Positions 1 through 64,000 of a stretch of 64,000 nucleotides of DNA are shown one piece after another (position 1 is the first letter of the stretch; each line of letters starts with the position of its first letter). The notes beneath the pieces are model-generated. The model made no database searches. It worked only from the letters and a program-made list of their open reading frames with translations, and was not told where the DNA came from. The position numbers and the translations under genes were made by a program. Source of the DNA: Lysobacter luteus (GTDB taxonomy: Bacteria > Pseudomonadota > Gammaproteobacteria > Xanthomonadales > Xanthomonadaceae); NCBI RefSeq assembly GCF_907164845.1, contig NZ_OU015430.1, positions 1,292,001 through 1,356,000 on the forward strand, read 5' to 3'.

Positions 1-1389
1 GGTCTCGCGTGGGCCCGGTTCGCGCTCACGGAAGGCCGGGCGGGGCGGGGGGGTGAGGAGCAGCGGGTTCTCGCCCTGTACCAGCTTGGCGAGGGCGGCG
101 GCGATCTCGACCGCGGGCACGTTCTGTTCGCGCTCGTAGCGCTCGACCAGGTCGCGGAACAGTGACAGGTCCTCGCCCTGCAACGCGTCGCCGATGCGGC
201 CGAGGAACTTGGACACGCGCTGCTCGTTGACCGTCTCGATCGTCGGCAGCTCCATCGGCTCGATCGGCTGGCGGGTGGCCCGCTCGATCGCGCGCAGCAT
301 GCCGCGCTCGCGCGGGGTGACGAACAGGATCGCCTCACCCTTGCGGCCCGCGCGTCCGGTCCGGCCGATGCGGTGGACGTAGCTCTCGGTGTCGTACGGG
401 ATGTCGTAATTGAGGACGTGGCTGATGCGCTCCACGTCCAGGCCGCGCGCGGCGACGTCCGTCGCCACGAGTACGTCGATCCGGCCGTCCTTGAGGTTCT
501 GGATGGTCTTCTCGCGCTGCTGCTGCTGCACGTCGCCATTGATCGCGGCGGCGGCAATGCCGCGCGCGGCCAGCTTGTCGGCCAGCTCCTCGGTGCCCAG
601 CTTGGTCCGCGCGAACACGATCATCGCGTCGAATGGCTCCGCCTCCAGGATGCGCGTCAGTGCGTCCAGCTTGTGCACGCCGCTGACGGACCAGTAGCGC
701 TGGCGGATATTCGCCGCGGTGCTGGTCTTGTTCTTGATGGCGACCTCGACCGGATCCTTCAGGTAGGTCTGGGCGATGCGCTTGATCTGCGACGGCATGG
801 TGGCCGAGAACAGGGCGACCTGGCGCGTCTCCGGCGTCTTCTTGAGCACCGCCTCGACGTCGTCGATGAAGCCCATCCGCAGCATCTCGTCGGCCTCATC
901 CAGCACCAGGCAGCGCAGCTCGGACAGGTCCAGCGAGCCGCGCTCCAGGTGGTCGATCACCCGGCCGGGGGTGCCGACCACCACCTGGACGCCGCGCTTG
1001 AGCGCCTGCAACTGGGGGTAGTAGCTCTGGCCACCGTAGATCGGCAGCACGTGGAAGCCGGGCAGGTGATGGGCGTACTTCTGGAACGCCTCGGCCACCT
1101 GGATGGCCAGTTCGCGCGTCGGTGCGAGCACAAGCACCTGGGGCGTCTTCTGCGCCGGGTCGATGTTGGCCAGCGCCGGCAGCGCGAACGCCGCGGTCTT
1201 GCCGGTGCCGGTCTGGGCCTGGCCCAGGACGTCGCGACCGGCCAGCAGCGGCGGGATGGTCGCGGCCTGGATCGGGGAGGGCGACTCGTAGCCGACGTCG
1301 GACAGTGCCTTCAGCAGGGCTTCGGGCAGGGCCAGGTCGGTGAATTTGATCGACGGTGTCTCGGGGGAGGCGGGCGTTTCGGCGCTCAT
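1..1389 (-). CDS. deaD: DEAD-box ATP-dependent RNA helicase, DeaD/CsdA type (partial, C-terminus off the window)
   Basis: ATP-dependent RNA unwinding, expected in ribosome assembly and mRNA turnover. The 463 visible residues carry every DEAD-box motif in order: Q motif near 33-41, Walker A AQTGTGKT at 58-65, PTREL at 91-95, DEAD at 164-167, SAT at 195-197 and HRIGRTGR at 339-346. About 110 residues follow the helicase core before the window edge, which fits the long C-terminal extension with an RNA-binding domain of DeaD rather than the short RhlB or SrmB forms; that the missing end carries the DbpA-like RNA-binding domain is inference. The start is the ATG at 1389. It is divergent from selO. 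Confidence 0.93.
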   Translation of the reverse strand, partial: MSAETPASPETPSIKFTDLALPEALLKALSDVGYESPSPIQAATIPPLLAGRDVLGQAQTGTGKTAAFALPALANIDPAQKTPQVLVLAPTRELAIQVAEAFQKYAHHLPGFHVLPIYGGQSYYPQLQALKRGVQVVVGTPGRVIDHLERGSLDLSELRCLVLDEADEMLRMGFIDDVEAVLKKTPETRQVALFSATMPSQIKRIAQTYLKDPVEVAIKNKTSTAANIRQRYWSVSGVHKLDALTRILEAEPFDAMIVFARTKLGTEELADKLAARGIAAAAINGDVQQQQREKTIQNLKDGRIDVLVATDVAARGLDVERISHVLNYDIPYDTESYVHRIGRTGRAGRKGEAILFVTPRERGMLRAIERATRQPIEPMELPTIETVNEQRVSKFLGRIGDALQGEDLSLFRDLVERYEREQNVPAVEIAAALAKLVQGENPLLLTPPPRPAFREREPGPRET

Positions 1390-1531
1390 CGCTACTCTCG
1401 TTGGCGCCGGCGGGGCCGGTCGGGGGGCGCATAGTCTAGCGGGGCAGAGTGGTGCGACGCGTGGACGCGCCCCGGCGACACCGGAACGCGCCTCGCCAAT
1501 GCGTTGACCTCTGGCGGCCTACGATGGCCGG

Positions 1532-3109
1532 ATGCTGGACCTCGACTTCGACAACGCCTTCATCCGCGAACTGCCCGGCGACCCGCGCGCCGGGCCCGGG
1601 GTGCGCGAGGTGGCGCAGGCCTGGTCGGCGGTGGAACCAACCCCGGTGGCCGCGCCGCGACTGCTCGCGCACTCCGGCGAGATAGCGAAGGCGTTGGGCA
1701 TTACGCCCGACGACGTGGCATCCGCGCGTTTTGCCCGGGTCTTCGGCGGCAACGAGCTGCTGCCGGGCATGCAGCCCTACGCGGCCAACTACGGCGGCCA
1801 CCAGTTCGGGCACTGGGCGGGCCAGCTCGGAGACGGCCGCGCGATCACGCTGGGCGAGGCGGTGACTCCCACGGGCGAGCGCTGGGAGCTTCAATTGAAA
1901 GGGGCCGGCCCGACCCCGTACTCGCGTACCGCCGACGGCCGTGCGGTGCTGCGCTCCTCGGTGCGCGAGTTCCTCTGCAGCGAGGCGATGCACCACCTCG
2001 GCGTGCCGACGACGCGCGCGCTGAGCCTGGTCGGTACCGGCGAGGCGGTGGTGCGCGACATGTTCTACGACGGGCACCCGGCCCCGGAGCCTGGCGCGAT
2101 CGTGTGCCGGGTCGCGCCGTCGTTCCTGCGCTTCGGCAATTTCGAACTGCCGTCCGCGCGTGGCGACCTGGCCCTGCTGCGCCGGCTGGCCGACTTCTGC
2201 ATCCCCCGCGACTTCCCGCACCTCCACGGCGACCGCGAGGCGCTGCGGGCCGCGTGGTTCGGCGAGGTCTGCGAGCGCACGGCGGTGATGGTCGGCCACT
2301 GGATGCGCGTGGGCTTTGTCCACGGAGTGATGAACACCGACAACATGTCCATCCTCGGGTTGACGATCGATTACGGCCCCTACGGCTGGATCGACAACTA
2401 CGACCCGGACTGGACCCCCAACACCACCGACCGCCAGCACCGGCGCTATCGCTTCGGCCAACAGCCGGCGGTCGCGTACTGGAACCTCGGCCGACTCGCG
2501 GCCGCGCTGTCGCCGCTGTTCGACGGCGTGGAGCCGCTGCAGGCCGGGCTGCAGCGCTACATCGACGCCTACACCGCGGCCGACCGCGACAACACCGCGC
2601 GCAAGCTCGGGCTGGCGGAGTGCCGCGAGGACGACACCGACCTGATGCAGGCGTTGCAGGACCTCATGCGCCTGGCCGAGGCCGACATGACCCTGGTGTT
2701 CCGTGCACTGCTCGACTTCGCGCCCGACGCGGATCCCGGCGGCCAACCGGCCGCGTTCACCGACGCCTTTGGATCGGCGTTCTACGACCCCGACAAGCGG
2801 GCCGCATCGGCCGCCGCGTTCGAGGAATGGCTGGCGCGCTACGCCGGTCGCCTGCGCGAGGACCCGCTGTCGGCCGCCGAGCGCCGCGAGCGGATGCGGC
2901 TCGCCAACCCGCGTTACGTGTTGCGGAACTACCTTGCCCAGCAGGCGATCGATCGCGCCACGGCCGGCGAGCCCGAGGCGGTGATGGAGCTGCTGGACGT
3001 GATGCGACGGCCGTACGACGACCAGCCCGGGCGCGAAGCCTATGCCGCGCGCCGGCCGGACTGGGCGCGCACGAAAGCCGGCTGCTCGATGCTGTCGTGC
3101 AGTTCGTGA
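1532..3109 (+). CDS. selO: Protein adenylyltransferase SelO (YdiU family)
   Basis: SelO proteins are pseudokinase-fold enzymes that transfer AMP from ATP to Ser, Thr or Tyr of target proteins and are linked to redox homeostasis. The 525-residue product is of normal family length. Visible signatures are LQLKGAG with Lys123, the segment [13 protein letters not shown] at 264-276 with Asn271, and Asp280 in TIDYGP, which fit the nucleotide- and metal-binding residues of the family. The C-terminus ends CSMLSCSS: Cys523, third from the end, occupies the place of selenocysteine in vertebrate SelO. The gene is monocistronic, divergent from deaD, and followed by a REP palindrome. Confidence 0.93.
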
Positions 3110-3123
3110 CCTCCGGTTGTGTG

Positions 3124-3199
3124 TGTAGGAGCGGCTTCAGCCGCGATCGTGGTCCGTAATGCTGTGGAGCATTCGATCGCGGCTGAAGCCGCTCCTACA
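3124..3199. repeat. REP-type palindrome, copy 1 (perfect 26-bp inverted repeat)
   Basis: Left arm 3124-3149 starts TGTAGGAGCGGCTTCAGCC; right arm 3174-3199 is its exact reverse complement, with a 24-base loop. A near-identical element lies at 35503-35579, with a degenerate one at 44881-44947 and a half copy at 56447-56469. Intergenic placement directly after a stop codon fits REP/BIME-like elements of Gammaproteobacteria. It could also act as a transcript-end hairpin for selO. Confidence 0.85.
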
Positions 3200-3316
3200 G
3201 ATGCTGGTACCTGCTGGTACCGACACGGTCGCCCACCTGAACACACGCCCGCCCCGATAACCCCCGGTTCACCTCCTCGCAACGATGCTCGGAACCCTGC
3301 GATCAGGAGCCAACTC

Positions 3317-4015
3317 ATGACCATCCAGACCGATTCTCCACGGCGTTGGCGCACTGCCTTCCGCTGGCTGTCACTCTCCGCCGCGGCCATGCTCCTTGCG
3401 GGTTGCATGACCGGTTACGGCACCCCCGGTGGCGGCTACGGCCAAGGTGGCGGATATGGCCAGGGCGGCAGTTACGGCTACGGCAGCGAGCGGATCCTCG
3501 GCACCGTCCAGGACGTCGACCCGCGCTACGGCCGGATCGTGCTGACCGCCGACCAAGGCTATGGCGCCCGGGTGTCGCAGGTTGCGCTGCGCTACGACCG
3601 CAACACCCGGCTGGTCTACCAGGGCCAGCTGCACGACCCCGCCGGGCTGGAGCGCGGCGACCGCATCAGCGTCGAAGCGCAGCGTTCCGGCAGCGAGCTG
3701 TGGGCGCGCAACATCGAGGTCGTCCACAACGTCCGCGACAGCCACGGCGGCGGTTACTACGGTGGCGACCTCAGCGGTTCGGTGCGCTGGGTGGACGCGC
3801 GCGCGCAGGTCATCGAGATCACCCGGGGTGGCTACAGCGGCCGGGCCGAGCGGGTCCGCTACGACAACCGCACCTTGGTCGAGCACCGCGGCCAGCGCAT
3901 CCGCCCGGAGGCGCTGGAGCCGGGCGACGTGATCCGCATCCAGGCACGGCCCTACGGCAACGACTGGGTCGCCGAGCGCATCTGGGTCGAGGTCGACACC
4001 CGCTCGCGCTACTGA
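3317..4015 (+). CDS. Putative lipoprotein with two tandem beta-rich (OB-like) repeats
   Basis: Function unknown. The start is the ATG at 3317, preceded by AGGAG at 3305-3309; upstream in-frame extension would run through the REP palindrome and is rejected. The 232-residue product has a lipoprotein signal peptide with lipobox LAGC and Cys30, then a Gly/Tyr/Gln-rich linker (31-56). Two similar segments follow, about 58-137 and 151-227, each running from a GTV or GSV strand through RYD or YDNRT to ERGD or EPGD and a final strand with WARNIEV or WAERIWV. This is a clear internal duplication and resembles the DUF5666 type of OB-fold repeat, though I am not certain of that family. Expected location is the periplasmic face of a membrane. 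Confidence 0.8.
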   Translation: MTIQTDSPRRWRTAFRWLSLSAAAMLLAGCMTGYGTPGGGYGQGGGYGQGGSYGYGSERILGTVQDVDPRYGRIVLTADQGYGARVSQVALRYDRNTRLVYQGQLHDPAGLERGDRISVEAQRSGSELWARNIEVVHNVRDSHGGGYYGGDLSGSVRWVDARAQVIEITRGGYSGRAERVRYDNRTLVEHRGQRIRPEALEPGDVIRIQARPYGNDWVAERIWVEVDTRSRY

Positions 4016-4052
4016 CGTCCGTGTACGGGGTCCGGCCACGTAGAATGGCCGG

Positions 4053-5945
4053 ATGCCCCTGATTACCCTGAACAGCGTCGACTACAGCGTCGGCGGCCCG
4101 CTCCTGCTCGAGAACGTCGATTTCGCGGTCGAACCCGGTGAGCGCGTCGCGCTCATCGGCCGCAACGGCGCCGGCAAGTCCACCCTGCTCAAGCTCCTGT
4201 CCGGGGACATCCTCCCCGACGACGGCGAGATCCGGCGCGAGGGCGGGGCGCGCGTCGCCCGCCTCGAACAGGAGGTGCCCGCCGGTGCGGCGGGTGACGT
4301 GTTCGACGTCGTCGCCGACGGCATGGGCGAGCTGGGCAAGTGGCTGGCCGAGTTCCACCACCTCAGCCACGCCGAGGAATTCGACGCGGACGCGATGTCC
4401 GCCGTGCAGGCCAAGATCGACGCCGCGCAGGGCTGGAGCGCCGACCAGCGCGTGGTCGAGACGCTCGACAAGCTCGGGCTTGACGGCGACGCGCAGTTCT
4501 CCGGGCTCTCCGGCGGCATGAAGCGCCGCGTGCTGCTGGCCCGCGCGCTGGTATCGGCGCCGGACCTGCTGCTGCTGGACGAACCGACCAACCACCTGGA
4601 CATCGAGTCGATCGACTGGCTCGAGGGCTTCCTCAAGTCGTGGCCCGGCGCCCTGGTCTTCGTCACCCATGACCGCCGCTTCCTGCGCGCACTGGCCACC
4701 CGCATCGTCGAGATCGACCGCGGCCAGCTGACCAGCTGGCCGGGCGACTGGGCCAACTACGAGCGTCGCCGCGAGGAGCGCCTGAACGCCGAGGCGCAGG
4801 AGAACGCGCGCTTCGACAAATTGCTGGCGCAGGAGGAAGTCTGGATCCGGCAGGGCATCAAGGCGCGCCGCACCCGCGACGAAGGCCGGGTGCGGCGGCT
4901 CAAGGCGATGCGCGACGAGCGGGCGCAGCGGCGCGAGCGCACCGGCAACGTGAAGATGGAATTCGCCCAGTCGGAGAACTCCGGCAAGAAGGTCATCGAG
5001 GCCAAGCATGTTTCGTTCGATTACGGCGGCCGGGTGCTGCTCGATGACATCTCCACCACCGTCTTCCGCGGCGACCGCATCGGTTTGATCGGGCCCAACG
5101 GCAGCGGCAAGACGACGCTGCTCAAGACCCTCCTGGGCGGCCTCCAGCCGACCACCGGCGAGGTCAAGCTGGGCAGCAACCTGCAGGTGGCGTACTTCGA
5201 CCAGTACCGCGCAACCCTGCGCGAGGACTGGAACGCGATCGAAAACGTCGCCGAGGGCCGCGAGTTCGTCGAGGTCGGCGGCAAACAGAAGCACGTGATC
5301 GGGTACCTGCAGGACTTCCTGTTCACCCCCGAGCGCGCGCGTGCGCCGATCACCCGGCTGTCGGGCGGCGAGCGCAACCGGCTGCTGCTGGCCAAGCTGT
5401 TCGCCCAGCCGTCCAACCTGCTGGTGATGGACGAACCGACCAACGACCTCGATGTCGAGACCCTGGAGCTGCTGGAAGAGCTGCTCGGGGACTACCCCGG
5501 CACCTTGTTGCTGGTCAGCCATGACCGCGACTTCCTGGACAACGTCGTCACCTCGACCCTGGTGATGGAAGGCGAGGGTCGCGTCGGCGAGTACGTCGGT
5601 GGCTACAGCGACTGGCTGCGCCAGCGGCGCCCACCGGCGACGCCGGACAGCGGGCGGCCCACCCGGCTGGCTGCCGACCCGGGCGCGACCGGCGCGACGC
5701 CGGCGCCTCCACCCGCAGCGACGCCAGCCCGCAAGCGCAGTTTCAAGGAACAGCGCGAACTCGAACAGCTGCCGGCGACGATCGAGTCGCTCGAGACGCG
5801 CCTGGCGGCCAAGACCGCCGAGATGAACGACCCCGGCTTCTTCCAGCGCGACAGCGCCGCGATCACCGCGCACAACCGCGAACTCGCGCAACTCCAGGGC
5901 GAGCTGGACAAGGCGTACGCACGGTGGTCGGAACTGGAGGGTTAG
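4053..5945 (+). CDS. uup: ABC-F family ATPase Uup
   Basis: ABC-F proteins lack membrane domains and act on ribosomes; Uup is tied to translation stress and to suppression of transposon excision. The 630 residues hold two ABC modules: Walker A GRNGAGKS at 36-43, signature LSGGM at 152-156 and Walker B LLLLDEPT at 172-179, then a second Walker A GPNGSGKT near 347 and LSGGERN near 436. After a Pro/Ala-rich linker (about 535-560) comes a charged coiled coil to the end, the DNA-binding CTD that separates Uup from EttA. The ATG at 4053 lies 37 bases after the lipoprotein gene. Confidence 0.92.
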   Translation: MPLITLNSVDYSVGGPLLLENVDFAVEPGERVALIGRNGAGKSTLLKLLSGDILPDDGEIRREGGARVARLEQEVPAGAAGDVFDVVADGMGELGKWLAEFHHLSHAEEFDADAMSAVQAKIDAAQGWSADQRVVETLDKLGLDGDAQFSGLSGGMKRRVLLARALVSAPDLLLLDEPTNHLDIESIDWLEGFLKSWPGALVFVTHDRRFLRALATRIVEIDRGQLTSWPGDWANYERRREERLNAEAQENARFDKLLAQEEVWIRQGIKARRTRDEGRVRRLKAMRDERAQRRERTGNVKMEFAQSENSGKKVIEAKHVSFDYGGRVLLDDISTTVFRGDRIGLIGPNGSGKTTLLKTLLGGLQPTTGEVKLGSNLQVAYFDQYRATLREDWNAIENVAEGREFVEVGGKQKHVIGYLQDFLFTPERARAPITRLSGGERNRLLLAKLFAQPSNLLVMDEPTNDLDVETLELLEELLGDYPGTLLLVSHDRDFLDNVVTSTLVMEGEGRVGEYVGGYSDWLRQRRPPATPDSGRPTRLAADPGATGATPAPPPAATPARKRSFKEQRELEQLPATIESLETRLAAKTAEMNDPGFFQRDSAAITAHNRELAQLQGELDKAYARWSELEG

Positions 5946-5947
5946 GA

Positions 5948-6262
5948 CTACGTTGGCCCGGGCCGATGGCTGCTGCCGGAGCCACGTTCCACCGCTGACC
6001 CGGCACGCCGCTCGAACCCCGGATGGCGCACGCGCAGGTGGGGGCCTTCGTCGAGTTTGCCGTCGGGGCTGATCACGGCCCAGGATGCGTCACCGGCGAA
6101 GATCACCGGTACCGGCGGCTGGGACGGCGGCTCCCGGACGAAGCGCAGTTCCCACCCGAAATACTCGAGCAGGCGCAGCAGGGATTGTTGCGGGGGATTG
6201 AGCCGTTCGCGCATCCGCTCTGGATCGACAGACTCCGAGTTGCGACGTTCTGGCGTGTGCAT
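5948..6262 (-). CDS. Conserved hypothetical protein, 104 residues
   Basis: I do not recognise a named family. The start ATG at 6262 has a well-spaced GGAGG just upstream. The protein is soluble and charged; its middle (about 24-75) reads as a small globular domain with LLRLLEYFGWELRFVRE, a VPVIFAG strand and WAVISPDGKL, similar to short hypothetical proteins common in Xanthomonads and Pseudomonads. The tail is Arg/Gly/Ser-rich. It lies 110 bases downstream of the tetR gene on the same strand and ends 2 bases from the end of uup, so the two converge. A larger overlapping frame extends upstream but opposes tetR codons and is not used. Confidence 0.6.
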   Translation of the reverse strand: MHTPERRNSESVDPERMRERLNPPQQSLLRLLEYFGWELRFVREPPSQPPVPVIFAGDASWAVISPDGKLDEGPHLRVRHPGFERRAGSAVERGSGSSHRPGPT

Positions 6263-6372
6263 GGTGACCTCCGGCAGCTCCCTCCCCGTAATGCGCACAA
6301 CGCGGAAACCGTCGGTGGACAGGACGCGGCCACCGGTGTGTTGGACGAGGCTAGGGCTGAAGCCCTGTTCCG

Positions 6373-6981
6373 TCAGGCCTTTACCAGCAGCGGCACGATG
6401 TAGTGCAGGGCGCGCTCGAGCAGCTGCCGGTCCAGCTGGGGCTCGCGGGTCTCGCGCAACTTGAGGCCCTCGAACAGGCATTGCAGCAACAGCGCGCGGT
6501 CCGGCGAGACGGCAGCGGGTAGGCCATGACCGCCGGCCTCGGGATCGCGGGTCAGCCAGTCCACCAGGGCCGCGCGCAGGGTGACGTCGTAACGGTCCAG
6601 CGCCGCCGCGATCTGCGGGTCGCGGGTGGCTTCGGCAGAGATCTCCAGCAGCAGCGCGGCGTTCATCCCCTTGGCATCGGCCGAGCACGCGCGCCCGTAG
6701 TTGCTGGTCATCTCGGCGGCGAGGTCGATTCGTCGGCTGAGCCGGATGTCCTCGCGCAACAGCTGCAACTGGCGGTCGACGATGGCGAGGATGATCGCGC
6801 TCTTGTTCTCGAAGTAGCGGTAGATCAGCCCCGCGCTCATGCCCGCGGTATCGGCGATGCTGGCCATGCTGGCGGCGTGGAAGCCGTGCTCGATGAAGCA
6901 CTTCTGCGCGGCATCGAGGATGCGGCCACGTTGCAGTTCGGCGCGCTCCTGTGCCTTGTTCGAGTCGGCTTTGGCGGTCAT
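6373..6981 (-). CDS. TetR/AcrR family transcriptional regulator of the efflux operon
   Basis: Predicted ligand-responsive repressor of the RND pump encoded upstream. Of 202 residues, about 15-65 form the TetR helix-turn-helix: RGRILDAAQKCFIEHGF, then SMASIADTAGMSAGLIYRYF, the classic recognition-helix pattern. The rest is the helical ligand and dimer domain. Its ATG overlaps the stop of the outer-membrane channel gene (ATGA at 6978-6981), so it is the last gene of the same transcript, giving autoregulation if it binds the palindrome at 12855-12874. That link is inference. Confidence 0.9.
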   Translation of the reverse strand: MTAKADSNKAQERAELQRGRILDAAQKCFIEHGFHAASMASIADTAGMSAGLIYRYFENKSAIILAIVDRQLQLLREDIRLSRRIDLAAEMTSNYGRACSADAKGMNAALLLEISAEATRDPQIAAALDRYDVTLRAALVDWLTRDPEAGGHGLPAAVSPDRALLLQCLFEGLKLRETREPQLDRQLLERALHYIVPLLVKA

Positions 6982-8396
6982 GTCCCGGTCTCGGACCAGC
7001 CGCCGCCGAGGACCTTGTAGAGCGTCACGCGGTTGGCCTGTTCGGCCAGCTGCGTCGCTACGAGGGACTGGCGGGCGGCGTAGAGGGTGCGTTGAGCGTC
7101 CAGCAACACCAGGTAGCTGTCCAGTCCGGCGTCGTAGCGTGCCTGCGACAGCTCGTGGGCGCGGCCGGCCGCCTCGGCCAGGGCTGCCTGCGCCTCGCGC
7201 TGCCGTGCCAGCGTGGCCGACAGGGCCAGCGCGTCCGCCACCTCGCGGAATCCGGACTGGATGGCCTTCTCGTACTCGGCCAGGGCGATGTCGCGGTCCG
7301 CCTTGGCGACGCCCAGCGCCGCCGCCAGCCTTCCGCCTTGGAAGATCGGGATGTTGACCCGCGGGATGAAGCTCCACATGCCCGAACCGCCGTCGAACAG
7401 GCCCGACAGCTGGTCGCTGGTGCTGCCGATGCTGCCGGTCAGGGTGATCGACGGGAAGAAGGCCGCGCGCGCCGCGCCGATGTTGGCCGTTGCCGCCCGC
7501 AACTGGTGCTCCGCGGCCAGCACGTCGGGCCGGCGCAACAGCACCTCCGACGGCAGCCCGGCGGGCAGGGCGGTGATGCCGCTGACCTCGGGGACGAACG
7601 CGTCCGGCAACAGCGACGGCTCGACCTGGCCGCCTACCAGCAACGCGAGTGCGTTGCGGTCCTGTGCCACCTGGCCCTCGAACCGTGCAACGTCCGAGCG
7701 GGCCGCTTCCACCAGGGTACGGGCCTGGTTGAGGTCGAGTCCGGACACCGCGCCGAGCGCGTGGCGCTGGCCGGTCAGCTCGAACGAGGCCTCGTGGCTT
7801 GCCAGCGAGTCCCGGGCGATCGCCAGCAACTCGGTATCCGCGGCCAGTGCGAGCCACGTGTTGGCCACCTGGGCGATCAGCGCAAGCTGCGCGCTCCGCC
7901 GCGCCTCTTCGGTCGCGAAGTACTGCTGCAGTGCGGCCTGGCCCAGGTTGTGGACACGGCCGAACAGGTCCAGCTCGAAGCCCGCGATACCCGCACTGGC
8001 GGAGTAGCTTTCGCTGATGTCGACGTTGTCGCCGCCGGCCCGGGTCATGCTGACCTCGCCGCCGAGCGACGGCATCCGATCGGCACGGCGGATGCGGTAC
8101 TGGGCGCGGGCCCGCTCGACGTTGAGCATCGCCACCCGCAGGTCGCGGTTGTTCTCCAGCGCCTGCGCGACCAGCTGGTCCAAACGCGGGTCGGCGAAGA
8201 AGTCGCGCCAGCCGATGTCGGCCACCAGCGGTGCGCCGTCGTCGGGCGTCGGCGTGCTCGACGGGGTGGTCGACGGCAGCGGCCACTCGACCGGGATCGA
8301 CGGGGACGCCTCGGGCACGGGCGGCTGCAGGGTGGCGCAACCGGCCACGAACAGCACTGCAGCCAGTGCGAGCGGGGTCATCAGTGTCTTAGTCAT
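6978..8396 (-). CDS. RND efflux outer-membrane channel, NodT/OprM family lipoprotein
   Basis: Trimeric outer-membrane duct for the tripartite pump. The 472-residue product starts at the ATG at 8396 and carries a lipoprotein signal with lipobox VAGC and Cys20. The remainder is the typical tandem-duplicated OEP domain: [15 protein letters not shown] opens the first half and [28 protein letters not shown] opens the second, followed by long Ala-rich helical hairpins. It overlaps the pump gene by 8 bases upstream and the tetR start by 4 bases downstream, so translation is probably coupled. Confidence 0.94.
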
Positions 8397-11300
8397 GGGT
8401 CTTACCTCCCGCCGGCGCGTCGAGCGCCGGTGCGGTCGCTTCGCGCCTGCCGAACAGGCGCTGCACGACCACGAAGAACAGTGGAATGAAGAACAGGCCG
8501 AGCAGGGCACCGGCGATCATGCCGCCGAGCACGCCGGTGCCGATCGCGCGCTGCGCACCGGAGCCGGCGCCAGACGCGATCGCCAGTGGCAGCACGCCCA
8601 TGCCGAATGCCAGCGACGTCATCAGGATCGGCCGCAGGCGGTCGCGCACGGCCTGCATGGTCGCCTGCACCAGCTCCATGCCCTCGGCCATGTAGTCCTT
8701 GGCGAAGGCGATGATCATGATCGCGTTCTTGCTGGTAAGACCGACCGTGGTCAGCATCGCCACCTGGAAGTACACGTCGCGTTCCATGCCGCGCAGGCTG
8801 TTGGCCAGCACTGCGCCAAGGATGCCCAGCGGCGCCACCATCAGTACCGCGGTCGGGATCGTCCAGCTCTCGTACAGCGCGGCCAGGCAGAGGAACACGA
8901 TCAGCAGAGACAGGGTGTACAGCAGCGGCGTCTGTGCGCCGGCCTGGCGCTCCTGGTAGGACAAGCCGGTCCACTCGATGCCGATTCCGGTTGGCAGCTC
9001 CGACACCATCCGCTCGACCTCCAGCATCGCGTCGCCGGAGCTCACGCCGCCGGCGCTTTCACCCTGGATCTGCATCGCCGGCACGCCGTTGTAGCGCTCC
9101 AGCCGGACCGGACCGTACTCCCAGTGCGAACTGGCGAACGCGGTGAACGGCACCATCTGGCCCTGGTTGTTGCGCACCGACCACAGGTTGAAGTCCTCCG
9201 GCACCATGCGGAACGGCGCGTCGGCCTGCAGCATCACCCGCTTGACCCGGCCGCGGTCGATGAAGTCGTCGATGTACTGGCCGCCCCAGGCCGCCGTCAG
9301 GGTCGAGTTGATCGCCGCGATCGACAGTCCCAGTGAGCTGGCCTTTTCGGTGTCGATGTCGAGCTGGAACTGCGGCGTGTCCTCCTGCCCGTTCGGGCGC
9401 ACGTTGGCCAGCATCGGGTTCTGCGCCGCGGCGCCGAGGAACTGGTTGCGCGCGCCCAGCAGCGCCTCGTGGCCGAGGCCGGCATTGTCGGTGAGGTAGA
9501 AGGTGAAGCCGGCCGCGGTGCCCAGCTCCGGCATTGCCGGCGGCGCGAACGCAAACGCCAGCGCGTCCTTGATCTGGCTCAGCCCGGCCATCGCGCGACC
9601 GGCGAGCGCGCCGACGCTTTGCTCCTCGGACTCGCGCGCGCTCCAGTCGTGCAGCTTGACGAACGCCATGCCGTTGTTCTGGCCGGAGCCGCCGAAGCTG
9701 AAGCCCTGCACGCTGAACACCGATTCGACGAGGTCCTGTTCCTGTTCCAGGAAGTAGTCCTCGACCTTCTTGATCGACTCCATCGTGCGCTCCTGGGTGG
9801 CGCCCACCGGCGCCAGCACCTGGGCGAACAACACGCCCTGGTCCTCGTCGGGCAGGAACGAGCTGGGCAGGCGGAAGAACATCACGCCCATCACCACCAC
9901 CAGCGCGCCGAAGATGGCCATCGACCGCTTGGGCCGGCTGATCATGCCGCGCACGCCACGACGGTACTTGCTGCTGCCGTCGTCGAACTTCTGGTTGAAC
10001 CAGTGGAAGAACCGCGCCAGCCGGCCCTTGCCACTGTCGTGGTGCTCGCCCTTCTTCAGCGGCTTGAGCATGGTCGCGCACAGCGCCGGTGTCAGTACGA
10101 TCGCAACGAGCACCGACAGCGCCATCGCCGAAACGATCGTCGCCGAGAACTGCCGGTAGATCACGCCGGTCGAGCCGGTCATGAACGCCATCGGCACGAA
10201 CACCGCCGACAGCACCAGGCCGATGCCGACCAGGGCGCCGGTGATCTGGTCCATCGACTTGCGGGTGGCCTCCAGTGGCGACAGGCCTTCCTCGCTCATG
10301 ATGCGTTCGACGTTCTCGACCACAACGATGGCGTCGTCGACCAGCAGGCCGATCGCCAGCACCATCGCGAACATCGTCAGCATGTTGATCGAGAAGCCCA
10401 GCGCGGCGAGCACGCCGAACGTGCCCAGCAGCACCACCGGCACCGCGATCGTCGGGATCAGGGTCGCGCGGAAGTTCTGCAGGAACAGGTACATCACCAG
10501 GAACACCAGCACGATCGCCTCGAGCAGGGTCACGATCACGCCCTTGATCGAGACCTGCACGAACGGCGTGGTGTCGAACGGCAGCACGGCCTTGAGGCCG
10601 GGCGGGAAGAACGGCGACATTTCATCCAGCGTCGCCTTGACGCCCGCGGCGGTGTCCAGCGCGTTGGCGCCGGTCGCCAACGAGACTGCGATGCCGGTGG
10701 CCGGCTGGCCGTTGTAGCGGGTGATGAACTCGTAGTTCTCCGCGCCCATCTCCACCCGGGCGACGTCGCCCAGCTTGAGCACCGAGCCGTCCGGGTTGGC
10801 CCGCACGACGATGTCGCGGAACTGCTCCGGCGTCTGCAACCGCGACTGCGCGGTGATCGAGGCGTTGATCTGCTGGCCTTCGATGGATGGCGCCGCGCCC
10901 AGCGCGCCGACCGCGACCTGCGCGTTCTGGGCCTGGATCGCCGCGGTGATGTCGCCCGGTGTGAGGCGGTAGGTGTCGAGTTTGTTTGGGTCCAGCCAGA
11001 TCCGCATCGCGTACTTGGCACCGAATACCTGCAGGTTGCCGACGCCGGGAACGCGGCTCAGCGGGTCCACCAGGTTCGCGCCGACATAGTCGGAGATGTC
11101 GTCCTTGGCCATGCTGCCGTCCTCGGACACGAAGCCGATGACCTGCAGGAAGCCGCTGGCCGACTTGCTGACGTTGACGCCCTGGCGCTGCACTTCCTGC
11201 GGGAGCAGCGGCATGGCCGACTGCAGTTTGTTCTGGACCTGCACCTGCGCGGTGTCGGGGTCGGTGCCGTTCTCGAAGGTCAGGGTGATCGCGGCGCGCC

Positions 11301-11556
11301 CGTTGCCTTCACTGGTCGAGGAGAAGTACAGCAGGCCGTCCAGGCCCTTCATGTTCTGCTCGATGATCTGCGTCACCGAGTCCTGCACCGCCTTGGCGGA
11401 AGCGCCGGGATACACCGCGTTGACCGCGACCGTGGGCGGCGCGATGGTCGGGTACATCGAGATCGGCAGGGTGAAGATCGCCAGTGCGCCGGCGAGCATG
11501 ATGATGATCGCGATGACCCACGCGAAGATCGGTCGGTCGATGAAGAAGCGTGCCAT
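8389..11556 (-). CDS. RND efflux inner-membrane pump, HAE1 (AcrB/MexB-like)
   Basis: Proton-driven export of hydrophobic and amphiphilic drugs. At 1055 residues it has full family length. The N-terminus [16 protein letters not shown] is the first transmembrane helix of the HAE1 subfamily, followed by PTIAPP and a large porter domain. The proton-relay pair Asp407-Asp408 sits in [13 protein letters not shown], exactly at the AcrB numbering, and the second half repeats the membrane bundle near the C-terminus. The gene follows the adaptor gene after 15 bases and overlaps the channel gene. Substrate cannot be read from sequence. Confidence 0.96.
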
Positions 11557-11571
11557 GTCGGGGGTCCGTTA

Positions 11572-12795
11572 TTACTTCGACGCGTCGGCGTCGGTGCCTG
11601 CATCGGCAGCGTCGGGCGCGGCAGGTGCTTCGGCCGGGTCGGAATCTGCCGCGGAAGCGTCCGTCGCACCGGCTTCGGTGGCCTGCACGGGCATGCCCGG
11701 CTGGATCTTCTGCAGCCCCTCGACGATCACCCGGTCGCCCGCGACCAGGCCGCCTTCGACCAGCCACTGGTCACCCACGGTGCGGCTGACGGTGACCGCG
11801 CGTGGCTCCACCGCGCCGTCTTCGCCCACCACCATTGCGGTCGCGTTGCCCTTGGCGTCGCGGGTGATGCCCTTCTGCGGGACCAGCAGCCCTTCCTGGC
11901 GCACCGCCGCGCCCACCACGGCGCGCACGTACATGCCCGGCAACAGCAGGTGGTCGGGATTGGGGACCTGCACGCGGAGCAGGTAGCTGCCGGTCGACGG
12001 GTCGACCGTGACCTCGGAGAAGGCGAGCCGCCCGTCATAGGCGTACTCGCTGCCGTCTTCCAGCAGGATCTTCACCGGCAGGTCTGCCTGCTGGGCGGTG
12101 CCCGCGGCCAGGTTCCTGCGCAGGGCCAGCAGCTCGCTGCTGGACTGGGTCAGGTCGACGTACATGGGGTCGGTCTGCTGGATGGTCGCCAGCGGTGTCG
12201 CCTGGTTGGCGGTCACCAGTGCGCCGCGGGTGACCGAGGACTTGCCGATGCGACCACTGATGGGCGCGTTGATCCGTGCGTAGTCGAGGGTCACGCGACG
12301 TCCCTGCAGCGCTGCGCGGGCGACGCCGACGTCCGCCTCGGCCTGGCGGAGTGCGGCCACCGCGTTCTCGTTGTCCTGGCGGCTGACCGCATCGATCTTC
12401 ACCAGTTCGGCTGAGCGGGCAGCAGTGAGTTGGGCGGACTTCAGGCTCGCCTCGGCACGCGCCAGCGCGGCCTGGGCGCTGCTGGCGTCGGCCTGGTAGG
12501 CGGCGTTCTCGAGCTGGTAGAGCGGTTGCCCGGCGTTGACCAGGCCGCCTTCCTTGAAGAGCTGGCGCTCGACGATGCCACTGACCTGGGGCCTGACTTC
12601 CGCGACCAGGAACGGGGCGGTGCGGCCCGGAAGTTCGCGGGTCAGGGTGACCGGGGAAGCGGCCAGCGTCACCACGGTGACCTGTGCGGCCGGTGGTTGC
12701 GCGGGAGCCGGGTCGCCACTGCACGCCGCGAGGGCGATCGTCAGGGCCAGGGGCAGGAGCAGGGTGCGACCGGTCAGGCGGTGGGTCGGGGTCAT
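11572..12795 (-). CDS. RND efflux periplasmic adaptor (AcrA/MexA-like lipoprotein)
   Basis: Membrane fusion protein joining pump and channel. The 407-residue product starts at the ATG at 12795, with a lipoprotein signal ending LAAC at Cys25. The AcrA order is visible: first lipoyl half RPQVSGIVERQLFKEGG, an Ala/Gln-rich alpha-hairpin, the second lipoyl half RINAPISGRIGKSSVTRG, then beta-barrel and membrane-proximal domains. The last 40 residues are acidic and Ala-rich. First gene of the operon adaptor-pump-channel-tetR, served by the promoter and operator at 12855-12884. Confidence 0.95.
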   Translation of the reverse strand: MTPTHRLTGRTLLLPLALTIALAACSGDPAPAQPPAAQVTVVTLAASPVTLTRELPGRTAPFLVAEVRPQVSGIVERQLFKEGGLVNAGQPLYQLENAAYQADASSAQAALARAEASLKSAQLTAARSAELVKIDAVSRQDNENAVAALRQAEADVGVARAALQGRRVTLDYARINAPISGRIGKSSVTRGALVTANQATPLATIQQTDPMYVDLTQSSSELLALRRNLAAGTAQQADLPVKILLEDGSEYAYDGRLAFSEVTVDPSTGSYLLRVQVPNPDHLLLPGMYVRAVVGAAVRQEGLLVPQKGITRDAKGNATAMVVGEDGAVEPRAVTVSRTVGDQWLVEGGLVAGDRVIVEGLQKIQPGMPVQATEAGATDASAADSDPAEAPAAPDAADAGTDADASK

Positions 12796-12854
12796 GTGGG
12801 GCTCGTGGAGGAAACCAAAGGGAACGGGGCGGTCAGGCCGCCCCGGAAGCTGGC

Positions 12855-12874
12855 AAGAATGAACGATCATTCTT
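12855..12874. promoter_or_regulatory. Palindromic operator, likely TetR-type, in the efflux promoter
   Basis: Eight-base arms AAGAATGA and TCATTCTT flank the 4-base centre ACGA. The palindrome is AT-rich against very GC-rich surroundings and lies between and over the -35 and -10 elements of the efflux promoter. GAATGA-N4-TCATTC is the kind of site bound by TetR repressors of drug pumps. That the operon's own TetR binds it is inference. Confidence 0.7.
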
Positions 12875-12884
12875 TTTTTGTCAA
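12856..12884 (-). promoter_or_regulatory. Sigma-70 promoter of the RND efflux operon
   Basis: Reading leftward, a perfect -35 TTGACA (12884-12879) is followed by a 17-base spacer and CATTCT (12861-12856) as a weak -10. Transcription would start near 12849, about 54 bases before the adaptor ATG. The near-consensus -35 with a poor -10 overlapped by a palindrome suits a repressible promoter. Confidence 0.65.
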
Positions 12885-12976
12885 TGGACATGAACAGGCG
12901 CGCCCGCGTTCCCGGGCGGCCTGTGTCCAACAGCTTCTGGAGGGCCGACGCGTCGTGGGGACGCGTCGGCAAAAGT

Positions 12977-14773
12977 TCAGCGCGGTTTCCGCTCGGTGCG
13001 CAGGACCGGATACAGGTTGAAGCGCGCGTCCCACGACGTATGGCGCCGGTAGAAGAAGTCCAGGCGCTCGCGCGGGCTCGCGGCAAACGCCGCGTCTTCG
13101 CGCAGGCGCTTTTCGAAGGCGGCCTTCAGCTGAGGGTCGGCGGCCAGCATCTCGCGGGCGACTTCTTCAGCGACGTAGTCCTCCATGTACTCCTTGCGCT
13201 CGAATGCATTGTTGAACTCCCCCCAGGCGGCCAGCGAATCGGGTGCCTGCGGCTCCAGGATCGCCATCGCCAACTGCGCCTTCGGCTGCGCGATCGGCAC
13301 GAAAAGCGCACCGGCAGCCAGGTCGGCGGTCTCGCCGCGCCAACGACCTTGCAGCTCCAGCCGCTGGTGGCCCTCGACCGACTGCGCCGCGAATTCGCGC
13401 GAGTCGGCGCGAAACGCCTCGACCTTCACGCCAGACATCGGCTGCTCCAGCCGGCGGTACTCGATGGCATGACGGTCCAGCCGCTCGGCCACCCAGGATG
13501 CGTGCGCGGCAGGCACCAGGTAACCGGCGCCGGGCGCCTCCACCACCAGCGACGGCTCGATCCGGTCGCACAGCGGCACGGTCCAGGTCTCGGGGGTGGT
13601 CTCGTCGTAACGGGTCATGGTCGCGCCCGACACCTCCGACGGGGTGCGCGTGTAGGCGTAGCCGCGGAAGTCGATCTGCCGGCATTCGTCGGTGGCCTGG
13701 TAGGCCAGCGCTACGGGCGCTCCACCCAGCTTGCTTGCCCGCGCATCGGCGGCGTGGGCGAGGGCGAGCCACTCGTCGCCGTGCTCGGCCACCTGCCCCA
13801 GCACGGCCATGATGGCGTCGCGGGTCGACTTCACCCGGTGCGGGTAGTCCTTCCACGAGTGCGTCTCCACCAGCATGCCGAGGCGGTTACGCAACTGCAT
13901 GTAGCCGTGCGAGAAGCGCGGTGTCGCCACGCCGTCCTCGAAGCCCGAGGCCGGGTTGTCGTATTGCACGAACGAGGGATAGAACGGCAGCGGCAGCGAG
14001 CCGTGGCCGGCGAGGTAGTCGATGGTGTTGTCGCGCAGCGTGGTGCCCGCCGCTCGCAAGGCCTTGTCGCCGCTGTTGACCGGTTCGACCTGGATGGAGA
14101 TGTCATGTTCGAACTTGGCGCCGTTGGTGACGTGCAGGTCCACGTAGGCCAGCGGGTCCCAACGGTTGATCAGGGCGAGCATCGCCTGCATTTCCGGCGC
14201 GTCGGCCTTCACGTAGCCGCGGTTGAGGTTGTAGTTCTGCGCGGTGGTGCGCCAGCCCATCTCCTTCGGACCGCGCTGGTTGGGGCGGTTCCACGCGCCG
14301 AAGCGCTCATGCCCGTCGACGTTGAACACCGGCACGAACAGGAACACCTGGCGGCGCAACGCATCGGCGGGCACGTCGGGCGCGGTGCCCTCCAGCAGCT
14401 CGCGCAGCGCGAGGAAACCGGCATCCTTGCCGTCGATCTCGCCGGCGTGGATCCCGCCTTGCATCAGGGTGGCCGGGATGCCCTGTTCGCGCGCCGCCTC
14501 CGGGGTGAACGCACCGCTGCGGGTAGCGACCAGCACCTTCATCGGGCGGCCCTCGGGCGTGGTGCCGAAGGTCTCGCAGCGCACCGCGTCGGCATAGCGG
14601 CTGGCAAAGGCGTCGCACAACGCGAGGACTTCGTCGTAGCGGCCGGTCTCGATGAAGCCGCTGCGCTCGGACACGGTCGTCAGCGGCGCGTCCTGGGCCG
14701 GGGCGGGCGTGGCAACGGCAAGCAGGGCTGCCAGCGCGGCAGCGAGCGGGGCGGGATGCGTGCAGCGGATCAT
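12977..14773 (-). CDS. M14 family zinc carboxypeptidase, secreted
   Basis: Exopeptidase removing C-terminal residues, predicted to act in the periplasm or outside the cell. The 598-residue product from the ATG at 14773 has a Sec signal peptide (1 to about 26, cleavage after APAQ). The zinc site is complete: His109 and Glu112 in GGIHAGEIDGKD and His214 in DLHVTNG; Glu303 in LVETHSWKDY is the expected catalytic base. Length beyond the 300-residue catalytic domain implies an extra C-terminal region. It is transcribed toward the efflux operon but separated from it by that operon's own promoter. Confidence 0.9.
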   Translation of the reverse strand: MIRCTHPAPLAAALAALLAVATPAPAQDAPLTTVSERSGFIETGRYDEVLALCDAFASRYADAVRCETFGTTPEGRPMKVLVATRSGAFTPEAAREQGIPATLMQGGIHAGEIDGKDAGFLALRELLEGTAPDVPADALRRQVFLFVPVFNVDGHERFGAWNRPNQRGPKEMGWRTTAQNYNLNRGYVKADAPEMQAMLALINRWDPLAYVDLHVTNGAKFEHDISIQVEPVNSGDKALRAAGTTLRDNTIDYLAGHGSLPLPFYPSFVQYDNPASGFEDGVATPRFSHGYMQLRNRLGMLVETHSWKDYPHRVKSTRDAIMAVLGQVAEHGDEWLALAHAADARASKLGGAPVALAYQATDECRQIDFRGYAYTRTPSEVSGATMTRYDETTPETWTVPLCDRIEPSLVVEAPGAGYLVPAAHASWVAERLDRHAIEYRRLEQPMSGVKVEAFRADSREFAAQSVEGHQRLELQGRWRGETADLAAGALFVPIAQPKAQLAMAILEPQAPDSLAAWGEFNNAFERKEYMEDYVAEEVAREMLAADPQLKAAFEKRLREDAAFAASPRERLDFFYRRHTSWDARFNLYPVLRTERKPR

Positions 14774-14949
14774 GGGCAACTCTCGTGGGAAATGCGTCGA
14801 TGGTAACGCCCGTGCACTGCGCGCCCCGGGCACCGGCGCCGCCGCCGGGCGTCCGGTAGTCTTGGCGCCTTCATGCAACGGCCTCAACCGGGGGGCGAGT
14901 TGCGAGCAACCACCGGACGGCCAGGCGCCGCGACCGAGGAATCCACCGC

Positions 14950-15555
14950 ATGCTGACCCTGATACTCATCGGCGTGACCGTCCTGGTCACCTGGCTCGCC
15001 TTCAAGAACCCCAGGTTGCTGGACCGGCTGATCCTGTGGCCGCCGGCGATCGACCGGCAGCGCCAGTACGATCGCCTGCTGACCCATGGCTTCATCCACG
15101 CCGACTGGCAGCACCTGCTGTTCAACATGATCACGCTGTTCTTCTTCGGCCGGTTCGCCGAGCAGGTCATCAGCGCGATGATCGGCCCGGTCGGCTTCGT
15201 GCTGTTCTACCTGTCGGCGATCGTGATCGCGATCCTGCCCACCTACCTGCGCCACCGCCACGATGCGCGGTACCGCAGCCTCGGGGCATCGGGCGCGGTG
15301 TCGGCGGTGCTGTTCGCCTTCATCCTGGTCCAGCCGTGGTCGCTGATCTTCGTGTTCTTCCTGCCCGTGCCGGCAATCCTGTACGGCGTGTTCTTCGTCG
15401 GCTACTCGATCTGGATGGACCGGCAGGGCGGGGACAACACCAACCACAACGCCCACTTGTCGGGTGCCATCTACGGCGTGCTTTTCATGCTGCTGATGGA
15501 ACCGCGCATCGGCGGCGTGTTCCTGGAGCGACTGGTCAACCCCTCGTTCGGCTGA
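14950..15555 (+). CDS. Rhomboid family intramembrane serine protease
   Basis: Cleaves substrates within the membrane. The 201 residues contain about six hydrophobic helices. The catalytic serine is Ser114 in LGASGAVSAV (GxSG motif) and the catalytic histidine is His169 in NHNAHLSGAIYG; the oxyanion-side HLLFNM (55-60) is also present. There is no cytosolic N-terminal domain, so this is the minimal six-helix form. Divergent from the M14 peptidase gene. The physiological substrate is unknown. Confidence 0.92.
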   Translation: MLTLILIGVTVLVTWLAFKNPRLLDRLILWPPAIDRQRQYDRLLTHGFIHADWQHLLFNMITLFFFGRFAEQVISAMIGPVGFVLFYLSAIVIAILPTYLRHRHDARYRSLGASGAVSAVLFAFILVQPWSLIFVFFLPVPAILYGVFFVGYSIWMDRQGGDNTNHNAHLSGAIYGVLFMLLMEPRIGGVFLERLVNPSFG

Positions 15556-15683
15556 CCGCGGGTGCGGCGATCCCTCACCCCGATTGCATGTGGGGCGTGA
15601 TAGTGAGACAGGACCCACCGTCGCGGTGGGAGGCGCGGACGCCTGCGACCCCGCGCCAGTCGACCCGTCCGATGGAGGAGCGC

Positions 15684-16514
15684 ATGGCAACGACCCCAGT
15701 CCGCAAGGCCAGCAAGAAGACCGCGAAGAAGACCGCGAAGAAGGCGTCGAAGAAGACGGCCGGCACCACCGCAAGCACGACCGCGGCGAAAAAGGCCGCC
15801 AGCAAGAAGTCGACCACCAGCAAGACGGCCGCGAAGAAGACGAATGCAAAGAAGGCGGTAAAGAAGACTGCCGCGAAGAAGACCGCGACCAGGAAGACCA
15901 CGGCCAGGAAGACCACGGCCAGCAAGGCGCCTGCCCGCAAGGTCGCTGCCAGGAAGTCCCCGGCGAAGACGGCAGCAACGAAGAAGGCCGCGAAGAAGGC
16001 GGCCGCAACAAAGAAGGCGGCAACAAAGAAGGCCGCGACCAAAAACGTCGCGACGAAGAAGACTGCGCCCAGGAACACCTCCACCAGGAAGTCCCCGGCG
16101 AAGAAGGTTGCAGCGGGAAAAACCGCGCCGAAGAAGGTTGCAGCAAGGAAGGGCGCAACGAAGAACACGTCATCGAAGAAGACGGCAACCGCGAGCGCCG
16201 CTCCCCGGAAGACCGCCGCCCGCAAGAGCGGGGCCGCGACCGCGCGCGGTCGCAAGGGTGCGTCGATCACGCCCGAGCAGGCACTGGCCAACACCCGGGA
16301 ACTACTCGAGGCCAAGCAGCGCCAGGCGCGCACGACGCAGCCGTGGCAGGCGCTGGACGACCACGCACCAGTCCATGCACCTGAAGGCTACCAGTCCGCT
16401 TCCGCCGCCCAGCACGCCGAAGAGCTGCATGCAGCCGAGGCCCGGTTGCAGGGCATACAGGGCAGCATCAGCACACAGGACCGGCACAACCAGGGCAAAC
16501 GCGACAACCGCTGA
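15684..16514 (+). CDS. Histone H1-like Lys/Ala-rich DNA-binding protein
   Basis: Likely nucleoid-associated protein that binds and compacts DNA. GGAGGAG at 15673-15679 fixes the start at the ATG at 15684 (276 residues). Residues about 5-205 are an almost uninterrupted run of KKTA, KKAA, ARKT and similar short repeats, the eukaryotic H1 C-terminal or AlgP-like composition. The last 70 residues (from about ITPEQALANTRELLEAKQRQA) are different: acidic/neutral, helical, Gln- and His-containing, and may be a protein-contact domain. A small hairpin (15614-15630) lies in the leader. Simple-sequence DNA makes repeat-number variation between strains likely. Confidence 0.88.
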   Translation: MATTPVRKASKKTAKKTAKKASKKTAGTTASTTAAKKAASKKSTTSKTAAKKTNAKKAVKKTAAKKTATRKTTARKTTASKAPARKVAARKSPAKTAATKKAAKKAAATKKAATKKAATKNVATKKTAPRNTSTRKSPAKKVAAGKTAPKKVAARKGATKNTSSKKTATASAAPRKTAARKSGAATARGRKGASITPEQALANTRELLEAKQRQARTTQPWQALDDHAPVHAPEGYQSASAAQHAEELHAAEARLQGIQGSISTQDRHNQGKRDNR

Positions 16515-16556
16515 CCGGCCATTGTCGATGCCATGCCCACGCCATCCGGAGACGTC

Positions 16557-16835
16557 ATGACCGAGTTCGAGATACGCCACCAGCCAGACCGTTCCCGCTT
16601 CGCCGCCGACGTGGACGGCGTGGAGGCCGCCCTCGAGTACCGGATGGAGGGCAGCTGCATGGTCATCACCCACACCCACGTGCCCGAGCCGGTCGGCGGC
16701 CGGGGTATTGCCGGGGCGCTGACGCGGGCTGCGTTCGAGCATGCACGGGTGCAGGACCTCCACGTCCGCCCGGCGTGCTCCTACGCTGCCGGCTGGGTTG
16801 ACCGCCATCCCGAATACGGCGACCTGCTCGGTTGA
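16557..16835 (+). CDS. Small GNAT-like N-acetyltransferase (YjdJ type)
   Basis: Single-domain acetyltransferase of the short YjdJ/GCN5-related class; substrate unknown. The start ATG at 16557 has GGAG immediately upstream. The 92 residues follow the family pattern: an opening strand with EIRHQPDRSRFAADVDG, ITHTHVPEPVGGRGIAGAL as the acetyl-CoA loop (consensus RGxGxA type), and a closing CSYAAGWVDRHPEYGDLL. It lies 42 bases after the histone-like gene and could share its transcript. Confidence 0.85.
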   Translation: MTEFEIRHQPDRSRFAADVDGVEAALEYRMEGSCMVITHTHVPEPVGGRGIAGALTRAAFEHARVQDLHVRPACSYAAGWVDRHPEYGDLLG

Positions 16836-16839
16836 GCTG

Positions 16840-16859
16840 CGGCCCCCACCCGGGGGCCG
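16840..16859. terminator. Possible hairpin terminator after the small acetyltransferase gene
   Basis: Perfect 8-bp stem CGGCCCCC (16840-16847) with GGGGGCCG (16852-16859) and loop ACCC, starting 5 bases after the stop. No T-run follows, so termination is only possible, not clear. Confidence 0.4.
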
Positions 16860-16918
16860 TACTCGCCAACCGGCGGGGCTTGTGCCAGCCTGTGCGCCCC
16901 TCGAGTACCCGGCCCAGC

Positions 16919-17632
16919 ATGCGCCTCAACAAACACATCAGCGAAACCGGCTTCTGCTCCCGTCGCGAGGCCGACCGCCTGATTGCCGAAGGCCGGGTGA
17001 CCATCAACGGCATCCGGGGCCGGGTGGGTTCGGAGGTGGGCGAGGGTGACGAGGTGCGGGTCGACGGCCAGCCGTTGCGGACCCGCACCGTCGCCAAGGG
17101 TCAGAAGCAGCACGTCTACATCGCGCTCAACAAGCCGGTCGGTGTGGTCTGCACCACCGAATCCGGGGTCAAGGACAACATCGTCGACTTCGTCGGCCAC
17201 GAGCGACGGATCTTCCCGATCGGGCGGCTCGACAAGGATTCCGAGGGGCTGATCCTGCTGACCAGCAACGGCGACATCGTCAACGAGATCCTGCGCGCCG
17301 AGAACAAGCTCGAGAAGGAATACCTGGTCGCGGTCAACAACGAGGTCACCCCCGAGTTCCTGCGCGCGATGGCCAAGGGCGTGCCGGTGCACGGACAGAC
17401 CACCCTGCCGTGCAAGACCGGCAAGCTGGGCCGCTTCGGGTTCCGGATCGTGCTGGTGCAGGGGCTCAACCGCCAGATCCGCCTGATGGCCGCCCACTTC
17501 CGTTACCGGGTCAAGCAGCTGGTGCGGGTGCGCATCGGCAACGTCAAGCTCGGCCGGCTCAAGGTCGGCCAATGGCGCAACCTGACCGACGCGGAACTGC
17601 GCGGACTGTTGCCACAGCGCACCGACTGGTAA
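16919..17632 (+). CDS. rluF: 23S rRNA pseudouridine synthase RluF
   Basis: Isomerises uridine in helix 69-proximal 23S rRNA (U2604 in E. coli numbering). The 237-residue form starts at the ATG at 16919, MRLNKHISETGFCSRREADR, which begins the S4 RNA-binding domain directly; an upstream in-frame extension has no family similarity. The catalytic aspartate is Asp105 in IGRLDKDSEGLI. LNKPVGVVCTTE and the closing QLVRVRIGNVKLG are typical of the RluB/E/F group; assignment to RluF rather than RluB rests on GLNRQIRLMAAHFRYRVKQLVR. Confidence 0.88.
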   Translation: MRLNKHISETGFCSRREADRLIAEGRVTINGIRGRVGSEVGEGDEVRVDGQPLRTRTVAKGQKQHVYIALNKPVGVVCTTESGVKDNIVDFVGHERRIFPIGRLDKDSEGLILLTSNGDIVNEILRAENKLEKEYLVAVNNEVTPEFLRAMAKGVPVHGQTTLPCKTGKLGRFGFRIVLVQGLNRQIRLMAAHFRYRVKQLVRVRIGNVKLGRLKVGQWRNLTDAELRGLLPQRTDW

Positions 17633-17701
17633 GCCTTCCGCCTGCATCCGGGCATCACGCCGGCGGCGATAAGGTCGCGCCCAATGAGCAGGGGCCGACC
17701 G

Positions 17702-18625
17702 ATGAAGCAGTGGAATCTGAAGAGCGCATGCATCGCGATGGTGCTGGTTGCGGGTGTGGCCTGCGATCGTGCCGCCGGGCCGGATGCCGCGGGCACGAAC
17801 GCCGGCAGCGAGCGCAGCGCCGTACCCGCCGACGGGCAGGACGGAGCCACACCGGCACCGGTCGAACCGGTGGAGCTGGAGGATGTTTCGGAGGCGACTG
17901 CCGACTACATCATCGGGATCACCTACCCGCAGTCGGCCACCAAGTATCCGCGCCTGGCGGCGGAACTGAAGGCCTACGCAGAAACCGCACGCGCCGATCT
18001 GATGGAGGCGGTCGAGGCCCGCAAGCAGGGTGAGCCCGCCGGCGAAGGCAGCGAGGGCGCCACGCTGTACGACCTGTCGCTGACATTCACCGAGCTGGTC
18101 GACACCCCCGAACTGGCCGCCTACGCCGCCGATGGCAGCATGTACACCGGCGGCGCCCACGGCATGCCCCTCATGGAGCGTTTCGTGTGGTTGCCGCAGG
18201 CGCAGCAGCGCCTGACCGCGCAGGAGCTGGTACCGACGGACGCGGGGTGGAAGGCCATCTCCGAGCACGCCCGCGAGCAGCTCCACACGGCGCTGTCCCA
18301 GCGGGCGGATGCCGATGCCATGTCACCGGCCGAGCGCAGCGACCTGGTCCGGAACACCAGCCGCATGATCGAGGCCGGCACGGCGCCAAAGGCCGAAAAC
18401 TTCTCGGAGTTCGAACCGCTGGTGGACGACGCCGGTCGCGTCACGGGGCTGAGGTTCGTCTTTGCGCCTTACCAGGCGGGCCCGTACTCGGACGGTACGC
18501 GGTCGGTCGAGATCCCCTCGGACGTGCTGCTGCCGAACGTGGCGCCGCGGTTCCGCGACCTGTTCTCGGCGGCGCCCGCCACCGACCGCACCGCGGGGGC
18601 GCCGACGGAGGGAACGACCCCATGA
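17702..18625 (+). CDS. DUF3298/DUF4163 (PdaC-like) domain envelope protein
   Basis: Function unknown; DUF3298 domains occur in secreted anti-sigma-like and peptidoglycan-associated proteins. AGGGG at 17690-17694 favours the ATG at 17702 (307 residues) over 17684. A signal sequence ends AGVAC, a marginal lipobox, then an Ala/Gly/Pro linker. The body has ITYPQSATKYPRLAAELKAYAE, the hallmark GGAHG (MYTGGAHGMPLM), and the DUF3298 end FVFAPYQAGPYSDGTRSVEIPSDVL. The stop overlaps the start of the next gene (ATGA), so the two are translationally coupled. Confidence 0.82.
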   Translation: MKQWNLKSACIAMVLVAGVACDRAAGPDAAGTNAGSERSAVPADGQDGATPAPVEPVELEDVSEATADYIIGITYPQSATKYPRLAAELKAYAETARADLMEAVEARKQGEPAGEGSEGATLYDLSLTFTELVDTPELAAYAADGSMYTGGAHGMPLMERFVWLPQAQQRLTAQELVPTDAGWKAISEHAREQLHTALSQRADADAMSPAERSDLVRNTSRMIEAGTAPKAENFSEFEPLVDDAGRVTGLRFVFAPYQAGPYSDGTRSVEIPSDVLLPNVAPRFRDLFSAAPATDRTAGAPTEGTTP

Positions 18626-19014
18626 GCGACACACCCGGTTCCGGCGCCATCGGCCGTCAGCGCTGGGCGATCGCCGAGGGCTACATCCCCGGCTGGAGCA
18701 ACGGCCCCGAACCGCAGATGTCCAGCCACGAGACCTGCTGCATCCTCAACGCGAGCGACCGTGTGGCCAGCGTCCGGATCTCGGTCTATTTCGAGGGCCG
18801 CGACCCGGCAGGTCCGTACAAGCTGACAGTCGAACCCCGCCGCACCCGACACCTGCGCTTCAACGAGCTCCGCGACCCCGAAACGATCCCGCCGGACGTG
18901 CCGTATGCGAGCGTGATCGAGTCGGACGTGCCGATCGTGGTGCAACACACCCGCCTGGACTCCCGCCAGGCCGAAAACGCCCTGATGACGACCATCGCCT
19001 TCGCGGCGGACTGA
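18622..19014 (+). CDS. Anabaena sensory rhodopsin transducer (ASRT) family protein
   Basis: ASRT is the soluble tetrameric beta-sandwich partner of Anabaena sensory rhodopsin; most bacterial homologues lack any rhodopsin and have unknown roles. The 130 residues show the family core: RWAIAEGYIPGWS, PEPQMSSHETCCILN, the PAGPYKLTVEPRRTRHLRFNEL strand pair and SVIESDVPIVVQHTRLDSRQAENAL. No rhodopsin gene is in the window. It is coupled to the DUF3298 lipoprotein gene by a 4-base overlap and followed by a strong terminator. Confidence 0.85.
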   Translation: MSDTPGSGAIGRQRWAIAEGYIPGWSNGPEPQMSSHETCCILNASDRVASVRISVYFEGRDPAGPYKLTVEPRRTRHLRFNELRDPETIPPDVPYASVIESDVPIVVQHTRLDSRQAENALMTTIAFAAD

Positions 19015-19062
19015 ACCCGGCTCCGGCCGAGGGCCCATGTCTGCGTCGTGCGCGCCCATGAA

Positions 19063-19092
19063 AAAACCGCCCGGATCGCTCCGGGCGGTTTT
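19063..19092. terminator. Strong, probably bidirectional intrinsic terminator
   Basis: 13-bp perfect stem AAAACCGCCCGGA (19063-19075) and TCCGGGCGGTTTT (19080-19092) with loop TCGC, with A and T runs at both ends. It separates the rightward ASRT gene from the leftward M3 peptidase gene and can serve both. Confidence 0.9.
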
Positions 19093-19109
19093 GGTTCACG
19101 CCAGGCCGA

Positions 19110-21350
19110 TCAGTTGCTCGGCTTGGGCGCTTCCGGCGCCGGGGCCTTCGGCGCGTCCGGCACCGCCGCGTCGTCGGCCGCCGGGGCATTCAGCCCGCGG
19201 CGCTCGAGCAACGGCTCGATGCGCGGCTCGTGGCCGGTGAAGTCGCGGAACAGCTGCAGCGCGTCCTTGCTGCCACCCTGCGACAGCAGCGCCGCGCGGA
19301 AGTGGTCGCCGTTCTCGCGGGTCAGGCCGCCGTTGTCCTTGATCCACGCCACGGTGTTGGCGTCCAGCACCTCCGACCAGATGTAGGCGTAGTAACCGGC
19401 CGCGTAGCCACCCATGATGTGGCTGAAGTACGGGGTCTTGTAGCGCGGCGGTACGGGTGCGAAGTCGGTGCCATTGGCGGCCAGCGCCTTGGCCTCGAAA
19501 GCCATCACGCCCGCCGCGTCCGGCACCTGGTCCAGCGACAGCTGGTGCCAGCTCTGGTCAAGCATCGCCGCGCCGAGGTACTCGGTGGTGGCGAAGCCCT
19601 GGTTGAACTGGGCGCTGGCCAGGACCTTGTCGAGCAGGGCCTGCGGCATCGGCTCGCCGGTCTCGTGGTGCTTGGCGTAGTTGGCCAGCACGCTCGGCCA
19701 GTCGGCCCACATCTCGTTGACCTGCGACGGGAACTCCACGAAGTCACGCGGCACGCTGGTGCCCGAGAAGTACGGGTACTTCACGTCCGAGAACAGGCCG
19801 TGCAGCGCGTGGCCGAACTCGTGGAACATGGTGGTCACCTCGTCCCAGGTCATCAGCGTCGGCTTGCCTTCCGCCGGCTCCGGGATGTTGAGGTGGTTGG
19901 CCACCACCGGCAGGTTGCCGGTCAGTGCGGACTGGTCGACATAGGAGTTCATCCAGGCGCCGCCGCGCTTGGACTCGCGCTGGTACGGATCGAAGATGAA
20001 GATCGCCTGCTGGCTGCCGTCCTTGTCGAACACGTCGTAGACGGTGACGTCCTCGTGGTAGACGGGCAGGTCGGTGCGCTGCTTGAAGCTGAGGCCGTAG
20101 AGCTGGTTGGCGGCGTAGAACACGCCGTTCTCCAGCACGTTCTTCATCTCGAAGTACGGCTTGAGCTGGTTCTCGTCGAAGTCGTACTCGGCCTGGCGGA
20201 CCTTTTCGGCGTAGTAGGCCCAGTCCCACGGCTCGAGCTTGAAGCTCGGCTCGCCCTTGGCGGCCTGCTCCTTGTCGATCATCGCCTGGAGCTTGGCGGC
20301 CTCGCGCTTGGCGTTGGCGACCGCGGCCGGGGCGAGCTGGGCGAGCATCGCGTTGACCGCCTCGGGGGTCTGTGCGGTTTCATCGGCCAGCACGTAGGCG
20401 GCGTAGGTCGGGTAGCCGAGCATCTTGGCCTTCTCGATGCGCAGCTTCACCACGTCCGAGACGATGCCGGTGTTGTCCCACTTGTTGGCGCGGCTGCCAC
20501 GGGCGACGGACGCCTTGTGCAGGCGCTCGCGCAGGGCGCGGTCTTCGAGGTAGGTGTTGGGGGGCTGGCCGGTGGTGTTCTGCAGCGCGATGACGTACTT
20601 GCCATCCAGTCCACGGGCCTTGGCGGCCTCTGCGGCGGCGGTGATGGCCTGGTCGGACAGGCCTGCCAGCTGCTCGACGCTGTCGACCACGATCGCCGAG
20701 TCGTTCACCTCGGCCAGCACGTTCTGGCTGAAGGTCGTGCCCAGCTTGGCCAGCTCGCCGTTGATCTCCTTCAGGCGGGTCTTGTCGGCGTCGGACAGCT
20801 TGGCACCGGCGCGGACGAAATCGGTGTGGTAGCGCTCGACCAGGCGGACGCCCTGGGCGTCGAGGCCCAGCTCGTTGCGCTTCTCGTACAGCGCCTCGAT
20901 GCGCTCGAACAGCTTCGGATTCAGCGAGACGGCGTCGCTGTGGGCCGACAGCTTCGGCGCGTACTCGGCCTGCAGCGCCTTGCGCGCGTCATTGGTGTCG
21001 GCGCCAACCAGGCTGAAGAACACCGAAGCGGTGCGCGACAGGATGTCGCCGGACTCCTCGAGCGGGAGGATCGTGTTCTCGAACGTCGCCGGTTCCGGGT
21101 TGTTGGCGATCGCCTCGACTTCCTTCAGGTGCTCGGCCATGCCGCGGTCGAACGCCGGACCGAAGTGGCTGTCCTTGATCTGGTCGAACCGCGGGTAATG
21201 CAGCGGCAGCTGGCTTTCGGTGAAGAACGGATTGCTGGCGTCTGCGGTCACGGCGGCGGTGTCGGCTTGTGGGTTGGCGTCGGACTGGGCGCACGCGGCG
21301 ACGCTGGTGGTCAGGGCGATGGCGAGCGCCAGGGCGAGGGGATGCTTCAT
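19110..21350 (-). CDS. dcp: M3 family peptidyl-dipeptidase (Dcp-like), lipoprotein
   Basis: Zinc peptidase that removes C-terminal dipeptides; the signal suggests periplasmic action. Of 746 residues, the first 20 are a lipoprotein signal (SVAAC, Cys20). The HEFGH zinc motif is at 510-514 (MFHEFGHALHG), with the third ligand expected in FVEFPSQVNE. The M3 C-terminal substrate loop FSHIMGGYAAGYYAYIW is present. The tail after about 715 is Pro/Ala-rich. It ends 17 bases from the shared terminator. Dcp versus oligopeptidase A is judged from the secreted form and general similarity. Confidence 0.9.
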   Translation of the reverse strand: MKHPLALALAIALTTSVAACAQSDANPQADTAAVTADASNPFFTESQLPLHYPRFDQIKDSHFGPAFDRGMAEHLKEVEAIANNPEPATFENTILPLEESGDILSRTASVFFSLVGADTNDARKALQAEYAPKLSAHSDAVSLNPKLFERIEALYEKRNELGLDAQGVRLVERYHTDFVRAGAKLSDADKTRLKEINGELAKLGTTFSQNVLAEVNDSAIVVDSVEQLAGLSDQAITAAAEAAKARGLDGKYVIALQNTTGQPPNTYLEDRALRERLHKASVARGSRANKWDNTGIVSDVVKLRIEKAKMLGYPTYAAYVLADETAQTPEAVNAMLAQLAPAAVANAKREAAKLQAMIDKEQAAKGEPSFKLEPWDWAYYAEKVRQAEYDFDENQLKPYFEMKNVLENGVFYAANQLYGLSFKQRTDLPVYHEDVTVYDVFDKDGSQQAIFIFDPYQRESKRGGAWMNSYVDQSALTGNLPVVANHLNIPEPAEGKPTLMTWDEVTTMFHEFGHALHGLFSDVKYPYFSGTSVPRDFVEFPSQVNEMWADWPSVLANYAKHHETGEPMPQALLDKVLASAQFNQGFATTEYLGAAMLDQSWHQLSLDQVPDAAGVMAFEAKALAANGTDFAPVPPRYKTPYFSHIMGGYAAGYYAYIWSEVLDANTVAWIKDNGGLTRENGDHFRAALLSQGGSKDALQLFRDFTGHEPRIEPLLERRGLNAPAADDAAVPDAPKAPAPEAPKPSN

Positions 21351-21549
21351 CGGGCAGGAACCTGGTCGAAGGGAACCCGAAGCCTACCGCAACGGCGTTT
21401 TCGGCCACCATGACGAAAGCCATGGGCGCGCGGGCGGGCGGTCGCGACAGGGAAACCCGCCAGATGCGGCCAAGTCGCGGCCCGCGGTTCACGCCTCGGC
21501 AACCGCCAGCGGGGCAGGGTACGGGTCTCCCCCGAACGTTGGAGTTTCC

Positions 21550-21987
21550 ATGAACACGAGCCTGAATAGCGTGATGACCGCCAACCCCGCCTGCTGCACC
21601 GGTGACACTCCGTTGCGCGAGGTCGCGCGGATGATGGTGGAGAACGATTGCGGCGAGATCCCGGTCGTCGACAGCCGCGAATCGGGCCGACCGGTGGGCG
21701 TGGTGACCGACCGCGACATCGCGGTGCGGATGGTTGCCGAGGGCCGCGACACCGCGTCCGCGTGCGCCTCCGACTGCATGAGTTCGCCGGTGACGACGAT
21801 CCAGCAGAACGCCTCGCTGGCCGACTGCGCGCAGGCGATGGAGCAGAACCAGATCCGCCGGGTAGTGGTGGTGGATGACGCCGGCGCCGTGTGCGGCATC
21901 GTGTCGCAGGCCGACATCGCCCTAGCCGGGCATGACCGCACCACCGGTGAAGTGGTGCAGCAGGTCTCGCAGCCCGCCACGCACTGA
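21550..21987 (+). CDS. CBS-domain pair protein
   Basis: Stand-alone Bateman module, 145 residues: CBS1 about 4-62 (VMTANPACCTGDTPLREVARMM to VGVVTDRDIAVR) and CBS2 about 74-130 (MSSPVTTIQQNASLADCAQAM to VCGIVSQADIAL). Such pairs bind adenosine nucleotides and act as energy or redox sensors for partner proteins; the partner here is unknown. GGAG lies 8 bases before the ATG at 21550. Divergent from the M3 peptidase and convergent with tex. Confidence 0.88.
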   Translation: MNTSLNSVMTANPACCTGDTPLREVARMMVENDCGEIPVVDSRESGRPVGVVTDRDIAVRMVAEGRDTASACASDCMSSPVTTIQQNASLADCAQAMEQNQIRRVVVVDDAGAVCGIVSQADIALAGHDRTTGEVVQQVSQPATH

Positions 21988-22003
21988 TGACCCGCTGACC
22001 TGT

Positions 22004-22039
22004 CGCGCGCCGCGTCCGTTCATCCGGGCGCGGCGCGCG
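22004..22039. terminator. Long GC hairpin between convergent CBS and tex genes
   Basis: 11-bp perfect stem CGCGCGCCGCG (22004-22014) with CGCGGCGCGCG (22029-22039), 14-base loop. It lies in the 60-base gap between two convergent genes. No strong T-run; the position supports a bidirectional terminator. Confidence 0.5.
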
Positions 22040-22048
22040 TCGTTGTCG

Positions 22049-24418
<2,370 letters not shown>

Positions 24419-24597
24419 TGCGGTTCTGCCTGCTGGGGAACGGTGAAGCGAGCCGCCGATTGTGGCGATGCCGGTGCGGTCGGGGAACCCGTTGACAGAG
24501 GAGTACAAGCACGGGCAGGTCCCCGATGCGCATCCATCACCGCCACGTGGCGGTGCACCGGGTAGTCTTGCAGGCCTGACGCCGGAGCCGCGGACGC

Positions 24598-27135
24598 ATG
24601 AAGCGCCTTTCCACGACGACGTTGCACAACCTGGGGTTCGTGCTGGTGCTGCTGCTGATCGCGACAATCGCGTGGCAGGGCAAGCGCACCCAGGACGCCC
24701 TGCTTGAAACCAACGACGAGATCATCGATCACTTCGAGCTCATCACGGTGGGCCAAGGCGTCCTGTCCTCCCTCCAGGACATCGAGACCGGCATGCGAGG
24801 TTACGTGCTGACCGGCGAGCCCGAATACCTGGCGCCCTACGACACCGGCCGCGAGAAACTGCTTCGCCAGCGGGCAAGGTTGGGCGAGATCCTGCTTGCG
24901 CGTTCACCGGCCTGGAGCCCATGGCTGGCCCAGCTGGACCGCCACATCGGTGCGCGAATCGGCTCGGCCGCCCTCAACGTCGCCAACCGCGATCGCGCGG
25001 GACCCTTCCGCGACAGGGCGGGGGTCGGCAAGCGGGCGATGGATCGACTGCGCGACATGCTGGGCCGGCTGGAAGCCGAAGAGCGCCGCCACCTGCGCGA
25101 AGAGTCGGCGGCCGTGCGCCACCAGGTCGAGCGCGGACGCCTGTTGGCCTGGGGCGGGGCGCTGGTCATCCTGCTGGTTTCGCTCGGTACATTACTGCTG
25201 ATCAACCGCAACCTGCGTGCCAGGCACGAGGCGGCGCAACGGGCCGAGGCCGGGGAGGCCCGGTTGGCGAAACAGCAGGCCTTCCTGCGCCAAGTTGTCG
25301 ACAGTGACGAGAACCTGATCTTCGTCTGCGACAGCATCGGCCGGATCGATTTGTGCAATATCGCCTTCGCCGATTTCGTGGGCAGGTCGCCGGCCGAGAT
25401 CGAAGGTCGCTCGCCGACCGAACTCGGCATACACGAGGCGCTTGCACCGCTGCTCGACGGAGACGAGGCGATGTTGGCGTCGCGCAAGGAGCTGCGACGT
25501 GGCGAGGTTCCGGTGACCGGGCCCGATGGGGTGATCCGCTGGTTCCAGTTGATCAAGCGGCTGCTGGAGACCGCGGACGGTCGTAGGCAACAGGTAGTGA
25601 CTGTCGCGGTCGATGTGTCGGTTCGGCACCAGATCGCCCAGATGAAGACGGAGTTCATTTCGACCGTCAGCCATGAGTTGCGGACCCCGCTGACTGCGAT
25701 ACGTGGCGCGCTGTCGATGTTGAGCGACGGAACCGCGGGTGCGATCCCCGGTGAAGCGCGGCCGCTGCTGGATATCGCCCTGCGCAACGGCGAGCGACTG
25801 GTCCGCCTGATCAACGACATCCTCGACATCGAGAAGCTGGATGCAGGACGGATCGAGTTGCAACTCGGACAGATGCAGCTCGGCCCGCTGGTGGACCTGG
25901 CGCTCGAGCAGATCGGGCCTTATGCACGCGAGTACGGGATCACCGTACGGCGCATGGATGGCGATGACGCGACGGTGCAGACGGACCCGGACCGGTTTGC
26001 GCAGGTGATGGACAACCTGCTGTCCAATGCCATCAAACACTCACCGGCCGGTGGCGAAGTGCGTGTGGGCGTGCAGCGACAAGGGGACAGCGTTGAGGTC
26101 TCGGTGTCCGACGACGGCGCCGGCATCCCCGAATCATTCCGCCAACGCGTGTTCGAGCGGTTCGCCCAGGCCGATTCTTCCGACGCCCGCCGCCGGGGTG
26201 GCACCGGACTCGGGCTGGCGATCACCCGCTCGCTTGTCGAGCGGTTCGGCGGCCAGATCGGCTTCATCACCGCCGACGGCACGGGCACCCGGTTCCACGT
26301 CCGGCTCCCGGTCATCGCTGCGGATGGCGAGCACGATGATCCGGCCGGTGACATCGACGCGGCGACCGAATCCGGCGCGAACGCCCGGGTGCTGGTGTTC
26401 GAGCGTCGGGAAGACTGCGCGCAGGGTCTGGTCGCCCAACTGCGCCAGCACGGCTACGACTGCGTGGTAGCCGACAGTGCGGCGCTCGCCTGGCGGGTGC
26501 TGGAAGAGCAACATATCGACGCGCTGGTGCTTGCCGTCGGCGGTGAAGGCGAGGGCGGGCTCGGTTTCCTGCGCGTCCTCCGCGACCGCAAGGGCTTCCG
26601 CCACCTTCCGGTGGTGGTGGCCAGCCTGACGGCCAGCGGCGATGCCGCCGATATCGAAGGCGGTGCGCTGGGCGTGGTCGACTGGTTGCGCAAGCCGATG
26701 CAGCCCGAGCGCGTGGTCGAAGCGGTTCGCAGTGTGCTGGGGCGCGATCGCCAGGTCCCCAGCGTGCTGCATGTCGAGGACGATCCCGACCTGCGCGCGT
26801 TGCTGGCAAAATTGTTGCAGGGCGACCGTCTGCACCTGTACCCGGCGGCCTCGCTGGCCGAAGCGCGCGCGCAACTCACGCGGCGCCATTACAGCCTGGT
26901 GATCCTCGACCTGGGGCTGCCCGATGGCGACGGATCGGACCTGTTGGCCGAACTGTCCAACGCGCGGCCGCCGACCTACGTGATCATCTTCTCGGCGCGC
27001 GATACCCCGACGCACGACAATGACATCGTGCTGCGGCATCTGGTGAAGTCACGCCACCGTGCCGCGGAACTGGCCATGCTGGTGAGCAGGTACCTCACGG
27101 AGTGGCCGCAAGGCAGGAACGGAGGAACGGCATGA
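24598..27135 (+). CDS. Hybrid sensor histidine kinase (CHASE3-PAS-HisKA-HATPase-pseudoREC-REC)
   Basis: Membrane sensor kinase heading the glycan-type operon. Of 845 residues: TM1 about 11-27, a CHASE3-like sensor with [18 protein letters not shown] (61-78), TM2 about 183-203, PAS about 228-340, HisKA with phospho-acceptor His359 in SHELRTPL, and an HATPase domain with N box [12 protein letters not shown] (471-482), G1 DDGAGI (505-510) and G2 GTGLGL (535-540). A first receiver-like domain (about 597-712) lacks the acidic pair and the phospho-Asp, keeping only Lys699, so it should not accept phosphate. The last receiver (720-838) has Glu727, Asp728, Asp771 and Lys817. The stop overlaps the next start by 4 bases. 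Confidence 0.92.
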
Positions 27136-27515
27136 CGGAACAGACCCGGCGCTTACTGATGGTGGAGGACGAGGAGGACATCGCCTTCATCCTGCGGTTC
27201 CTGCTGGAGCGCAACGGTTACCAGGTCGACCACGCGGCGGATGGCCGGGTGGCACTGGAGTGGTTGGCCGGCGAAGTGCCGGAAATTGTGTTGATGGACA
27301 TCATGCTGCCGTACCACGACGGAATAGAGCTCGTCGAACGGCTCCGCGCTACCCCGGGCTGGCAGTCCGTGCCGGTGCTGATGTTGTCGGCCAAGGCGCG
27401 CGAGGCAGACATCGTTCGCGCGCTCGAACTGGGCGCCGATGACTACGTGACCAAGCCTTTCCAACCCGAAGAAGTGCTGGCGCGGATCCGCCGGTTGTTG
27501 CGGAGGCCAGCTTGA
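27132..27515 (+). CDS. Single-domain response regulator (CheY-like)
   Basis: 127 residues, receiver domain only, no output domain. Acidic pocket Glu12-Asp13, phospho-acceptor Asp56 in LMDIMLP, switch Ser86 and Lys108 in VTKPF are all present. It overlaps the kinase stop (ATGA at 27132-27135), and its own stop overlaps the presumed TTG start of the barrel gene. As it has no DNA-binding domain, it must act by protein contact, either in a phosphorelay or directly on the membrane proteins encoded downstream; the second option is speculation. Confidence 0.93.
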   Translation: MTEQTRRLLMVEDEEDIAFILRFLLERNGYQVDHAADGRVALEWLAGEVPEIVLMDIMLPYHDGIELVERLRATPGWQSVPVLMLSAKAREADIVRALELGADDYVTKPFQPEEVLARIRRLLRRPA

Positions 27516-28321
27516 GCACCTGTGCCGCACGAGCCAGCCGTACCACGGGTGCGTTGCGGGTTCTGCTGGCGCTGGCTGCGCCGATGGCACACGCGCAGGC
27601 GCAAACGGAGATGCAGGCGTCGACCCCGCGCGAGTCGATCACTATCTCGCATCGCGGCGAATCACCCGACAACGGCCTGCAGGCGTGGAACGCCCAGCGG
27701 CTCGACTACGCGCGGAACCAGCCGGGCAACTGGAGCGTCGGTGCCTCGCTGGTGCGCGAAGCACGCTTCGGCCAGGTCGACGGCGGCGCCGAACTGCGCG
27801 GTGCGCTCAGCGTGGGCGACGGCTGGAGCGTGCAGGGCGAGGTGGGCGCGTTCCCGCATCCGCATTTCCAGCCCGAATGGTTCGCCGATGTGCGGGTCGA
27901 ACGACCGATGGCCCGAGTAGGCGAGGCGACCCTGGTCGGTTCGGCGGGCCTGCGGCGGACCCGCTACCGCGACACTACCGTCGACCGCCTCGCGGTCGGC
28001 ACCGAGGTGTACCGCGGCAACTGGCGTTTTGGCTACACCTTCAACTTGACCCGCGTCGACGGAAGCTCGCTGCCCGGCCATGCGCTCGCCCTGGACCGGT
28101 ATTACGGCGACGACAGCTGGGTGGGATTGCGGCTCGACACCGGCGAGGAAGATGCACTGCTGCCCGGAGACGTCGTTGCAACCGAGATCGACTCGATCGG
28201 CCTGCGCGGACGCCACTGGTGGACGCCGGCCTGGGCGCTGGAATGGGGGGGCGGGCATGTCGCACAGTCGGACTTGTACGACCGCCGCTGGTGGATGCTT
28301 GGGGTACGCCATGCGTTCTGA
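27512..28321 (+). CDS. YaiO family outer-membrane beta-barrel protein
   Basis: Probable outer-membrane barrel. Up to 269 residues if read from the TTG at 27512, which overlaps the regulator's stop; TTG is favoured because the only nearby ATG (27584) lies inside the signal peptide. The signal region ends APMAHAQAQ. The rest is alternating strands rich in Trp, Tyr, Gly and Arg (GGAELRGALSVGDGWSVQGEVG, GNWRFGYTFNLTRVDG), ending WWMLGVRHAF with the terminal Phe typical of BAM substrates. YaiO barrels are known near GT2 genes, as with yaiO and yaiP in E. coli. Proposed role: surface export or anchoring of the glycan made by the GT2. Confidence 0.82.
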   Translation: MSTCAARASRTTGALRVLLALAAPMAHAQAQTEMQASTPRESITISHRGESPDNGLQAWNAQRLDYARNQPGNWSVGASLVREARFGQVDGGAELRGALSVGDGWSVQGEVGAFPHPHFQPEWFADVRVERPMARVGEATLVGSAGLRRTRYRDTTVDRLAVGTEVYRGNWRFGYTFNLTRVDGSSLPGHALALDRYYGDDSWVGLRLDTGEEDALLPGDVVATEIDSIGLRGRHWWTPAWALEWGGGHVAQSDLYDRRWWMLGVRHAF

Positions 28322-28369
28322 TGCCGCGCGCGGCCGGGACCGGGAGTCCCGCCGCGGCGGGACGCGCTG

Positions 28370-29440
28370 ATGTCGGCCTGGTACGACCTCCCGGCGGATC
28401 CGGTGCTGCGGGCCGCGTTTTACCTGGCCTGCGGCCTGGCGCTCGTGACCGTGCTGATCATGGTCCAGGTGCTGGTGCTGTCACAGCTCGCCGTGCGGCG
28501 GCAGCGGGAACGTAAAGCCTTCACCGCAACGTGGCGGCCCATATTGGCCCTCGCCAGCCTTTCCGGGCAGCCGGGCGAAGTGCCGGCGGCGCCGACCGGG
28601 AGCCAGGAACTCTGGTTCCTGATGCTGTGGAACCGCACCCAGCGGCAACTGCGCGGCGACGCCCGTAACCGGCTCAACCAGTTTGCCGTGCAACTGGGGA
28701 TCGACCGTTGTGCCATCGAGCTGGTACGCGGTCGTGGCGTGCGTCGGCAACTGGTCGGCCTGGCGACGTTGCGCTCCCTCGCCGATGAGGCCCATTGGGA
28801 CACGATCGTGGCGCTGGTGGAGCACGCCAACCCGTTCCTGTCGCTCGCCGCCGCCGAAGCGCTGGTCGCCGCCGCCCCCGCACGCGCGATGCAGCGGATC
28901 CTGCCGATCGCGGCGACCCGCCGCGACTGGGCCATCCTGCGCCTGGCCACCGTCTGCCGGCGTGCCGGCCGCGAGGCGGTCACCCAGGCGCTGTTGCCGC
29001 TGCTGCCGCAGGCCGCCGATGCGACATCGCGGCTGTTCGCGATCATCGATTGGGCCGAACCCGCGCGCGTGGCGCCGTGGGCCCGCGATAACCTGGGTGA
29101 CGAGCGCCCGATCGTCCAGCGAACGTCCGCAACCCGGGTGCTTGGCGAACTGGGCGACCCGCGTGACCGGTCGCTCCTGCAGGCCTTGCTCAGCGACCCG
29201 CACCCTGACCTGCGGCTGGCCGCGCTGCGGGCGATGCGCCGCCACTTCTCGTCGGACGATGCCGGGTTGCTGCAACCGCTGCTGGCCGATCCCAGCTGGT
29301 GGGTCCGGCAGGAGGCCGCCGATGCGCTGGTCGCGCTGCCCGGCACCTCGCGTCAGTCGCTGGAGTCGCTCGCGCGCGCGCTGGACGACCGATACGGCCG
29401 CGACGCGCTGGTGCGCGCGCTGGCGGAGCGTCCGGCATGA
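28370..29440 (+). CDS. Membrane-anchored HEAT-repeat protein
   Basis: 356 residues with one N-terminal transmembrane helix (about 14-41, LRAAFYLACGLALVTVLIMVQ) and a cytoplasmic part of paired amphipathic helices. HEAT-like units are visible from about 130 on: RRQLVGLATLRSLAD, NPFLSLAAAEALVAAAP, RTSATRVLGELGDPRDRSLLQALL, DPHPDLRLAALRAMRRHF and DPSWWVRQEAADALVAL. Such repeats serve as scaffolds. It lies 48 bases after the barrel gene and overlaps the GT2 start by 4 bases, so stoichiometric production with the GT2 is likely. Binding of the GT2 or the response regulator is inference. Confidence 0.85.
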   Translation: MSAWYDLPADPVLRAAFYLACGLALVTVLIMVQVLVLSQLAVRRQRERKAFTATWRPILALASLSGQPGEVPAAPTGSQELWFLMLWNRTQRQLRGDARNRLNQFAVQLGIDRCAIELVRGRGVRRQLVGLATLRSLADEAHWDTIVALVEHANPFLSLAAAEALVAAAPARAMQRILPIAATRRDWAILRLATVCRRAGREAVTQALLPLLPQAADATSRLFAIIDWAEPARVAPWARDNLGDERPIVQRTSATRVLGELGDPRDRSLLQALLSDPHPDLRLAALRAMRRHFSSDDAGLLQPLLADPSWWVRQEAADALVALPGTSRQSLESLARALDDRYGRDALVRALAERPA

Positions 29441-30837
29441 GCAACGCGGTGCTCTGGTGGCTGCAACTGGGCTTCATTGGCTATTTCATCGCCCTCAACG
29501 GCGGCTACCTGCTGCTCAACCTGACCTCGATGATCAGCCTGCGCCGCTACATGGCGCTGCGCGCCGACCTTGGCGACGAAGCGCCGTACCTTGGCATCGA
29601 GCCGGCGATCTCGTTGCTGGTGCCGGGCTACAACGAGGAGGCGACGATCTGCACCTCGGTGCGATCGATGCTGCAGTTGCAATACCCCGATTTCGAACTG
29701 GTGGTGATCAACGACGGCTCGCGCGACCGCACGCTGGATGTGCTGATCGAGACGTTCGAACTGGTCCCGTACCCGCAGCCGTTGCGCCGCACCGTCGCGC
29801 ACAAACCCGTGCGCGGGGTCTACCGGTCGCGTCGCCATCCCAACCTGCGAGTGATCGACAAGGAGAACGGAGGCAAGGCCGATGCCCTCAACGCTGGCAT
29901 CAACGCCGCACGGCACCGGCTGTTCTGCGCGGTGGATGCCGATTCGATCCTGCAACGTGACAGCCTGTTGCGGGTCGTGCAGCCGTTCCTTGAGGACGAG
30001 CGCACGGTCGCCGCCGGCGGCACGGTGCGCATCGCCAACGGCTCCGAGGTGGTGGGCGGGTTCCTGCTGCGCGCCGGCTTGCCGGACACGCTGATCGCGC
30101 GCTTCCAGATCGTCGAGTACCTTCGCGCGTTCCTGTTCGGCCGACTGGGCTGGTCGCCGCTCAACGCCGTGCTGATCATCTCCGGTGCATTCGGTTTGTT
30201 CGACCGCCAGCGCGTGGTCGATGCCGGCGGCTACCGCACCGATACGGTTGGCGAGGACATGGAGCTGGTCGTCCGCCTGCACCGCTATCACCGTGAGCGC
30301 CGCATCCCGTACCGTATCCGCTACCTGCCCGATCCGATCTGCTGGACCGAGGCGCCGGAGGACTACGGCACGCTCGGCCGCCAACGCAGCCGCTGGCAGC
30401 GCGGGCTGGCCGAAAGCCTGTCGATGCACGTCGGGCTGGTGCTGGGCGGCCGCGGTGGTGCCGCCGGTTACCTGGCGTGGCCGTTCATGGCGTTGTTCGA
30501 GTGGTTCGGTCCGCTGGTCGAACTGGCCGGTTACGGTTTCATGATCGGCGGTTTCGTCACCGGGGTGGTGTCGCCGGCGGCGCTGATGGTGTTCCTGATG
30601 GTCGCCATCGGCATGGGCATCCTGCTGTCGGTCAACGGGCTGCTGCTGGAGACGCTGTCATTCAAGGTCTACGGCCGCAAGCGCGACATGCTGTCGCTGT
30701 TCGCCGTCGCCGTGCTGGAAAACCTTGGCTACCGCCAGTTCAATACGCTGTGGCGCATCCGCGGCATGTGGCAGTGGTTCACCCGCCGCAAACACCAGTG
30801 GGGTGTGATGCGGCGCAGCGGCCGCTGGAGTAGCTGA
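29437..30837 (+). CDS. GT2 family processive-type membrane glycosyltransferase
   Basis: Inner-membrane glycan synthase of the chitin/hyaluronan/PgaC/cellulose-synthase-like class. Of 466 residues: TM about 7-30; catalytic GT-A domain with LVPGYNEEAT (61-70), VVINDGSRD (89-97), nucleotide-binding DAD at 167-169, acceptor-site GED at 272-274 and the processivity motif QRSRW at 316-320; then three or more C-terminal TM helices (about 345-420). All four D, DxD, ED and QxxRW signatures point to polymer synthesis; donor sugar is unknown. Last gene of the five-gene operon, start chosen at the ATGA overlap. Confidence 0.9.
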   Translation: MSNAVLWWLQLGFIGYFIALNGGYLLLNLTSMISLRRYMALRADLGDEAPYLGIEPAISLLVPGYNEEATICTSVRSMLQLQYPDFELVVINDGSRDRTLDVLIETFELVPYPQPLRRTVAHKPVRGVYRSRRHPNLRVIDKENGGKADALNAGINAARHRLFCAVDADSILQRDSLLRVVQPFLEDERTVAAGGTVRIANGSEVVGGFLLRAGLPDTLIARFQIVEYLRAFLFGRLGWSPLNAVLIISGAFGLFDRQRVVDAGGYRTDTVGEDMELVVRLHRYHRERRIPYRIRYLPDPICWTEAPEDYGTLGRQRSRWQRGLAESLSMHVGLVLGGRGGAAGYLAWPFMALFEWFGPLVELAGYGFMIGGFVTGVVSPAALMVFLMVAIGMGILLSVNGLLLETLSFKVYGRKRDMLSLFAVAVLENLGYRQFNTLWRIRGMWQWFTRRKHQWGVMRRSGRWSS

Positions 30838-30852
30838 CGGCGCGGCGCGTGC

Positions 30853-31662
30853 CTACTTCTCGACGAAGGCCCGCTCGAACACGTATTGCCCCGGTGTGCC
30901 AATCCGGGGCGCCGCGCTGAAGCCGCGGCCGTCGAGCAACGCGCGGAAGTCGGCCAGCATCTGCGGGCTGCCGCAGATCATCGCGCGGTCGTGTTCCGGG
31001 TCCAGTGCCTCGATGCCGAGGTGCTGCATCATCTGGCCGGTCGCCATCATGTCGGTCATGCGGCCACGATGGTCGCGGCCCTCGTAAGTGAAAGCCTCGC
31101 GGGTGACGGCGGGGAAGTAGCGCAGCTTGTCGCCGATCACCTCGCCGAGGAACTCGTGGTGCGGCAGTTCCTTCTCTACATAGTCGCGATAGGCAAGGTC
31201 GCGGGCGTGGCGCACGCCCTGGCACAGGATCACACGCTCGAAGCGCTCGTAGGTTTCCGGGTCCTTGATGACCGACAGCCACGGCGCGAAGCCGGTGCCC
31301 GTGCCCAGCAGGTACAGATTGCGGCCCGGGTGGAGGTCGTGGATCAGCAGGGTGCCGGTGGGCTTGCGGCCGACCAGTACCGGGTCGCCCGGCTTGATGT
31401 GCTGCAGGCGGGAGGTGAGCGGGCCATCGGGCACCTTGATGCTGAAGAACTCCAGCTGCTCCTCCCAGTTGGCGCTGGCGATGGAGTACGCGCGCAAGAG
31501 CGGGCGCGTGCTTCCATCGGCCTGCTCCACCGGCAGCCCGATCATGACGAACTGGCCGTTGTCGAACCGGAAGCCGTCGTCGCGGGTGGTGGTGAAGCTG
31601 AAGTAGTCGTCCGTCCAGTGACGGACGTCGAGCACGGTTTCGGTGCCGAAGGCAGAGGACAT
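30853..31662 (-). CDS. fpr: Ferredoxin--NADP+ reductase
   Basis: FAD enzyme moving electrons between NADPH and ferredoxin or flavodoxin, linked to oxidative stress and Fe-S metabolism. The 269 residues have the FAD motif RAYSIASA (RxYS) near 58-65, the pyrophosphate site HIKPGDPVLVGRKPTGTLL, the NADP site YLLGTGTGFAPWLS and CGSPQML, and the subclass I C-terminal end FVEK as in bacterial Fpr. It converges with the GT2 gene, with only 15 bases between stops. Confidence 0.93.
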   Translation of the reverse strand: MSSAFGTETVLDVRHWTDDYFSFTTTRDDGFRFDNGQFVMIGLPVEQADGSTRPLLRAYSIASANWEEQLEFFSIKVPDGPLTSRLQHIKPGDPVLVGRKPTGTLLIHDLHPGRNLYLLGTGTGFAPWLSVIKDPETYERFERVILCQGVRHARDLAYRDYVEKELPHHEFLGEVIGDKLRYFPAVTREAFTYEGRDHRGRMTDMMATGQMMQHLGIEALDPEHDRAMICGSPQMLADFRALLDGRGFSAAPRIGTPGQYVFERAFVEK

Positions 31663-31706
31663 TCTGGGAGGGGCAAGGCGTGGGAGCCCGCCATTTTAGC
31701 CGAGCG

Positions 31707-32972
31707 TCACCCGCCGGGCTTGCCGGCACCCGTCGCTGCGTCGACCGAGGCTTCCACCTGCTCCTTGACCTGCGTCGCCGCCTCGTCCGTCGCCGCCTCG
31801 CCCGGGGTCGGTCGGGCGCGGTCACGCTGCACCTCGGCGGTGATCGCGGGGATGCGCGCGCGGTCGATCAGGCCGAGCCCGGCTGCATGGTCGGCAATGG
31901 CCAGGCTGTCGCGACTGCGCAGCATCGGTACGGAAGTACCGGCGACCTTCTCGATGAAGCTGTCCACCTTTAGGTCGAGCGGGGACTCGGCGCCCGGGTC
32001 GACATCGCGGATGTAGATGGCCGCGATGCGGTCGCCGAACTCGCGCGCGGCTTCTGCGTACAGCTCGGCGTCGGCCTGGCCGGAGTCGCCCAGTAGCACC
32101 CAGCGCAGGGTCGGGAAGCGCTGGATCAGGGTGCGGGCGCGCTCGAGCTTGTGGCCGTGGCCTTCGGTCTTGATGAACTTGCCGGTGTCGGTGCCCAGGT
32201 CACGCAGGAAGATCGGCCCGCAGGGGATCGCGTTGAGGTCCATGAAGTCCTCGAGCAGGTCGTACAGGTTCCACGGCGAGGACGACACGTAGAACACCGG
32301 GTGCCGGCCGCTGCGATCGGCGCCTTCCTGCAGGGCCTGGTACAGCTGAGCTACGCCTTCCAGCGGTTTGCGGGTGCGGGCGTTGTGCAGGAACGTCAGT
32401 TGCGCCGCGGTCTTCCAGTCGGTGATGGAGCTCTGCAGCACGGTGTCGTCGATGTCGGAGATGATCCCGAAGCCGGCGTCGGCACGGACCTGCATTACCG
32501 GCTGTGCGGTGGCCAGGGTGCCGTCGGCGAGGGTTACCGTCGCGTTCTCCCAAAGCGCGTCGGTGGCGGGGGCCGCGCCGGAGGAGGGCTCGAGTGGGAG
32601 CGCCGCGGTGTAGTAGCCCTCGTGGTCGCTGACCGCATCCACCGATGCGCCGCGGAAGTGCGCCCGCAGGCCCACACCCGGGACCTCGTCGCTCTCGAAA
32701 CGGCGGTAGGTGTTGAGCAGGTTGTCCCACCAGGTGTCGTCGTCCTCCGGTCCGCCCAGCGGCTTCTCGGCGAGTACGCGGCCGAACAGCTCGGCGCCGC
32801 GTTCGTCGGCGTAGCCGCGGTAGGCGGCGAGGTGGCGGGGTTGGCCGCGTCCCAGCCGGGCATCGAGCCGGCGCCACGCGACGTCCAGGTGGTCATCGGC
32901 GTCGATCACCCAGTGTTCCAGCTGGTTGCGGATGGCGGCGGGCCAGCGGCGGGAGGTCGGGGTCCGGTGCAT
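31707..32972 (-). CDS. App1-like phosphatidate phosphatase (DUF2183)
   Basis: HAD-type phosphatase related to yeast App1, which hydrolyses phosphatidate and diacylglycerol pyrophosphate. In 421 residues the catalytic DIDDT motif is at 173-177 (ISDIDDTVLQSS), followed by YVSSSPWNLYDLLEDFM (motif II Ser), Lys in TGKFIKTEGHGHKLERA and LLGDSGQADAELYAEAA (motif IV), all in App1 order. The N-terminal 150 residues resemble the beta-rich domain that precedes DUF2183. The tail is Ala/Glu-rich. It starts 6 bases after the AarF-kinase stop, so the two form an operon. Confidence 0.87.
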   Translation of the reverse strand: MHRTPTSRRWPAAIRNQLEHWVIDADDHLDVAWRRLDARLGRGQPRHLAAYRGYADERGAELFGRVLAEKPLGGPEDDDTWWDNLLNTYRRFESDEVPGVGLRAHFRGASVDAVSDHEGYYTAALPLEPSSGAAPATDALWENATVTLADGTLATAQPVMQVRADAGFGIISDIDDTVLQSSITDWKTAAQLTFLHNARTRKPLEGVAQLYQALQEGADRSGRHPVFYVSSSPWNLYDLLEDFMDLNAIPCGPIFLRDLGTDTGKFIKTEGHGHKLERARTLIQRFPTLRWVLLGDSGQADAELYAEAAREFGDRIAAIYIRDVDPGAESPLDLKVDSFIEKVAGTSVPMLRSRDSLAIADHAAGLGLIDRARIPAITAEVQRDRARPTPGEAATDEAATQVKEQVEASVDAATGAGKPGG

Positions 32973-32978
32973 GGTCGG

Positions 32979-34814
32979 TCAGCGCGGCGCGCGCTCCTCG
33001 TGGGGTTTCGCGCGCCGGTCGCTGAAAAGCGCGCTGAACACGATCGTGATGCCCAGTGCGGCGCCGATCAGGAACAGCACGAGCGCGATCGCCGGATAGC
33101 CGAACAGCTGTGGCCCGGCGTCAACCTTCATCATCAACGCCGAGGCAAGGATGAGCGCTGCAGTCACGACGCCGGCCGCGACCCGGTTGGCGATCTTCTG
33201 CAACGCCTCCAGGATCTGCGAGTCCTCGAATCCGCTGATGCGCACCTGCATGCGGTTGTCGGCGAGCAGGGAGAGCACGTCGGACAACTTTCGCGGCGCG
33301 TCGCGCAGCAGTCCGTGCAGTTCGATCATTTCCCCGGCGAGGTTGGCCGGCGAAAGCGACTTGCGCAGCCGCTCGCGCATGACATGGTCCAGGTGGTCCT
33401 CGACGATGCGCTTGACGTCCATCTCGGGGTCGAGCGCGTGGCAGACCGACTCGAGGCTCAGCAGCGTCTTGCCCAGCAGGCTGAGTTCGGGCGGCGTGCG
33501 CAGGCCGCAGGCGGTGGCGATACGTGTGAGGTCCAGCACCAGCCGCCCCTCCGACAGCGTATGCATCTGCGCCGCGCCGCCGCCGGACTGGTGCGCGGCG
33601 TAACGCGAGACCAGCTGGCCGATCTCGCGCATGTAGCGCTCTTCGTCGAAGTCCTCCAGCCGGGTGCCCATCGAGATGGCTTCGCCGGCGACCTCCTCAC
33701 CGCGCCCGTCGACCGCGGCGAACAGCAGCTTGAGCAGGTGGTCGCGCTGGCGCGGGGGCACGTGCGCCACCATCCCCAGGTCGAAGATCGCCAGGCGGCC
33801 GTCGGGCGTGACCAGCAGGTTGCCCGGATGCGGATCGGCGTGGATCTCGCCGTACACGAACGTCTGGTCTAGGTAGCCGCGCATCAGTGCCTCGGCCAGG
33901 TTCTCCAGCGGTTCCTCGGCGCGGCGCATGCCACTGATGTCGGTGACCTTGGTGCCGGTGACCAGGTCCATGGTCAGCACGCGGGTGCGGGTCAGGTCCC
34001 ACACCGGCGCCGGGACCGTCAGCTCGGGGTAGGGTTCGAAATGGCGGGCGAAGCGGTCCAGGTTTTCCGCCTCGGTGCGGTAATCGAGTTCGGCCAGCAG
34101 GGTCTTGCGGAACTCGTGGACCCAGTCGCCGAAGCGCATGCGGCGGCCGAGGCGGGTGGAGTGGTCGACCCGGTCGGCGATCGACGCCAGCGCGTCGAGG
34201 TCGGCGCGGATCTGTTCGACCGCATGCGGCCGTTGCACCTTCACCGCGACCTCGCGGCCGTCCCGCAGGGTCGCCCGATGCACCTGTGCCAGCGAGGCGC
34301 AGCCCAACGGGGTCTCGTCGAAGGTTGCGTAGGCCTTGTTCAGTCGCACACCGAGTGCGTCCTCGACCGCCTGGCGGATGACCGGGAACTCCACGGGCGC
34401 GACGTCGTCCTGCATCCGCTCGAGGGCTGCCAGGTACTCGGGCGGCACCATGTCGGGCCGCGTCGACAACGCTTGGCCGATCTTGACGAACGTGGGGCCA
34501 AGCGCCTCCAGGTCGCTGACAAACTGCTCGGGGCGCCCTTCCGTCTGGGGCGGGATGCCGTGCTCGGCCGTGGCCGCGTCGAGGTCCAGCCCGCTGAAAA
34601 CGCCCGCGTTCCGGTACTTGAGCAGGAACCGCAGGATCTTGGCCGTCCGCGCGAGCCCGCCCTCCGGCACGTACTCGCCCGCTTCCCGGGCCTGCGGTCC
34701 GTCCTGCAATCCCTGCGTGTCGCGGGCATCGTCCGCACCGGTGCCGGCGGCGGTCCCGGGGGCGGTCCCGGTGGCGGCGTGGCGGGCGTTTCCATCGTTG
34801 ACGGGTTGGCTCAT
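32979..34814 (-). CDS. AarF/ABC1/UbiB family kinase-like protein
   Basis: Atypical kinase-fold ATPase of the UbiB type, generally tied to ubiquinone or lipid handling. GGAG six bases upstream supports the ATG at 34814 (611 residues) over a GTG at 34826. Visible signatures: KxGQ-type ALGPTFVKIGQALSTRPDMVPPEY, VAVKVQRP with the nucleotide Lys, and EIHADPHPGNLL with the catalytic loop, IFDLGMVA as the DFG equivalent. Two hydrophobic helices near 540-600 anchor it in the membrane. The N-terminal 45 residues are low-complexity Ala/Thr/Gly. It is not next to ubiE or ubiJ, so it is probably a UbiB paralogue rather than UbiB itself. Confidence 0.88.
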   Translation of the reverse strand: MSQPVNDGNARHAATGTAPGTAAGTGADDARDTQGLQDGPQAREAGEYVPEGGLARTAKILRFLLKYRNAGVFSGLDLDAATAEHGIPPQTEGRPEQFVSDLEALGPTFVKIGQALSTRPDMVPPEYLAALERMQDDVAPVEFPVIRQAVEDALGVRLNKAYATFDETPLGCASLAQVHRATLRDGREVAVKVQRPHAVEQIRADLDALASIADRVDHSTRLGRRMRFGDWVHEFRKTLLAELDYRTEAENLDRFARHFEPYPELTVPAPVWDLTRTRVLTMDLVTGTKVTDISGMRRAEEPLENLAEALMRGYLDQTFVYGEIHADPHPGNLLVTPDGRLAIFDLGMVAHVPPRQRDHLLKLLFAAVDGRGEEVAGEAISMGTRLEDFDEERYMREIGQLVSRYAAHQSGGGAAQMHTLSEGRLVLDLTRIATACGLRTPPELSLLGKTLLSLESVCHALDPEMDVKRIVEDHLDHVMRERLRKSLSPANLAGEMIELHGLLRDAPRKLSDVLSLLADNRMQVRISGFEDSQILEALQKIANRVAAGVVTAALILASALMMKVDAGPQLFGYPAIALVLFLIGAALGITIVFSALFSDRRAKPHEERAPR

Positions 34815-34911
34815 TTCAGTCTCCACGGGGGCCCACGGAGCCTAGCCCGCCGCGCGTCAACGCCACTTCACCGCAGTGCTTCGGCGTGCACTTCACGTCT
34901 GCAGCGGCACG

Positions 34912-35484
34912 ATGCCGCCCATGGACGATGTCGCCGCCGGCACTGGCACGCTGTGGACGATCGGCCACTCCACCCGGGAGTGGACGGTGTTCACGGCGAT
35001 GCTGTCCGACGCGGGCATCCAGGTGCTGGTCGACGTGCGCCGTTTCGCCGGTTCCCGCCGCAACCCGCAGTTCTCCGGCGAGACGATGGCGCGGACACTG
35101 CCGGAGGCCGGTTTCCGCTACCTGCCAATGCCCGACCTGGGCGGGCGGCGCAAGGCCGACCCCGACACCCGCAATACCGCATGGCGCAACGCGAGTTTCC
35201 GCGGCTATGCCGACTACATGGAAACCCCGCCGTGGCAGGCCGCCTGCGGCCGACTGGCGGAACTGGCCGCACGCGAGCGGGTGGCGATCATGTGCGCCGA
35301 AGCGTTGTGGTGGCAGTGCCACCGCGGGTTGATCGCCGACCGCTTCAAGGCCGACGGCTGGCAGGTGATGCACCTCACCGCACCTGGTCGCAGCGAGCCG
35401 CACCCGTATACCTCCGCCGCCCGCATCGTCGATGGCGAACTGGATTACTCGGCGCCAGAGCCCCCGCAGGCCTCATTGTTCTGA
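34912..35484 (+). CDS. DUF488 domain-containing protein
   Basis: Small cytosolic protein of unknown function; DUF488 members are about 120-190 residues. Start is uncertain between ATGs at 34912 (190 residues) and 34921; neither has a clear Shine-Dalgarno. Family hallmarks are near the N-terminus, TLWTIGHSTREWTVF and LVDVRRFAGSRRNPQFS, then the tyrosine stretch FRYLPMPDLGGRR, and MCAEALWWQCHRGLIAD, matching the CxE..CHR consensus. Divergent from the AarF-kinase operon and followed by a REP palindrome. Confidence 0.88.
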   Translation: MPPMDDVAAGTGTLWTIGHSTREWTVFTAMLSDAGIQVLVDVRRFAGSRRNPQFSGETMARTLPEAGFRYLPMPDLGGRRKADPDTRNTAWRNASFRGYADYMETPPWQAACGRLAELAARERVAIMCAEALWWQCHRGLIADRFKADGWQVMHLTAPGRSEPHPYTSAARIVDGELDYSAPEPPQASLF

Positions 35485-35502
35485 GCGGCGTTGCGCCTCC
35501 CC

Positions 35503-35579
35503 TGTAGGAGCGGCGTGAGCCGCGATCGGCTGTAGCGTGGGCGGGTCGATTTCAGATCGCGGCTCACGCCGCTCCTACA
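35503..35579. repeat. REP-type palindrome, copy 2 (perfect 25-bp inverted repeat)
   Basis: Arms 35503-35527 (begins TGTAGGAGCGGCGTGAGCC) and 35555-35579 are exact reverse complements with a 27-base loop. Compared with copy 1, the arms differ only in the central bases (CTTCAG versus CGTGAG), and the change is matched in both arms, so the hairpin is conserved although the sequence drifts. It lies 18 bases after the DUF488 stop. Confidence 0.85.
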
Positions 35580-35716
35580 AGGGCTTGGCACGCGCGTCCG
35601 GTAGCCGAACCCGGCGAGCAGCCGCGGCCCGCGCACGCGCGACGCTACAATTGCGCCCCCCGCGCCGCAGTCGCGCCCGCCCTATGCCGTCCACAGCCCG
35701 GACGCAGGAGTGCTCT

Positions 35717-37210
35717 TTGATTGATGCCCCACAGCTGCGCCAGGACTGGCTCGGCAACGTACGCGGCGACGTGCTGTCCGGCCTGGTGGTGGCCTTGGCG
35801 CTGATACCGGAGGCCATCGCGTTCTCCATCATTGCCGGGGTGGACCCGAAGGTCGGCCTGTATGCCTCGTTCTGCATCGCGGTCGTCATCGCCTTCACCG
35901 GCGGCCGCCCGGCAATGATTTCCGCGGCGACGGGGGCGATGGCGCTGGTCATGGTCGACCTGGTCGCCGACCACGGCCTGCAGTACCTGCTCGTGGCGAC
36001 TCTGTTCACCGGAGTGCTGCAGATCATCGCGGGTCTGCTGAAGCTGCCGGCGCTGATGCGGTTCGTATCGCGCTCTGTGATCACCGGCTTCGTCAACGCG
36101 CTGGCGATCCTGATCTTCATGGCGCAGCTTCCGCAACTGATCGGCGTGCCGTGGATGGTGTACCCCATGGTGGCCGGCGGGCTGGCGATCATCTACCTGT
36201 TCCCGCGCATCACCCGTGCGGTGCCGTCGCCGCTGGTCGCGATCGTGGTGCTGACCGTGCTGGCGCTCACCACCGGCATCCGCGTGCCGACGGTCGGCGA
36301 CATGGGCGAGCTGCCCGACGCGCTGCCTATGTTACTGCTGCCCCAGGTGCCGCTGACGCTGGAAACGCTGCTGATCGTGCTGCCCGTGTCCGGCACGCTG
36401 GCGGTGGTGGGCTTGCTGGAATCGATGCTGACCGCGCAGATCGTCGACGACCTGACCGACACCCCCAGCGACAAGAACCGCGAAGCGCGGGGGCAGGGCA
36501 TCGCCAACATCGCGTCGGGCCTGCTGGGTGGCATGGCCGGCTGCGCGATGATCGGCCAGTCGGTGATCAACGTGAAGTCCGGCGGGCGCGGCCGGCTCTC
36601 GACGCTGGTGGCCGGCGTGTTCCTGCTGGTGCTGGTGGTGTTTGCCGGGCCGTGGGTGGCGCGCATCCCGATGGCGGCGCTGGTGGCGGTGATGATCATG
36701 GTCTCGATCGGCACCTTCAGCTGGTCGTCCATCCGCGACCTGCGCAAGCACCCGCCCACGTCCAGCATCGTGATGATTGGCACCGTCGTGGTGACGGTAC
36801 TGACGCATGACCTCGCCAAGGGCGTGCTGACCGGGGTGCTGCTGTCGGCGCTGTTTTTCGCGCGCAAGGTGGGGCAGGTGCTGCATGTCGCTTCGGTGTC
36901 GGCCGACGCGGGACGGGCACGCCACTACACCGTGACGGGGCAGGTGTTCTTCGCCTCCGGCCAGGATTTCATCAACCGCTTCGACTTCAGGGAAGCCGTC
37001 GATCGTGTTCTGATCGACGTCAGCGGCGCGCACTTCTGGGATTTGACTGCGGTAGGTGCGCTCGACAAGGTGGTCATGAAGTTCCGCCGCGAAGGCGCGC
37101 AGGTGGAGATCGTTGGTCTCAACGAGGCCAGCGCGACGCTGGTCAGCCGACTGGGCGTGCACGACAAGCCCGGTGCCGAACGCCTCATGGGCGATGCCGG
37201 CAACCACTGA
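35717..37210 (+). CDS. SulP family anion transporter with STAS domain
   Basis: Predicted inner-membrane sulfate, bicarbonate or dicarboxylate transporter. CAGGAG at 35705-35710 supports a TTG start at 35717 (497 residues); an ATG at 35684 without Shine-Dalgarno is the alternative. The N-terminus [32 protein letters not shown] is the SulP signature, followed by about eleven hydrophobic segments to about residue 395, and a C-terminal STAS domain with [22 protein letters not shown], where the Asp-Leu-Thr stretch replaces the phosphorylatable DxS of anti-sigma antagonists. The universal stress gene follows after 10 bases. Substrate is not readable. Confidence 0.9.
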
Positions 37211-37220
37211 GGAGTCCGTG

Positions 37221-38111
37221 ATGAGCGCAGTTCCCGGCAGTTCCCCGCACATCCACGCCGGCGGCCGCGTTCTGGCGGCGATCGACGCTTCCGCCTACAC
37301 CGAGAGCATTTGTCGACACGCTGCCTGGGCCGCGACGCGGCTGGGCGCGCCGCTTGAGATTGTCCACGTCATCGACCCGACGGAGCAGACCGCGCCCGTC
37401 GATCTCAGCGGCAACTTGGCGCTGGGCGAGCAGGAGACCCTGTTGTTGCAGCTCAGCGCGCTCGACGAGGAGCGTTCGAAGTTGTCACGGGAGCGTGGCC
37501 GCCTGCTGCTGCAGCAGGCCCAGCAGTTCGCCGCCAGCGCCGGCGCCGATGCAGTGGTCCGGATGCGACACGGCGGGGTGTCCGACACCCTGCTGGAGTT
37601 GGAAAACGACGTGCGCCTGTTCGTGGTCGGAAAGCGCGGCGAGCATGCCGACTTTGCCCGTGGCCACCTGGGCAGCGAGGTGGAGCGCATCGTTCGCTCG
37701 GTGCATCGGCCGCTGCTGGTCGCTTCGCGCGAGTTTCGGCCGGTCAAGCGCGCGCTGATCGCCTTCGACGGCAGCGCCACCACGCGCAAGGCCGTTGAGA
37801 TGGTGACTGCCAGCCCGCTGTTTCGTGGACTGCAGGTCCATGTGGTGACGGTGGGGAAGGGCGACCCCGGCGCCAGCGCGGCCGGGCTGGACTGGGCCCG
37901 CGGGACATTGGCCGATGCCGGTTTCGACGTGACCGCCCGCGCGATCGCGGGCGAACCCGAGGACGCCATCGCCGCCTACGTGCGCGACGAGGCCGTGGAC
38001 CTGCTGGTGATGGGGGCCTACGGCCACTCGCGCATCCGGCGCCTGATCGTCGGCAGCACCACCACCGAGATGTTGCGCAACTGCCAGATCCCGGTGCTGT
38101 TGCTGCGCTGA
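37221..38111 (+). CDS. Universal stress protein with two UspA domains
   Basis: 296 residues, start ATG at 37221 with GGAG at 37211-37214. Two tandem Usp folds: the first (about 15-165) begins GRVLAAIDASAYTESICRHAAW and has a degenerate ATP loop, the second (about 170-296) begins KRALIAFDGSATTRKAVEMV and carries the ATP-binding loop GAYGHSRIRRLIVGSTT, so only domain 2 has the full Gx2Gx9G(S/T) signature. Co-transcription with the SulP transporter suggests it modulates or senses anion transport, as in other SulP-Usp pairs; this is inference. Confidence 0.92.
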   Translation: MSAVPGSSPHIHAGGRVLAAIDASAYTESICRHAAWAATRLGAPLEIVHVIDPTEQTAPVDLSGNLALGEQETLLLQLSALDEERSKLSRERGRLLLQQAQQFAASAGADAVVRMRHGGVSDTLLELENDVRLFVVGKRGEHADFARGHLGSEVERIVRSVHRPLLVASREFRPVKRALIAFDGSATTRKAVEMVTASPLFRGLQVHVVTVGKGDPGASAAGLDWARGTLADAGFDVTARAIAGEPEDAIAAYVRDEAVDLLVMGAYGHSRIRRLIVGSTTTEMLRNCQIPVLLLR

Positions 38112-38120
38112 GGGCAGGAC

Positions 38121-38855
38121 CTACTTCTTCCGCGCCTTGTCACCCGCCTGCGTGTTGGCGACGTGTCGTTCGGGCGCTTCCGATTCGGTGCCCGCGCGCC
38201 CAACCCGAACCGCATCGTCCGACAACGGATCACTGATCCGGCCGGAACTCGAAAACGCGCTGCCGACCTGGTTCTCGCCGCTGCGCACGCCTTCTCCGGG
38301 CGGCCCGAACGACGACGAACCGTTGTCGACCCGGATGCGGTTCTCGATCTCGCGCACACCGCGCACCTCGTCGGCGATGTCCTCGGCCAGGTGCTTCATG
38401 CGGCGCTCCGGCACCTCGCCGGTCAGTGTCACCACGCCATCCTCGACGATCAGCAGGATCTCGGTCGCATCCAGGGCCTCATGCTCGGTCATGCGGTCGA
38501 TCAGCTCGTCGACGATGCTCGCGTCGGGGCGGGTGTAGTTGCGCGGGCCTCGCCCGCTGTGGCTCACGCCACGCGAATGCCGGCTGGTGTTGGCATACTC
38601 CGACCCGCCGCGTCCGTGCCCGCTCTGCGCGTGCCGGCCCTGGTCCTCGCCGTAGCCGCCCTGGTTGAAGTCGGCGTTGGGGAACTGGTGGGTGAAGTCG
38701 CCCCAACCGCCCTGGCCTTCGTAACCGAACGAGTCGTTCTGGCCCGACGGCGCACCCCAGCGGCGGTTGGTCGCCGATGGCATGTCGCGGTATTGCCGCT
38801 GGCGCGGGTCGAAATCCTGGTCGCGGCGCGGGCCGCTCGGGTTGCCTCGGTTCAT
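38121..38855 (-). CDS. BON-domain protein with Gly/Arg/Gln-rich N-terminus
   Basis: 244 residues, cytosolic by absence of a signal peptide. The first 110 are low complexity and polar (RNP, GYEGQGGWG, GRGGSEY repeats). A BON domain spans about 113-180: IVDELIDRMTEHEALDATEILLIVEDGVVTLTGEVPERRMKHLAEDIADEVRGV, then EIENRIRV. The C-terminal 65 residues are again disordered and charged. BON domains bind membranes or lipids and occur in osmotic-stress proteins. The family of proteins with this arrangement is common in Proteobacteria and unnamed. It converges with the Usp gene, 9 bases between stops. Confidence 0.85.
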   Translation of the reverse strand: MNRGNPSGPRRDQDFDPRQRQYRDMPSATNRRWGAPSGQNDSFGYEGQGGWGDFTHQFPNADFNQGGYGEDQGRHAQSGHGRGGSEYANTSRHSRGVSHSGRGPRNYTRPDASIVDELIDRMTEHEALDATEILLIVEDGVVTLTGEVPERRMKHLAEDIADEVRGVREIENRIRVDNGSSSFGPPGEGVRSGENQVGSAFSSSGRISDPLSDDAVRVGRAGTESEAPERHVANTQAGDKARKK

Positions 38856-38952
38856 CGGGGGGAACTCCGCTGACGGGGAGTTCCAACGCTAGACCCGGCA
38901 TCGTTAGCGCGGCGGCAATGATGCGTTTGCCGGCCGCACCACGGCCGCAGGC

Positions 38953-40833
38953 TCAGCGGTACCCGGCCGCCTGCAGCTCGAACAACTCGGCATAGCGCCC
39001 GCCGGCGGCCATCAGCTCGGCGTGGGTGCCGCTGGCCTCCAGGCGGCCGTCCGCCAGCACCAGGATGCGGTCGGCCATCCGTACGCTGCTGAACCGGTGG
39101 CTGATGAGCACCGCGGTGCGCTGGTCGGAGAGCTCCTTGAAGCGCTGGAACACCTCGAACTCGCTGCGCGCATCCAGGGCCGCGGTCGGCTCATCAAGGA
39201 TCATCACCTGGGCGTCGCGCATGTACGCGCGGGCGATCGCGATCTTCTGCCACTGGCCGCCCGACAGGTCCACGCCGGTCTTGAAGCGGCGGCCGATCAG
39301 CTGGTCATAACCCATCGGCAAGCTTTCGATCACGCCGTCCGCCATGGCCCGGCGTGCGGCCTCGCGGATGCGCACCTCGTTGTCCATGGCATCGATCTGG
39401 CCGACGCCGATGTTCTCGCCGGCGGTCAGGTGGTAGCGCACGAAGTCCTGGAAAATCACGCCGATGTTGGCGCGCAGGTCGTCGAGGTCGTAGTCGCGCA
39501 GGTCCCGGCCATCCAGCAGGATGCGGCCCTCGTCAGGGTCGTAGAGGCGGGCCAGCAGCTTGACCAGCGTGGTCTTGCCGGCGCCGTTCTCGCCCACGAG
39601 CGCCAGCACCTCGCCCGCGCGCAGCTCGAAGTCGAGTCCGCGCAATGCCCACTTCTCGGCGTCGGGATAGCGGAAGCCGACGTTCTCGAACACGAAGCCC
39701 TGGCGGATCGGCTTTGGTACGGGCAGCGCGTCCGCGGGGGAGACGATCTCCGGTTCGATCTCGAAGAACGAGAACAGGTCCTCCAGGTAGAGCGCCTGCC
39801 CGGCGACCTGCGAGAACCCGACCAGCAGTCCTTCCAGTAACTGGCGCAGGCGCCGGAAGCTCGACGCCAGGAAGGTCAGGTCACCGATCGTGAAGTCGCC
39901 GCTGACCGTGCGCCAGGCGATGTACGCGTACGCGATGTAGTAGCCCAGCGTGCCGAGCGCCGCCAGCAGCGTGCCCCAGAACGCGCGTCGCCGCGCCAGC
40001 GCACGGTTGGCGCGGAAGAACCCGTCGGCCAGTACCCGGTAGCGTTCGATCAGGTACTTGTGGAGGTTGAAGATCTTCACCTCCTTGGCCGTCTCGACGC
40101 TGGCACCCATCTGCCGCACGTACTCCAGCTGGCGCCGTTCGGGTGTCCAGGCAAAGTTGAGCGAATACCCCAGCGCGTTGAAGTGCGACTCGCCGACGAA
40201 GGCCGGGATCAGCGCGATCGCCAGCAGCAGGATCAGCCAAGGGGCGTAGACCAGCAGGCCGATCGCGAAGCTGACCACCGTGATCGCATCCTGCACTTGG
40301 CCGAAAAGCTGGCTCATCAGGTTCATCCGGCCCATCGTCTGCCGGCGCGCGCGGTCCAGCTTGTCCTGCAGGTCCGGGTCCTCGAAGTCCTCAAGGTCGA
40401 GCGTCGCCGCATGCTGCATCAGCCGGATGCTGGTCGCGTTGGTGAACAGCTCCGACAGCAGCGAGTCGCCGTAGCTCACCAGCCGGCCCAGCAGGTCCGA
40501 CACGATCGCCAGGGCGAACTCCAGCGCCAGCAGCCACAGCAAGGTGTCGAGCACGCCCGCGCGCCATGCCGCCTCCAGCGTGTCGAAATCGACCCCGACG
40601 CCGACCAGCCGCACCGCCTCGTCGATGATCAGCTTGCCGATGTAGAGCGTGGCGATCGGCAGGAACGCGCGCACCACCCGCAGCCCGAGCGTGGCGATGG
40701 TGAGGGCAGGGCTGGTGGCCCAGATCTGGCGCAGGAACGGCGGCAGGTTGCGCAGCGCGTTGAAGCGGTCGCGCAGGCTCGGCTTTGCCTGCGGTCCGGT
40801 GGGGGAATGCGTGGAAGCGGGTGAAGACGGCAT
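38953..40833 (-). CDS. ABC transporter, fused permease and ATP-binding protein (exporter type)
   Basis: Homodimeric ABC exporter of unknown substrate, 626 residues from the ATG at 40833 (a TTG at 40854 is possible). The membrane domain (about 35-340) has six hydrophobic stretches; DLEDFEDPDLQDKLDRARRQ and AKEVKIFNLHKYLIERY are coupling-type segments seen in one subgroup of exporters. The ATPase has Walker A GENGAGKTTL, Q loop VIFQDF, signature LSGGQWQK, Walker B VMILDEPTAALD and H loop ISHRFSS. It is monocistronic, with no partner half-transporter next to it. Confidence 0.92.
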   Translation of the reverse strand: MPSSPASTHSPTGPQAKPSLRDRFNALRNLPPFLRQIWATSPALTIATLGLRVVRAFLPIATLYIGKLIIDEAVRLVGVGVDFDTLEAAWRAGVLDTLLWLLALEFALAIVSDLLGRLVSYGDSLLSELFTNATSIRLMQHAATLDLEDFEDPDLQDKLDRARRQTMGRMNLMSQLFGQVQDAITVVSFAIGLLVYAPWLILLLAIALIPAFVGESHFNALGYSLNFAWTPERRQLEYVRQMGASVETAKEVKIFNLHKYLIERYRVLADGFFRANRALARRRAFWGTLLAALGTLGYYIAYAYIAWRTVSGDFTIGDLTFLASSFRRLRQLLEGLLVGFSQVAGQALYLEDLFSFFEIEPEIVSPADALPVPKPIRQGFVFENVGFRYPDAEKWALRGLDFELRAGEVLALVGENGAGKTTLVKLLARLYDPDEGRILLDGRDLRDYDLDDLRANIGVIFQDFVRYHLTAGENIGVGQIDAMDNEVRIREAARRAMADGVIESLPMGYDQLIGRRFKTGVDLSGGQWQKIAIARAYMRDAQVMILDEPTAALDARSEFEVFQRFKELSDQRTAVLISHRFSSVRMADRILVLADGRLEASGTHAELMAAGGRYAELFELQAAGYR

Positions 40834-40984
40834 GGATCGATTCTGCCCAGTCAACTTGATGAACGCATGAACGCCAATGATTTCCTGTCGTGTAGCTCAC
40901 CAGTGCGTAACCGCACCGATGCTTATCTGGCCCTGCAACCCCGCCGGCGTGCCGGCAACTCCCTCCCCCCAAAGGAGATACACC

Positions 40985-41179
40985 GTGAAAGACCGTCAGA
41001 ACCAGGACAACCAGAGCCAGAACCAGAATCGCACCCAGGGCCAGAACCAGGGCCAGCAGGCGCAGGGCCAAAACCAGGGCCAGCGCACCACCAACCAGGC
41101 CCAGGATGGCAACCAGCAGGGTCAGCAGGGCCAGCAGCAGGGCAAGCAGAGCCCGGGCCAGGACCGCAACCAGCAGTAA
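40985..41179 (+). CDS. Small Gln/Asn/Gly-rich low-complexity protein
   Basis: 64 residues read from a GTG at 40985, which has a near-perfect Shine-Dalgarno AAAGGAG (40971-40977) seven bases upstream. Composition is dominated by Gln, Asn and Gly in a repeating NQGQ/QGQN pattern, with no hydrophobic core, no signal peptide and few charges. It should be disordered and has prion-like or coacervating composition. Function unknown. A strong terminator follows, so it is a self-contained transcription unit. The ribosome site plus terminator make a real gene likely despite the low complexity. Confidence 0.75.
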   Translation: MKDRQNQDNQSQNQNRTQGQNQGQQAQGQNQGQRTTNQAQDGNQQGQQGQQQGKQSPGQDRNQQ

Positions 41180-41206
41180 CCCGATGTTCTTCTCCCAGGA
41201 GCACTA

Positions 41207-41236
41207 CGCCCCGGCTGGTTGCCGGGGCGTTTCCTT
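41207..41236 (+). terminator. Intrinsic terminator after the Gln-rich gene
   Basis: 9-bp stem CGCCCCGGC (41207-41215) with GCCGGGGCG (41221-41229), loop TGGTT, followed by TTTCCTT. It begins 28 bases after the stop. Confidence 0.85.
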
Positions 41237-42358
41237 ATGAGCTCGGTGATGAGCGCAAAGACCGCGGTCTACCTGTTGCCCGCGGCGGGTCGCGCCGGCG
41301 CGCGCGACCACACGGCATCGACCCGGCATGATCTTGCCCAACGGCTGGCCGCAGTGCTGGGCCACGAGTTTCGTGGCGACTACGACCCGACCGCTCCGTT
41401 GCCCGGGGGTCCGTGCTATTTCATCCCGGCCGACACCCTGTGCGCTGCCGAGGCCGAAGCGCTGGGTATCCACGGCGAGCACGACCTGTTCGGTGGCGTC
41501 GTGCCGCACCCGTTTCTTACAACCAAGACGATCAGCCATCCCGCCATCGGCCCTGACGCACGCGTGCCGGAGGGCTGGTCGCACGCCCTGTGGCAACACA
41601 TGGGTGATGCGGTGTTGCCTGGATTCTCTGCATTCACGCCGGCCGACGTGCGCGAGGCCGGCCGGCGGCTACTGGGCCGCGGCCCGGTGCGGTTGAAGCT
41701 GGCAAACGGGATTGGTGGTAGCGGGCAGAGCACCGCGGCTGACACTGCGGAACTGGATGCCGCGATCGCCGCCCTGGACCCGGGAGATGTGCACCGCCAT
41801 GGCGTCGTGGTTGAGTTGAACCTCGACGCGCCAGTGACCTACAGCATCGGCTGCGTCACCGTCGGCAATTGGCAGATCGCCTACCACGGCACCCAGCAGA
41901 ACACCGTCGACCACCGTGGCAACGAGGTGTACGGCGGTTCCGACCTGGACGTGGTACGGGGTGGCTTCGATGCACTGCTCCAGCTCGACCTGACATCCGC
42001 CCAGCGGCTCGCGGTCGAGTACGCGATGCGCTACGACGCCGCCGTGAGCCGCGCCTATCCGGGATTTTTCGCTTCGCGGCGGAACTACGACGTCGCCTCC
42101 GGCACTGACCGCACTGGTGGGGACCAGTGCGGGGTGCTCGAGCAGTCGTGGCGCATTGGCGGCGCCAGTCCGGCCGAGATCGCCGCGCTGGATGCATTCA
42201 ACCGTGATCCGGCGTTGCACCGGGTGCGCGTCCAATGCTGCGAGCGTTACGCCGACCAGCCGCCGCCGACGGGTGCCACCGTGCATTACCGCGGTGATGA
42301 CGGGCAGGCCGGCATGCTCTGCAAGTACAGCCTGGTCACGGAGCGCCACGCCGCATGA
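41237..42358 (+). CDS. DUF3182 family protein
   Basis: Function unknown. About 373 residues from the ATG at 41237; an ATG at 41249 is also possible, and neither has a clear Shine-Dalgarno. Visible features: an N-terminal strand TAVYLLPAAGRAGARDHTA, FGGVVPHPFLTTKTISHPAI, a Gly-rich loop LANGIGGSGQS (about 155-165) after a VRLKL strand, and EVYGGSDLDVVRGGFDAL, QCGVLEQSWRIGGASPAEI. The Lys-then-Gly-rich-loop pattern and later acidic strand (VVVELNLD) recall ATP-grasp enzymes, so a ligase role is conceivable but unproved. Its stop overlaps the hydrolase start (ATGA at 42355-42358). Confidence 0.8.
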   Translation: MSSVMSAKTAVYLLPAAGRAGARDHTASTRHDLAQRLAAVLGHEFRGDYDPTAPLPGGPCYFIPADTLCAAEAEALGIHGEHDLFGGVVPHPFLTTKTISHPAIGPDARVPEGWSHALWQHMGDAVLPGFSAFTPADVREAGRRLLGRGPVRLKLANGIGGSGQSTAADTAELDAAIAALDPGDVHRHGVVVELNLDAPVTYSIGCVTVGNWQIAYHGTQQNTVDHRGNEVYGGSDLDVVRGGFDALLQLDLTSAQRLAVEYAMRYDAAVSRAYPGFFASRRNYDVASGTDRTGGDQCGVLEQSWRIGGASPAEIAALDAFNRDPALHRVRVQCCERYADQPPPTGATVHYRGDDGQAGMLCKYSLVTERHAA

Positions 42359-43161
42359 GCATCCGCTTGGACACCGTCGAGATTCCGGTCGCGCGCCAAA
42401 AGCTGGAGGGCACCGTGCTGTCGCCCACCACGCAGTTCCCGGGCGTGCTGTTTGTCCACGGCTGGGGTGGCAAGCAGGAGCACGACCTCAGCCGTGCGCG
42501 CGAGGTTGCCGGCCTTGGTGCGGTGTGCCTCACCTTCGACCTGCGTGGCCACGAGCGCAATGCAGGCCAATGGGAGACGGTCAACCGCGAAGAGAACCTG
42601 GCCGACCTGTGCGCGGCCTACGACTGGCTGGCGGCCGAACCCAACGTGGACCCGGGCGCGATCGCGGTGGTCGGCATCAGCTACGGCGGTTACCTCGCGT
42701 CGATCCTGACGACCCACCGCGACGTGCGCTGGCTGGCGCTGCGGTCCCCGGCGTTGTACCCCGATGAGGGCTGGGAGCTGCCCAAGCGCAAATTGCACGA
42801 GCAGAACGACCTGGACGCCTACCGTCGCAGCCGCATCCACTGGCGCGACAACCGGGCGCTGGCGGCTGCGGCCGGGTTCCGCGGCGACGTGCTGGTGGTG
42901 GAGGCCGGCAACGACGAGGTCATCCCGCACCAGGTCATCGAGAATTTCGTCGCGGCCTTCCAGCAACCCCGTTCGCTGACCGCACGCAGGCTGACCGGCG
43001 CCGACCACGCGCTGACCGAGAAAAGTTTCCAGAGCGACTACAACGCCGTGCTCGTGAAGTGGCTGACCGAAATGATCGTCGGTGCCCGCGCGGGCGACGC
43101 GGCGTCGGAGGTCGAGCGCCACAAGCAGGCGACCTCCGGACACGAAAGCGCGCGGCATTGA
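42355..43161 (+). CDS. Alpha/beta hydrolase
   Basis: 268 residues with a complete alpha/beta-hydrolase fold: VLFVHGWGGKQEH as the HG oxyanion motif, the nucleophile elbow GISYGGYLAS (Ser near 106), Asp in VVEAGNDEVIPHQV, and the catalytic His in LTGADHALTEKSFQ. It resembles dienelactone-hydrolase-like and prolyl-oligopeptidase-like esterases without signal peptide, so it is cytosolic. Translational coupling to the DUF3182 gene implies one pathway; substrate unknown. Confidence 0.9.
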   Translation: MSIRLDTVEIPVARQKLEGTVLSPTTQFPGVLFVHGWGGKQEHDLSRAREVAGLGAVCLTFDLRGHERNAGQWETVNREENLADLCAAYDWLAAEPNVDPGAIAVVGISYGGYLASILTTHRDVRWLALRSPALYPDEGWELPKRKLHEQNDLDAYRRSRIHWRDNRALAAAAGFRGDVLVVEAGNDEVIPHQVIENFVAAFQQPRSLTARRLTGADHALTEKSFQSDYNAVLVKWLTEMIVGARAGDAASEVERHKQATSGHESARH

Positions 43162-43286
43162 CCGTGCCATGCCGACATGTGCCGCCGCTGCGCGGGCAGC
43201 TGCCAGCGGATGGCCTCCGGCGCATGACGGCTTCCAATGCCCGGACCGGGGGGCGCCGGTAGAATGGGCGGGTTTTCCGCCATCCA

Positions 43287-44858
43287 GTGCCCGCCGTGAA
43301 CCTTTCCGCCCGTCCCGCCGCGTTCCCGTCCACCCGCCAGCCGGTCTCGATCCGCCAGGCCGACCTGATCCAGTCGGTGGCCGATGCGCTGCAGTACATC
43401 AGCTACTACCACCCGGTGGACTACATCAAGAGCCTTGCCGCCGCTTACGAGCGCGAGGAGTCGCCGGCGGCGAAGGACGCGATCGCGCAGATCCTGATCA
43501 ACTCCAGGATGTGCGCCGAAGGGCACCGGCCGATCTGCCAGGACACCGGCATCGTCACCGTGTTCCTCGAGATCGGGATGGACGTGCGCTGGGACGACGC
43601 GACCATGAGCGTCGAGGACATGGTCCACGAGGGTGTGCGCCGCGCCTACGCGCATCCCGACAACAAGCTGCGCGCGTCGGTCCTGGCCGACCCGGCCGGC
43701 AAGCGCGTCAACACGAAGGACAACACGCCGGGCGTGGTCAACGTCAAGGTGGTGCCGGGCAACACGGTTGATGTGATCGTCGCGGCGAAGGGCGGTGGCT
43801 CGGAGGCCAAGTCGAAGTTCGCGATGCTCAACCCGTCCGACTCGATCGTCGACTGGGTGCTCAAGACCGTGCCGACCATGGGCGCCGGCTGGTGCCCGCC
43901 GGGCATGCTCGGCATCGGCATCGGCGGCACCGCCGAGAAGGCGATGCTGCTGGCGAAGGAATCGCTCATGGAGCCGATCGACATCACCGAGCTGCAGGCG
44001 CGGGGGCCGTCCAACCGCGCCGAGGAGCTGCGGCTGGAGCTGTACGACAAGGTCAATGCGCTCGGCATCGGTGCGCAGGGCCTGGGAGGCTTGACCACGG
44101 TGCTCGACATCAAGGTCAAGGATTACCCGACCCACGCGGCCAACCTGCCGGTGGCGCTCATCCCCAACTGCGCGGCGACGCGCCATGCGCACTTCACCCT
44201 CGACGGCAGTGGCCCGGTGATGCTGGATCCGCCCTCGCTGGCGGACTGGCCCGAGCTGACCTACAGCCCGCAGAACGCGCGCCGGGTGGACCTGGACGCG
44301 GTGACCCGCGAGGACGTTGCCAGCTGGAAGCCGGGCGAGGTACTGCTGCTCAACGGCAAGCTGCTGACCGGTCGCGACGCCGCGCACAAGCGCATCGTCG
44401 GGATGCTGGACGCGGGGGAGCCACTGCCGGTCGACCTGCGCGGGCGCTTCATCTATTACGTCGGTCCGGTCGACCCGGTCCGTGACGAGGTCGTCGGCCC
44501 GGCCGGCCCGACCACGGCGACGCGCATGGACAAGTTCACCGGCCAGGTGCTGGCGCAGACCGGCCTGCTGGGCATGGTCGGCAAGGCCGAGCGCGGCCCG
44601 GTCGCGCGCGAGGCGATCCGCGAGCACCAGTCGGCCTACCTGATGGCGGTTGGCGGCGCGGCGTACCTGGTGTCGAAGGCGATCAAGGCCGCGCGCGTGG
44701 TGGCGTTCGAGGACCTCGGCATGGAGGCCATCTACGAGTTCACCGTGCAGGACATGCCAGTGACGGTCGCGGTCGACAGCACCGGTGCATCGGTGCATGA
44801 AAGCGGCCCGCGCGAGTGGCAGGCCCGCATCGGAAAGATCCCGGTGGTGGTGGCCTGA
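43287..44858 (+). CDS. fumA: Fumarate hydratase class I (iron-sulfur, FumA/FumB type)
   Basis: Reversible hydration of fumarate to malate in the TCA cycle, using an oxygen-sensitive [4Fe-4S] cluster. 523 residues from a GTG at 43287; a GTG at 43296 is an alternative. Both lyase halves are fused: the alpha part with MCAEGHRPICQDTG and the beta part from about 330 with GEVLLLNGKLLTGRDAAHKR and YYVGPVDPVRDEVVGPAGPTT. Cluster cysteines are in ICQDTG, GWCPPG and IPNCAATRH. No class II fumC is seen in the window. The sdh operon, upstream in the same pathway, is 16 kb away. Confidence 0.94.
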   Translation: MPAVNLSARPAAFPSTRQPVSIRQADLIQSVADALQYISYYHPVDYIKSLAAAYEREESPAAKDAIAQILINSRMCAEGHRPICQDTGIVTVFLEIGMDVRWDDATMSVEDMVHEGVRRAYAHPDNKLRASVLADPAGKRVNTKDNTPGVVNVKVVPGNTVDVIVAAKGGGSEAKSKFAMLNPSDSIVDWVLKTVPTMGAGWCPPGMLGIGIGGTAEKAMLLAKESLMEPIDITELQARGPSNRAEELRLELYDKVNALGIGAQGLGGLTTVLDIKVKDYPTHAANLPVALIPNCAATRHAHFTLDGSGPVMLDPPSLADWPELTYSPQNARRVDLDAVTREDVASWKPGEVLLLNGKLLTGRDAAHKRIVGMLDAGEPLPVDLRGRFIYYVGPVDPVRDEVVGPAGPTTATRMDKFTGQVLAQTGLLGMVGKAERGPVAREAIREHQSAYLMAVGGAAYLVSKAIKAARVVAFEDLGMEAIYEFTVQDMPVTVAVDSTGASVHESGPREWQARIGKIPVVVA

Positions 44859-44880
44859 GGTGCAACCCCGTCACTTCGCG

Positions 44881-44947
44881 GTAGGAGCGATGTAAGTCGC
44901 GATCTGTACATCGCCCCGGAGTTGGGCGGGTCGCGCGTCGCTCCTGC
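44881..44947. repeat. Degenerate REP-type palindrome, copy 3
   Basis: GTAGGAGCGA (44881-44890) and TCGCTCCTGC (about 44938-44947) pair with one mismatch, but inner arms have drifted (TGTAAGTCGCG against GGGTCGCGCG). It lies between the convergent fumarase and patatin genes. Confidence 0.65.
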
Positions 44948-44955
44948 GAGAGTTC

Positions 44956-45912
44956 CTACAGCCGCGCCACCAGCGCCTTGAGCTTCCCGCGCGTGGCCTC
45001 CTGCTCCAGGTAGCCGGTTGCCAGCGTCTCCAGGGCGGCGATGTTGGTGGCGCTGGTGTCGTCGAGGTCGTCCAGGCCGACCAGCAGCTCGGCCTGCATC
45101 CGGCAGTAGGCGTCTCCCACGAGTTGCCGGGCGATGTAATCAACCGAGTCGGCGTTGCCGTCGAACAGCACGTCAATGATCGGCACCGCCCACTCCAGCG
45201 CGCCCCATTCGCGCGCGGACTGCAGCGGGATCGGGCGGTTGCGCTCGCCGGTACCGATCGACAGCACCACGAGGTTGCCGCAGTGGCTGATCTGGCGGTC
45301 GTGCCGCAGCGCCTCGGCGATCGCGCAGGCGGTCGGGTTGTTGGCGACGATACCGCCGTCGATCAGTGACGACGCGCGGCCGCCGATGGTCATGCCGTGC
45401 GCCGGGAAGTAGGTCGGCGCCGCGGTCGAGGCGCGGCAGATCTCCCACACGGGCAGGTCACGGTGCTCGGGATGGAAGCTCTTGAAAACCACCGGCTTGC
45501 GCGCCAGCGTGTCGTAGGCGGTGATGACGGTGGGCACCGGTAGCTGGCCGAAGGTGGTGTTGCCGAACACCTCGCGCAGCACCTTTTCCAAGCCCTTGCC
45601 GTCGTACCGGGGTGCCGACGGGCCGGCGGTAAACAGCCGGGTCGCGCGCGACCAGAGCCGGCCGGTCATGCCGGGGAAGATTTCGTGGCGGCGCGCCTTG
45701 TAGAGCTCGCCCATGGCGTCGGGCGAAAGGCCCACGCCGAGCCCGCAGGCGATGATCGCGCCGGTCGAGCTGCCGGAAACGAGGTCGAAGTTCTTCAGCA
45801 GCCCGGGCTTGCCGGCCTGGGCCAGCACGTCCTCGACCCCGCCCAGCCAGATGCAGCTGACCAGCCCGCGGATGCCGCCGCCGTCGAGCGATAGGATGCG
45901 TCGTGCCTGCAT
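44956..45912 (-). CDS. Patatin-like phospholipase
   Basis: Lipid acyl hydrolase with a Ser-Asp dyad. Of 318 residues: oxyanion motif DGGGIRG at 10-16, nucleophile Ser49 in GSSTG, and Asp185 in IDGGIVANNP. No signal peptide, so cytosolic or membrane-surface acting. It resembles the plant-patatin-like bacterial group, which includes CapV effectors of CBASS, but no nucleotidyltransferase is nearby. It is the last gene of the leftward cluster with pldA, mscS and the phospholipase D gene; the gap to pldA is 74 bases. Confidence 0.9.
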   Translation of the reverse strand: MQARRILSLDGGGIRGLVSCIWLGGVEDVLAQAGKPGLLKNFDLVSGSSTGAIIACGLGVGLSPDAMGELYKARRHEIFPGMTGRLWSRATRLFTAGPSAPRYDGKGLEKVLREVFGNTTFGQLPVPTVITAYDTLARKPVVFKSFHPEHRDLPVWEICRASTAAPTYFPAHGMTIGGRASSLIDGGIVANNPTACAIAEALRHDRQISHCGNLVVLSIGTGERNRPIPLQSAREWGALEWAVPIIDVLFDGNADSVDYIARQLVGDAYCRMQAELLVGLDDLDDTSATNIAALETLATGYLEQEATRGKLKALVARL

Positions 45913-45986
45913 GGCGTGGTTCCTCCTTCGGGTAGACGGCTGCAGCCTAGCGCAGCGACGTCACACCTATTGAGACGCCTGCCGCG

Positions 45987-47201
45987 TCAGAACCACTCCA
46001 GCAGCGACACGCCCAGCCCGATGTGGGTGGCACGGTGGTCGTAGTCGATCAGGCTCTCTCCGTAGCCGTCGAACACCTGCACGTGGCCGCGTAGGGTGCG
46101 TGTCAGCGGGAAGCCCCAGTCGAACTGCACCGCGCCGCGCGAGTCGTCGCCGCCGCGCAACGAGTGGCGTGCGGTCAGTGCGAACTCGTGGCCGTTACGC
46201 ACGTGGACGAGGGTGGCGTCGCCGCGGCCGATGTAGTTCTCGATGCCCGGGTTCTCGTCCTCGTCACTGTCCGACAAACGCCACCACGGGCGCAGCGTCA
46301 GCGCCCAGTCGTCGCGGTCCAGCCCGATGTTGACTATCACCCGGTTCCAGCTGCGCGACAGCGGGTCGGCCCGGCCGTTGGACTGGTGGTTGATGCCGAT
46401 CGCGGCCATCCGCCCGCGCCAGCCGCCGATGCTGTAGCCGGTGCGGAACACCAGCAGCACCTCGGGCTCGTAGTTGGACTCGCGGAAGGGCCGTGACGCC
46501 TCGCCGCCGTTGTAGACCTGCCACCGCGAACTCTGGGTGTAGCCCATCCAGATGTCGCCGTTGTCGCCGAACAGGTTCTCTACCGCCTTGGTCTTGAAGC
46601 TCAGCTGGAACTTCGCCTCGGTGTCCTTGAGCGACTGGGAGACCGGCGGTGCGTCCGGGGTCGAACTGGTGGGCAGTTCGTTCGGGTTGTCCGTCCACAC
46701 CGCCGGAAGCAGGTACACCGGCTTGTAGGCGCGGAAGTTGAAGATGCCCAGCTTGGAGTCGCGCGCCAGTTCCCAGCGGCTGTCGAGCAGGCTGCCCTTG
46801 CCGGCGTTGGCGATGCGCGCCTCGAGCGACGCCAGCACCGGCTCGGCGCTGTAGAGGTCGCTTGGGACGCGCCGCTCGTCGTCGGGCTCGGGGAAGGCGT
46901 CCGATTCCAGGCGCTCGTACTTGGCGATCGTCGCCTTGGTCTCCTTGGCGCGGATCGCCGCCGCATCGGCGGTCGCCGGGCTGTCGCTGGCCCGCCGGTG
47001 GACGGCGTCGTAGCAGGCCAGACGTTCGACATCGATCTCGATCCGGCTGCAGGCTTCGGCCGTGGGCAACGCGGTGGTGCCGTCCTGCGCGGCAGCCAGC
47101 GGCACGGCGAGCGCCAATGCGGCTGCAAGGATCGCCACCGCTGGACGGCGGCTGCAGGGCAAAGGCGCGCGGGGGATGCGGCGGTCGGTCGCAGGGCTCA
47201 T
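45987..47201 (-). CDS. pldA: Outer-membrane phospholipase A (PldA)
   Basis: Calcium-dependent outer-membrane phospholipase that removes misplaced phospholipids from the outer leaflet. 404 residues from the ATG at 47201, with a signal peptide ending LAAAQD near 40. The catalytic triad is His272, Ser274 (NHQSNG) and Asn286 (SWNR), with the same 14-residue His-Asn spacing as in E. coli. Barrel strands follow, ending LGVSLLEWF with terminal Phe. A mature N-terminal extension of about 100 residues (EACSRIEIDVERLACYDAV, two Cys) precedes the barrel and is absent from the E. coli enzyme. It starts 22 bases after mscS. Confidence 0.92.
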   Translation of the reverse strand: MSPATDRRIPRAPLPCSRRPAVAILAAALALAVPLAAAQDGTTALPTAEACSRIEIDVERLACYDAVHRRASDSPATADAAAIRAKETKATIAKYERLESDAFPEPDDERRVPSDLYSAEPVLASLEARIANAGKGSLLDSRWELARDSKLGIFNFRAYKPVYLLPAVWTDNPNELPTSSTPDAPPVSQSLKDTEAKFQLSFKTKAVENLFGDNGDIWMGYTQSSRWQVYNGGEASRPFRESNYEPEVLLVFRTGYSIGGWRGRMAAIGINHQSNGRADPLSRSWNRVIVNIGLDRDDWALTLRPWWRLSDSDEDENPGIENYIGRGDATLVHVRNGHEFALTARHSLRGGDDSRGAVQFDWGFPLTRTLRGHVQVFDGYGESLIDYDHRATHIGLGVSLLEWF

Positions 47202-47223
47202 TCCAGGGTTCCGCGGAGGGGTT

Positions 47224-48531
47224 TCAGATGAGGTTATCGCCGGACAGCGCCCGCTGCTCGGCGGCAAGCTGGGCGTCGATGTCCCGGTTGACCGAAGTGT
47301 CGCAGTCGGCCGGGTCGTTCTCGACGGAGGAGGGCACGCGCGGTGCGGCGCCGGTGTCCGGCAACTGGTGGACGAACTGGACCGAGCGCGGCCCTTCGAT
47401 GCCCGCTTCGGCCAGTGCCGATTTGACCTGGCGAATCGCCTCGCTGCGCGCGCGGCCCAGGTCGGTGCTGCGCTGGTCGACCCAGCCGAAGAACTGAAGG
47501 TCGATGCCGACACCCTCGTATCCGCGGACCTGCCACGAAGGCCCGGGGTCCGCCAGCACGCCCGGAATGGCGGCGACGCGCGCCAGCCCGAGCTCGCCCG
47601 CGTCGCCAACCGACTCGCCGGTGTCGATCGGGATCACGAAATCGAAGCGGCGGTTCGGGTTGCGGGTGAAGTTGAGCACCACCGACTTGAACACCAGCGC
47701 ATTGGGCAGGCTGAGGTGGTTGCCCTCCATGGTGACCATGATGGTCGCGCGCGAGGTCAGCGCCGCTACCTTGCCCTCGAAGCCTTCGATCCGCAGGTGC
47801 TCGCCCGGTGCGAACGGCCGGCGCAGGCTCAGCAGCACGCCGGCGACGTAGTTCTCGGCGATGTCCTTGAACGCGAAGCCCAGCACCAGCCCGAGTACGC
47901 CGGCCGAGCCCAGCACGGCACCGACCAGTGCGGTCGCGCCCAGCAGGTCGAGCGCGATCAGTACGCCGATGAGCAGCACGATCCACTGCACCAGCCGTCG
48001 CACCAGTCCGTCCAGGTAGGGGTTGTCCTCGCCGAGCCGGTTCACCCGTGCACGCCGACCGAGCCAGCGGCCCACCCACCAGGCCAGGCCGACGATGGCC
48101 AGCGCGACCGCCAGCAGTGGCGTTGCCGCGAGCAGGCGTACCAGCTTGCCCGTCACCTGGCGCACCGCGGCATCGAAGCGGTCCGAAAGACGTGTACTCA
48201 GTTCGACCTGGTTCTCGACGGCCTCGACACCGGGCTGCTGGCTGGCGATCTGTGCGGCCAGCACGCGGTCCTCGACGTCGATGACCTGGCCATCGAGCCG
48301 GGCCACGCCGTCGCGGACGGTGACGGTCACGCCTTCCAGTCCATCGATGCGCTGCAGGCGCCGTGCCAGCGACTGGCTGGCCGCGAGTTCGGTGGATGTC
48401 TCGACCGTGGCCACCACGTCGTCGACCGTGCCCGGGGTGGCCGGCGCAGGCGGTGCGGCGGCCGCGGCGAACGGCAGCGCCGCCATCACCAGGGAGAGCA
48501 CCAGCGCCGCTACGATCTTCAACGGTCCCAT
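47224..48531 (-). CDS. mscS: Small-conductance mechanosensitive channel with N-terminal BON domain
   Basis: MscS-type tension-gated channel. 435 residues from the ATG at 48531. A Sec signal (about 1-26) is followed by a BON domain (about 40-105: LARRLQRIDGLEGVTVTVRDGVARLDGQV), so the BON part is periplasmic. The channel core comes next: TM helices about 125-215, pore helix TM3 with VLGSAGVLGLVLGFAFKDIAENYVAGVLLSLRRPF, and the beta-domain VLNFTRNPNRRFDFVIPIDTGE and alpha/beta C-terminus. The signal-BON-MscS fusion is unlike E. coli MscS. It starts 8 bases after the phospholipase D stop. Confidence 0.92.
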   Translation of the reverse strand: MGPLKIVAALVLSLVMAALPFAAAAAPPAPATPGTVDDVVATVETSTELAASQSLARRLQRIDGLEGVTVTVRDGVARLDGQVIDVEDRVLAAQIASQQPGVEAVENQVELSTRLSDRFDAAVRQVTGKLVRLLAATPLLAVALAIVGLAWWVGRWLGRRARVNRLGEDNPYLDGLVRRLVQWIVLLIGVLIALDLLGATALVGAVLGSAGVLGLVLGFAFKDIAENYVAGVLLSLRRPFAPGEHLRIEGFEGKVAALTSRATIMVTMEGNHLSLPNALVFKSVVLNFTRNPNRRFDFVIPIDTGESVGDAGELGLARVAAIPGVLADPGPSWQVRGYEGVGIDLQFFGWVDQRSTDLGRARSEAIRQVKSALAEAGIEGPRSVQFVHQLPDTGAAPRVPSSVENDPADCDTSVNRDIDAQLAAEQRALSGDNLI

Positions 48532-48539
48532 CAGGTCTC

Positions 48540-49829
48540 CTACAGTTGCGACTTGATCGGCAGCAGCACGCGCTCGGCGAGCTTCTCCTTCCACGGGCGC
48601 TGCTGCCACATCTCCAGCGTATAGCGCTTGGTCGGCTTGAGGTCCTGCTCGAACGTGCGCGTCATTTCCTCGGCGAATGCGTGGTCGTAGACGTTGAGGC
48701 TGGCCTCGTCGTTCAACCGGAAGGAGCGGATGTCGAAGTTGGTCGAACCGACCGAGACCAGTTCCTGGTCGATGATCAGCAGCTTGGTGTGCAGCATCGT
48801 CGGCTGGTATTCGTAGACCTCCGCCCCCGCGCGCAGCAGCGGTCCCCAGCTGGCCTTGGAGGCCACCCGGACTGCGCTGGAATCGATGTACTCGCCCGGC
48901 AGCAGGATCCGGATGCGGACCCCGCGTTCCAGCGCGGCCAACAACGCACCCATGATCAGCTCGTCGGGCACGAAGTACGACGCGGCCAGGTCGATGGAAT
49001 GCTCGGCCGCGGCGATCGACATCAGGTACATCAGGTGCATGCTCTCGCTGCCGCCGGCCGGGGAAGCGATGAACAGGTGCGCGTCGGCATCACCCGCCGG
49101 TTGCAGCGGCGGGAAGTACTTCGGTCCGTTGAGCACCTCGCCGGTGGTCTTGATCCAGTTGTCGTTGAAGGCGGCCTGGATCTGCGCCACCGCCGGGCCT
49201 TCGATCCGGAAGTGCATGTCGCGCCAGTGCTCGGGGTCCTGCGCCTTGCCGGTCCACAGGTCGGCTATGCCCACGCCGCCGGTGAACCCGATCCGCCCGT
49301 CCACCACCAGCAGCTTGCGGTGGGTGCGATTGTTCATGCGACTCAGGTTGTACCAGTGGAGCGGACGGTAACGCTCGACCTCGACCCCGGCGTCTTCCAT
49401 CTGGTCCAGCAGCGATTGATCCATCTTGATACTGCCGACCCAGTCGATCGTGACGTGGACCGGGATGCCGGCGCGGGCGCGCTCGGCCAGCGCCGCGGTG
49501 AACTCCTCGCCGATCTCCCCGGACCAGTAGATGTAGGTCTCGAAAGTGATCGACACCTGCGCGCCGCGGATCGCCTCGAGCATCGCGGGGAAGATCTCCA
49601 CGCCGTTGTCGAGCGCGGTGATCCGGTTCCCGGGCATCACCGACGGCCCCATCATCACCGACATCTCGCGGCGGAACTGGGGGTCGGAGATCGCGTAGTG
49701 ATGCTCGATCTTGCGTTCGAGTTCCTTCTCGGGGGTGGCGAAGTTGAGTGCCAGTACCACCAGCAGTGCGGTCGCAAGGACCGTGAACACGATAATTGCG
49801 GTCATGCGCTTGCGGCTCCAGCGTGGCAT
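48540..49829 (-). CDS. Phospholipase D family cardiolipin synthase-like protein
   Basis: Transfers phosphatidyl groups, probably for cardiolipin synthesis (ClsB/ClsA-related). Of 429 residues, one N-terminal TM helix (11-30) precedes two HKD motifs: His170-Lys172-Asp177 in HRKLLVVDG and His347-Lys349-Asp354 in HTKLLIIDQ, each followed by the usual Gly/Ser-rich segment (GFTGGVGI and SVGSTNFDIRSF). First gene of the leftward run ending with the patatin gene; the membrane-lipid functions support joint use in envelope repair. Confidence 0.9.
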   Translation of the reverse strand: MPRWSRKRMTAIIVFTVLATALLVVLALNFATPEKELERKIEHHYAISDPQFRREMSVMMGPSVMPGNRITALDNGVEIFPAMLEAIRGAQVSITFETYIYWSGEIGEEFTAALAERARAGIPVHVTIDWVGSIKMDQSLLDQMEDAGVEVERYRPLHWYNLSRMNNRTHRKLLVVDGRIGFTGGVGIADLWTGKAQDPEHWRDMHFRIEGPAVAQIQAAFNDNWIKTTGEVLNGPKYFPPLQPAGDADAHLFIASPAGGSESMHLMYLMSIAAAEHSIDLAASYFVPDELIMGALLAALERGVRIRILLPGEYIDSSAVRVASKASWGPLLRAGAEVYEYQPTMLHTKLLIIDQELVSVGSTNFDIRSFRLNDEASLNVYDHAFAEEMTRTFEQDLKPTKRYTLEMWQQRPWKEKLAERVLLPIKSQL

Positions 49830-49916
49830 GGGCTTCCCCCGTTCAGACGGCGTACTCTGGGCTGAAGGTGAACAGCGCGACGTGAAATCGCGGTCGGCCG
49901 TCCCGGCGCATCCCGT

Positions 49917-50402
49917 TTAGACGAACCAGGCGAACGCGAACAGCCCGAGCATCGCGAACGCCAGCCCGATCTTCAACACGGTCCCGACCAGGATCCCAAG
50001 CCAGGTCCCTACGCCGACTCGGGTCGCCTTGCCCACCTCCCGCCCGTGGATGAGCTCGCCCGCCAACGCGCCGACGAAGGGGCCGGCGATCAGGCCGATC
50101 GGACCGAAGAACAACCCCGCGAAGGTGCCTATGACCGCGCCGACCACCGCCAGCCGGCTGGCGCCGACCCGCTTGGCGCCCATCGCGGTAGCCAGGAAGT
50201 CGATCCCGAGGGACAGCAGCGTCAGCGCTCCCAGCAGCACCAGCATCCCGACACCCACCTGTTCGAAACCGCCGGCCCAGGCCGCCAGCAGCATGCCGCC
50301 GAATACCAGCGGAAGGCCGGGCAGGGCGGGCAGCACGGTGCCGGCCACGCCGACCAGGATCAGCACGGCGGCAATCACGTAGTACAGGGTCTGCATGTCC
50401 AT
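49917..50402 (-). CDS. DUF456 family membrane protein
   Basis: 161-residue integral membrane protein of unknown function; the start ATG at 50402 has AAGGA upstream. About four to five hydrophobic stretches with Gly zippers: AGTVLPALPGLPLVFGGMLLAAWAGG (family signature), then GAVIGTFAGLFFGPIGLIAGPFVGALAGELIHGRE, and a last helix GTVLKIGLAFAMLGLFAFAWF. It lies 87 bases upstream of the phospholipase D gene on the same strand. Confidence 0.88.
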   Translation of the reverse strand: MDMQTLYYVIAAVLILVGVAGTVLPALPGLPLVFGGMLLAAWAGGFEQVGVGMLVLLGALTLLSLGIDFLATAMGAKRVGASRLAVVGAVIGTFAGLFFGPIGLIAGPFVGALAGELIHGREVGKATRVGVGTWLGILVGTVLKIGLAFAMLGLFAFAWFV

Positions 50403-50457
50403 CGGGTTTCCTTGGGCGGTTCGTGCGCAGCCTAGCCGGCAATGCCACGCATACGAA

Positions 50458-50480
50458 GAGCCCGGCATTACGCCGGGCTC
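50458..50480 (-). terminator. Hairpin terminator after the glycine-zipper lipoprotein gene
   Basis: 9-bp stem GAGCCCGGC (50458-50466) with GCCGGGCTC (50472-50480), loop ATTAC. It lies 26 bases beyond the stop of the leftward gene; the T-run after it is weak. Confidence 0.65.
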
Positions 50481-50505
50481 GGTGGTCGCTGGTGTGCGAG
50501 GTGGA

Positions 50506-50979
50506 TCAGCGGACCCAGGCCCGTCCGTTGTAGACGCGCACGTAGGTGCCGACGCGGATGCCGCCCAGGTCGTCCTGGGTCACGGTGGTGGTACGGCCGT
50601 CATCCATGCGCACATACACGTTGTAGCGGTCACCCTGGACGCGGTTCTGGATGGCGTTGCCGGCGACCGCGCCGGCCACTGCGCCCGCAACGGTCGCGGT
50701 GTTCTGGCGACCCTTGCTTTCGTCATCGGCGAGCTCGCGCCCGGCGGCGGCGCCCACCAGGCCGCCGAGGACGGCACCGGTGGCATTGGGCACGTTGCTG
50801 CCGCCACCGACCTGTTCGATCCGGGTGACGGTGCCGCAGTCGTAGCACGAGGCGGTGGTGCCATAGCCCGGCGACGAGGTGCCGTAGCCGGAGTTGCTGT
50901 AGCCCGGGGTGGCGCAACCGGCAAGCGCCAGGGAGGCGGACGCGGCCACGCCGAGCAGACGAAGACTCTTCGTATTCAT
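50506..50979 (-). CDS. Glycine-zipper 2TM (SlyB/OmpA-linker-like) lipoprotein
   Basis: Outer-membrane lipoprotein of the SlyB/PcP type, thought to support envelope integrity. 157 residues from the ATG at 50979, preceded by GGAG. Lipobox LAGC with Cys22, a Gly/Ser/Tyr linker holding a CYDC pair, GTVTRIEQV, then the glycine zipper (TGAVLGGLVGAAAG and TVAGAVAGAVAGNAIQ) and a C-terminal beta domain YNVYVRMDDGRTTTVTQDDLGGIRVGTYVRVYNGRAWVR. Monocistronic with its own terminator. Confidence 0.9.
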   Translation of the reverse strand: MNTKSLRLLGVAASASLALAGCATPGYSNSGYGTSSPGYGTTASCYDCGTVTRIEQVGGGSNVPNATGAVLGGLVGAAAGRELADDESKGRQNTATVAGAVAGAVAGNAIQNRVQGDRYNVYVRMDDGRTTTVTQDDLGGIRVGTYVRVYNGRAWVR

Positions 50980-51106
50980 TTGGATCTCCTGCATGGAGGG
51001 GCGGTGGCGTGTCGCCACGCGCCAACGCTAGGCGCGCCGTCGTGAATACGTGATCAACCCGTCGGGAGTCGTTCAGCCTCCGGACGGGCGATCGCGTGCC
51101 GCTACG

Positions 51107-51553
51107 TCAGCCGCGGAAGTCCTGGTGGCACGCCTTGCAGGCCTGTCCGATCGCGCCAGCGGTCTCGCCAAGGGCGACGCAGTCGCCCGGCGGCGACGCC
51201 ATCGCGGTGTCCAGCGCACCGCGCAACTGGCTGGAGGCCTTGGTGAACCGCTCGTCGTCGCGCAGGTCGGGGAATGCCGGGTCGATATCGTTCGCCATCA
51301 CCCGCAGCGCCTGCAGGTGCGGCAGGCTGTCGGTCGTGGCGCAGCGGTTCTGCTCCACCGCGTCCCGCAACTTGCCCAGGTGCCAGCCCTGCACGTGCAT
51401 CACCGCGCCGGGGAACGGATCGGACCGCGCCTGGATGGCGCGCATCGCCATGACCGTGCATACCGCGCCGATCACCAGGCCGAGCAGCAGCAGGGCGATG
51501 TACTTGGCGCCATTGCCGTGGGTGTCGGGGCGGGTGGTCCGTGGTTCACTCAT
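51107..51553 (-). CDS. Membrane-anchored c-type cytochrome (cytochrome c prime-like)
   Basis: 148 residues from the ATG at 51553. One TM helix (about 18-38) with the rest periplasmic. A single heme motif CKACH lies at 139-143, six residues from the C-terminus, after an otherwise helical domain; C-terminal heme on a four-helix bundle is the cytochrome c-prime plan. Two further cysteines (71 and 125) may form a disulfide. Electron partner unknown. Divergent from tcdA, 98 bases apart. Confidence 0.8.
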   Translation of the reverse strand: MSEPRTTRPDTHGNGAKYIALLLLGLVIGAVCTVMAMRAIQARSDPFPGAVMHVQGWHLGKLRDAVEQNRCATTDSLPHLQALRVMANDIDPAFPDLRDDERFTKASSQLRGALDTAMASPPGDCVALGETAGAIGQACKACHQDFRG

Positions 51554-51651
51554 GGCGGGGCTCCGTGGGGTTGAATGCGCACGGATATATAGCACGCAGG
51601 TCGCGGCGCGACGCGCCGTGTCCCGGTGGGACGTCCCATTACAATGTCGCG

Positions 51652-52452
51652 ATGGATGCACCCGAGCTCGACCCCGCACTGCGGGAACGCTTTTCCGGTA
51701 TCGACCGCCTCTATGGCGCCGGTACCCTCGCGCGCCTGGCCGGCAGCCGCGTGGCCGTGGTCGGCATGGGAGGCGTGGGGTCGTGGGTGGTCGAAGCGCT
51801 CGTGCGCAGCGGAGTGGGGCACCTGACGCTGATCGACGCCGACGACATCTGCGTGTCCAACAGCAACCGGCAGTTGCCGGCGCACACGGGGCAGTTCGGC
51901 CGTGCCAAGGTCGAGGCGATGGCCGAACGCTGCCGCGCGATCAATCCGATCGTGCAGGTGGTGGCCGTGCCGGTCTTCCTGGTGTCGTCCAACATCGAAG
52001 CGCTGCTCGACGACGGGTTCGATCTGGTGCTCGACGCCTGCGACAGCTTCCGCAGCAAGGTAGAGCTGATCGCCTGGTGCCGACGCCGCAAGCTTCCCTT
52101 GGTGGTGTGCGGTTCGGCCGGTGGCCGTATCGACCCGACCATGGTGCGCGTACGCGACCTGTCGCGTACCGAGCACGACGCGATGCTGGCACTAATCCGC
52201 AAGAAGCTGCGCAGCGAGTTCAATTTCCCCAAGAGCCCAAAGCGCTACTTCGGTGTGCCCGCGGTGTACTCGCTCGAAAACGTGCGCTATCCGCAGGCCG
52301 ACGGCACCGTGTGTGGCATCCGTCCGGCCGTCGATGGCGATGCGGCCCTCAAGCTCGACTGCGGTAGCGGACTGGGCGCAGCCACGCACATCACCGGCGC
52401 CTTCGCGTTCGCAATGGTAGGGCGTGCGCTGCAGATGCTACTGAAGGACTAG
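51652..52452 (+). CDS. tcdA: tRNA threonylcarbamoyladenosine dehydratase TcdA (CsdL)
   Basis: ATP-dependent cyclisation of t6A37 to ct6A37 in tRNAs reading ANN codons. 266 residues from the ATG at 51652. ThiF/MoeB Rossmann start GMGGVGSWVVEAL (38-50), LIDADDICVSNSNRQLPAH as the adenylation region, the DACDSFRSK strand and GSAGGRIDPTMVRVRDLSRTEHDAML, all as in CsdL. The C-terminus GAATHITGAFAFAMVGRAL is the membrane-associating helix. It converges with tatD. Confidence 0.93.
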   Translation: MDAPELDPALRERFSGIDRLYGAGTLARLAGSRVAVVGMGGVGSWVVEALVRSGVGHLTLIDADDICVSNSNRQLPAHTGQFGRAKVEAMAERCRAINPIVQVVAVPVFLVSSNIEALLDDGFDLVLDACDSFRSKVELIAWCRRRKLPLVVCGSAGGRIDPTMVRVRDLSRTEHDAMLALIRKKLRSEFNFPKSPKRYFGVPAVYSLENVRYPQADGTVCGIRPAVDGDAALKLDCGSGLGAATHITGAFAFAMVGRALQMLLKD

Positions 52453-52485
52453 GGCGGCCTGACCGGGCCGCGCCTGTGGGTTGCC

Positions 52486-53262
52486 TCAGGGCTTTGGAGC
52501 TTCGGGCAGGCGGAACAGCCGTTCGGCGTTTGCGGTGGTGGCTGACGCCACGATCTCCGGTGCGACCCCGCGCAACGCGGCGATCGTTTGGAGCACGGTG
52601 GTCAGACGGGAAGGCTCGTTGCGTTGGCCCCGGTGCATCGCGTCGGGCTGGTCGGGCGCGTCGGTTTCCAGCAGCAGCCATTCGATCGGCACCTCCGCCG
52701 CCAGGCTGCGTAGCCGACGCGCGCGTTCGTAGGTGACCGGCCCGCCGAGCCCGAGCAGGAACCCGTTGTCGGCGAGCTGCTCGGCCTGCTGGCGGCTGCC
52801 CGAGAAGCTGTGCACCACGCCCCGGAGCCCACCAATCCGGCGGATCGCCGCCAACACGGCATCCACCGCGCGCCGTGCATGGACGATCACCGGGAGGTCG
52901 AAATCACGCGCCAGCCTCAGTTGCGCGTCGAAGTACTGCAACTGCGTGTCGTGGTCGAGTCCCTCGACAAAATGGTCCAGCCCGCATTCGCCGACGGCCA
53001 CCGGGCGCTCCCGCTCAAGCCAACGACGCAGCTCGGAGAGGTGGACCTCGCGATGGGATGCCAGGAACATCGGGTGCAGGCCGTACGCCGGATGGAGCCC
53101 GGCATCGTCCGCGCAGATCTTCCTGAGCTTCGGCCAGCCGGCAGCGTCGATCGCCGGAACCACCTGGCGGAGCACGCCAGCGGCCCGGGCGCGGGCGACT
53201 ACCTGCGCGCGATCCGGATCGAACCCGGGGGTGTCGAGGTGGCAGTGGGTGTCGACCAGCAT
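52486..53262 (-). CDS. TatD family metal-dependent hydrolase
   Basis: Metal-dependent DNase or hydrolase of the TatD group, 258 residues. Metal ligands in TIM-barrel order: His6 and His8 in DTHCHLD, Glu in AVGECGLDHF, His in IVHARRA and VVHSFSGS, and Asp in LLLETDAPDQP. The N-terminus MLVDTHCHLDTPGF is intact. Whether it is TatD, YcfH or YjjV cannot be settled by eye; the short length and ECGLD favour the YjjV-like branch. Confidence 0.9.
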   Translation of the reverse strand: MLVDTHCHLDTPGFDPDRAQVVARARAAGVLRQVVPAIDAAGWPKLRKICADDAGLHPAYGLHPMFLASHREVHLSELRRWLERERPVAVGECGLDHFVEGLDHDTQLQYFDAQLRLARDFDLPVIVHARRAVDAVLAAIRRIGGLRGVVHSFSGSRQQAEQLADNGFLLGLGGPVTYERARRLRSLAAEVPIEWLLLETDAPDQPDAMHRGQRNEPSRLTTVLQTIAALRGVAPEIVASATTANAERLFRLPEAPKP

Positions 53263-53293
53263 GGGCGCCGCGTGCCGCAGGCAGTAACGCGAC

Positions 53294-53536
53294 TCAGCGC
53301 CGGCGCGCGTCGCCGTCGATCACGTCTCGCTCGGCTTTCGCCGAACCCGGCTCCTTGCGCTTCTTCCAGTTGGCCAGCAGCAGCGTGCCGAGCCCGAGCA
53401 GCAGCTCGTCGACGAACGGCACCATGTCCGGCACCAGCATGTCGAGGACGAACAGCGCCGCGGCCACCATGAACAGACGCGGATAACTCAACTTGCCGAG
53501 GAAACGCATCAGCGGGGCGAGCAGCAGGGTGCGCAT
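53294..53536 (-). CDS. DUF6116-like small membrane protein
   Basis: 80 residues with two hydrophobic helices (about 2-32 and 42-57; FMVAAALFVLDMLVPDMVPFVDELLLGLGTLLLA) and a basic, charged tail KKRKEPGSAKAERDV. It matches short proteins found in Xanthomonads next to tatD and is of unknown function. The start ATG at 53536 is 31 bases upstream of the tatD start on the same strand, so the two are probably co-transcribed. Confidence 0.75.
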   Translation of the reverse strand: MRTLLLAPLMRFLGKLSYPRLFMVAAALFVLDMLVPDMVPFVDELLLGLGTLLLANWKKRKEPGSAKAERDVIDGDARRR

Positions 53537-53711
53537 GGCGGGATTCCCATGTGGAACGACGTAATTGCAACGTCGATCACGCTAGCACGCGCATTTGTTT
53601 ATGGCGCGAACAGGAAATTGTTAAAGAATTGGCAACCCGTTCAGGTGTGCGGTGGTGCAATGCGCCCACCACACCGACGGGTCCACGAACGACCCTTGCA
53701 GGAGGCTCTCA

Positions 53712-54515
53712 ATGAACAAGAATCTGATCGCAGTTGCCCTGGCTTCGCTGCTTGTCGGTGGCGTCGCCGTCGCGGCCTACCAGAGCTTCCAGGGCGATGC
53801 GCCCGACACCGCGCTTGCCAACCCGGACGCCCCGGCGTTCGTCGGCGCCGAAGGCGACTTCGCCACCGACGGCAGCATCCAGGGCATCGAATACGCCGAT
53901 GTCGTCGAAGTCGAGCCGGTGACCGAGAAGCGCGAGCTATTCGCGACCGTGGTCAGCAGCGACCCGGTCCGTTCGACCAGCACCACCTCCACGCCGCGCC
54001 AAGTCTGCGAGGACGTGGTGGTGCAGGAGCGGCTGCCCGAGCGCGATGGTAACGTCGGCGGCACCGTCGCCGGTGCGGTGATCGGTGGCCTGATCGGCAA
54101 CCAGGTGGGCGGCGGCAACGGCAAGAAGGTCGCGACCGCGGCTGGCGCCGTGGCCGGCGGCTACGTCGGCAACCGGGTGGACCGCAACCATGTGGGCGGC
54201 CGGGTTGTGGAGCGCGTCGAGACCAACTGCCGCACCGTGACCGACACCTCCGAGTCCTCGACCGTGGTCGGCTACGACGTGACCTATCGCAACGCCGACG
54301 GCACCACCGGCACCATGCGCAGCAACAGCAAGCCGGCGGACCGCATTTCGCTCGGTACCGAGGACCAGGTGGTCGGTTACGACGTGACCTACCGCTACGA
54401 CGGCCAGGAGCAGACCGTGCGCATGGACGACGAGCCGGGCGAGCGCCTGCCGGTCATCGACGGCGAGGTGGTCGTGCAGACCGCTGCCGCTGCGAGCGCC
54501 ACCACGAAGGGCTGA
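53712..54515 (+). CDS. Glycine-zipper 2TM domain envelope protein with duplicated C-terminal motif
   Basis: 267 residues; GGAGG at 53701-53705 sits just before the ATG at 53712. Signal sequence or anchor (1 to about 22), a linker, QVCEDVVVQERLPERDGN, then a glycine zipper (GGTVAGAVIGGLIGNQVGGGNGKKVATAAGAVAGGYVGNRVD, about 116-157). The C-terminal half has two copies of VVGYDVTYR, at about 195 and 225, each starting a beta unit that ends in a GDRIS or GERLP turn. Related to the rickettsial 17 kDa surface antigen group. Divergent from the DUF6116 gene and closed by a terminator. Confidence 0.85.
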   Translation: MNKNLIAVALASLLVGGVAVAAYQSFQGDAPDTALANPDAPAFVGAEGDFATDGSIQGIEYADVVEVEPVTEKRELFATVVSSDPVRSTSTTSTPRQVCEDVVVQERLPERDGNVGGTVAGAVIGGLIGNQVGGGNGKKVATAAGAVAGGYVGNRVDRNHVGGRVVERVETNCRTVTDTSESSTVVGYDVTYRNADGTTGTMRSNSKPADRISLGTEDQVVGYDVTYRYDGQEQTVRMDDEPGERLPVIDGEVVVQTAAAASATTKG

Positions 54516-54539
54516 TCCAGGCCTGCCGTGCAGTACCCC

Positions 54540-54572
54540 GCGGGGCCGGAGCAATCCGGCCCCGCTTCGTTT
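54540..54572 (+). terminator. Intrinsic terminator after the glycine-zipper gene
   Basis: 11-bp stem GCGGGGCCGGA (54540-54550) with TCCGGCCCCGC (54555-54565), loop GCAA, then TTCGTTT. It lies 24 bases past the stop. Confidence 0.85.
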
Positions 54573-54651
54573 GGGGCCGGCACCACGCCGGCGCGTGCCT
54601 TCGCCGCGGGGCGGCCCGTACAATGGCCGCTTTCCCGACTCCGAGCGCACC

Positions 54652-55815
54652 ATGGCCCTGCACCCCTACGACCTGTACGACGTCCGTTCCCTGCTCAGCG
54701 AAGAGGAGCAGGCGGTGCAGGACACGGTGGCGCGGTTCACTGATGAGCGCGTGCTGCCGATCATTGGCGACGCATTCGACCAGGGCCGGTTCCCGAAGGA
54801 GCTGGTCGCCGAGATCGCCGAACTCGGCCTGCTCGGCTCGACCCTGCCGGAGCAGTACGGCGGCGGGGGGCTCAACTCGGTCAGCTACGGCCTGATCTGC
54901 CAGGAGCTCGAGCGCGGCGACAGCGGCATCCGCAGCTTCGTCAGCGTGCAGTCCTCGCTGTGCATGTACCCGATTTTCGCTTACGGCACCGACGAGCAGC
55001 GCATGCGCTGGCTGCCCGACATGGCCGCCGGCAAGGTGATCGGCTGTTTCGGCCTTACCGAGCCGCACGGCGGCTCCGACCCGGCCAACATGAAGACCCA
55101 TGCCAGGAAGGACGGCGACGACTGGGTGCTCAACGGCGCCAAGATGTGGATCACCAACGGCAACCTGGCCGACATCGCGATCGTCTGGGCGCAGACCGAC
55201 GACGGCATCCAGGGGTTTGTCGTCGAGAAGGGCATAACCGGCTTCGCTGCGCAGGAGATCAAGCACAAGATGTCGCTGCGCGCCTCGGTCACCTCGTCGC
55301 TCTTCTTCGACAACGTGCGCGTGCCCGAGGCCAACCGCCTGCCGAACGTGAAGGGCCTCAAGGGTCCGCTCGGCTGCCTCACCCAGGCGCGCTACGGGAT
55401 CACGTGGGGCCCGATCGGCGCGGCCATCGCGTGCCTGGACGAGGCGCTCAACTACAGCAAGGAGCGGATCCTGTTCGACCGTCCGCTTGCCGCCAACCAG
55501 GCCGCCCAGCTGCGGCTGGCCGACATGGCGCGCCGGATCACGTCCGCGCAGCTGCTGTCGCTGCAGCTGGGCCGCCTGAAGGATGCCGGCAAGATGGCGC
55601 CGACGCAGGTCTCGCTCGCCAAGTGGAACAACTGCCGGATGGCGATCGACATCGCCCGCGACTGCCGCGACCTGCTGGGCGGTGCCGGCATCACCACCGA
55701 GCACGCCGCGATCCGCCACGCGCTCAACCTCGAGTCGGTGATCACCTACGAGGGCACCGAGACGGTGCACCAGCTGGTGGTCGGCCGCGAGCTGACCGGC
55801 ATCAACGCGTTCTGA
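54652..55815 (+). CDS. gcdH: Glutaryl-CoA dehydrogenase (acyl-CoA dehydrogenase family)
   Basis: FAD enzyme oxidising and decarboxylating glutaryl-CoA to crotonyl-CoA in lysine and tryptophan breakdown. 387 residues, ATG at 54652. RSFVSVQSSLCMYPI is the stretch that marks glutaryl-CoA dehydrogenases among acyl-CoA dehydrogenases. CFGLTEPHGGSDPANMKT, KMWITNG and the FAD-contact RILFDRPLAANQ are family motifs. The catalytic base is the Glu in ITYEGTETVHQLVVGRELTG. No lysine-pathway partner is adjacent. Confidence 0.92.
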   Translation: MALHPYDLYDVRSLLSEEEQAVQDTVARFTDERVLPIIGDAFDQGRFPKELVAEIAELGLLGSTLPEQYGGGGLNSVSYGLICQELERGDSGIRSFVSVQSSLCMYPIFAYGTDEQRMRWLPDMAAGKVIGCFGLTEPHGGSDPANMKTHARKDGDDWVLNGAKMWITNGNLADIAIVWAQTDDGIQGFVVEKGITGFAAQEIKHKMSLRASVTSSLFFDNVRVPEANRLPNVKGLKGPLGCLTQARYGITWGPIGAAIACLDEALNYSKERILFDRPLAANQAAQLRLADMARRITSAQLLSLQLGRLKDAGKMAPTQVSLAKWNNCRMAIDIARDCRDLLGGAGITTEHAAIRHALNLESVITYEGTETVHQLVVGRELTGINAF

Positions 55816-55843
55816 TCCTGCCCGATACCCACGGAGCACCGTG

Positions 55844-56398
55844 ATGGCTGCGAACCCGCTTGGCCCCACCCTTGAAACCGAACGCCTGATCCTGCGTCCT
55901 CCGGTCCTCGAGGACTTCGAGGGCGTGGCCGAGCTGCTGGCCGACGAGGAGGCCGCGCGGCACATCGGCGGCCACATGCCGCGCGAGGCGGCGTGGCGGA
56001 GGTTCCTGCAGATGCCGGGCGCCTGGGCGATGCAGGGGTTCGCGATGTTCTCGGTGGTCGACAAGGCCAGCGGTCGCTGGATCGGCCGGGCCGGACCGTG
56101 GCAGCCGGAGGGTTGGCCCGGGACCGAGGTGGGCTGGTCGTTCCTGCGCTCGGCGTGGGGCAAGGGTTACGCGCGCGAAGCGGCGATAGCCGCGATCGAC
56201 TGGTCGTTCGACCATCTCGGCTGGACCGAGGTGATCCACTCGATCGCGCCCGCGAACACGGCCTCGCAGGCGCTCGCTGCCCGCCTCGGCTCGGTCAACC
56301 GCGGTCCCGGCCGGTTGCCACCGCCGCACCAGGATTCGCCGGTGGATATCTGGGGACAGAGCCGTGAAGAGTGGCGCGCCCGGCGCGGGTCGCTTTAG
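55844..56398 (+). CDS. GNAT family N-acetyltransferase (RimJ/RimL-like)
   Basis: 184 residues from the ATG at 55844 (a GTG directly precedes it). LETERLILRPPVLEDFEG is the standard RimJ-type N-terminal strand, WSFLRSAWGKGYAREAAIAAIDW contains the acetyl-CoA loop (WGKGYA) and NTASQALAARLG is the closing motif. Substrate is unknown: similar enzymes modify ribosomal protein N-termini, antibiotics or small amines. It follows gcdH by 28 bases and may be co-transcribed. Confidence 0.9.
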   Translation: MAANPLGPTLETERLILRPPVLEDFEGVAELLADEEAARHIGGHMPREAAWRRFLQMPGAWAMQGFAMFSVVDKASGRWIGRAGPWQPEGWPGTEVGWSFLRSAWGKGYAREAAIAAIDWSFDHLGWTEVIHSIAPANTASQALAARLGSVNRGPGRLPPPHQDSPVDIWGQSREEWRARRGSL

Positions 56399-56446
56399 CA
56401 CGGCCTCGTTGCATCGCGTGGGGCGTCGCCCTGCGTTCGATTCACT

Positions 56447-56469
56447 TCGCGGCTGAAGCCGCTCCTACA
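56447..56469. repeat. Half REP element in the leader of the E1 gene
   Basis: TCGCGGCTGAAGCCGCTCCTACA equals the right arm of REP copy 1 without a matching left arm. It ends 10 bases before the E1 start codon, so it forms part of that leader and no Shine-Dalgarno is visible there. Confidence 0.7.
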
Positions 56470-56479
56470 GCACGCATCC

Positions 56480-58771
<2,292 letters not shown>

Positions 58772-58786
58772 GCCGGCCCGAAGCGA

Positions 58787-59653
58787 TCAGCGGGCCAGGC
58801 CCTCGCGCAGCGGGCGTTCGCCCACCGGACTGTCTCCAACCGACAGCGGCGTCGCCTCGCGGTCCAGCGGCATCACCGCCAGTGACAGGTGGCGGCCGTC
58901 CTGTCCCGCACTGGCCACCACGGTGCCGACCGCCCGTGCATCGCCAGTGACTTCTGCGCCCGGTGCGATGGCGCGGTCTGATTCAAGCAGTGCGAGCCCC
59001 CGCTTGGCCTTCCCGAGGAAGTGCGTGCGGGCGACGATCTCCTGCCCCGGATAGCAGCCCTTCTTGACGCTGAAACCGCGAATCCGTTCCAGCGAGAGTT
59101 GTTGCGGTGTCCACTGGCCGGACTGGTCCGGTCCCAACCGGGGAAGGCCGTGCTCGAGGTCGAACATCCGCCAACGTTGCAAGGCGGCATCGTCCACTGC
59201 GGGTGCCGGGCAGCCCACGCGCAGCAGGCGCGGCATCTCGGGTGTGCCGAGGTCGAACTCGGCCACGCCGTCGTGCTCGACAAACCTGTTCCGTTCCGCC
59301 CGCTCCGGCTTCGCGAAGGCTCCGCCGACAACCAGGTCGTCGCGCACGGTCACGGCCACCTTGCTGCGGAACACGAACCGGCGAAGCGCTTCGGCCAGCC
59401 CGCTCGGATCGAGGTCGGGCAGCAACAGCCAGATCCGGTCATCCGACCAGCTCGCCACGGCAAAGAGCGCGACCGTGCGCCCCTTCGGTGTCAGCCAGCC
59501 GCTCCACTGCCAGTGGCCGGGCTGCAAGCCGTTGAGATCGTTGATGAACTGGGCCTGCGCGAAGGTTGTCGCGTCGCGTCCGGCCAGCTCCACCACGTGC
59601 AGGTCCGGCATAGCAAAAAGCGCGCCAGGCAATGGCTGAAGCTTGTCATGCAT
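58787..59653 (-). CDS. ygfZ: Folate-dependent Fe-S maturation protein YgfZ
   Basis: Tetrahydrofolate-dependent factor helping repair or assembly of Fe-S clusters, related to aminomethyltransferase GcvT. 288 residues from the ATG at 59653. The diagnostic motif KGCYPGQE is at 198-205, with Cys200. The N-terminal half has the folate-binding fold with FAQAQFINDLNGL (in place of QGQ.TND) and WLTPKGRTVA. It is divergent from sdhAF4 with only 29 bases between starts, so promoters must overlap; SDH carries three Fe-S clusters, which makes the pairing functional. Confidence 0.9.
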   Translation of the reverse strand: MHDKLQPLPGALFAMPDLHVVELAGRDATTFAQAQFINDLNGLQPGHWQWSGWLTPKGRTVALFAVASWSDDRIWLLLPDLDPSGLAEALRRFVFRSKVAVTVRDDLVVGGAFAKPERAERNRFVEHDGVAEFDLGTPEMPRLLRVGCPAPAVDDAALQRWRMFDLEHGLPRLGPDQSGQWTPQQLSLERIRGFSVKKGCYPGQEIVARTHFLGKAKRGLALLESDRAIAPGAEVTGDARAVGTVVASAGQDGRHLSLAVMPLDREATPLSVGDSPVGERPLREGLAR

Positions 59654-59682
59654 GGGGTCGGGATTTAAGCTTGGGCGCTGTG

Positions 59683-59853
59683 ATGATAGGCCAAACCACT
59701 CCAGAACCCGCTTTGCCGACGGACTCCGACGTGCCTTCTCAGGCAGTGGACAACAAGCCGGACGAGGTCGCGACGGAGTACGGTGGTCGCGACGGCCCCG
59801 AGCCCACCCGCTACGGCGACTGGGAAAAGAACGGTCGCTGCATCGATTTCTGA
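59683..59853 (+). CDS. Succinate dehydrogenase assembly factor 4 family protein (DUF1674)
   Basis: 56 residues; the start is the ATG at 59683 (a GTG at 59680 is possible). The C-terminal signature ATEYGGRDGPEPTRYGDWEKNGRCIDF is the DUF1674/SdhAF4 hallmark. In yeast and animals SDHAF4 binds the FAD-bearing SdhA and shields it before assembly. In bacteria members of the family are found near sdh genes; here it lies 71 bases before sdhC on the same strand, so it is almost certainly in the sdh operon. Confidence 0.9.
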   Translation: MIGQTTPEPALPTDSDVPSQAVDNKPDEVATEYGGRDGPEPTRYGDWEKNGRCIDF

Positions 59854-59924
59854 TCGTCACCCGCAAGCGTCTCCCGATCCACTTCCGCCACGCGGCACAG
59901 CCGCCCAGCCGAGACAGCCATCGC

Positions 59925-60344
59925 ATGGCCAACCAGCAACGCGTCAGCGACCGCCCCCGGGCGCGGCCACTCTCTCCGCACCTGCAGGTCTACAGCTGGC
60001 AGGTGCAGATGGTCACCTCGATCCTGCACCGCGGCACCGGCATCGTGCTGGTGCTGGGCAGCCTGCTGGTCGCCTGGGGCCTGGTCGCGCTGGCCGCGGG
60101 TCCGGTGCAGTGGGCGGACTTCGCCGAGTGCGTGCGTTCGCCGCTCGGCTTCCTGGTGATGTTCGGCTGGAGCTGGTCACTCGCTTACCACCTGATCAAC
60201 GGCATCCGCCACCTCGCACAGGACGCCGGCTACGCGTACGAGATCAGCAGCTTCGTGCGCAACAGCTGGATCTCGATCTTCGGCAGCCTCGTGCTCACCG
60301 CGATCATCTGGCTGCTGGCCATGACCCAGTGGGGGAACGCATGA
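59925..60344 (+). CDS. sdhC: Succinate dehydrogenase cytochrome b556 subunit SdhC
   Basis: Membrane anchor holding the ubiquinone site and heme b of complex II. 139 residues from the ATG at 59925. RPLSPHLQVYSWQVQMVTSILHRGTGIVLVLG is the SdhC signature (SPHL and SxxHRxTG), with three TM helices (about 29-50, 65-90, 108-130); the axial heme His is expected in YHLINGIRHL. Its stop overlaps the sdhD start (ATGA at 60341-60344). Confidence 0.95.
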   Translation: MANQQRVSDRPRARPLSPHLQVYSWQVQMVTSILHRGTGIVLVLGSLLVAWGLVALAAGPVQWADFAECVRSPLGFLVMFGWSWSLAYHLINGIRHLAQDAGYAYEISSFVRNSWISIFGSLVLTAIIWLLAMTQWGNA

Positions 60345-60751
60345 GCATCCAGAATCCCGGCCGCCACACGCCGAACCTGCGCCACCCGCTCAAGCGCGCC
60401 CGGGGCCTGGGCTCGGCGAAGGACGGTACGCACCATTTCGCGATCCAGCGCATTACCGCGATCGCGCTGGTCTTCCTGACGATCTATGTCGCATGGCTGG
60501 TGCTGTCGCTGGTCGGCGACGACTTCGCCACCGTCCGCGCCACCGTCGCACGGCCGTGGAACGCGACGCTGCTGGTGGCCTTCCTGGTCGCGTCCTTCTG
60601 GCACGCGAAGCTGGGCCTGCAGGTGATCATCGAGGACTACGTCCACACCCCGTGGCTGGCGGCGACGTCGCAGCTCTCGGTCATTTTCGTCTGCGTACTC
60701 GCGGCCATTGCCAGCGTGCTCGCCGTCATCCGCATCGCGCTCGGGGGCTGA
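60341..60751 (+). CDS. sdhD: Succinate dehydrogenase membrane anchor SdhD
   Basis: Second membrane anchor of complex II. 136 residues, ATG at 60341 overlapping the sdhC stop. KRARGLGSAKDGTHHFAIQRITAIALV opens it; three TM helices (about 40-60, 73-93, 105-130). FWHAKLGLQVIIEDYVH is the SdhD signature, with the heme-ligand-region histidine and Tyr/His near the quinone pocket. sdhA follows after 6 bases. Confidence 0.94.
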   Translation: MSIQNPGRHTPNLRHPLKRARGLGSAKDGTHHFAIQRITAIALVFLTIYVAWLVLSLVGDDFATVRATVARPWNATLLVAFLVASFWHAKLGLQVIIEDYVHTPWLAATSQLSVIFVCVLAAIASVLAVIRIALGG

Positions 60752-60757
60752 TCCGCA

Positions 60758-62551
60758 ATGCCTGCTGCATACAAGATCCAGGAACACAAGTTCGACATGA
60801 TCGTGGTCGGTGCCGGTGGCGCCGGGCTGCGGGCCACGTTCGGGCTGGCCCAGAAGGGCCTCAAGACCGCCTGCATCACGAAGGTGTTCCCGACCCGGTC
60901 GCATACGGTCGCCGCACAGGGCGGCGTGGCCGCGGCGCTCGGCAACATGGGCGAGGACGATTGGCGCTACCACTTCTTCGATACCGTCAAGGGTTCGGAC
61001 TGGCTGGGCGACCAGGACGCGATCGAGTACATGTGCCGCGAAGCCATCCCCGCGATCATCGAGCTCGAGCACCAGGGCGTGCCGTTCTCGCGCACCGAGG
61101 ATGGCCGCATCTACCAGCGTCCGTTCGGTGGCATGACCACCAAGTTCGGCGAAGGTCCGCCGGCACAGCGCACCTGCGCGGCCGCCGACCGTACCGGCCA
61201 CGCGATCCTGCACACCCTGTACCAGCAGTCGCTGGCGCATGACGCGCAGTTCTTCGTCGAGTACTTCGCACTCGACCTGATCATGGACGCTGACGGCGCC
61301 TGCCGCGGCGTGCTTGCGCTCGAGCTCGAGACCGGCACGCTGCACCTGTTCCGTGCCCAGGGCACGGTGCTGGCGACCGGCGGCTACGGACGCGCGTACT
61401 TCAGCGCGACCTCGGCCCACACCTGCACCGGCGATGGCGGCGGCATGGTGCTGCGCGCCGGCCTGGCACTGCAGGACATGGAGTTCGTGCAGTTCCACCC
61501 GACCGGCATCTACGGCGCCGGCTGCCTGATCACCGAGGGCGTGCGCGGCGAAGGCGGCATCCTGCGCAACGCCAACGGCGAGCGGTTCATGGAGCGCTAC
61601 GCGCCGAGCGTCAAGGACCTCGCGCCGCGCGACATGGTCAGCCGTTCGATGACCATGGAGATCCGCGAGGGCCGCGGCGTCGGCGAGCACAAGGACCACA
61701 TCCTGCTCGACCTGACCCACCTGGGTCCCGAGGTCATCCACGAGAAGCTGCCCGGCATCGCCGAGTCGGCCCGCATCTTCGCCAACGTCGACGTCGAGAA
61801 GCAGCCGATCCCGGTGATTCCGACCGTCCACTACAACATGGGCGGCATCCCGACCAATTACCACGGTGAAGTGGTGCAGTTGCGGGACGGCAACCCCGAC
61901 GCGGTGGTGCCCGGCCTCTACGCGATTGGCGAGGCCGCTTGCGTCTCAGTGCACGGCGCCAACCGCCTCGGCTCGAACTCGCTGCTCGACCTGGTCGTGT
62001 TCGGCCGCGCGGTGGCCAACCGCTGCGCCGAGACGATCACGCCGGACGGCGCACACCCGACGCTTGCCGGGGACGCCTGCGACGAAGCGCTGTCACGGCT
62101 CGACCGGCTTCGCAACGCCAACGGTGGGACACCGACCGCGGTCATCCGCGACAAGATGCAGCGCACCATGCAGGCCGACGCGGCGGTGTTCCGCACCGGC
62201 GAGACGCTCGGCGAGGGCGTGGCGAAGATCCGCGAGATCCACGCGTCGTTCGCCGACGTCAAGGTTTCCGACCGCTCGCTGATCTGGAACTCCGACCTGG
62301 TGGAGACCTACGAGTTGTCCAACCTGCTCGGACAGGCGCTGGGCACGATCGTGTCCGCCGCCAACCGTACCGAATCGCGCGGCGCCCACGCCCGCGAGGA
62401 CTACCCGGAGCGCGACGACGTCAACTGGCTCAAGCACACCCTGTGCTGGGTCGGCGAAGACGGCGGGACGAAGATCGATTACCGCCCGGTCCACATGCAC
62501 ACGCTGAGCGGCGACGTCGACGTCATCCCGCCCAAGAAGCGCGTGTACTGA
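60758..62551 (+). CDS. sdhA: Succinate dehydrogenase flavoprotein subunit SdhA
   Basis: Oxidises succinate to fumarate using covalent FAD. 597 residues. FAD-binding [17 protein letters not shown] starts at 16, the covalently flavinylated His49 sits in [12 protein letters not shown], and VQFHPTGI, the substrate-site segment [12 protein letters not shown] and [16 protein letters not shown] are the usual active-site regions. Full length. Located between sdhD (6 bases) and sdhB (21 bases). Confidence 0.97.
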
Positions 62552-62572
62552 TCCGGCAGCAGGAAAACCGAA

Positions 62573-63355
62573 ATGGCCGAATTCGCTCTCCCGAAGAACT
62601 CGCAGATCCAGCAGGGCCGTCACTGGCCGGCCGACGGTGCGAAGAACCCGCGCACCTTCAAGGTCTACCGCTGGAACCCGGACGACGGCATGAACCCTCG
62701 CGTGGACACCTACGAGGTGGACATGGCGGCCTGCGGTCCGATGGTCCTGGACGCGCTGATCAAGATCAAGAACGAGATCGATCCGACGCTGACCTTCCGC
62801 CGGTCCTGCCGGGAGGGCATCTGCGGTTCTTGCGCGATGAACATCGACGGCACCAACACGTTGGCCTGCACGAAGGCGATCGATGACTGCGGCAAGGCCG
62901 AAGTGCCGATCTACCCGCTGCCACACATGGAGGTGGTGAAGGACCTCGTCCCGGACCTGACCCATTTCTACGCGCAGTACGCCTCGATCAAGCCGTGGCT
63001 GCGCACGCAGAGCGCGACGCCGTCCGACCGGGAGCGCCTGCAGTCCCCCGAGGACCGCAAGAAGCTCGACGGCCTGTACGAGTGCATCCTCTGCGCGTGC
63101 TGCTCGACCTCGTGCCCGAGCTACTGGTGGAACGGCGACCGCTACCTCGGTCCCGCCATCCTGCTGCAGGCCTACCGCTGGATCGTCGACAGCCGTGACG
63201 AGGACACCGGTGCGCGGCTGGACGATCTCGAGGATCCGTTCAAGCTGTACCGTTGCCACACCATCATGAACTGCGCGCGCACCTGCCCGAAGGGCCTGAA
63301 CCCGGCCAAGGCGATTGGCGAGATCAAGAAGTTGATGCTCGCGCGCCGGACCTGA
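62573..63355 (+). CDS. sdhB: Succinate dehydrogenase iron-sulfur subunit SdhB
   Basis: Carries electrons from FAD to ubiquinone. 260 residues. [2Fe-2S] cysteines are in [13 protein letters not shown] and the following NTLAC; the [4Fe-4S] and [3Fe-4S] ligands are in [12 protein letters not shown] and [19 protein letters not shown] precedes the ATG at 62573. The N-terminal 20 residues ([17 protein letters not shown]) are longer than in E. coli. Confidence 0.97.
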
Positions 63356-63380
63356 CCGGCGCAGTAGCGTGCAGCACCCG

Positions 63381-63641
63381 ATGACCGACGAGGACAAGGC
63401 GGAGCTGCGACGGCTCCGCTGGAAGTCCCGCCGTGGCATGCGCGAGCTGGACCAGTTGTTCGGGCGTTACCTGGACCGCCTGTGGTGGAAGGATCCGCCG
63501 GCCAGCCGCGGGGTTTTCCTACGGCTGCTGGATTGCGAGGACGATAAGCTCTGGCACTGGTTCATGGGTCACGACACCCCCGCCGATGCCGAGCTTGCCG
63601 CACTGGTCCACCGAATCCGGGCGCTACCTCCCGCCGAATGA
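63381..63641 (+). CDS. sdhE: FAD assembly factor SdhE
   Basis: Small protein that aids covalent flavinylation of SdhA. 86 residues from the ATG at 63381; a GTG at 63369 would give 90. The family motif is intact: [21 protein letters not shown] (RGMxExD), and [21 protein letters not shown] matches the DxxLxxWxxG stretch. It lies 25 bases after sdhB and is followed at once by the cptA-like gene. Confidence 0.94.
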
Positions 63642-63642
63642 C

Positions 63643-64000
63643 GTGGGCGCCACCTTCCGGTGGAAGCCCTCGCGCTGGCTGGTCGTGGGCCTCGTCCCGC
63701 TCGGGCTGCTGGCCGCGCTGTCACTGGGCGCATCCGACCTCGACATCGTCTTCGCAGGCCCGGTTGCGGCGGCCGCTGCCACGTATGGGTCATTGCTGGC
63801 GTGGCGCGAGGCGAAGCGGCCGGCCCGGACGCTGGTCATCGACGGCAATGGAGAGCCGATGATCGACGGCGTGCCGGTGGATGGCCTGCGGATCGCGTGG
63901 CGCGGCGCACTGGCCTTTGCCCGCTGGTCCAGCCCGACAGGCGCCGTCGAACGCCTGGTCTGGTGGCCTGACACGTTGCCCGCAGACCGGCGTCGTGAAC
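63643..64000 (+). CDS. CptA/YgfX-like membrane protein (partial, cut by right edge)
   Basis: No complete frame is available because the gene leaves the window. From a GTG at 63643 (one base after the sdhE stop; an earlier start inside sdhE is possible) the translation reads VGATFRWKPSRWLVVGLV with two hydrophobic helices (about 13-30 and 36-52), then LLAWREAKRPARTLVIDG, GVPVDGLRIAWRGALAFARW and RLVWWPDTLPADRRRE. The two-helix hairpin plus beta domain with WPDTL near the end is the CptA/YgfX pattern (partner of SdhE, first described as a toxin). About 119 residues visible. Confidence 0.75.
   Translation, partial: MGATFRWKPSRWLVVGLVPLGLLAALSLGASDLDIVFAGPVAAAAATYGSLLAWREAKRPARTLVIDGNGEPMIDGVPVDGLRIAWRGALAFARWSSPTGAVERLVWWPDTLPADRRRE

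Follow-up and report, generated by a model that had tools for sequence, protein, structure and literature searches.

A five-gene kinase, receiver, YaiO, HEAT and GT2 locus of Lysobacter luteus as a candidate signal-gated glycan secretion system

Organization of the locus and properties of its products

The window, which is the whole 64,000-nucleotide stretch of Lysobacter luteus DNA analyzed here, contains five consecutive plus-strand genes encoding a hybrid sensor histidine kinase (HK), a stand-alone receiver (RR), a YaiO-family barrel, a HEAT protein, and a membrane GT2 synthase (Table 1). These identities had been proposed in a first-pass annotation, and the domain searches bore them out. 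The gene order and the 4-base overlaps at the HK/RR, RR/YaiO, and HEAT/GT2 junctions also stand in the ORF coordinates, whereas the 48-base overlap described for the remaining junction, YaiO/HEAT, is really a 48-base gap (28322–28369).

Table 1. Features of the locus and its flanks (window positions)
Feature	Position	Strand	Description
Hybrid sensor histidine kinase (HK)	24598..27135	+	845 aa; CHASE3, PAS, HisKA, HATPase_c, two receiver stretches (Pfam)
Stand-alone receiver (RR)	27132..27515	+	127 aa counted from ATG; closest models PhoB-type
YaiO-family outer-membrane beta-barrel	27512..28321	+	269 aa, TTG start; signal peptide by eye
HEAT protein	28370..29440	+	356 aa; HEAT_2; N-terminal membrane helix and solenoid, predicted cytoplasmic
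Membrane GT2 synthase	29437..30837	+	466 aa; D/DxD/ED/QRxRW; hyaluronan-synthase-like fold
Operon leader	24499..24597	+	Initial part of the probable inserted cassette
Left remnant of ancestral tex-fpr intergenic region	24482..24498	.	GGGGAACCCGTTGACAG-like; common to empty-site congeners; by-eye reading, 9 congener stretches
Left flank gene, presumably tex-like	22049..24667	-	ORF list and congener matches
Right flank gene, presumably 'fpr', ferredoxin-NADP reductase-like	30853..31662	-	ORF list and congener matches

The operon lies between two genes that we take to be a tex-like gene on the left and fpr, encoding a ferredoxin-NADP reductase-like protein, on the right. The true start of tex is probably inside the ORF, because the congener matches begin at residues 2–89. 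In all nine congeners fpr adjoins tex and the site is empty, suggesting from the sequence comparison that the operon probably entered as a single cassette; it resembles a self-contained and probably mobile kit that would sense a signal and synthesize and export a surface sugar polymer. No foreign signature was found in the base composition, no sigma-70-like promoter was scored on the plus strand of the leader, and a search of the own genome for P0006, run without a positive control, returned no match.

In the GT2 protein (P0005), which is matched in Pfam by GT2 families alone, the D, DxD, ED, and QRxRW motifs are invariant among 27 aligned GT2 sequences. The solved folds closest to its predicted structure (pLDDT 90) are those of hyaluronan synthases (best E value, 3e-18; approximately 17% identity in the structural match), followed by cellulose and chitin synthases. 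The GT-A core, the D, DxD, ED, and QxxRW motifs, and the membrane helices of the processive membrane GT2 superfamily, to which the hyaluronan, cellulose, and chitin synthases belong, are all present. The motif invariance and the fold model agree with the processive character suggested in the first-pass annotation, and the protein looks like a processive, channel-forming glycan synthase.

The predicted structure of the HEAT protein (pLDDT 94.8) consists of a helix spanning residues 11–65, followed by a HEAT solenoid that is predicted to be cytoplasmic, consistent with the membrane-anchored scaffold proposed earlier. A hydrophobic N-terminal segment was present in 102 of the 104 HEAT proteins of at least 280 aa, and the stretch following it was more positive in 98 of them. 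The YaiO protein scored above the cut-offs of both TIGR04390 (123 bits; cut-off, 32) and PF19413 (67.6 bits; cut-off, 23.9), and many of its relatives match across approximately 400 aa, as compared to 269 aa here.

The stand-alone receiver retains the phospho-acceptor D56, the acidic pair E12/D13, S86, and K108, and domain searches found a receiver only, as expected for the regulator without an output domain that had been described. The intact catalytic set and the absence of an output domain place it among the CheY/Spo0F-like single-domain receivers.

Linkage of the genes among relatives

The neighborhood survey called for in the first-pass annotation comprised 112 loci, gathered from a GT2-only query. 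It takes in the best 80 among at least 573 relatives, a choice that over-represents close relatives (23 Pseudomonadaceae rows, mainly Stutzerimonas), as well as metagenome bins and plasmid matches (n = 14; two Mesorhizobium ones were left out). A HEAT gene was located within 3.5 kb of the GT2 gene, almost always immediately upstream, in all 106 loci with sufficient sequence, and this linkage spans ten bacterial phyla and haloarchaea. The two genes were co-stranded in 104 of the 110 HEAT-bearing loci, with a median spacing of 12 bases between the model ends. The reverse query with the HEAT model gave matches in 12 of 369 genomes of the class, the own genome counted; GT2 adjoins HEAT in 11 of them, and the 12th is cut by a contig end. 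When GT2 was searched first in Pseudomonadota, 13 of 299 genomes matched, again with the own genome counted, and HEAT was present in all 13. Some genomes matched in these two queries (the own genome, L017, L022, L082, and L090) had also contributed to the models. Across this GT2 clade the synthase is invariably accompanied by HEAT, which is not a quirk of one operon.

The HEAT proteins of the plasmid rows scored 19–119 bits with the Pseudomonadota-trained model, and the HEAT protein (P0004), used alone as the query against the plasmids, gave no match at 1e-10. Since the HEAT proteins of the distant rows are only weakly alike, shared descent of all the HEAT partners is likely rather than certain.

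Among the 96 loci with full context, YaiO was present in 86 and the receiver in 81 (78 by filter and three, L012, L052, and L095, added by hand; L095 carries a double receiver), and the receiver was not found in 15. The barrel tracks the outer membrane: YaiO was undetected in all six archaeal or Bacillota loci, whereas it occurred in 86 of the other 90 loci with full context. Three haloarchaeal plasmids lack YaiO and keep the gene order receiver, HEAT, GT2, so that the output-less receiver stands beside HEAT–GT2 there as well, and two Bacillota plasmids carry HEAT–GT2 without the receiver or YaiO. No fusions among the receiver, HEAT, YaiO, and GT2 were seen in the surveyed loci. These synteny counts indicate that the genes form one conserved unit, and the outcome that would have spoken against the annotation, namely that they are rarely together, was not obtained.

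The receiver was present in all 56 loci with a kinase scoring >200 bits inside 7 kb. Conversely, such a kinase was absent from 20 of 76 receiver loci, most of which keep the phospho-site; six of the 20 show weaker kinase-like matches, and L119 has annotated sensor kinases. The receiver is a frequent yet optional input, and the kinase is the least conserved member. The catalytic set was intact in 76 of 83 receivers and altered in seven (L069, L073, L082, L090, L092, L116, and L121; L092 is perhaps a wrong assignment), indicating that phospho-switching cannot be universal. We considered the altered receivers as proof of phosphorylation-independent action and rejected them as such: they are a hint only, given the weaker or annotated kinases nearby and the mostly kept site. 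In six of the eight genomes scanned, the operon receiver ranked first among the receiver matches genome-wide, and in the other two it ranked second.

The partial distance correlation, a crude method, was 0.46 between receiver and GT2 (column bootstrap, 0.27 to 0.54) and 0.03 between receiver and HEAT (column bootstrap, -0.04 to 0.26). The receiver distances track GT2, not HEAT, which, within the limits of this crude method, argues against HEAT as the dock of the receiver.

Comparison with known systems

Synthase-dependent polysaccharide machines known so far are mostly switched by c-di-GMP, which in the cellulose and PNAG synthases fills the switching role proposed here for the receiver, and in NfrA/NfrB-type secretion a c-di-GMP-binding domain resides on the GT2. 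Pfam found no c-di-GMP domain in the five operon proteins, and the GT2 here differs from the Nfr-type one in matching GT2 families alone.

PgaABCD (PNAG) resembles the present locus in combining a GT2 with an outer-membrane exit, and PgaC/IcaA is the best NCBIfam model for the GT2. However, the score of 135.5 bits is far below the cut-off of 422.3, and PgaD and a PgaB-type deacetylase are absent from the five proteins, with HEAT and the receiver in their place. One relative (L061) has a polysaccharide deacetylase nearby. The BcsA cellulose synthase and hyaluronan synthase share the fold and the catalytic motifs, but the CelA model gave 47.1 bits against a cut-off of 699.1, and the PilZ domain is absent from the GT2. 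In the yaiO-yaiX-yaiP locus of E. coli, YaiO is likewise encoded near a GT2; there, in contrast, yaiX and IS2 intervene and no HEAT gene is annotated, and YaiP belongs to another clade, scoring 47 bits on the GT2 profile on which the survey loci scored from 295 (a broken copy) to 862.

The Xanthomonas xag genes and the iron-oxidizer stalk cluster also represent a GT2-centered exopolysaccharide cluster of patchy distribution, for which transfer has been proposed (PMC4643136). This cluster was rejected as a counterpart, as it is a BcsB-XagBCD set and the main text of that paper mentions neither HEAT, YaiO, nor a response regulator (PMC4643136). Rubrivivax EmbRS was likewise rejected: as far as the source describes them, its regulator is DNA-binding and its clusters are other ones (PMC3684757). 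In Methanobacteriaceae, receiver-GT2 (PF13641) fusions such as MTH_548 are described (PMC5847659); by that description alone, they are alike in coupling a receiver to a PF13641 glycosyltransferase, whereas the two are fused in one protein and the passage concerned does not mention HEAT. The haloarchaeal HEAT_PBS protein OE2401F, which is required for switching of flagellar rotation and interacts with Che proteins, is likewise placed where a receiver pathway meets a membrane machine, although the process described is flagellar switching and involves no GT2 (PMC2666748).

Proposed mechanism and alternatives

We lean, by a modest margin of belief, toward a signal-gated, synthase-dependent glycan secretion machine, composed of the GT2 with an obligate HEAT subunit, a YaiO exit, and a phosphorylated receiver as the switch. 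The hyaluronan-synthase-like GT2 and the membrane-anchored HEAT protein, as an obligate subunit of the synthase, would constitute the inner-membrane polymerase, and the polymer, at a guess an amino-sugar or uronic one, would be exported by way of YaiO. The hybrid kinase would phosphorylate the stand-alone receiver, which in its phosphorylated form would bind the cytoplasmic face of the HEAT–GT2 complex and switch synthesis at the protein level; we infer both this docking and the sign of control.

The receiver may instead be a Spo0F-like relay intermediate to a distant transcription factor, with the synthase genes under transcriptional control and the receiver never contacting the synthase. The hybrid kinase, which has receiver stretches of its own, and the single-domain receiver suit such a relay, and Hpt genes lie immediately downstream in the Mesorhizobium and Devosia loci. 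However, the five genes include no DNA-binding or Hpt gene, the receiver remains beside HEAT–GT2 across phyla and in haloarchaea, and a few loci keep the receiver despite an altered phospho-site, which a relay should not tolerate; we thus regard the relay as unlikely. Slightly less probable still is that HEAT is merely an assembly or stability factor of the GT2 and that the receiver targets something else, co-traveling in a useful cassette. HEAT, unlike the receiver, is universal, and the receiver–HEAT correlation close to zero points the same way, but the operon receiver is of a specific kind, as seen in its genome-wide ranking, and haloarchaea show the same receiver neighborhood.

As to the product, LTA-synthase/sulfatase-family genes, which in Emticicia (L116), L014, and L094 lie downstream of both GT2 and YaiO, would suit a GT2 that makes a glycolipid or decorates another polymer (a teichoic-like or LPS-linked glycan), rather than a free exported polysaccharide. 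The fold and QRxRW, which indicate a processive, channel-forming synthase, and the presence of YaiO in 86 of the 90 loci that have full context and come from neither archaea nor Bacillota render this improbable, to about the same degree as the stability-factor role of HEAT. An accidental order of unrelated neighbors is favored by the patchy distribution alone (HEAT in 8 of 100 genomes searched and in none of nine congeners); it is contradicted by the synteny counts and the empty site in the congeners, and its probability is very small.

More tentatively than the machine itself, we propose that the locus represents an undescribed glycan synthase family, found in haloarchaea and ten bacterial phyla, with an obligatory HEAT subunit and with a stand-alone receiver that gates polymerization directly, replacing c-di-GMP. 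If so, receiver–HEAT–GT2 would be a second, cross-domain, and fast phosphorylation gate on a glycan polymerase, orphan single-domain receivers and HEAT proteins would gain a function, and YaiO barrels would have a directly testable export role. A mobile, self-contained surface-glycan cassette is also predicted. No description of the five-gene set was found in the open-access literature among the matches listed; the YaiO papers among them deal for the most part, to judge by their titles, with the detection or genomics of E. coli.

Gene content and predicted structures of the operon

All five ORFs of the operon were confirmed on the forward strand at the positions assigned by the first-pass annotation, and the gene types named there were borne out by Pfam and NCBIfam: a hybrid kinase (CHASE3-PAS-HisKA-HATPase with two receiver stretches), a regulator, a YaiO barrel, a HEAT-repeat protein, and a GT2. 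The regulator contains a receiver domain, for which the best NCBIfam model (PhoB) scored below its cut-off, and neither database detected an output domain in it. The claimed 4-base overlaps hold at the kinase/receiver, receiver/YaiO, and HEAT/GT2 junctions, whereas the 48 bases at the YaiO/HEAT junction, previously read as an overlap, are a gap. In the same genome, PF13641 gave 12 matches, two of which are fragments of the operon GT2. The HEAT protein (at 1e-5) and YaiO gave one match each, indicating that the HEAT/YaiO/GT2 combination is specific to the operon site.

The AlphaFold2 model of the GT2 (27-row alignment, pLDDT 90) matched most closely the solved hyaluronan synthases of Chlorella virus and Xenopus, followed by cellulose and chitin synthases. 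The HEAT model (27-row alignment, pLDDT 94.8) consists of a 55-residue first helix followed by a solenoid. Its nearest structures, designed repeat proteins and the PP2A scaffold, are matches with low TM-scores, from which no specific function is deducible. A hydrophobic N-terminal segment was present in 102 of 104 HEAT proteins of at least 280 aa, and the stretch after it was more positive in 98; by this pattern, the solenoid would lie on the GT-domain side of the membrane.

Linkage of the HEAT, GT2, YaiO, and receiver genes

The survey was not HEAT-selected, because the GT2 protein was the sole first query (one genome per species; the best 80 of at least 573 relatives used). Family-level loci, plasmid records (retrieved for 12 of the 14 hits), and genomes sampled evenly by class and phylum were added, and 112 loci, window included and repeats removed, were scored with iterated profile models. 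Every one of the 106 loci that had 1.2 kb or more of upstream sequence carried HEAT within 3.5 kb of the GT2. The two genes were co-stranded in 104 of 110 HEAT-bearing loci, with model ends a median of 12 bases apart (60 or fewer in 97); in the other six (five Nitrospira rows and L152), HEAT was on the opposite strand, 1.5–3.1 kb off, adjoining YaiO. This neighbourhood survey, which the first-pass annotation had proposed, thus returned HEAT and YaiO as conserved GT2 partners (96/96 and 86/96 full-context loci, respectively). The receiver was found in 78/96 by automatic filter, or 81/96 with three hand-checked rows. Of four distant YaiO calls tested in Pfam, L117 matched PF19413, and L114, L115, and L121 matched TPRs only.

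A reciprocal HEAT-only search of 369 genomes of the class matched 12, the window's own among them, with the GT2 adjacent in 11 and the locus of the twelfth ending at a contig end; a GT2-only search matched 13 of 299 phylum genomes (own included), with HEAT in 13/13. The module is therefore rare (3–4% of genomes) but tightly linked. Another kind of YaiO-GT2 pair also exists, at L147 and L148, where no HEAT was detected at the second pair.

Coordinates of the operon and of individual features at surveyed GT2 loci (L-numbers)
Locus	Coordinates	Feature
Window	24598-30837	Five-gene operon, + strand
Window	24598-27135	Kinase; by eye, acceptor Asp seemingly absent from first receiver stretch (residues ~597-710), retained in second
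L147	8230-10468	Second YaiO + divergent GT2 pair adjoining main operon
L148	2182-4475	As L147
L118	1-4754	Planococcus plasmid; polyphosphate polymerase-domain protein, DUF4956, CotH kinase-family gene, and unknown protein upstream of HEAT-GT2
L014	4040-6466	Sulfatase/LTA-synthase-family gene downstream of HEAT-GT2-YaiO
L094	12717-15209	As L014
L116	8679-10646	As L014
L087	1339-3576	Thiobacillus bin; CHASE2-adenylate/guanylate cyclase gene immediately upstream of receiver
L069	5631-7358	451-575-aa protein directly downstream of GT2
L073	11370-12725	As L069
L059	11362-12885	In same cluster as L069 and L073 proteins

A candidate signal-gated synthase

We consider it somewhat probable that the operon encodes a signal-gated synthase, in which the kinase would phosphorylate the receiver, the phosphorylated receiver would act on a HEAT–GT2 complex, this complex would produce a polymer, and the polymer would pass to YaiO. 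The receiver-to-synthase step is proposed because the receiver is linked without a DNA-binding gene among the five, because the arrangement is conserved in archaea, and because receiver-GT2 fusions have been published for Methanobacteriaceae (PMC5847659). In Halobacterium, a HEAT protein is reported to stand between a Che pathway and a motor (PMC2666748).

Of 83 aligned receivers, 76 keep the full catalytic set; it was altered in L069, L073, L082, L090, L092 (perhaps wrongly assigned), L116, and L121. In L069, L073, and L082, the phospho-acceptor Asp is replaced by Glu and the gene is retained in the operon, so these receivers are possibly locked in one state. A kinase above 200 bits lay within 7 kb in 56 of 90 wide-context loci, all 56 of which carried the receiver; among the 20 other receiver loci, six had weaker kinase-like hits, and sensor kinases are annotated in L119. 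When eight genomes were scanned for receivers, that of the operon ranked first in six and second in two; two of the eight were already in the model. Parsimony on the GT2 tree gave six changes for receiver presence and eight for YaiO.

Partial distance correlations (47, then 46 loci) were 0.57 for GT2–HEAT (column bootstrap 0.44–0.62), 0.46 for GT2–receiver (0.27–0.54), and 0.03 for HEAT–receiver (−0.04–0.26). Of the proteins compared, the GT2 evolves most slowly and is measured best, so its correlations may reflect no more than its being the best clock.

The operon falls outside the PGA system (PgaC/IcaA cut-off with a PgaB-type deacetylase and PgaD), the cellulose system (CelA cut-off with PilZ), and the Nfr system (a c-di-GMP-binding domain on the GT2). 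Among the papers listed from an open-access library, none was found to describe HEAT and GT2 together with either a receiver or YaiO. We rate the operon as a form of synthase-dependent glycan secretion that is new as a variant.

Distribution, locus variants, and probable insertion site

By label, several being bins, module rows came from Pseudomonadota, Nitrospirota, Nitrospinota, Myxococcota, Spirochaetota, Gemmatimonadota, and Fidelibacterota, and by sequence record from Bacillota, Deinococcota, Bacteroidota, and haloarchaea. YaiO was undetected in all six archaeal and Bacillota full-context loci (L064, L111, L112, L118, L119, and L120) but detected in 86 of the remaining 90, which fits an outer-membrane exit. 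All three haloarchaeal plasmids have the order receiver, HEAT, GT2, with a small additional ORF in Halosolutus, where the following sugar-phosphate nucleotidyltransferase and glmS hint at an amino-sugar precursor. In Legionella adelaidensis, YaiO-HEAT-GT2 lies amid a nucleotide-sugar dehydrogenase and epimerases.

The plasmid-row HEAT proteins scored 19–119 bits on a model trained without plasmid rows, a weak similarity, and a single-sequence search with the window HEAT protein recovered none of the distant ones. In Pfam, the distant HEAT rows L112, L117, and L119 matched HEAT_2, and L116 fell slightly below the cut-off.

The sulfatase/LTA-synthase-family products of L014, L094, and L116 perhaps provide a decoration step. 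Of the L069/L073-type downstream proteins, the two inspected by eye have a DIExYLxPGF-type stretch in common and resemble secreted TIM-barrel glycoside hydrolases; Pfam, up to E 5, returned only one chance-level row, and a search of the window's genome, run without a control, gave no match.

None of the nine other genomes of the genus had a HEAT match, and in all nine the putative tex and fpr genes, which flank the operon in the window, are adjacent. By eye, the nine intergenic stretches have in common the fpr end and, on the left, a remnant resembling GGGGAACCCGTTGACAG; only in the window does the operon lie between the two. One insertion at tex-fpr is simpler than repeated loss. Neither gene was found in the fetched flanks of 19 other loci (16 Lysobacteraceae), with the window as positive control. 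In a GT2 tree built by a quick method, the window clusters with rows of Lysobacteraceae (support 84), and clades of Halomonadaceae and Pseudomonadaceae stand next to this group (43 rows, support 96), a topology consistent with transfer between orders.
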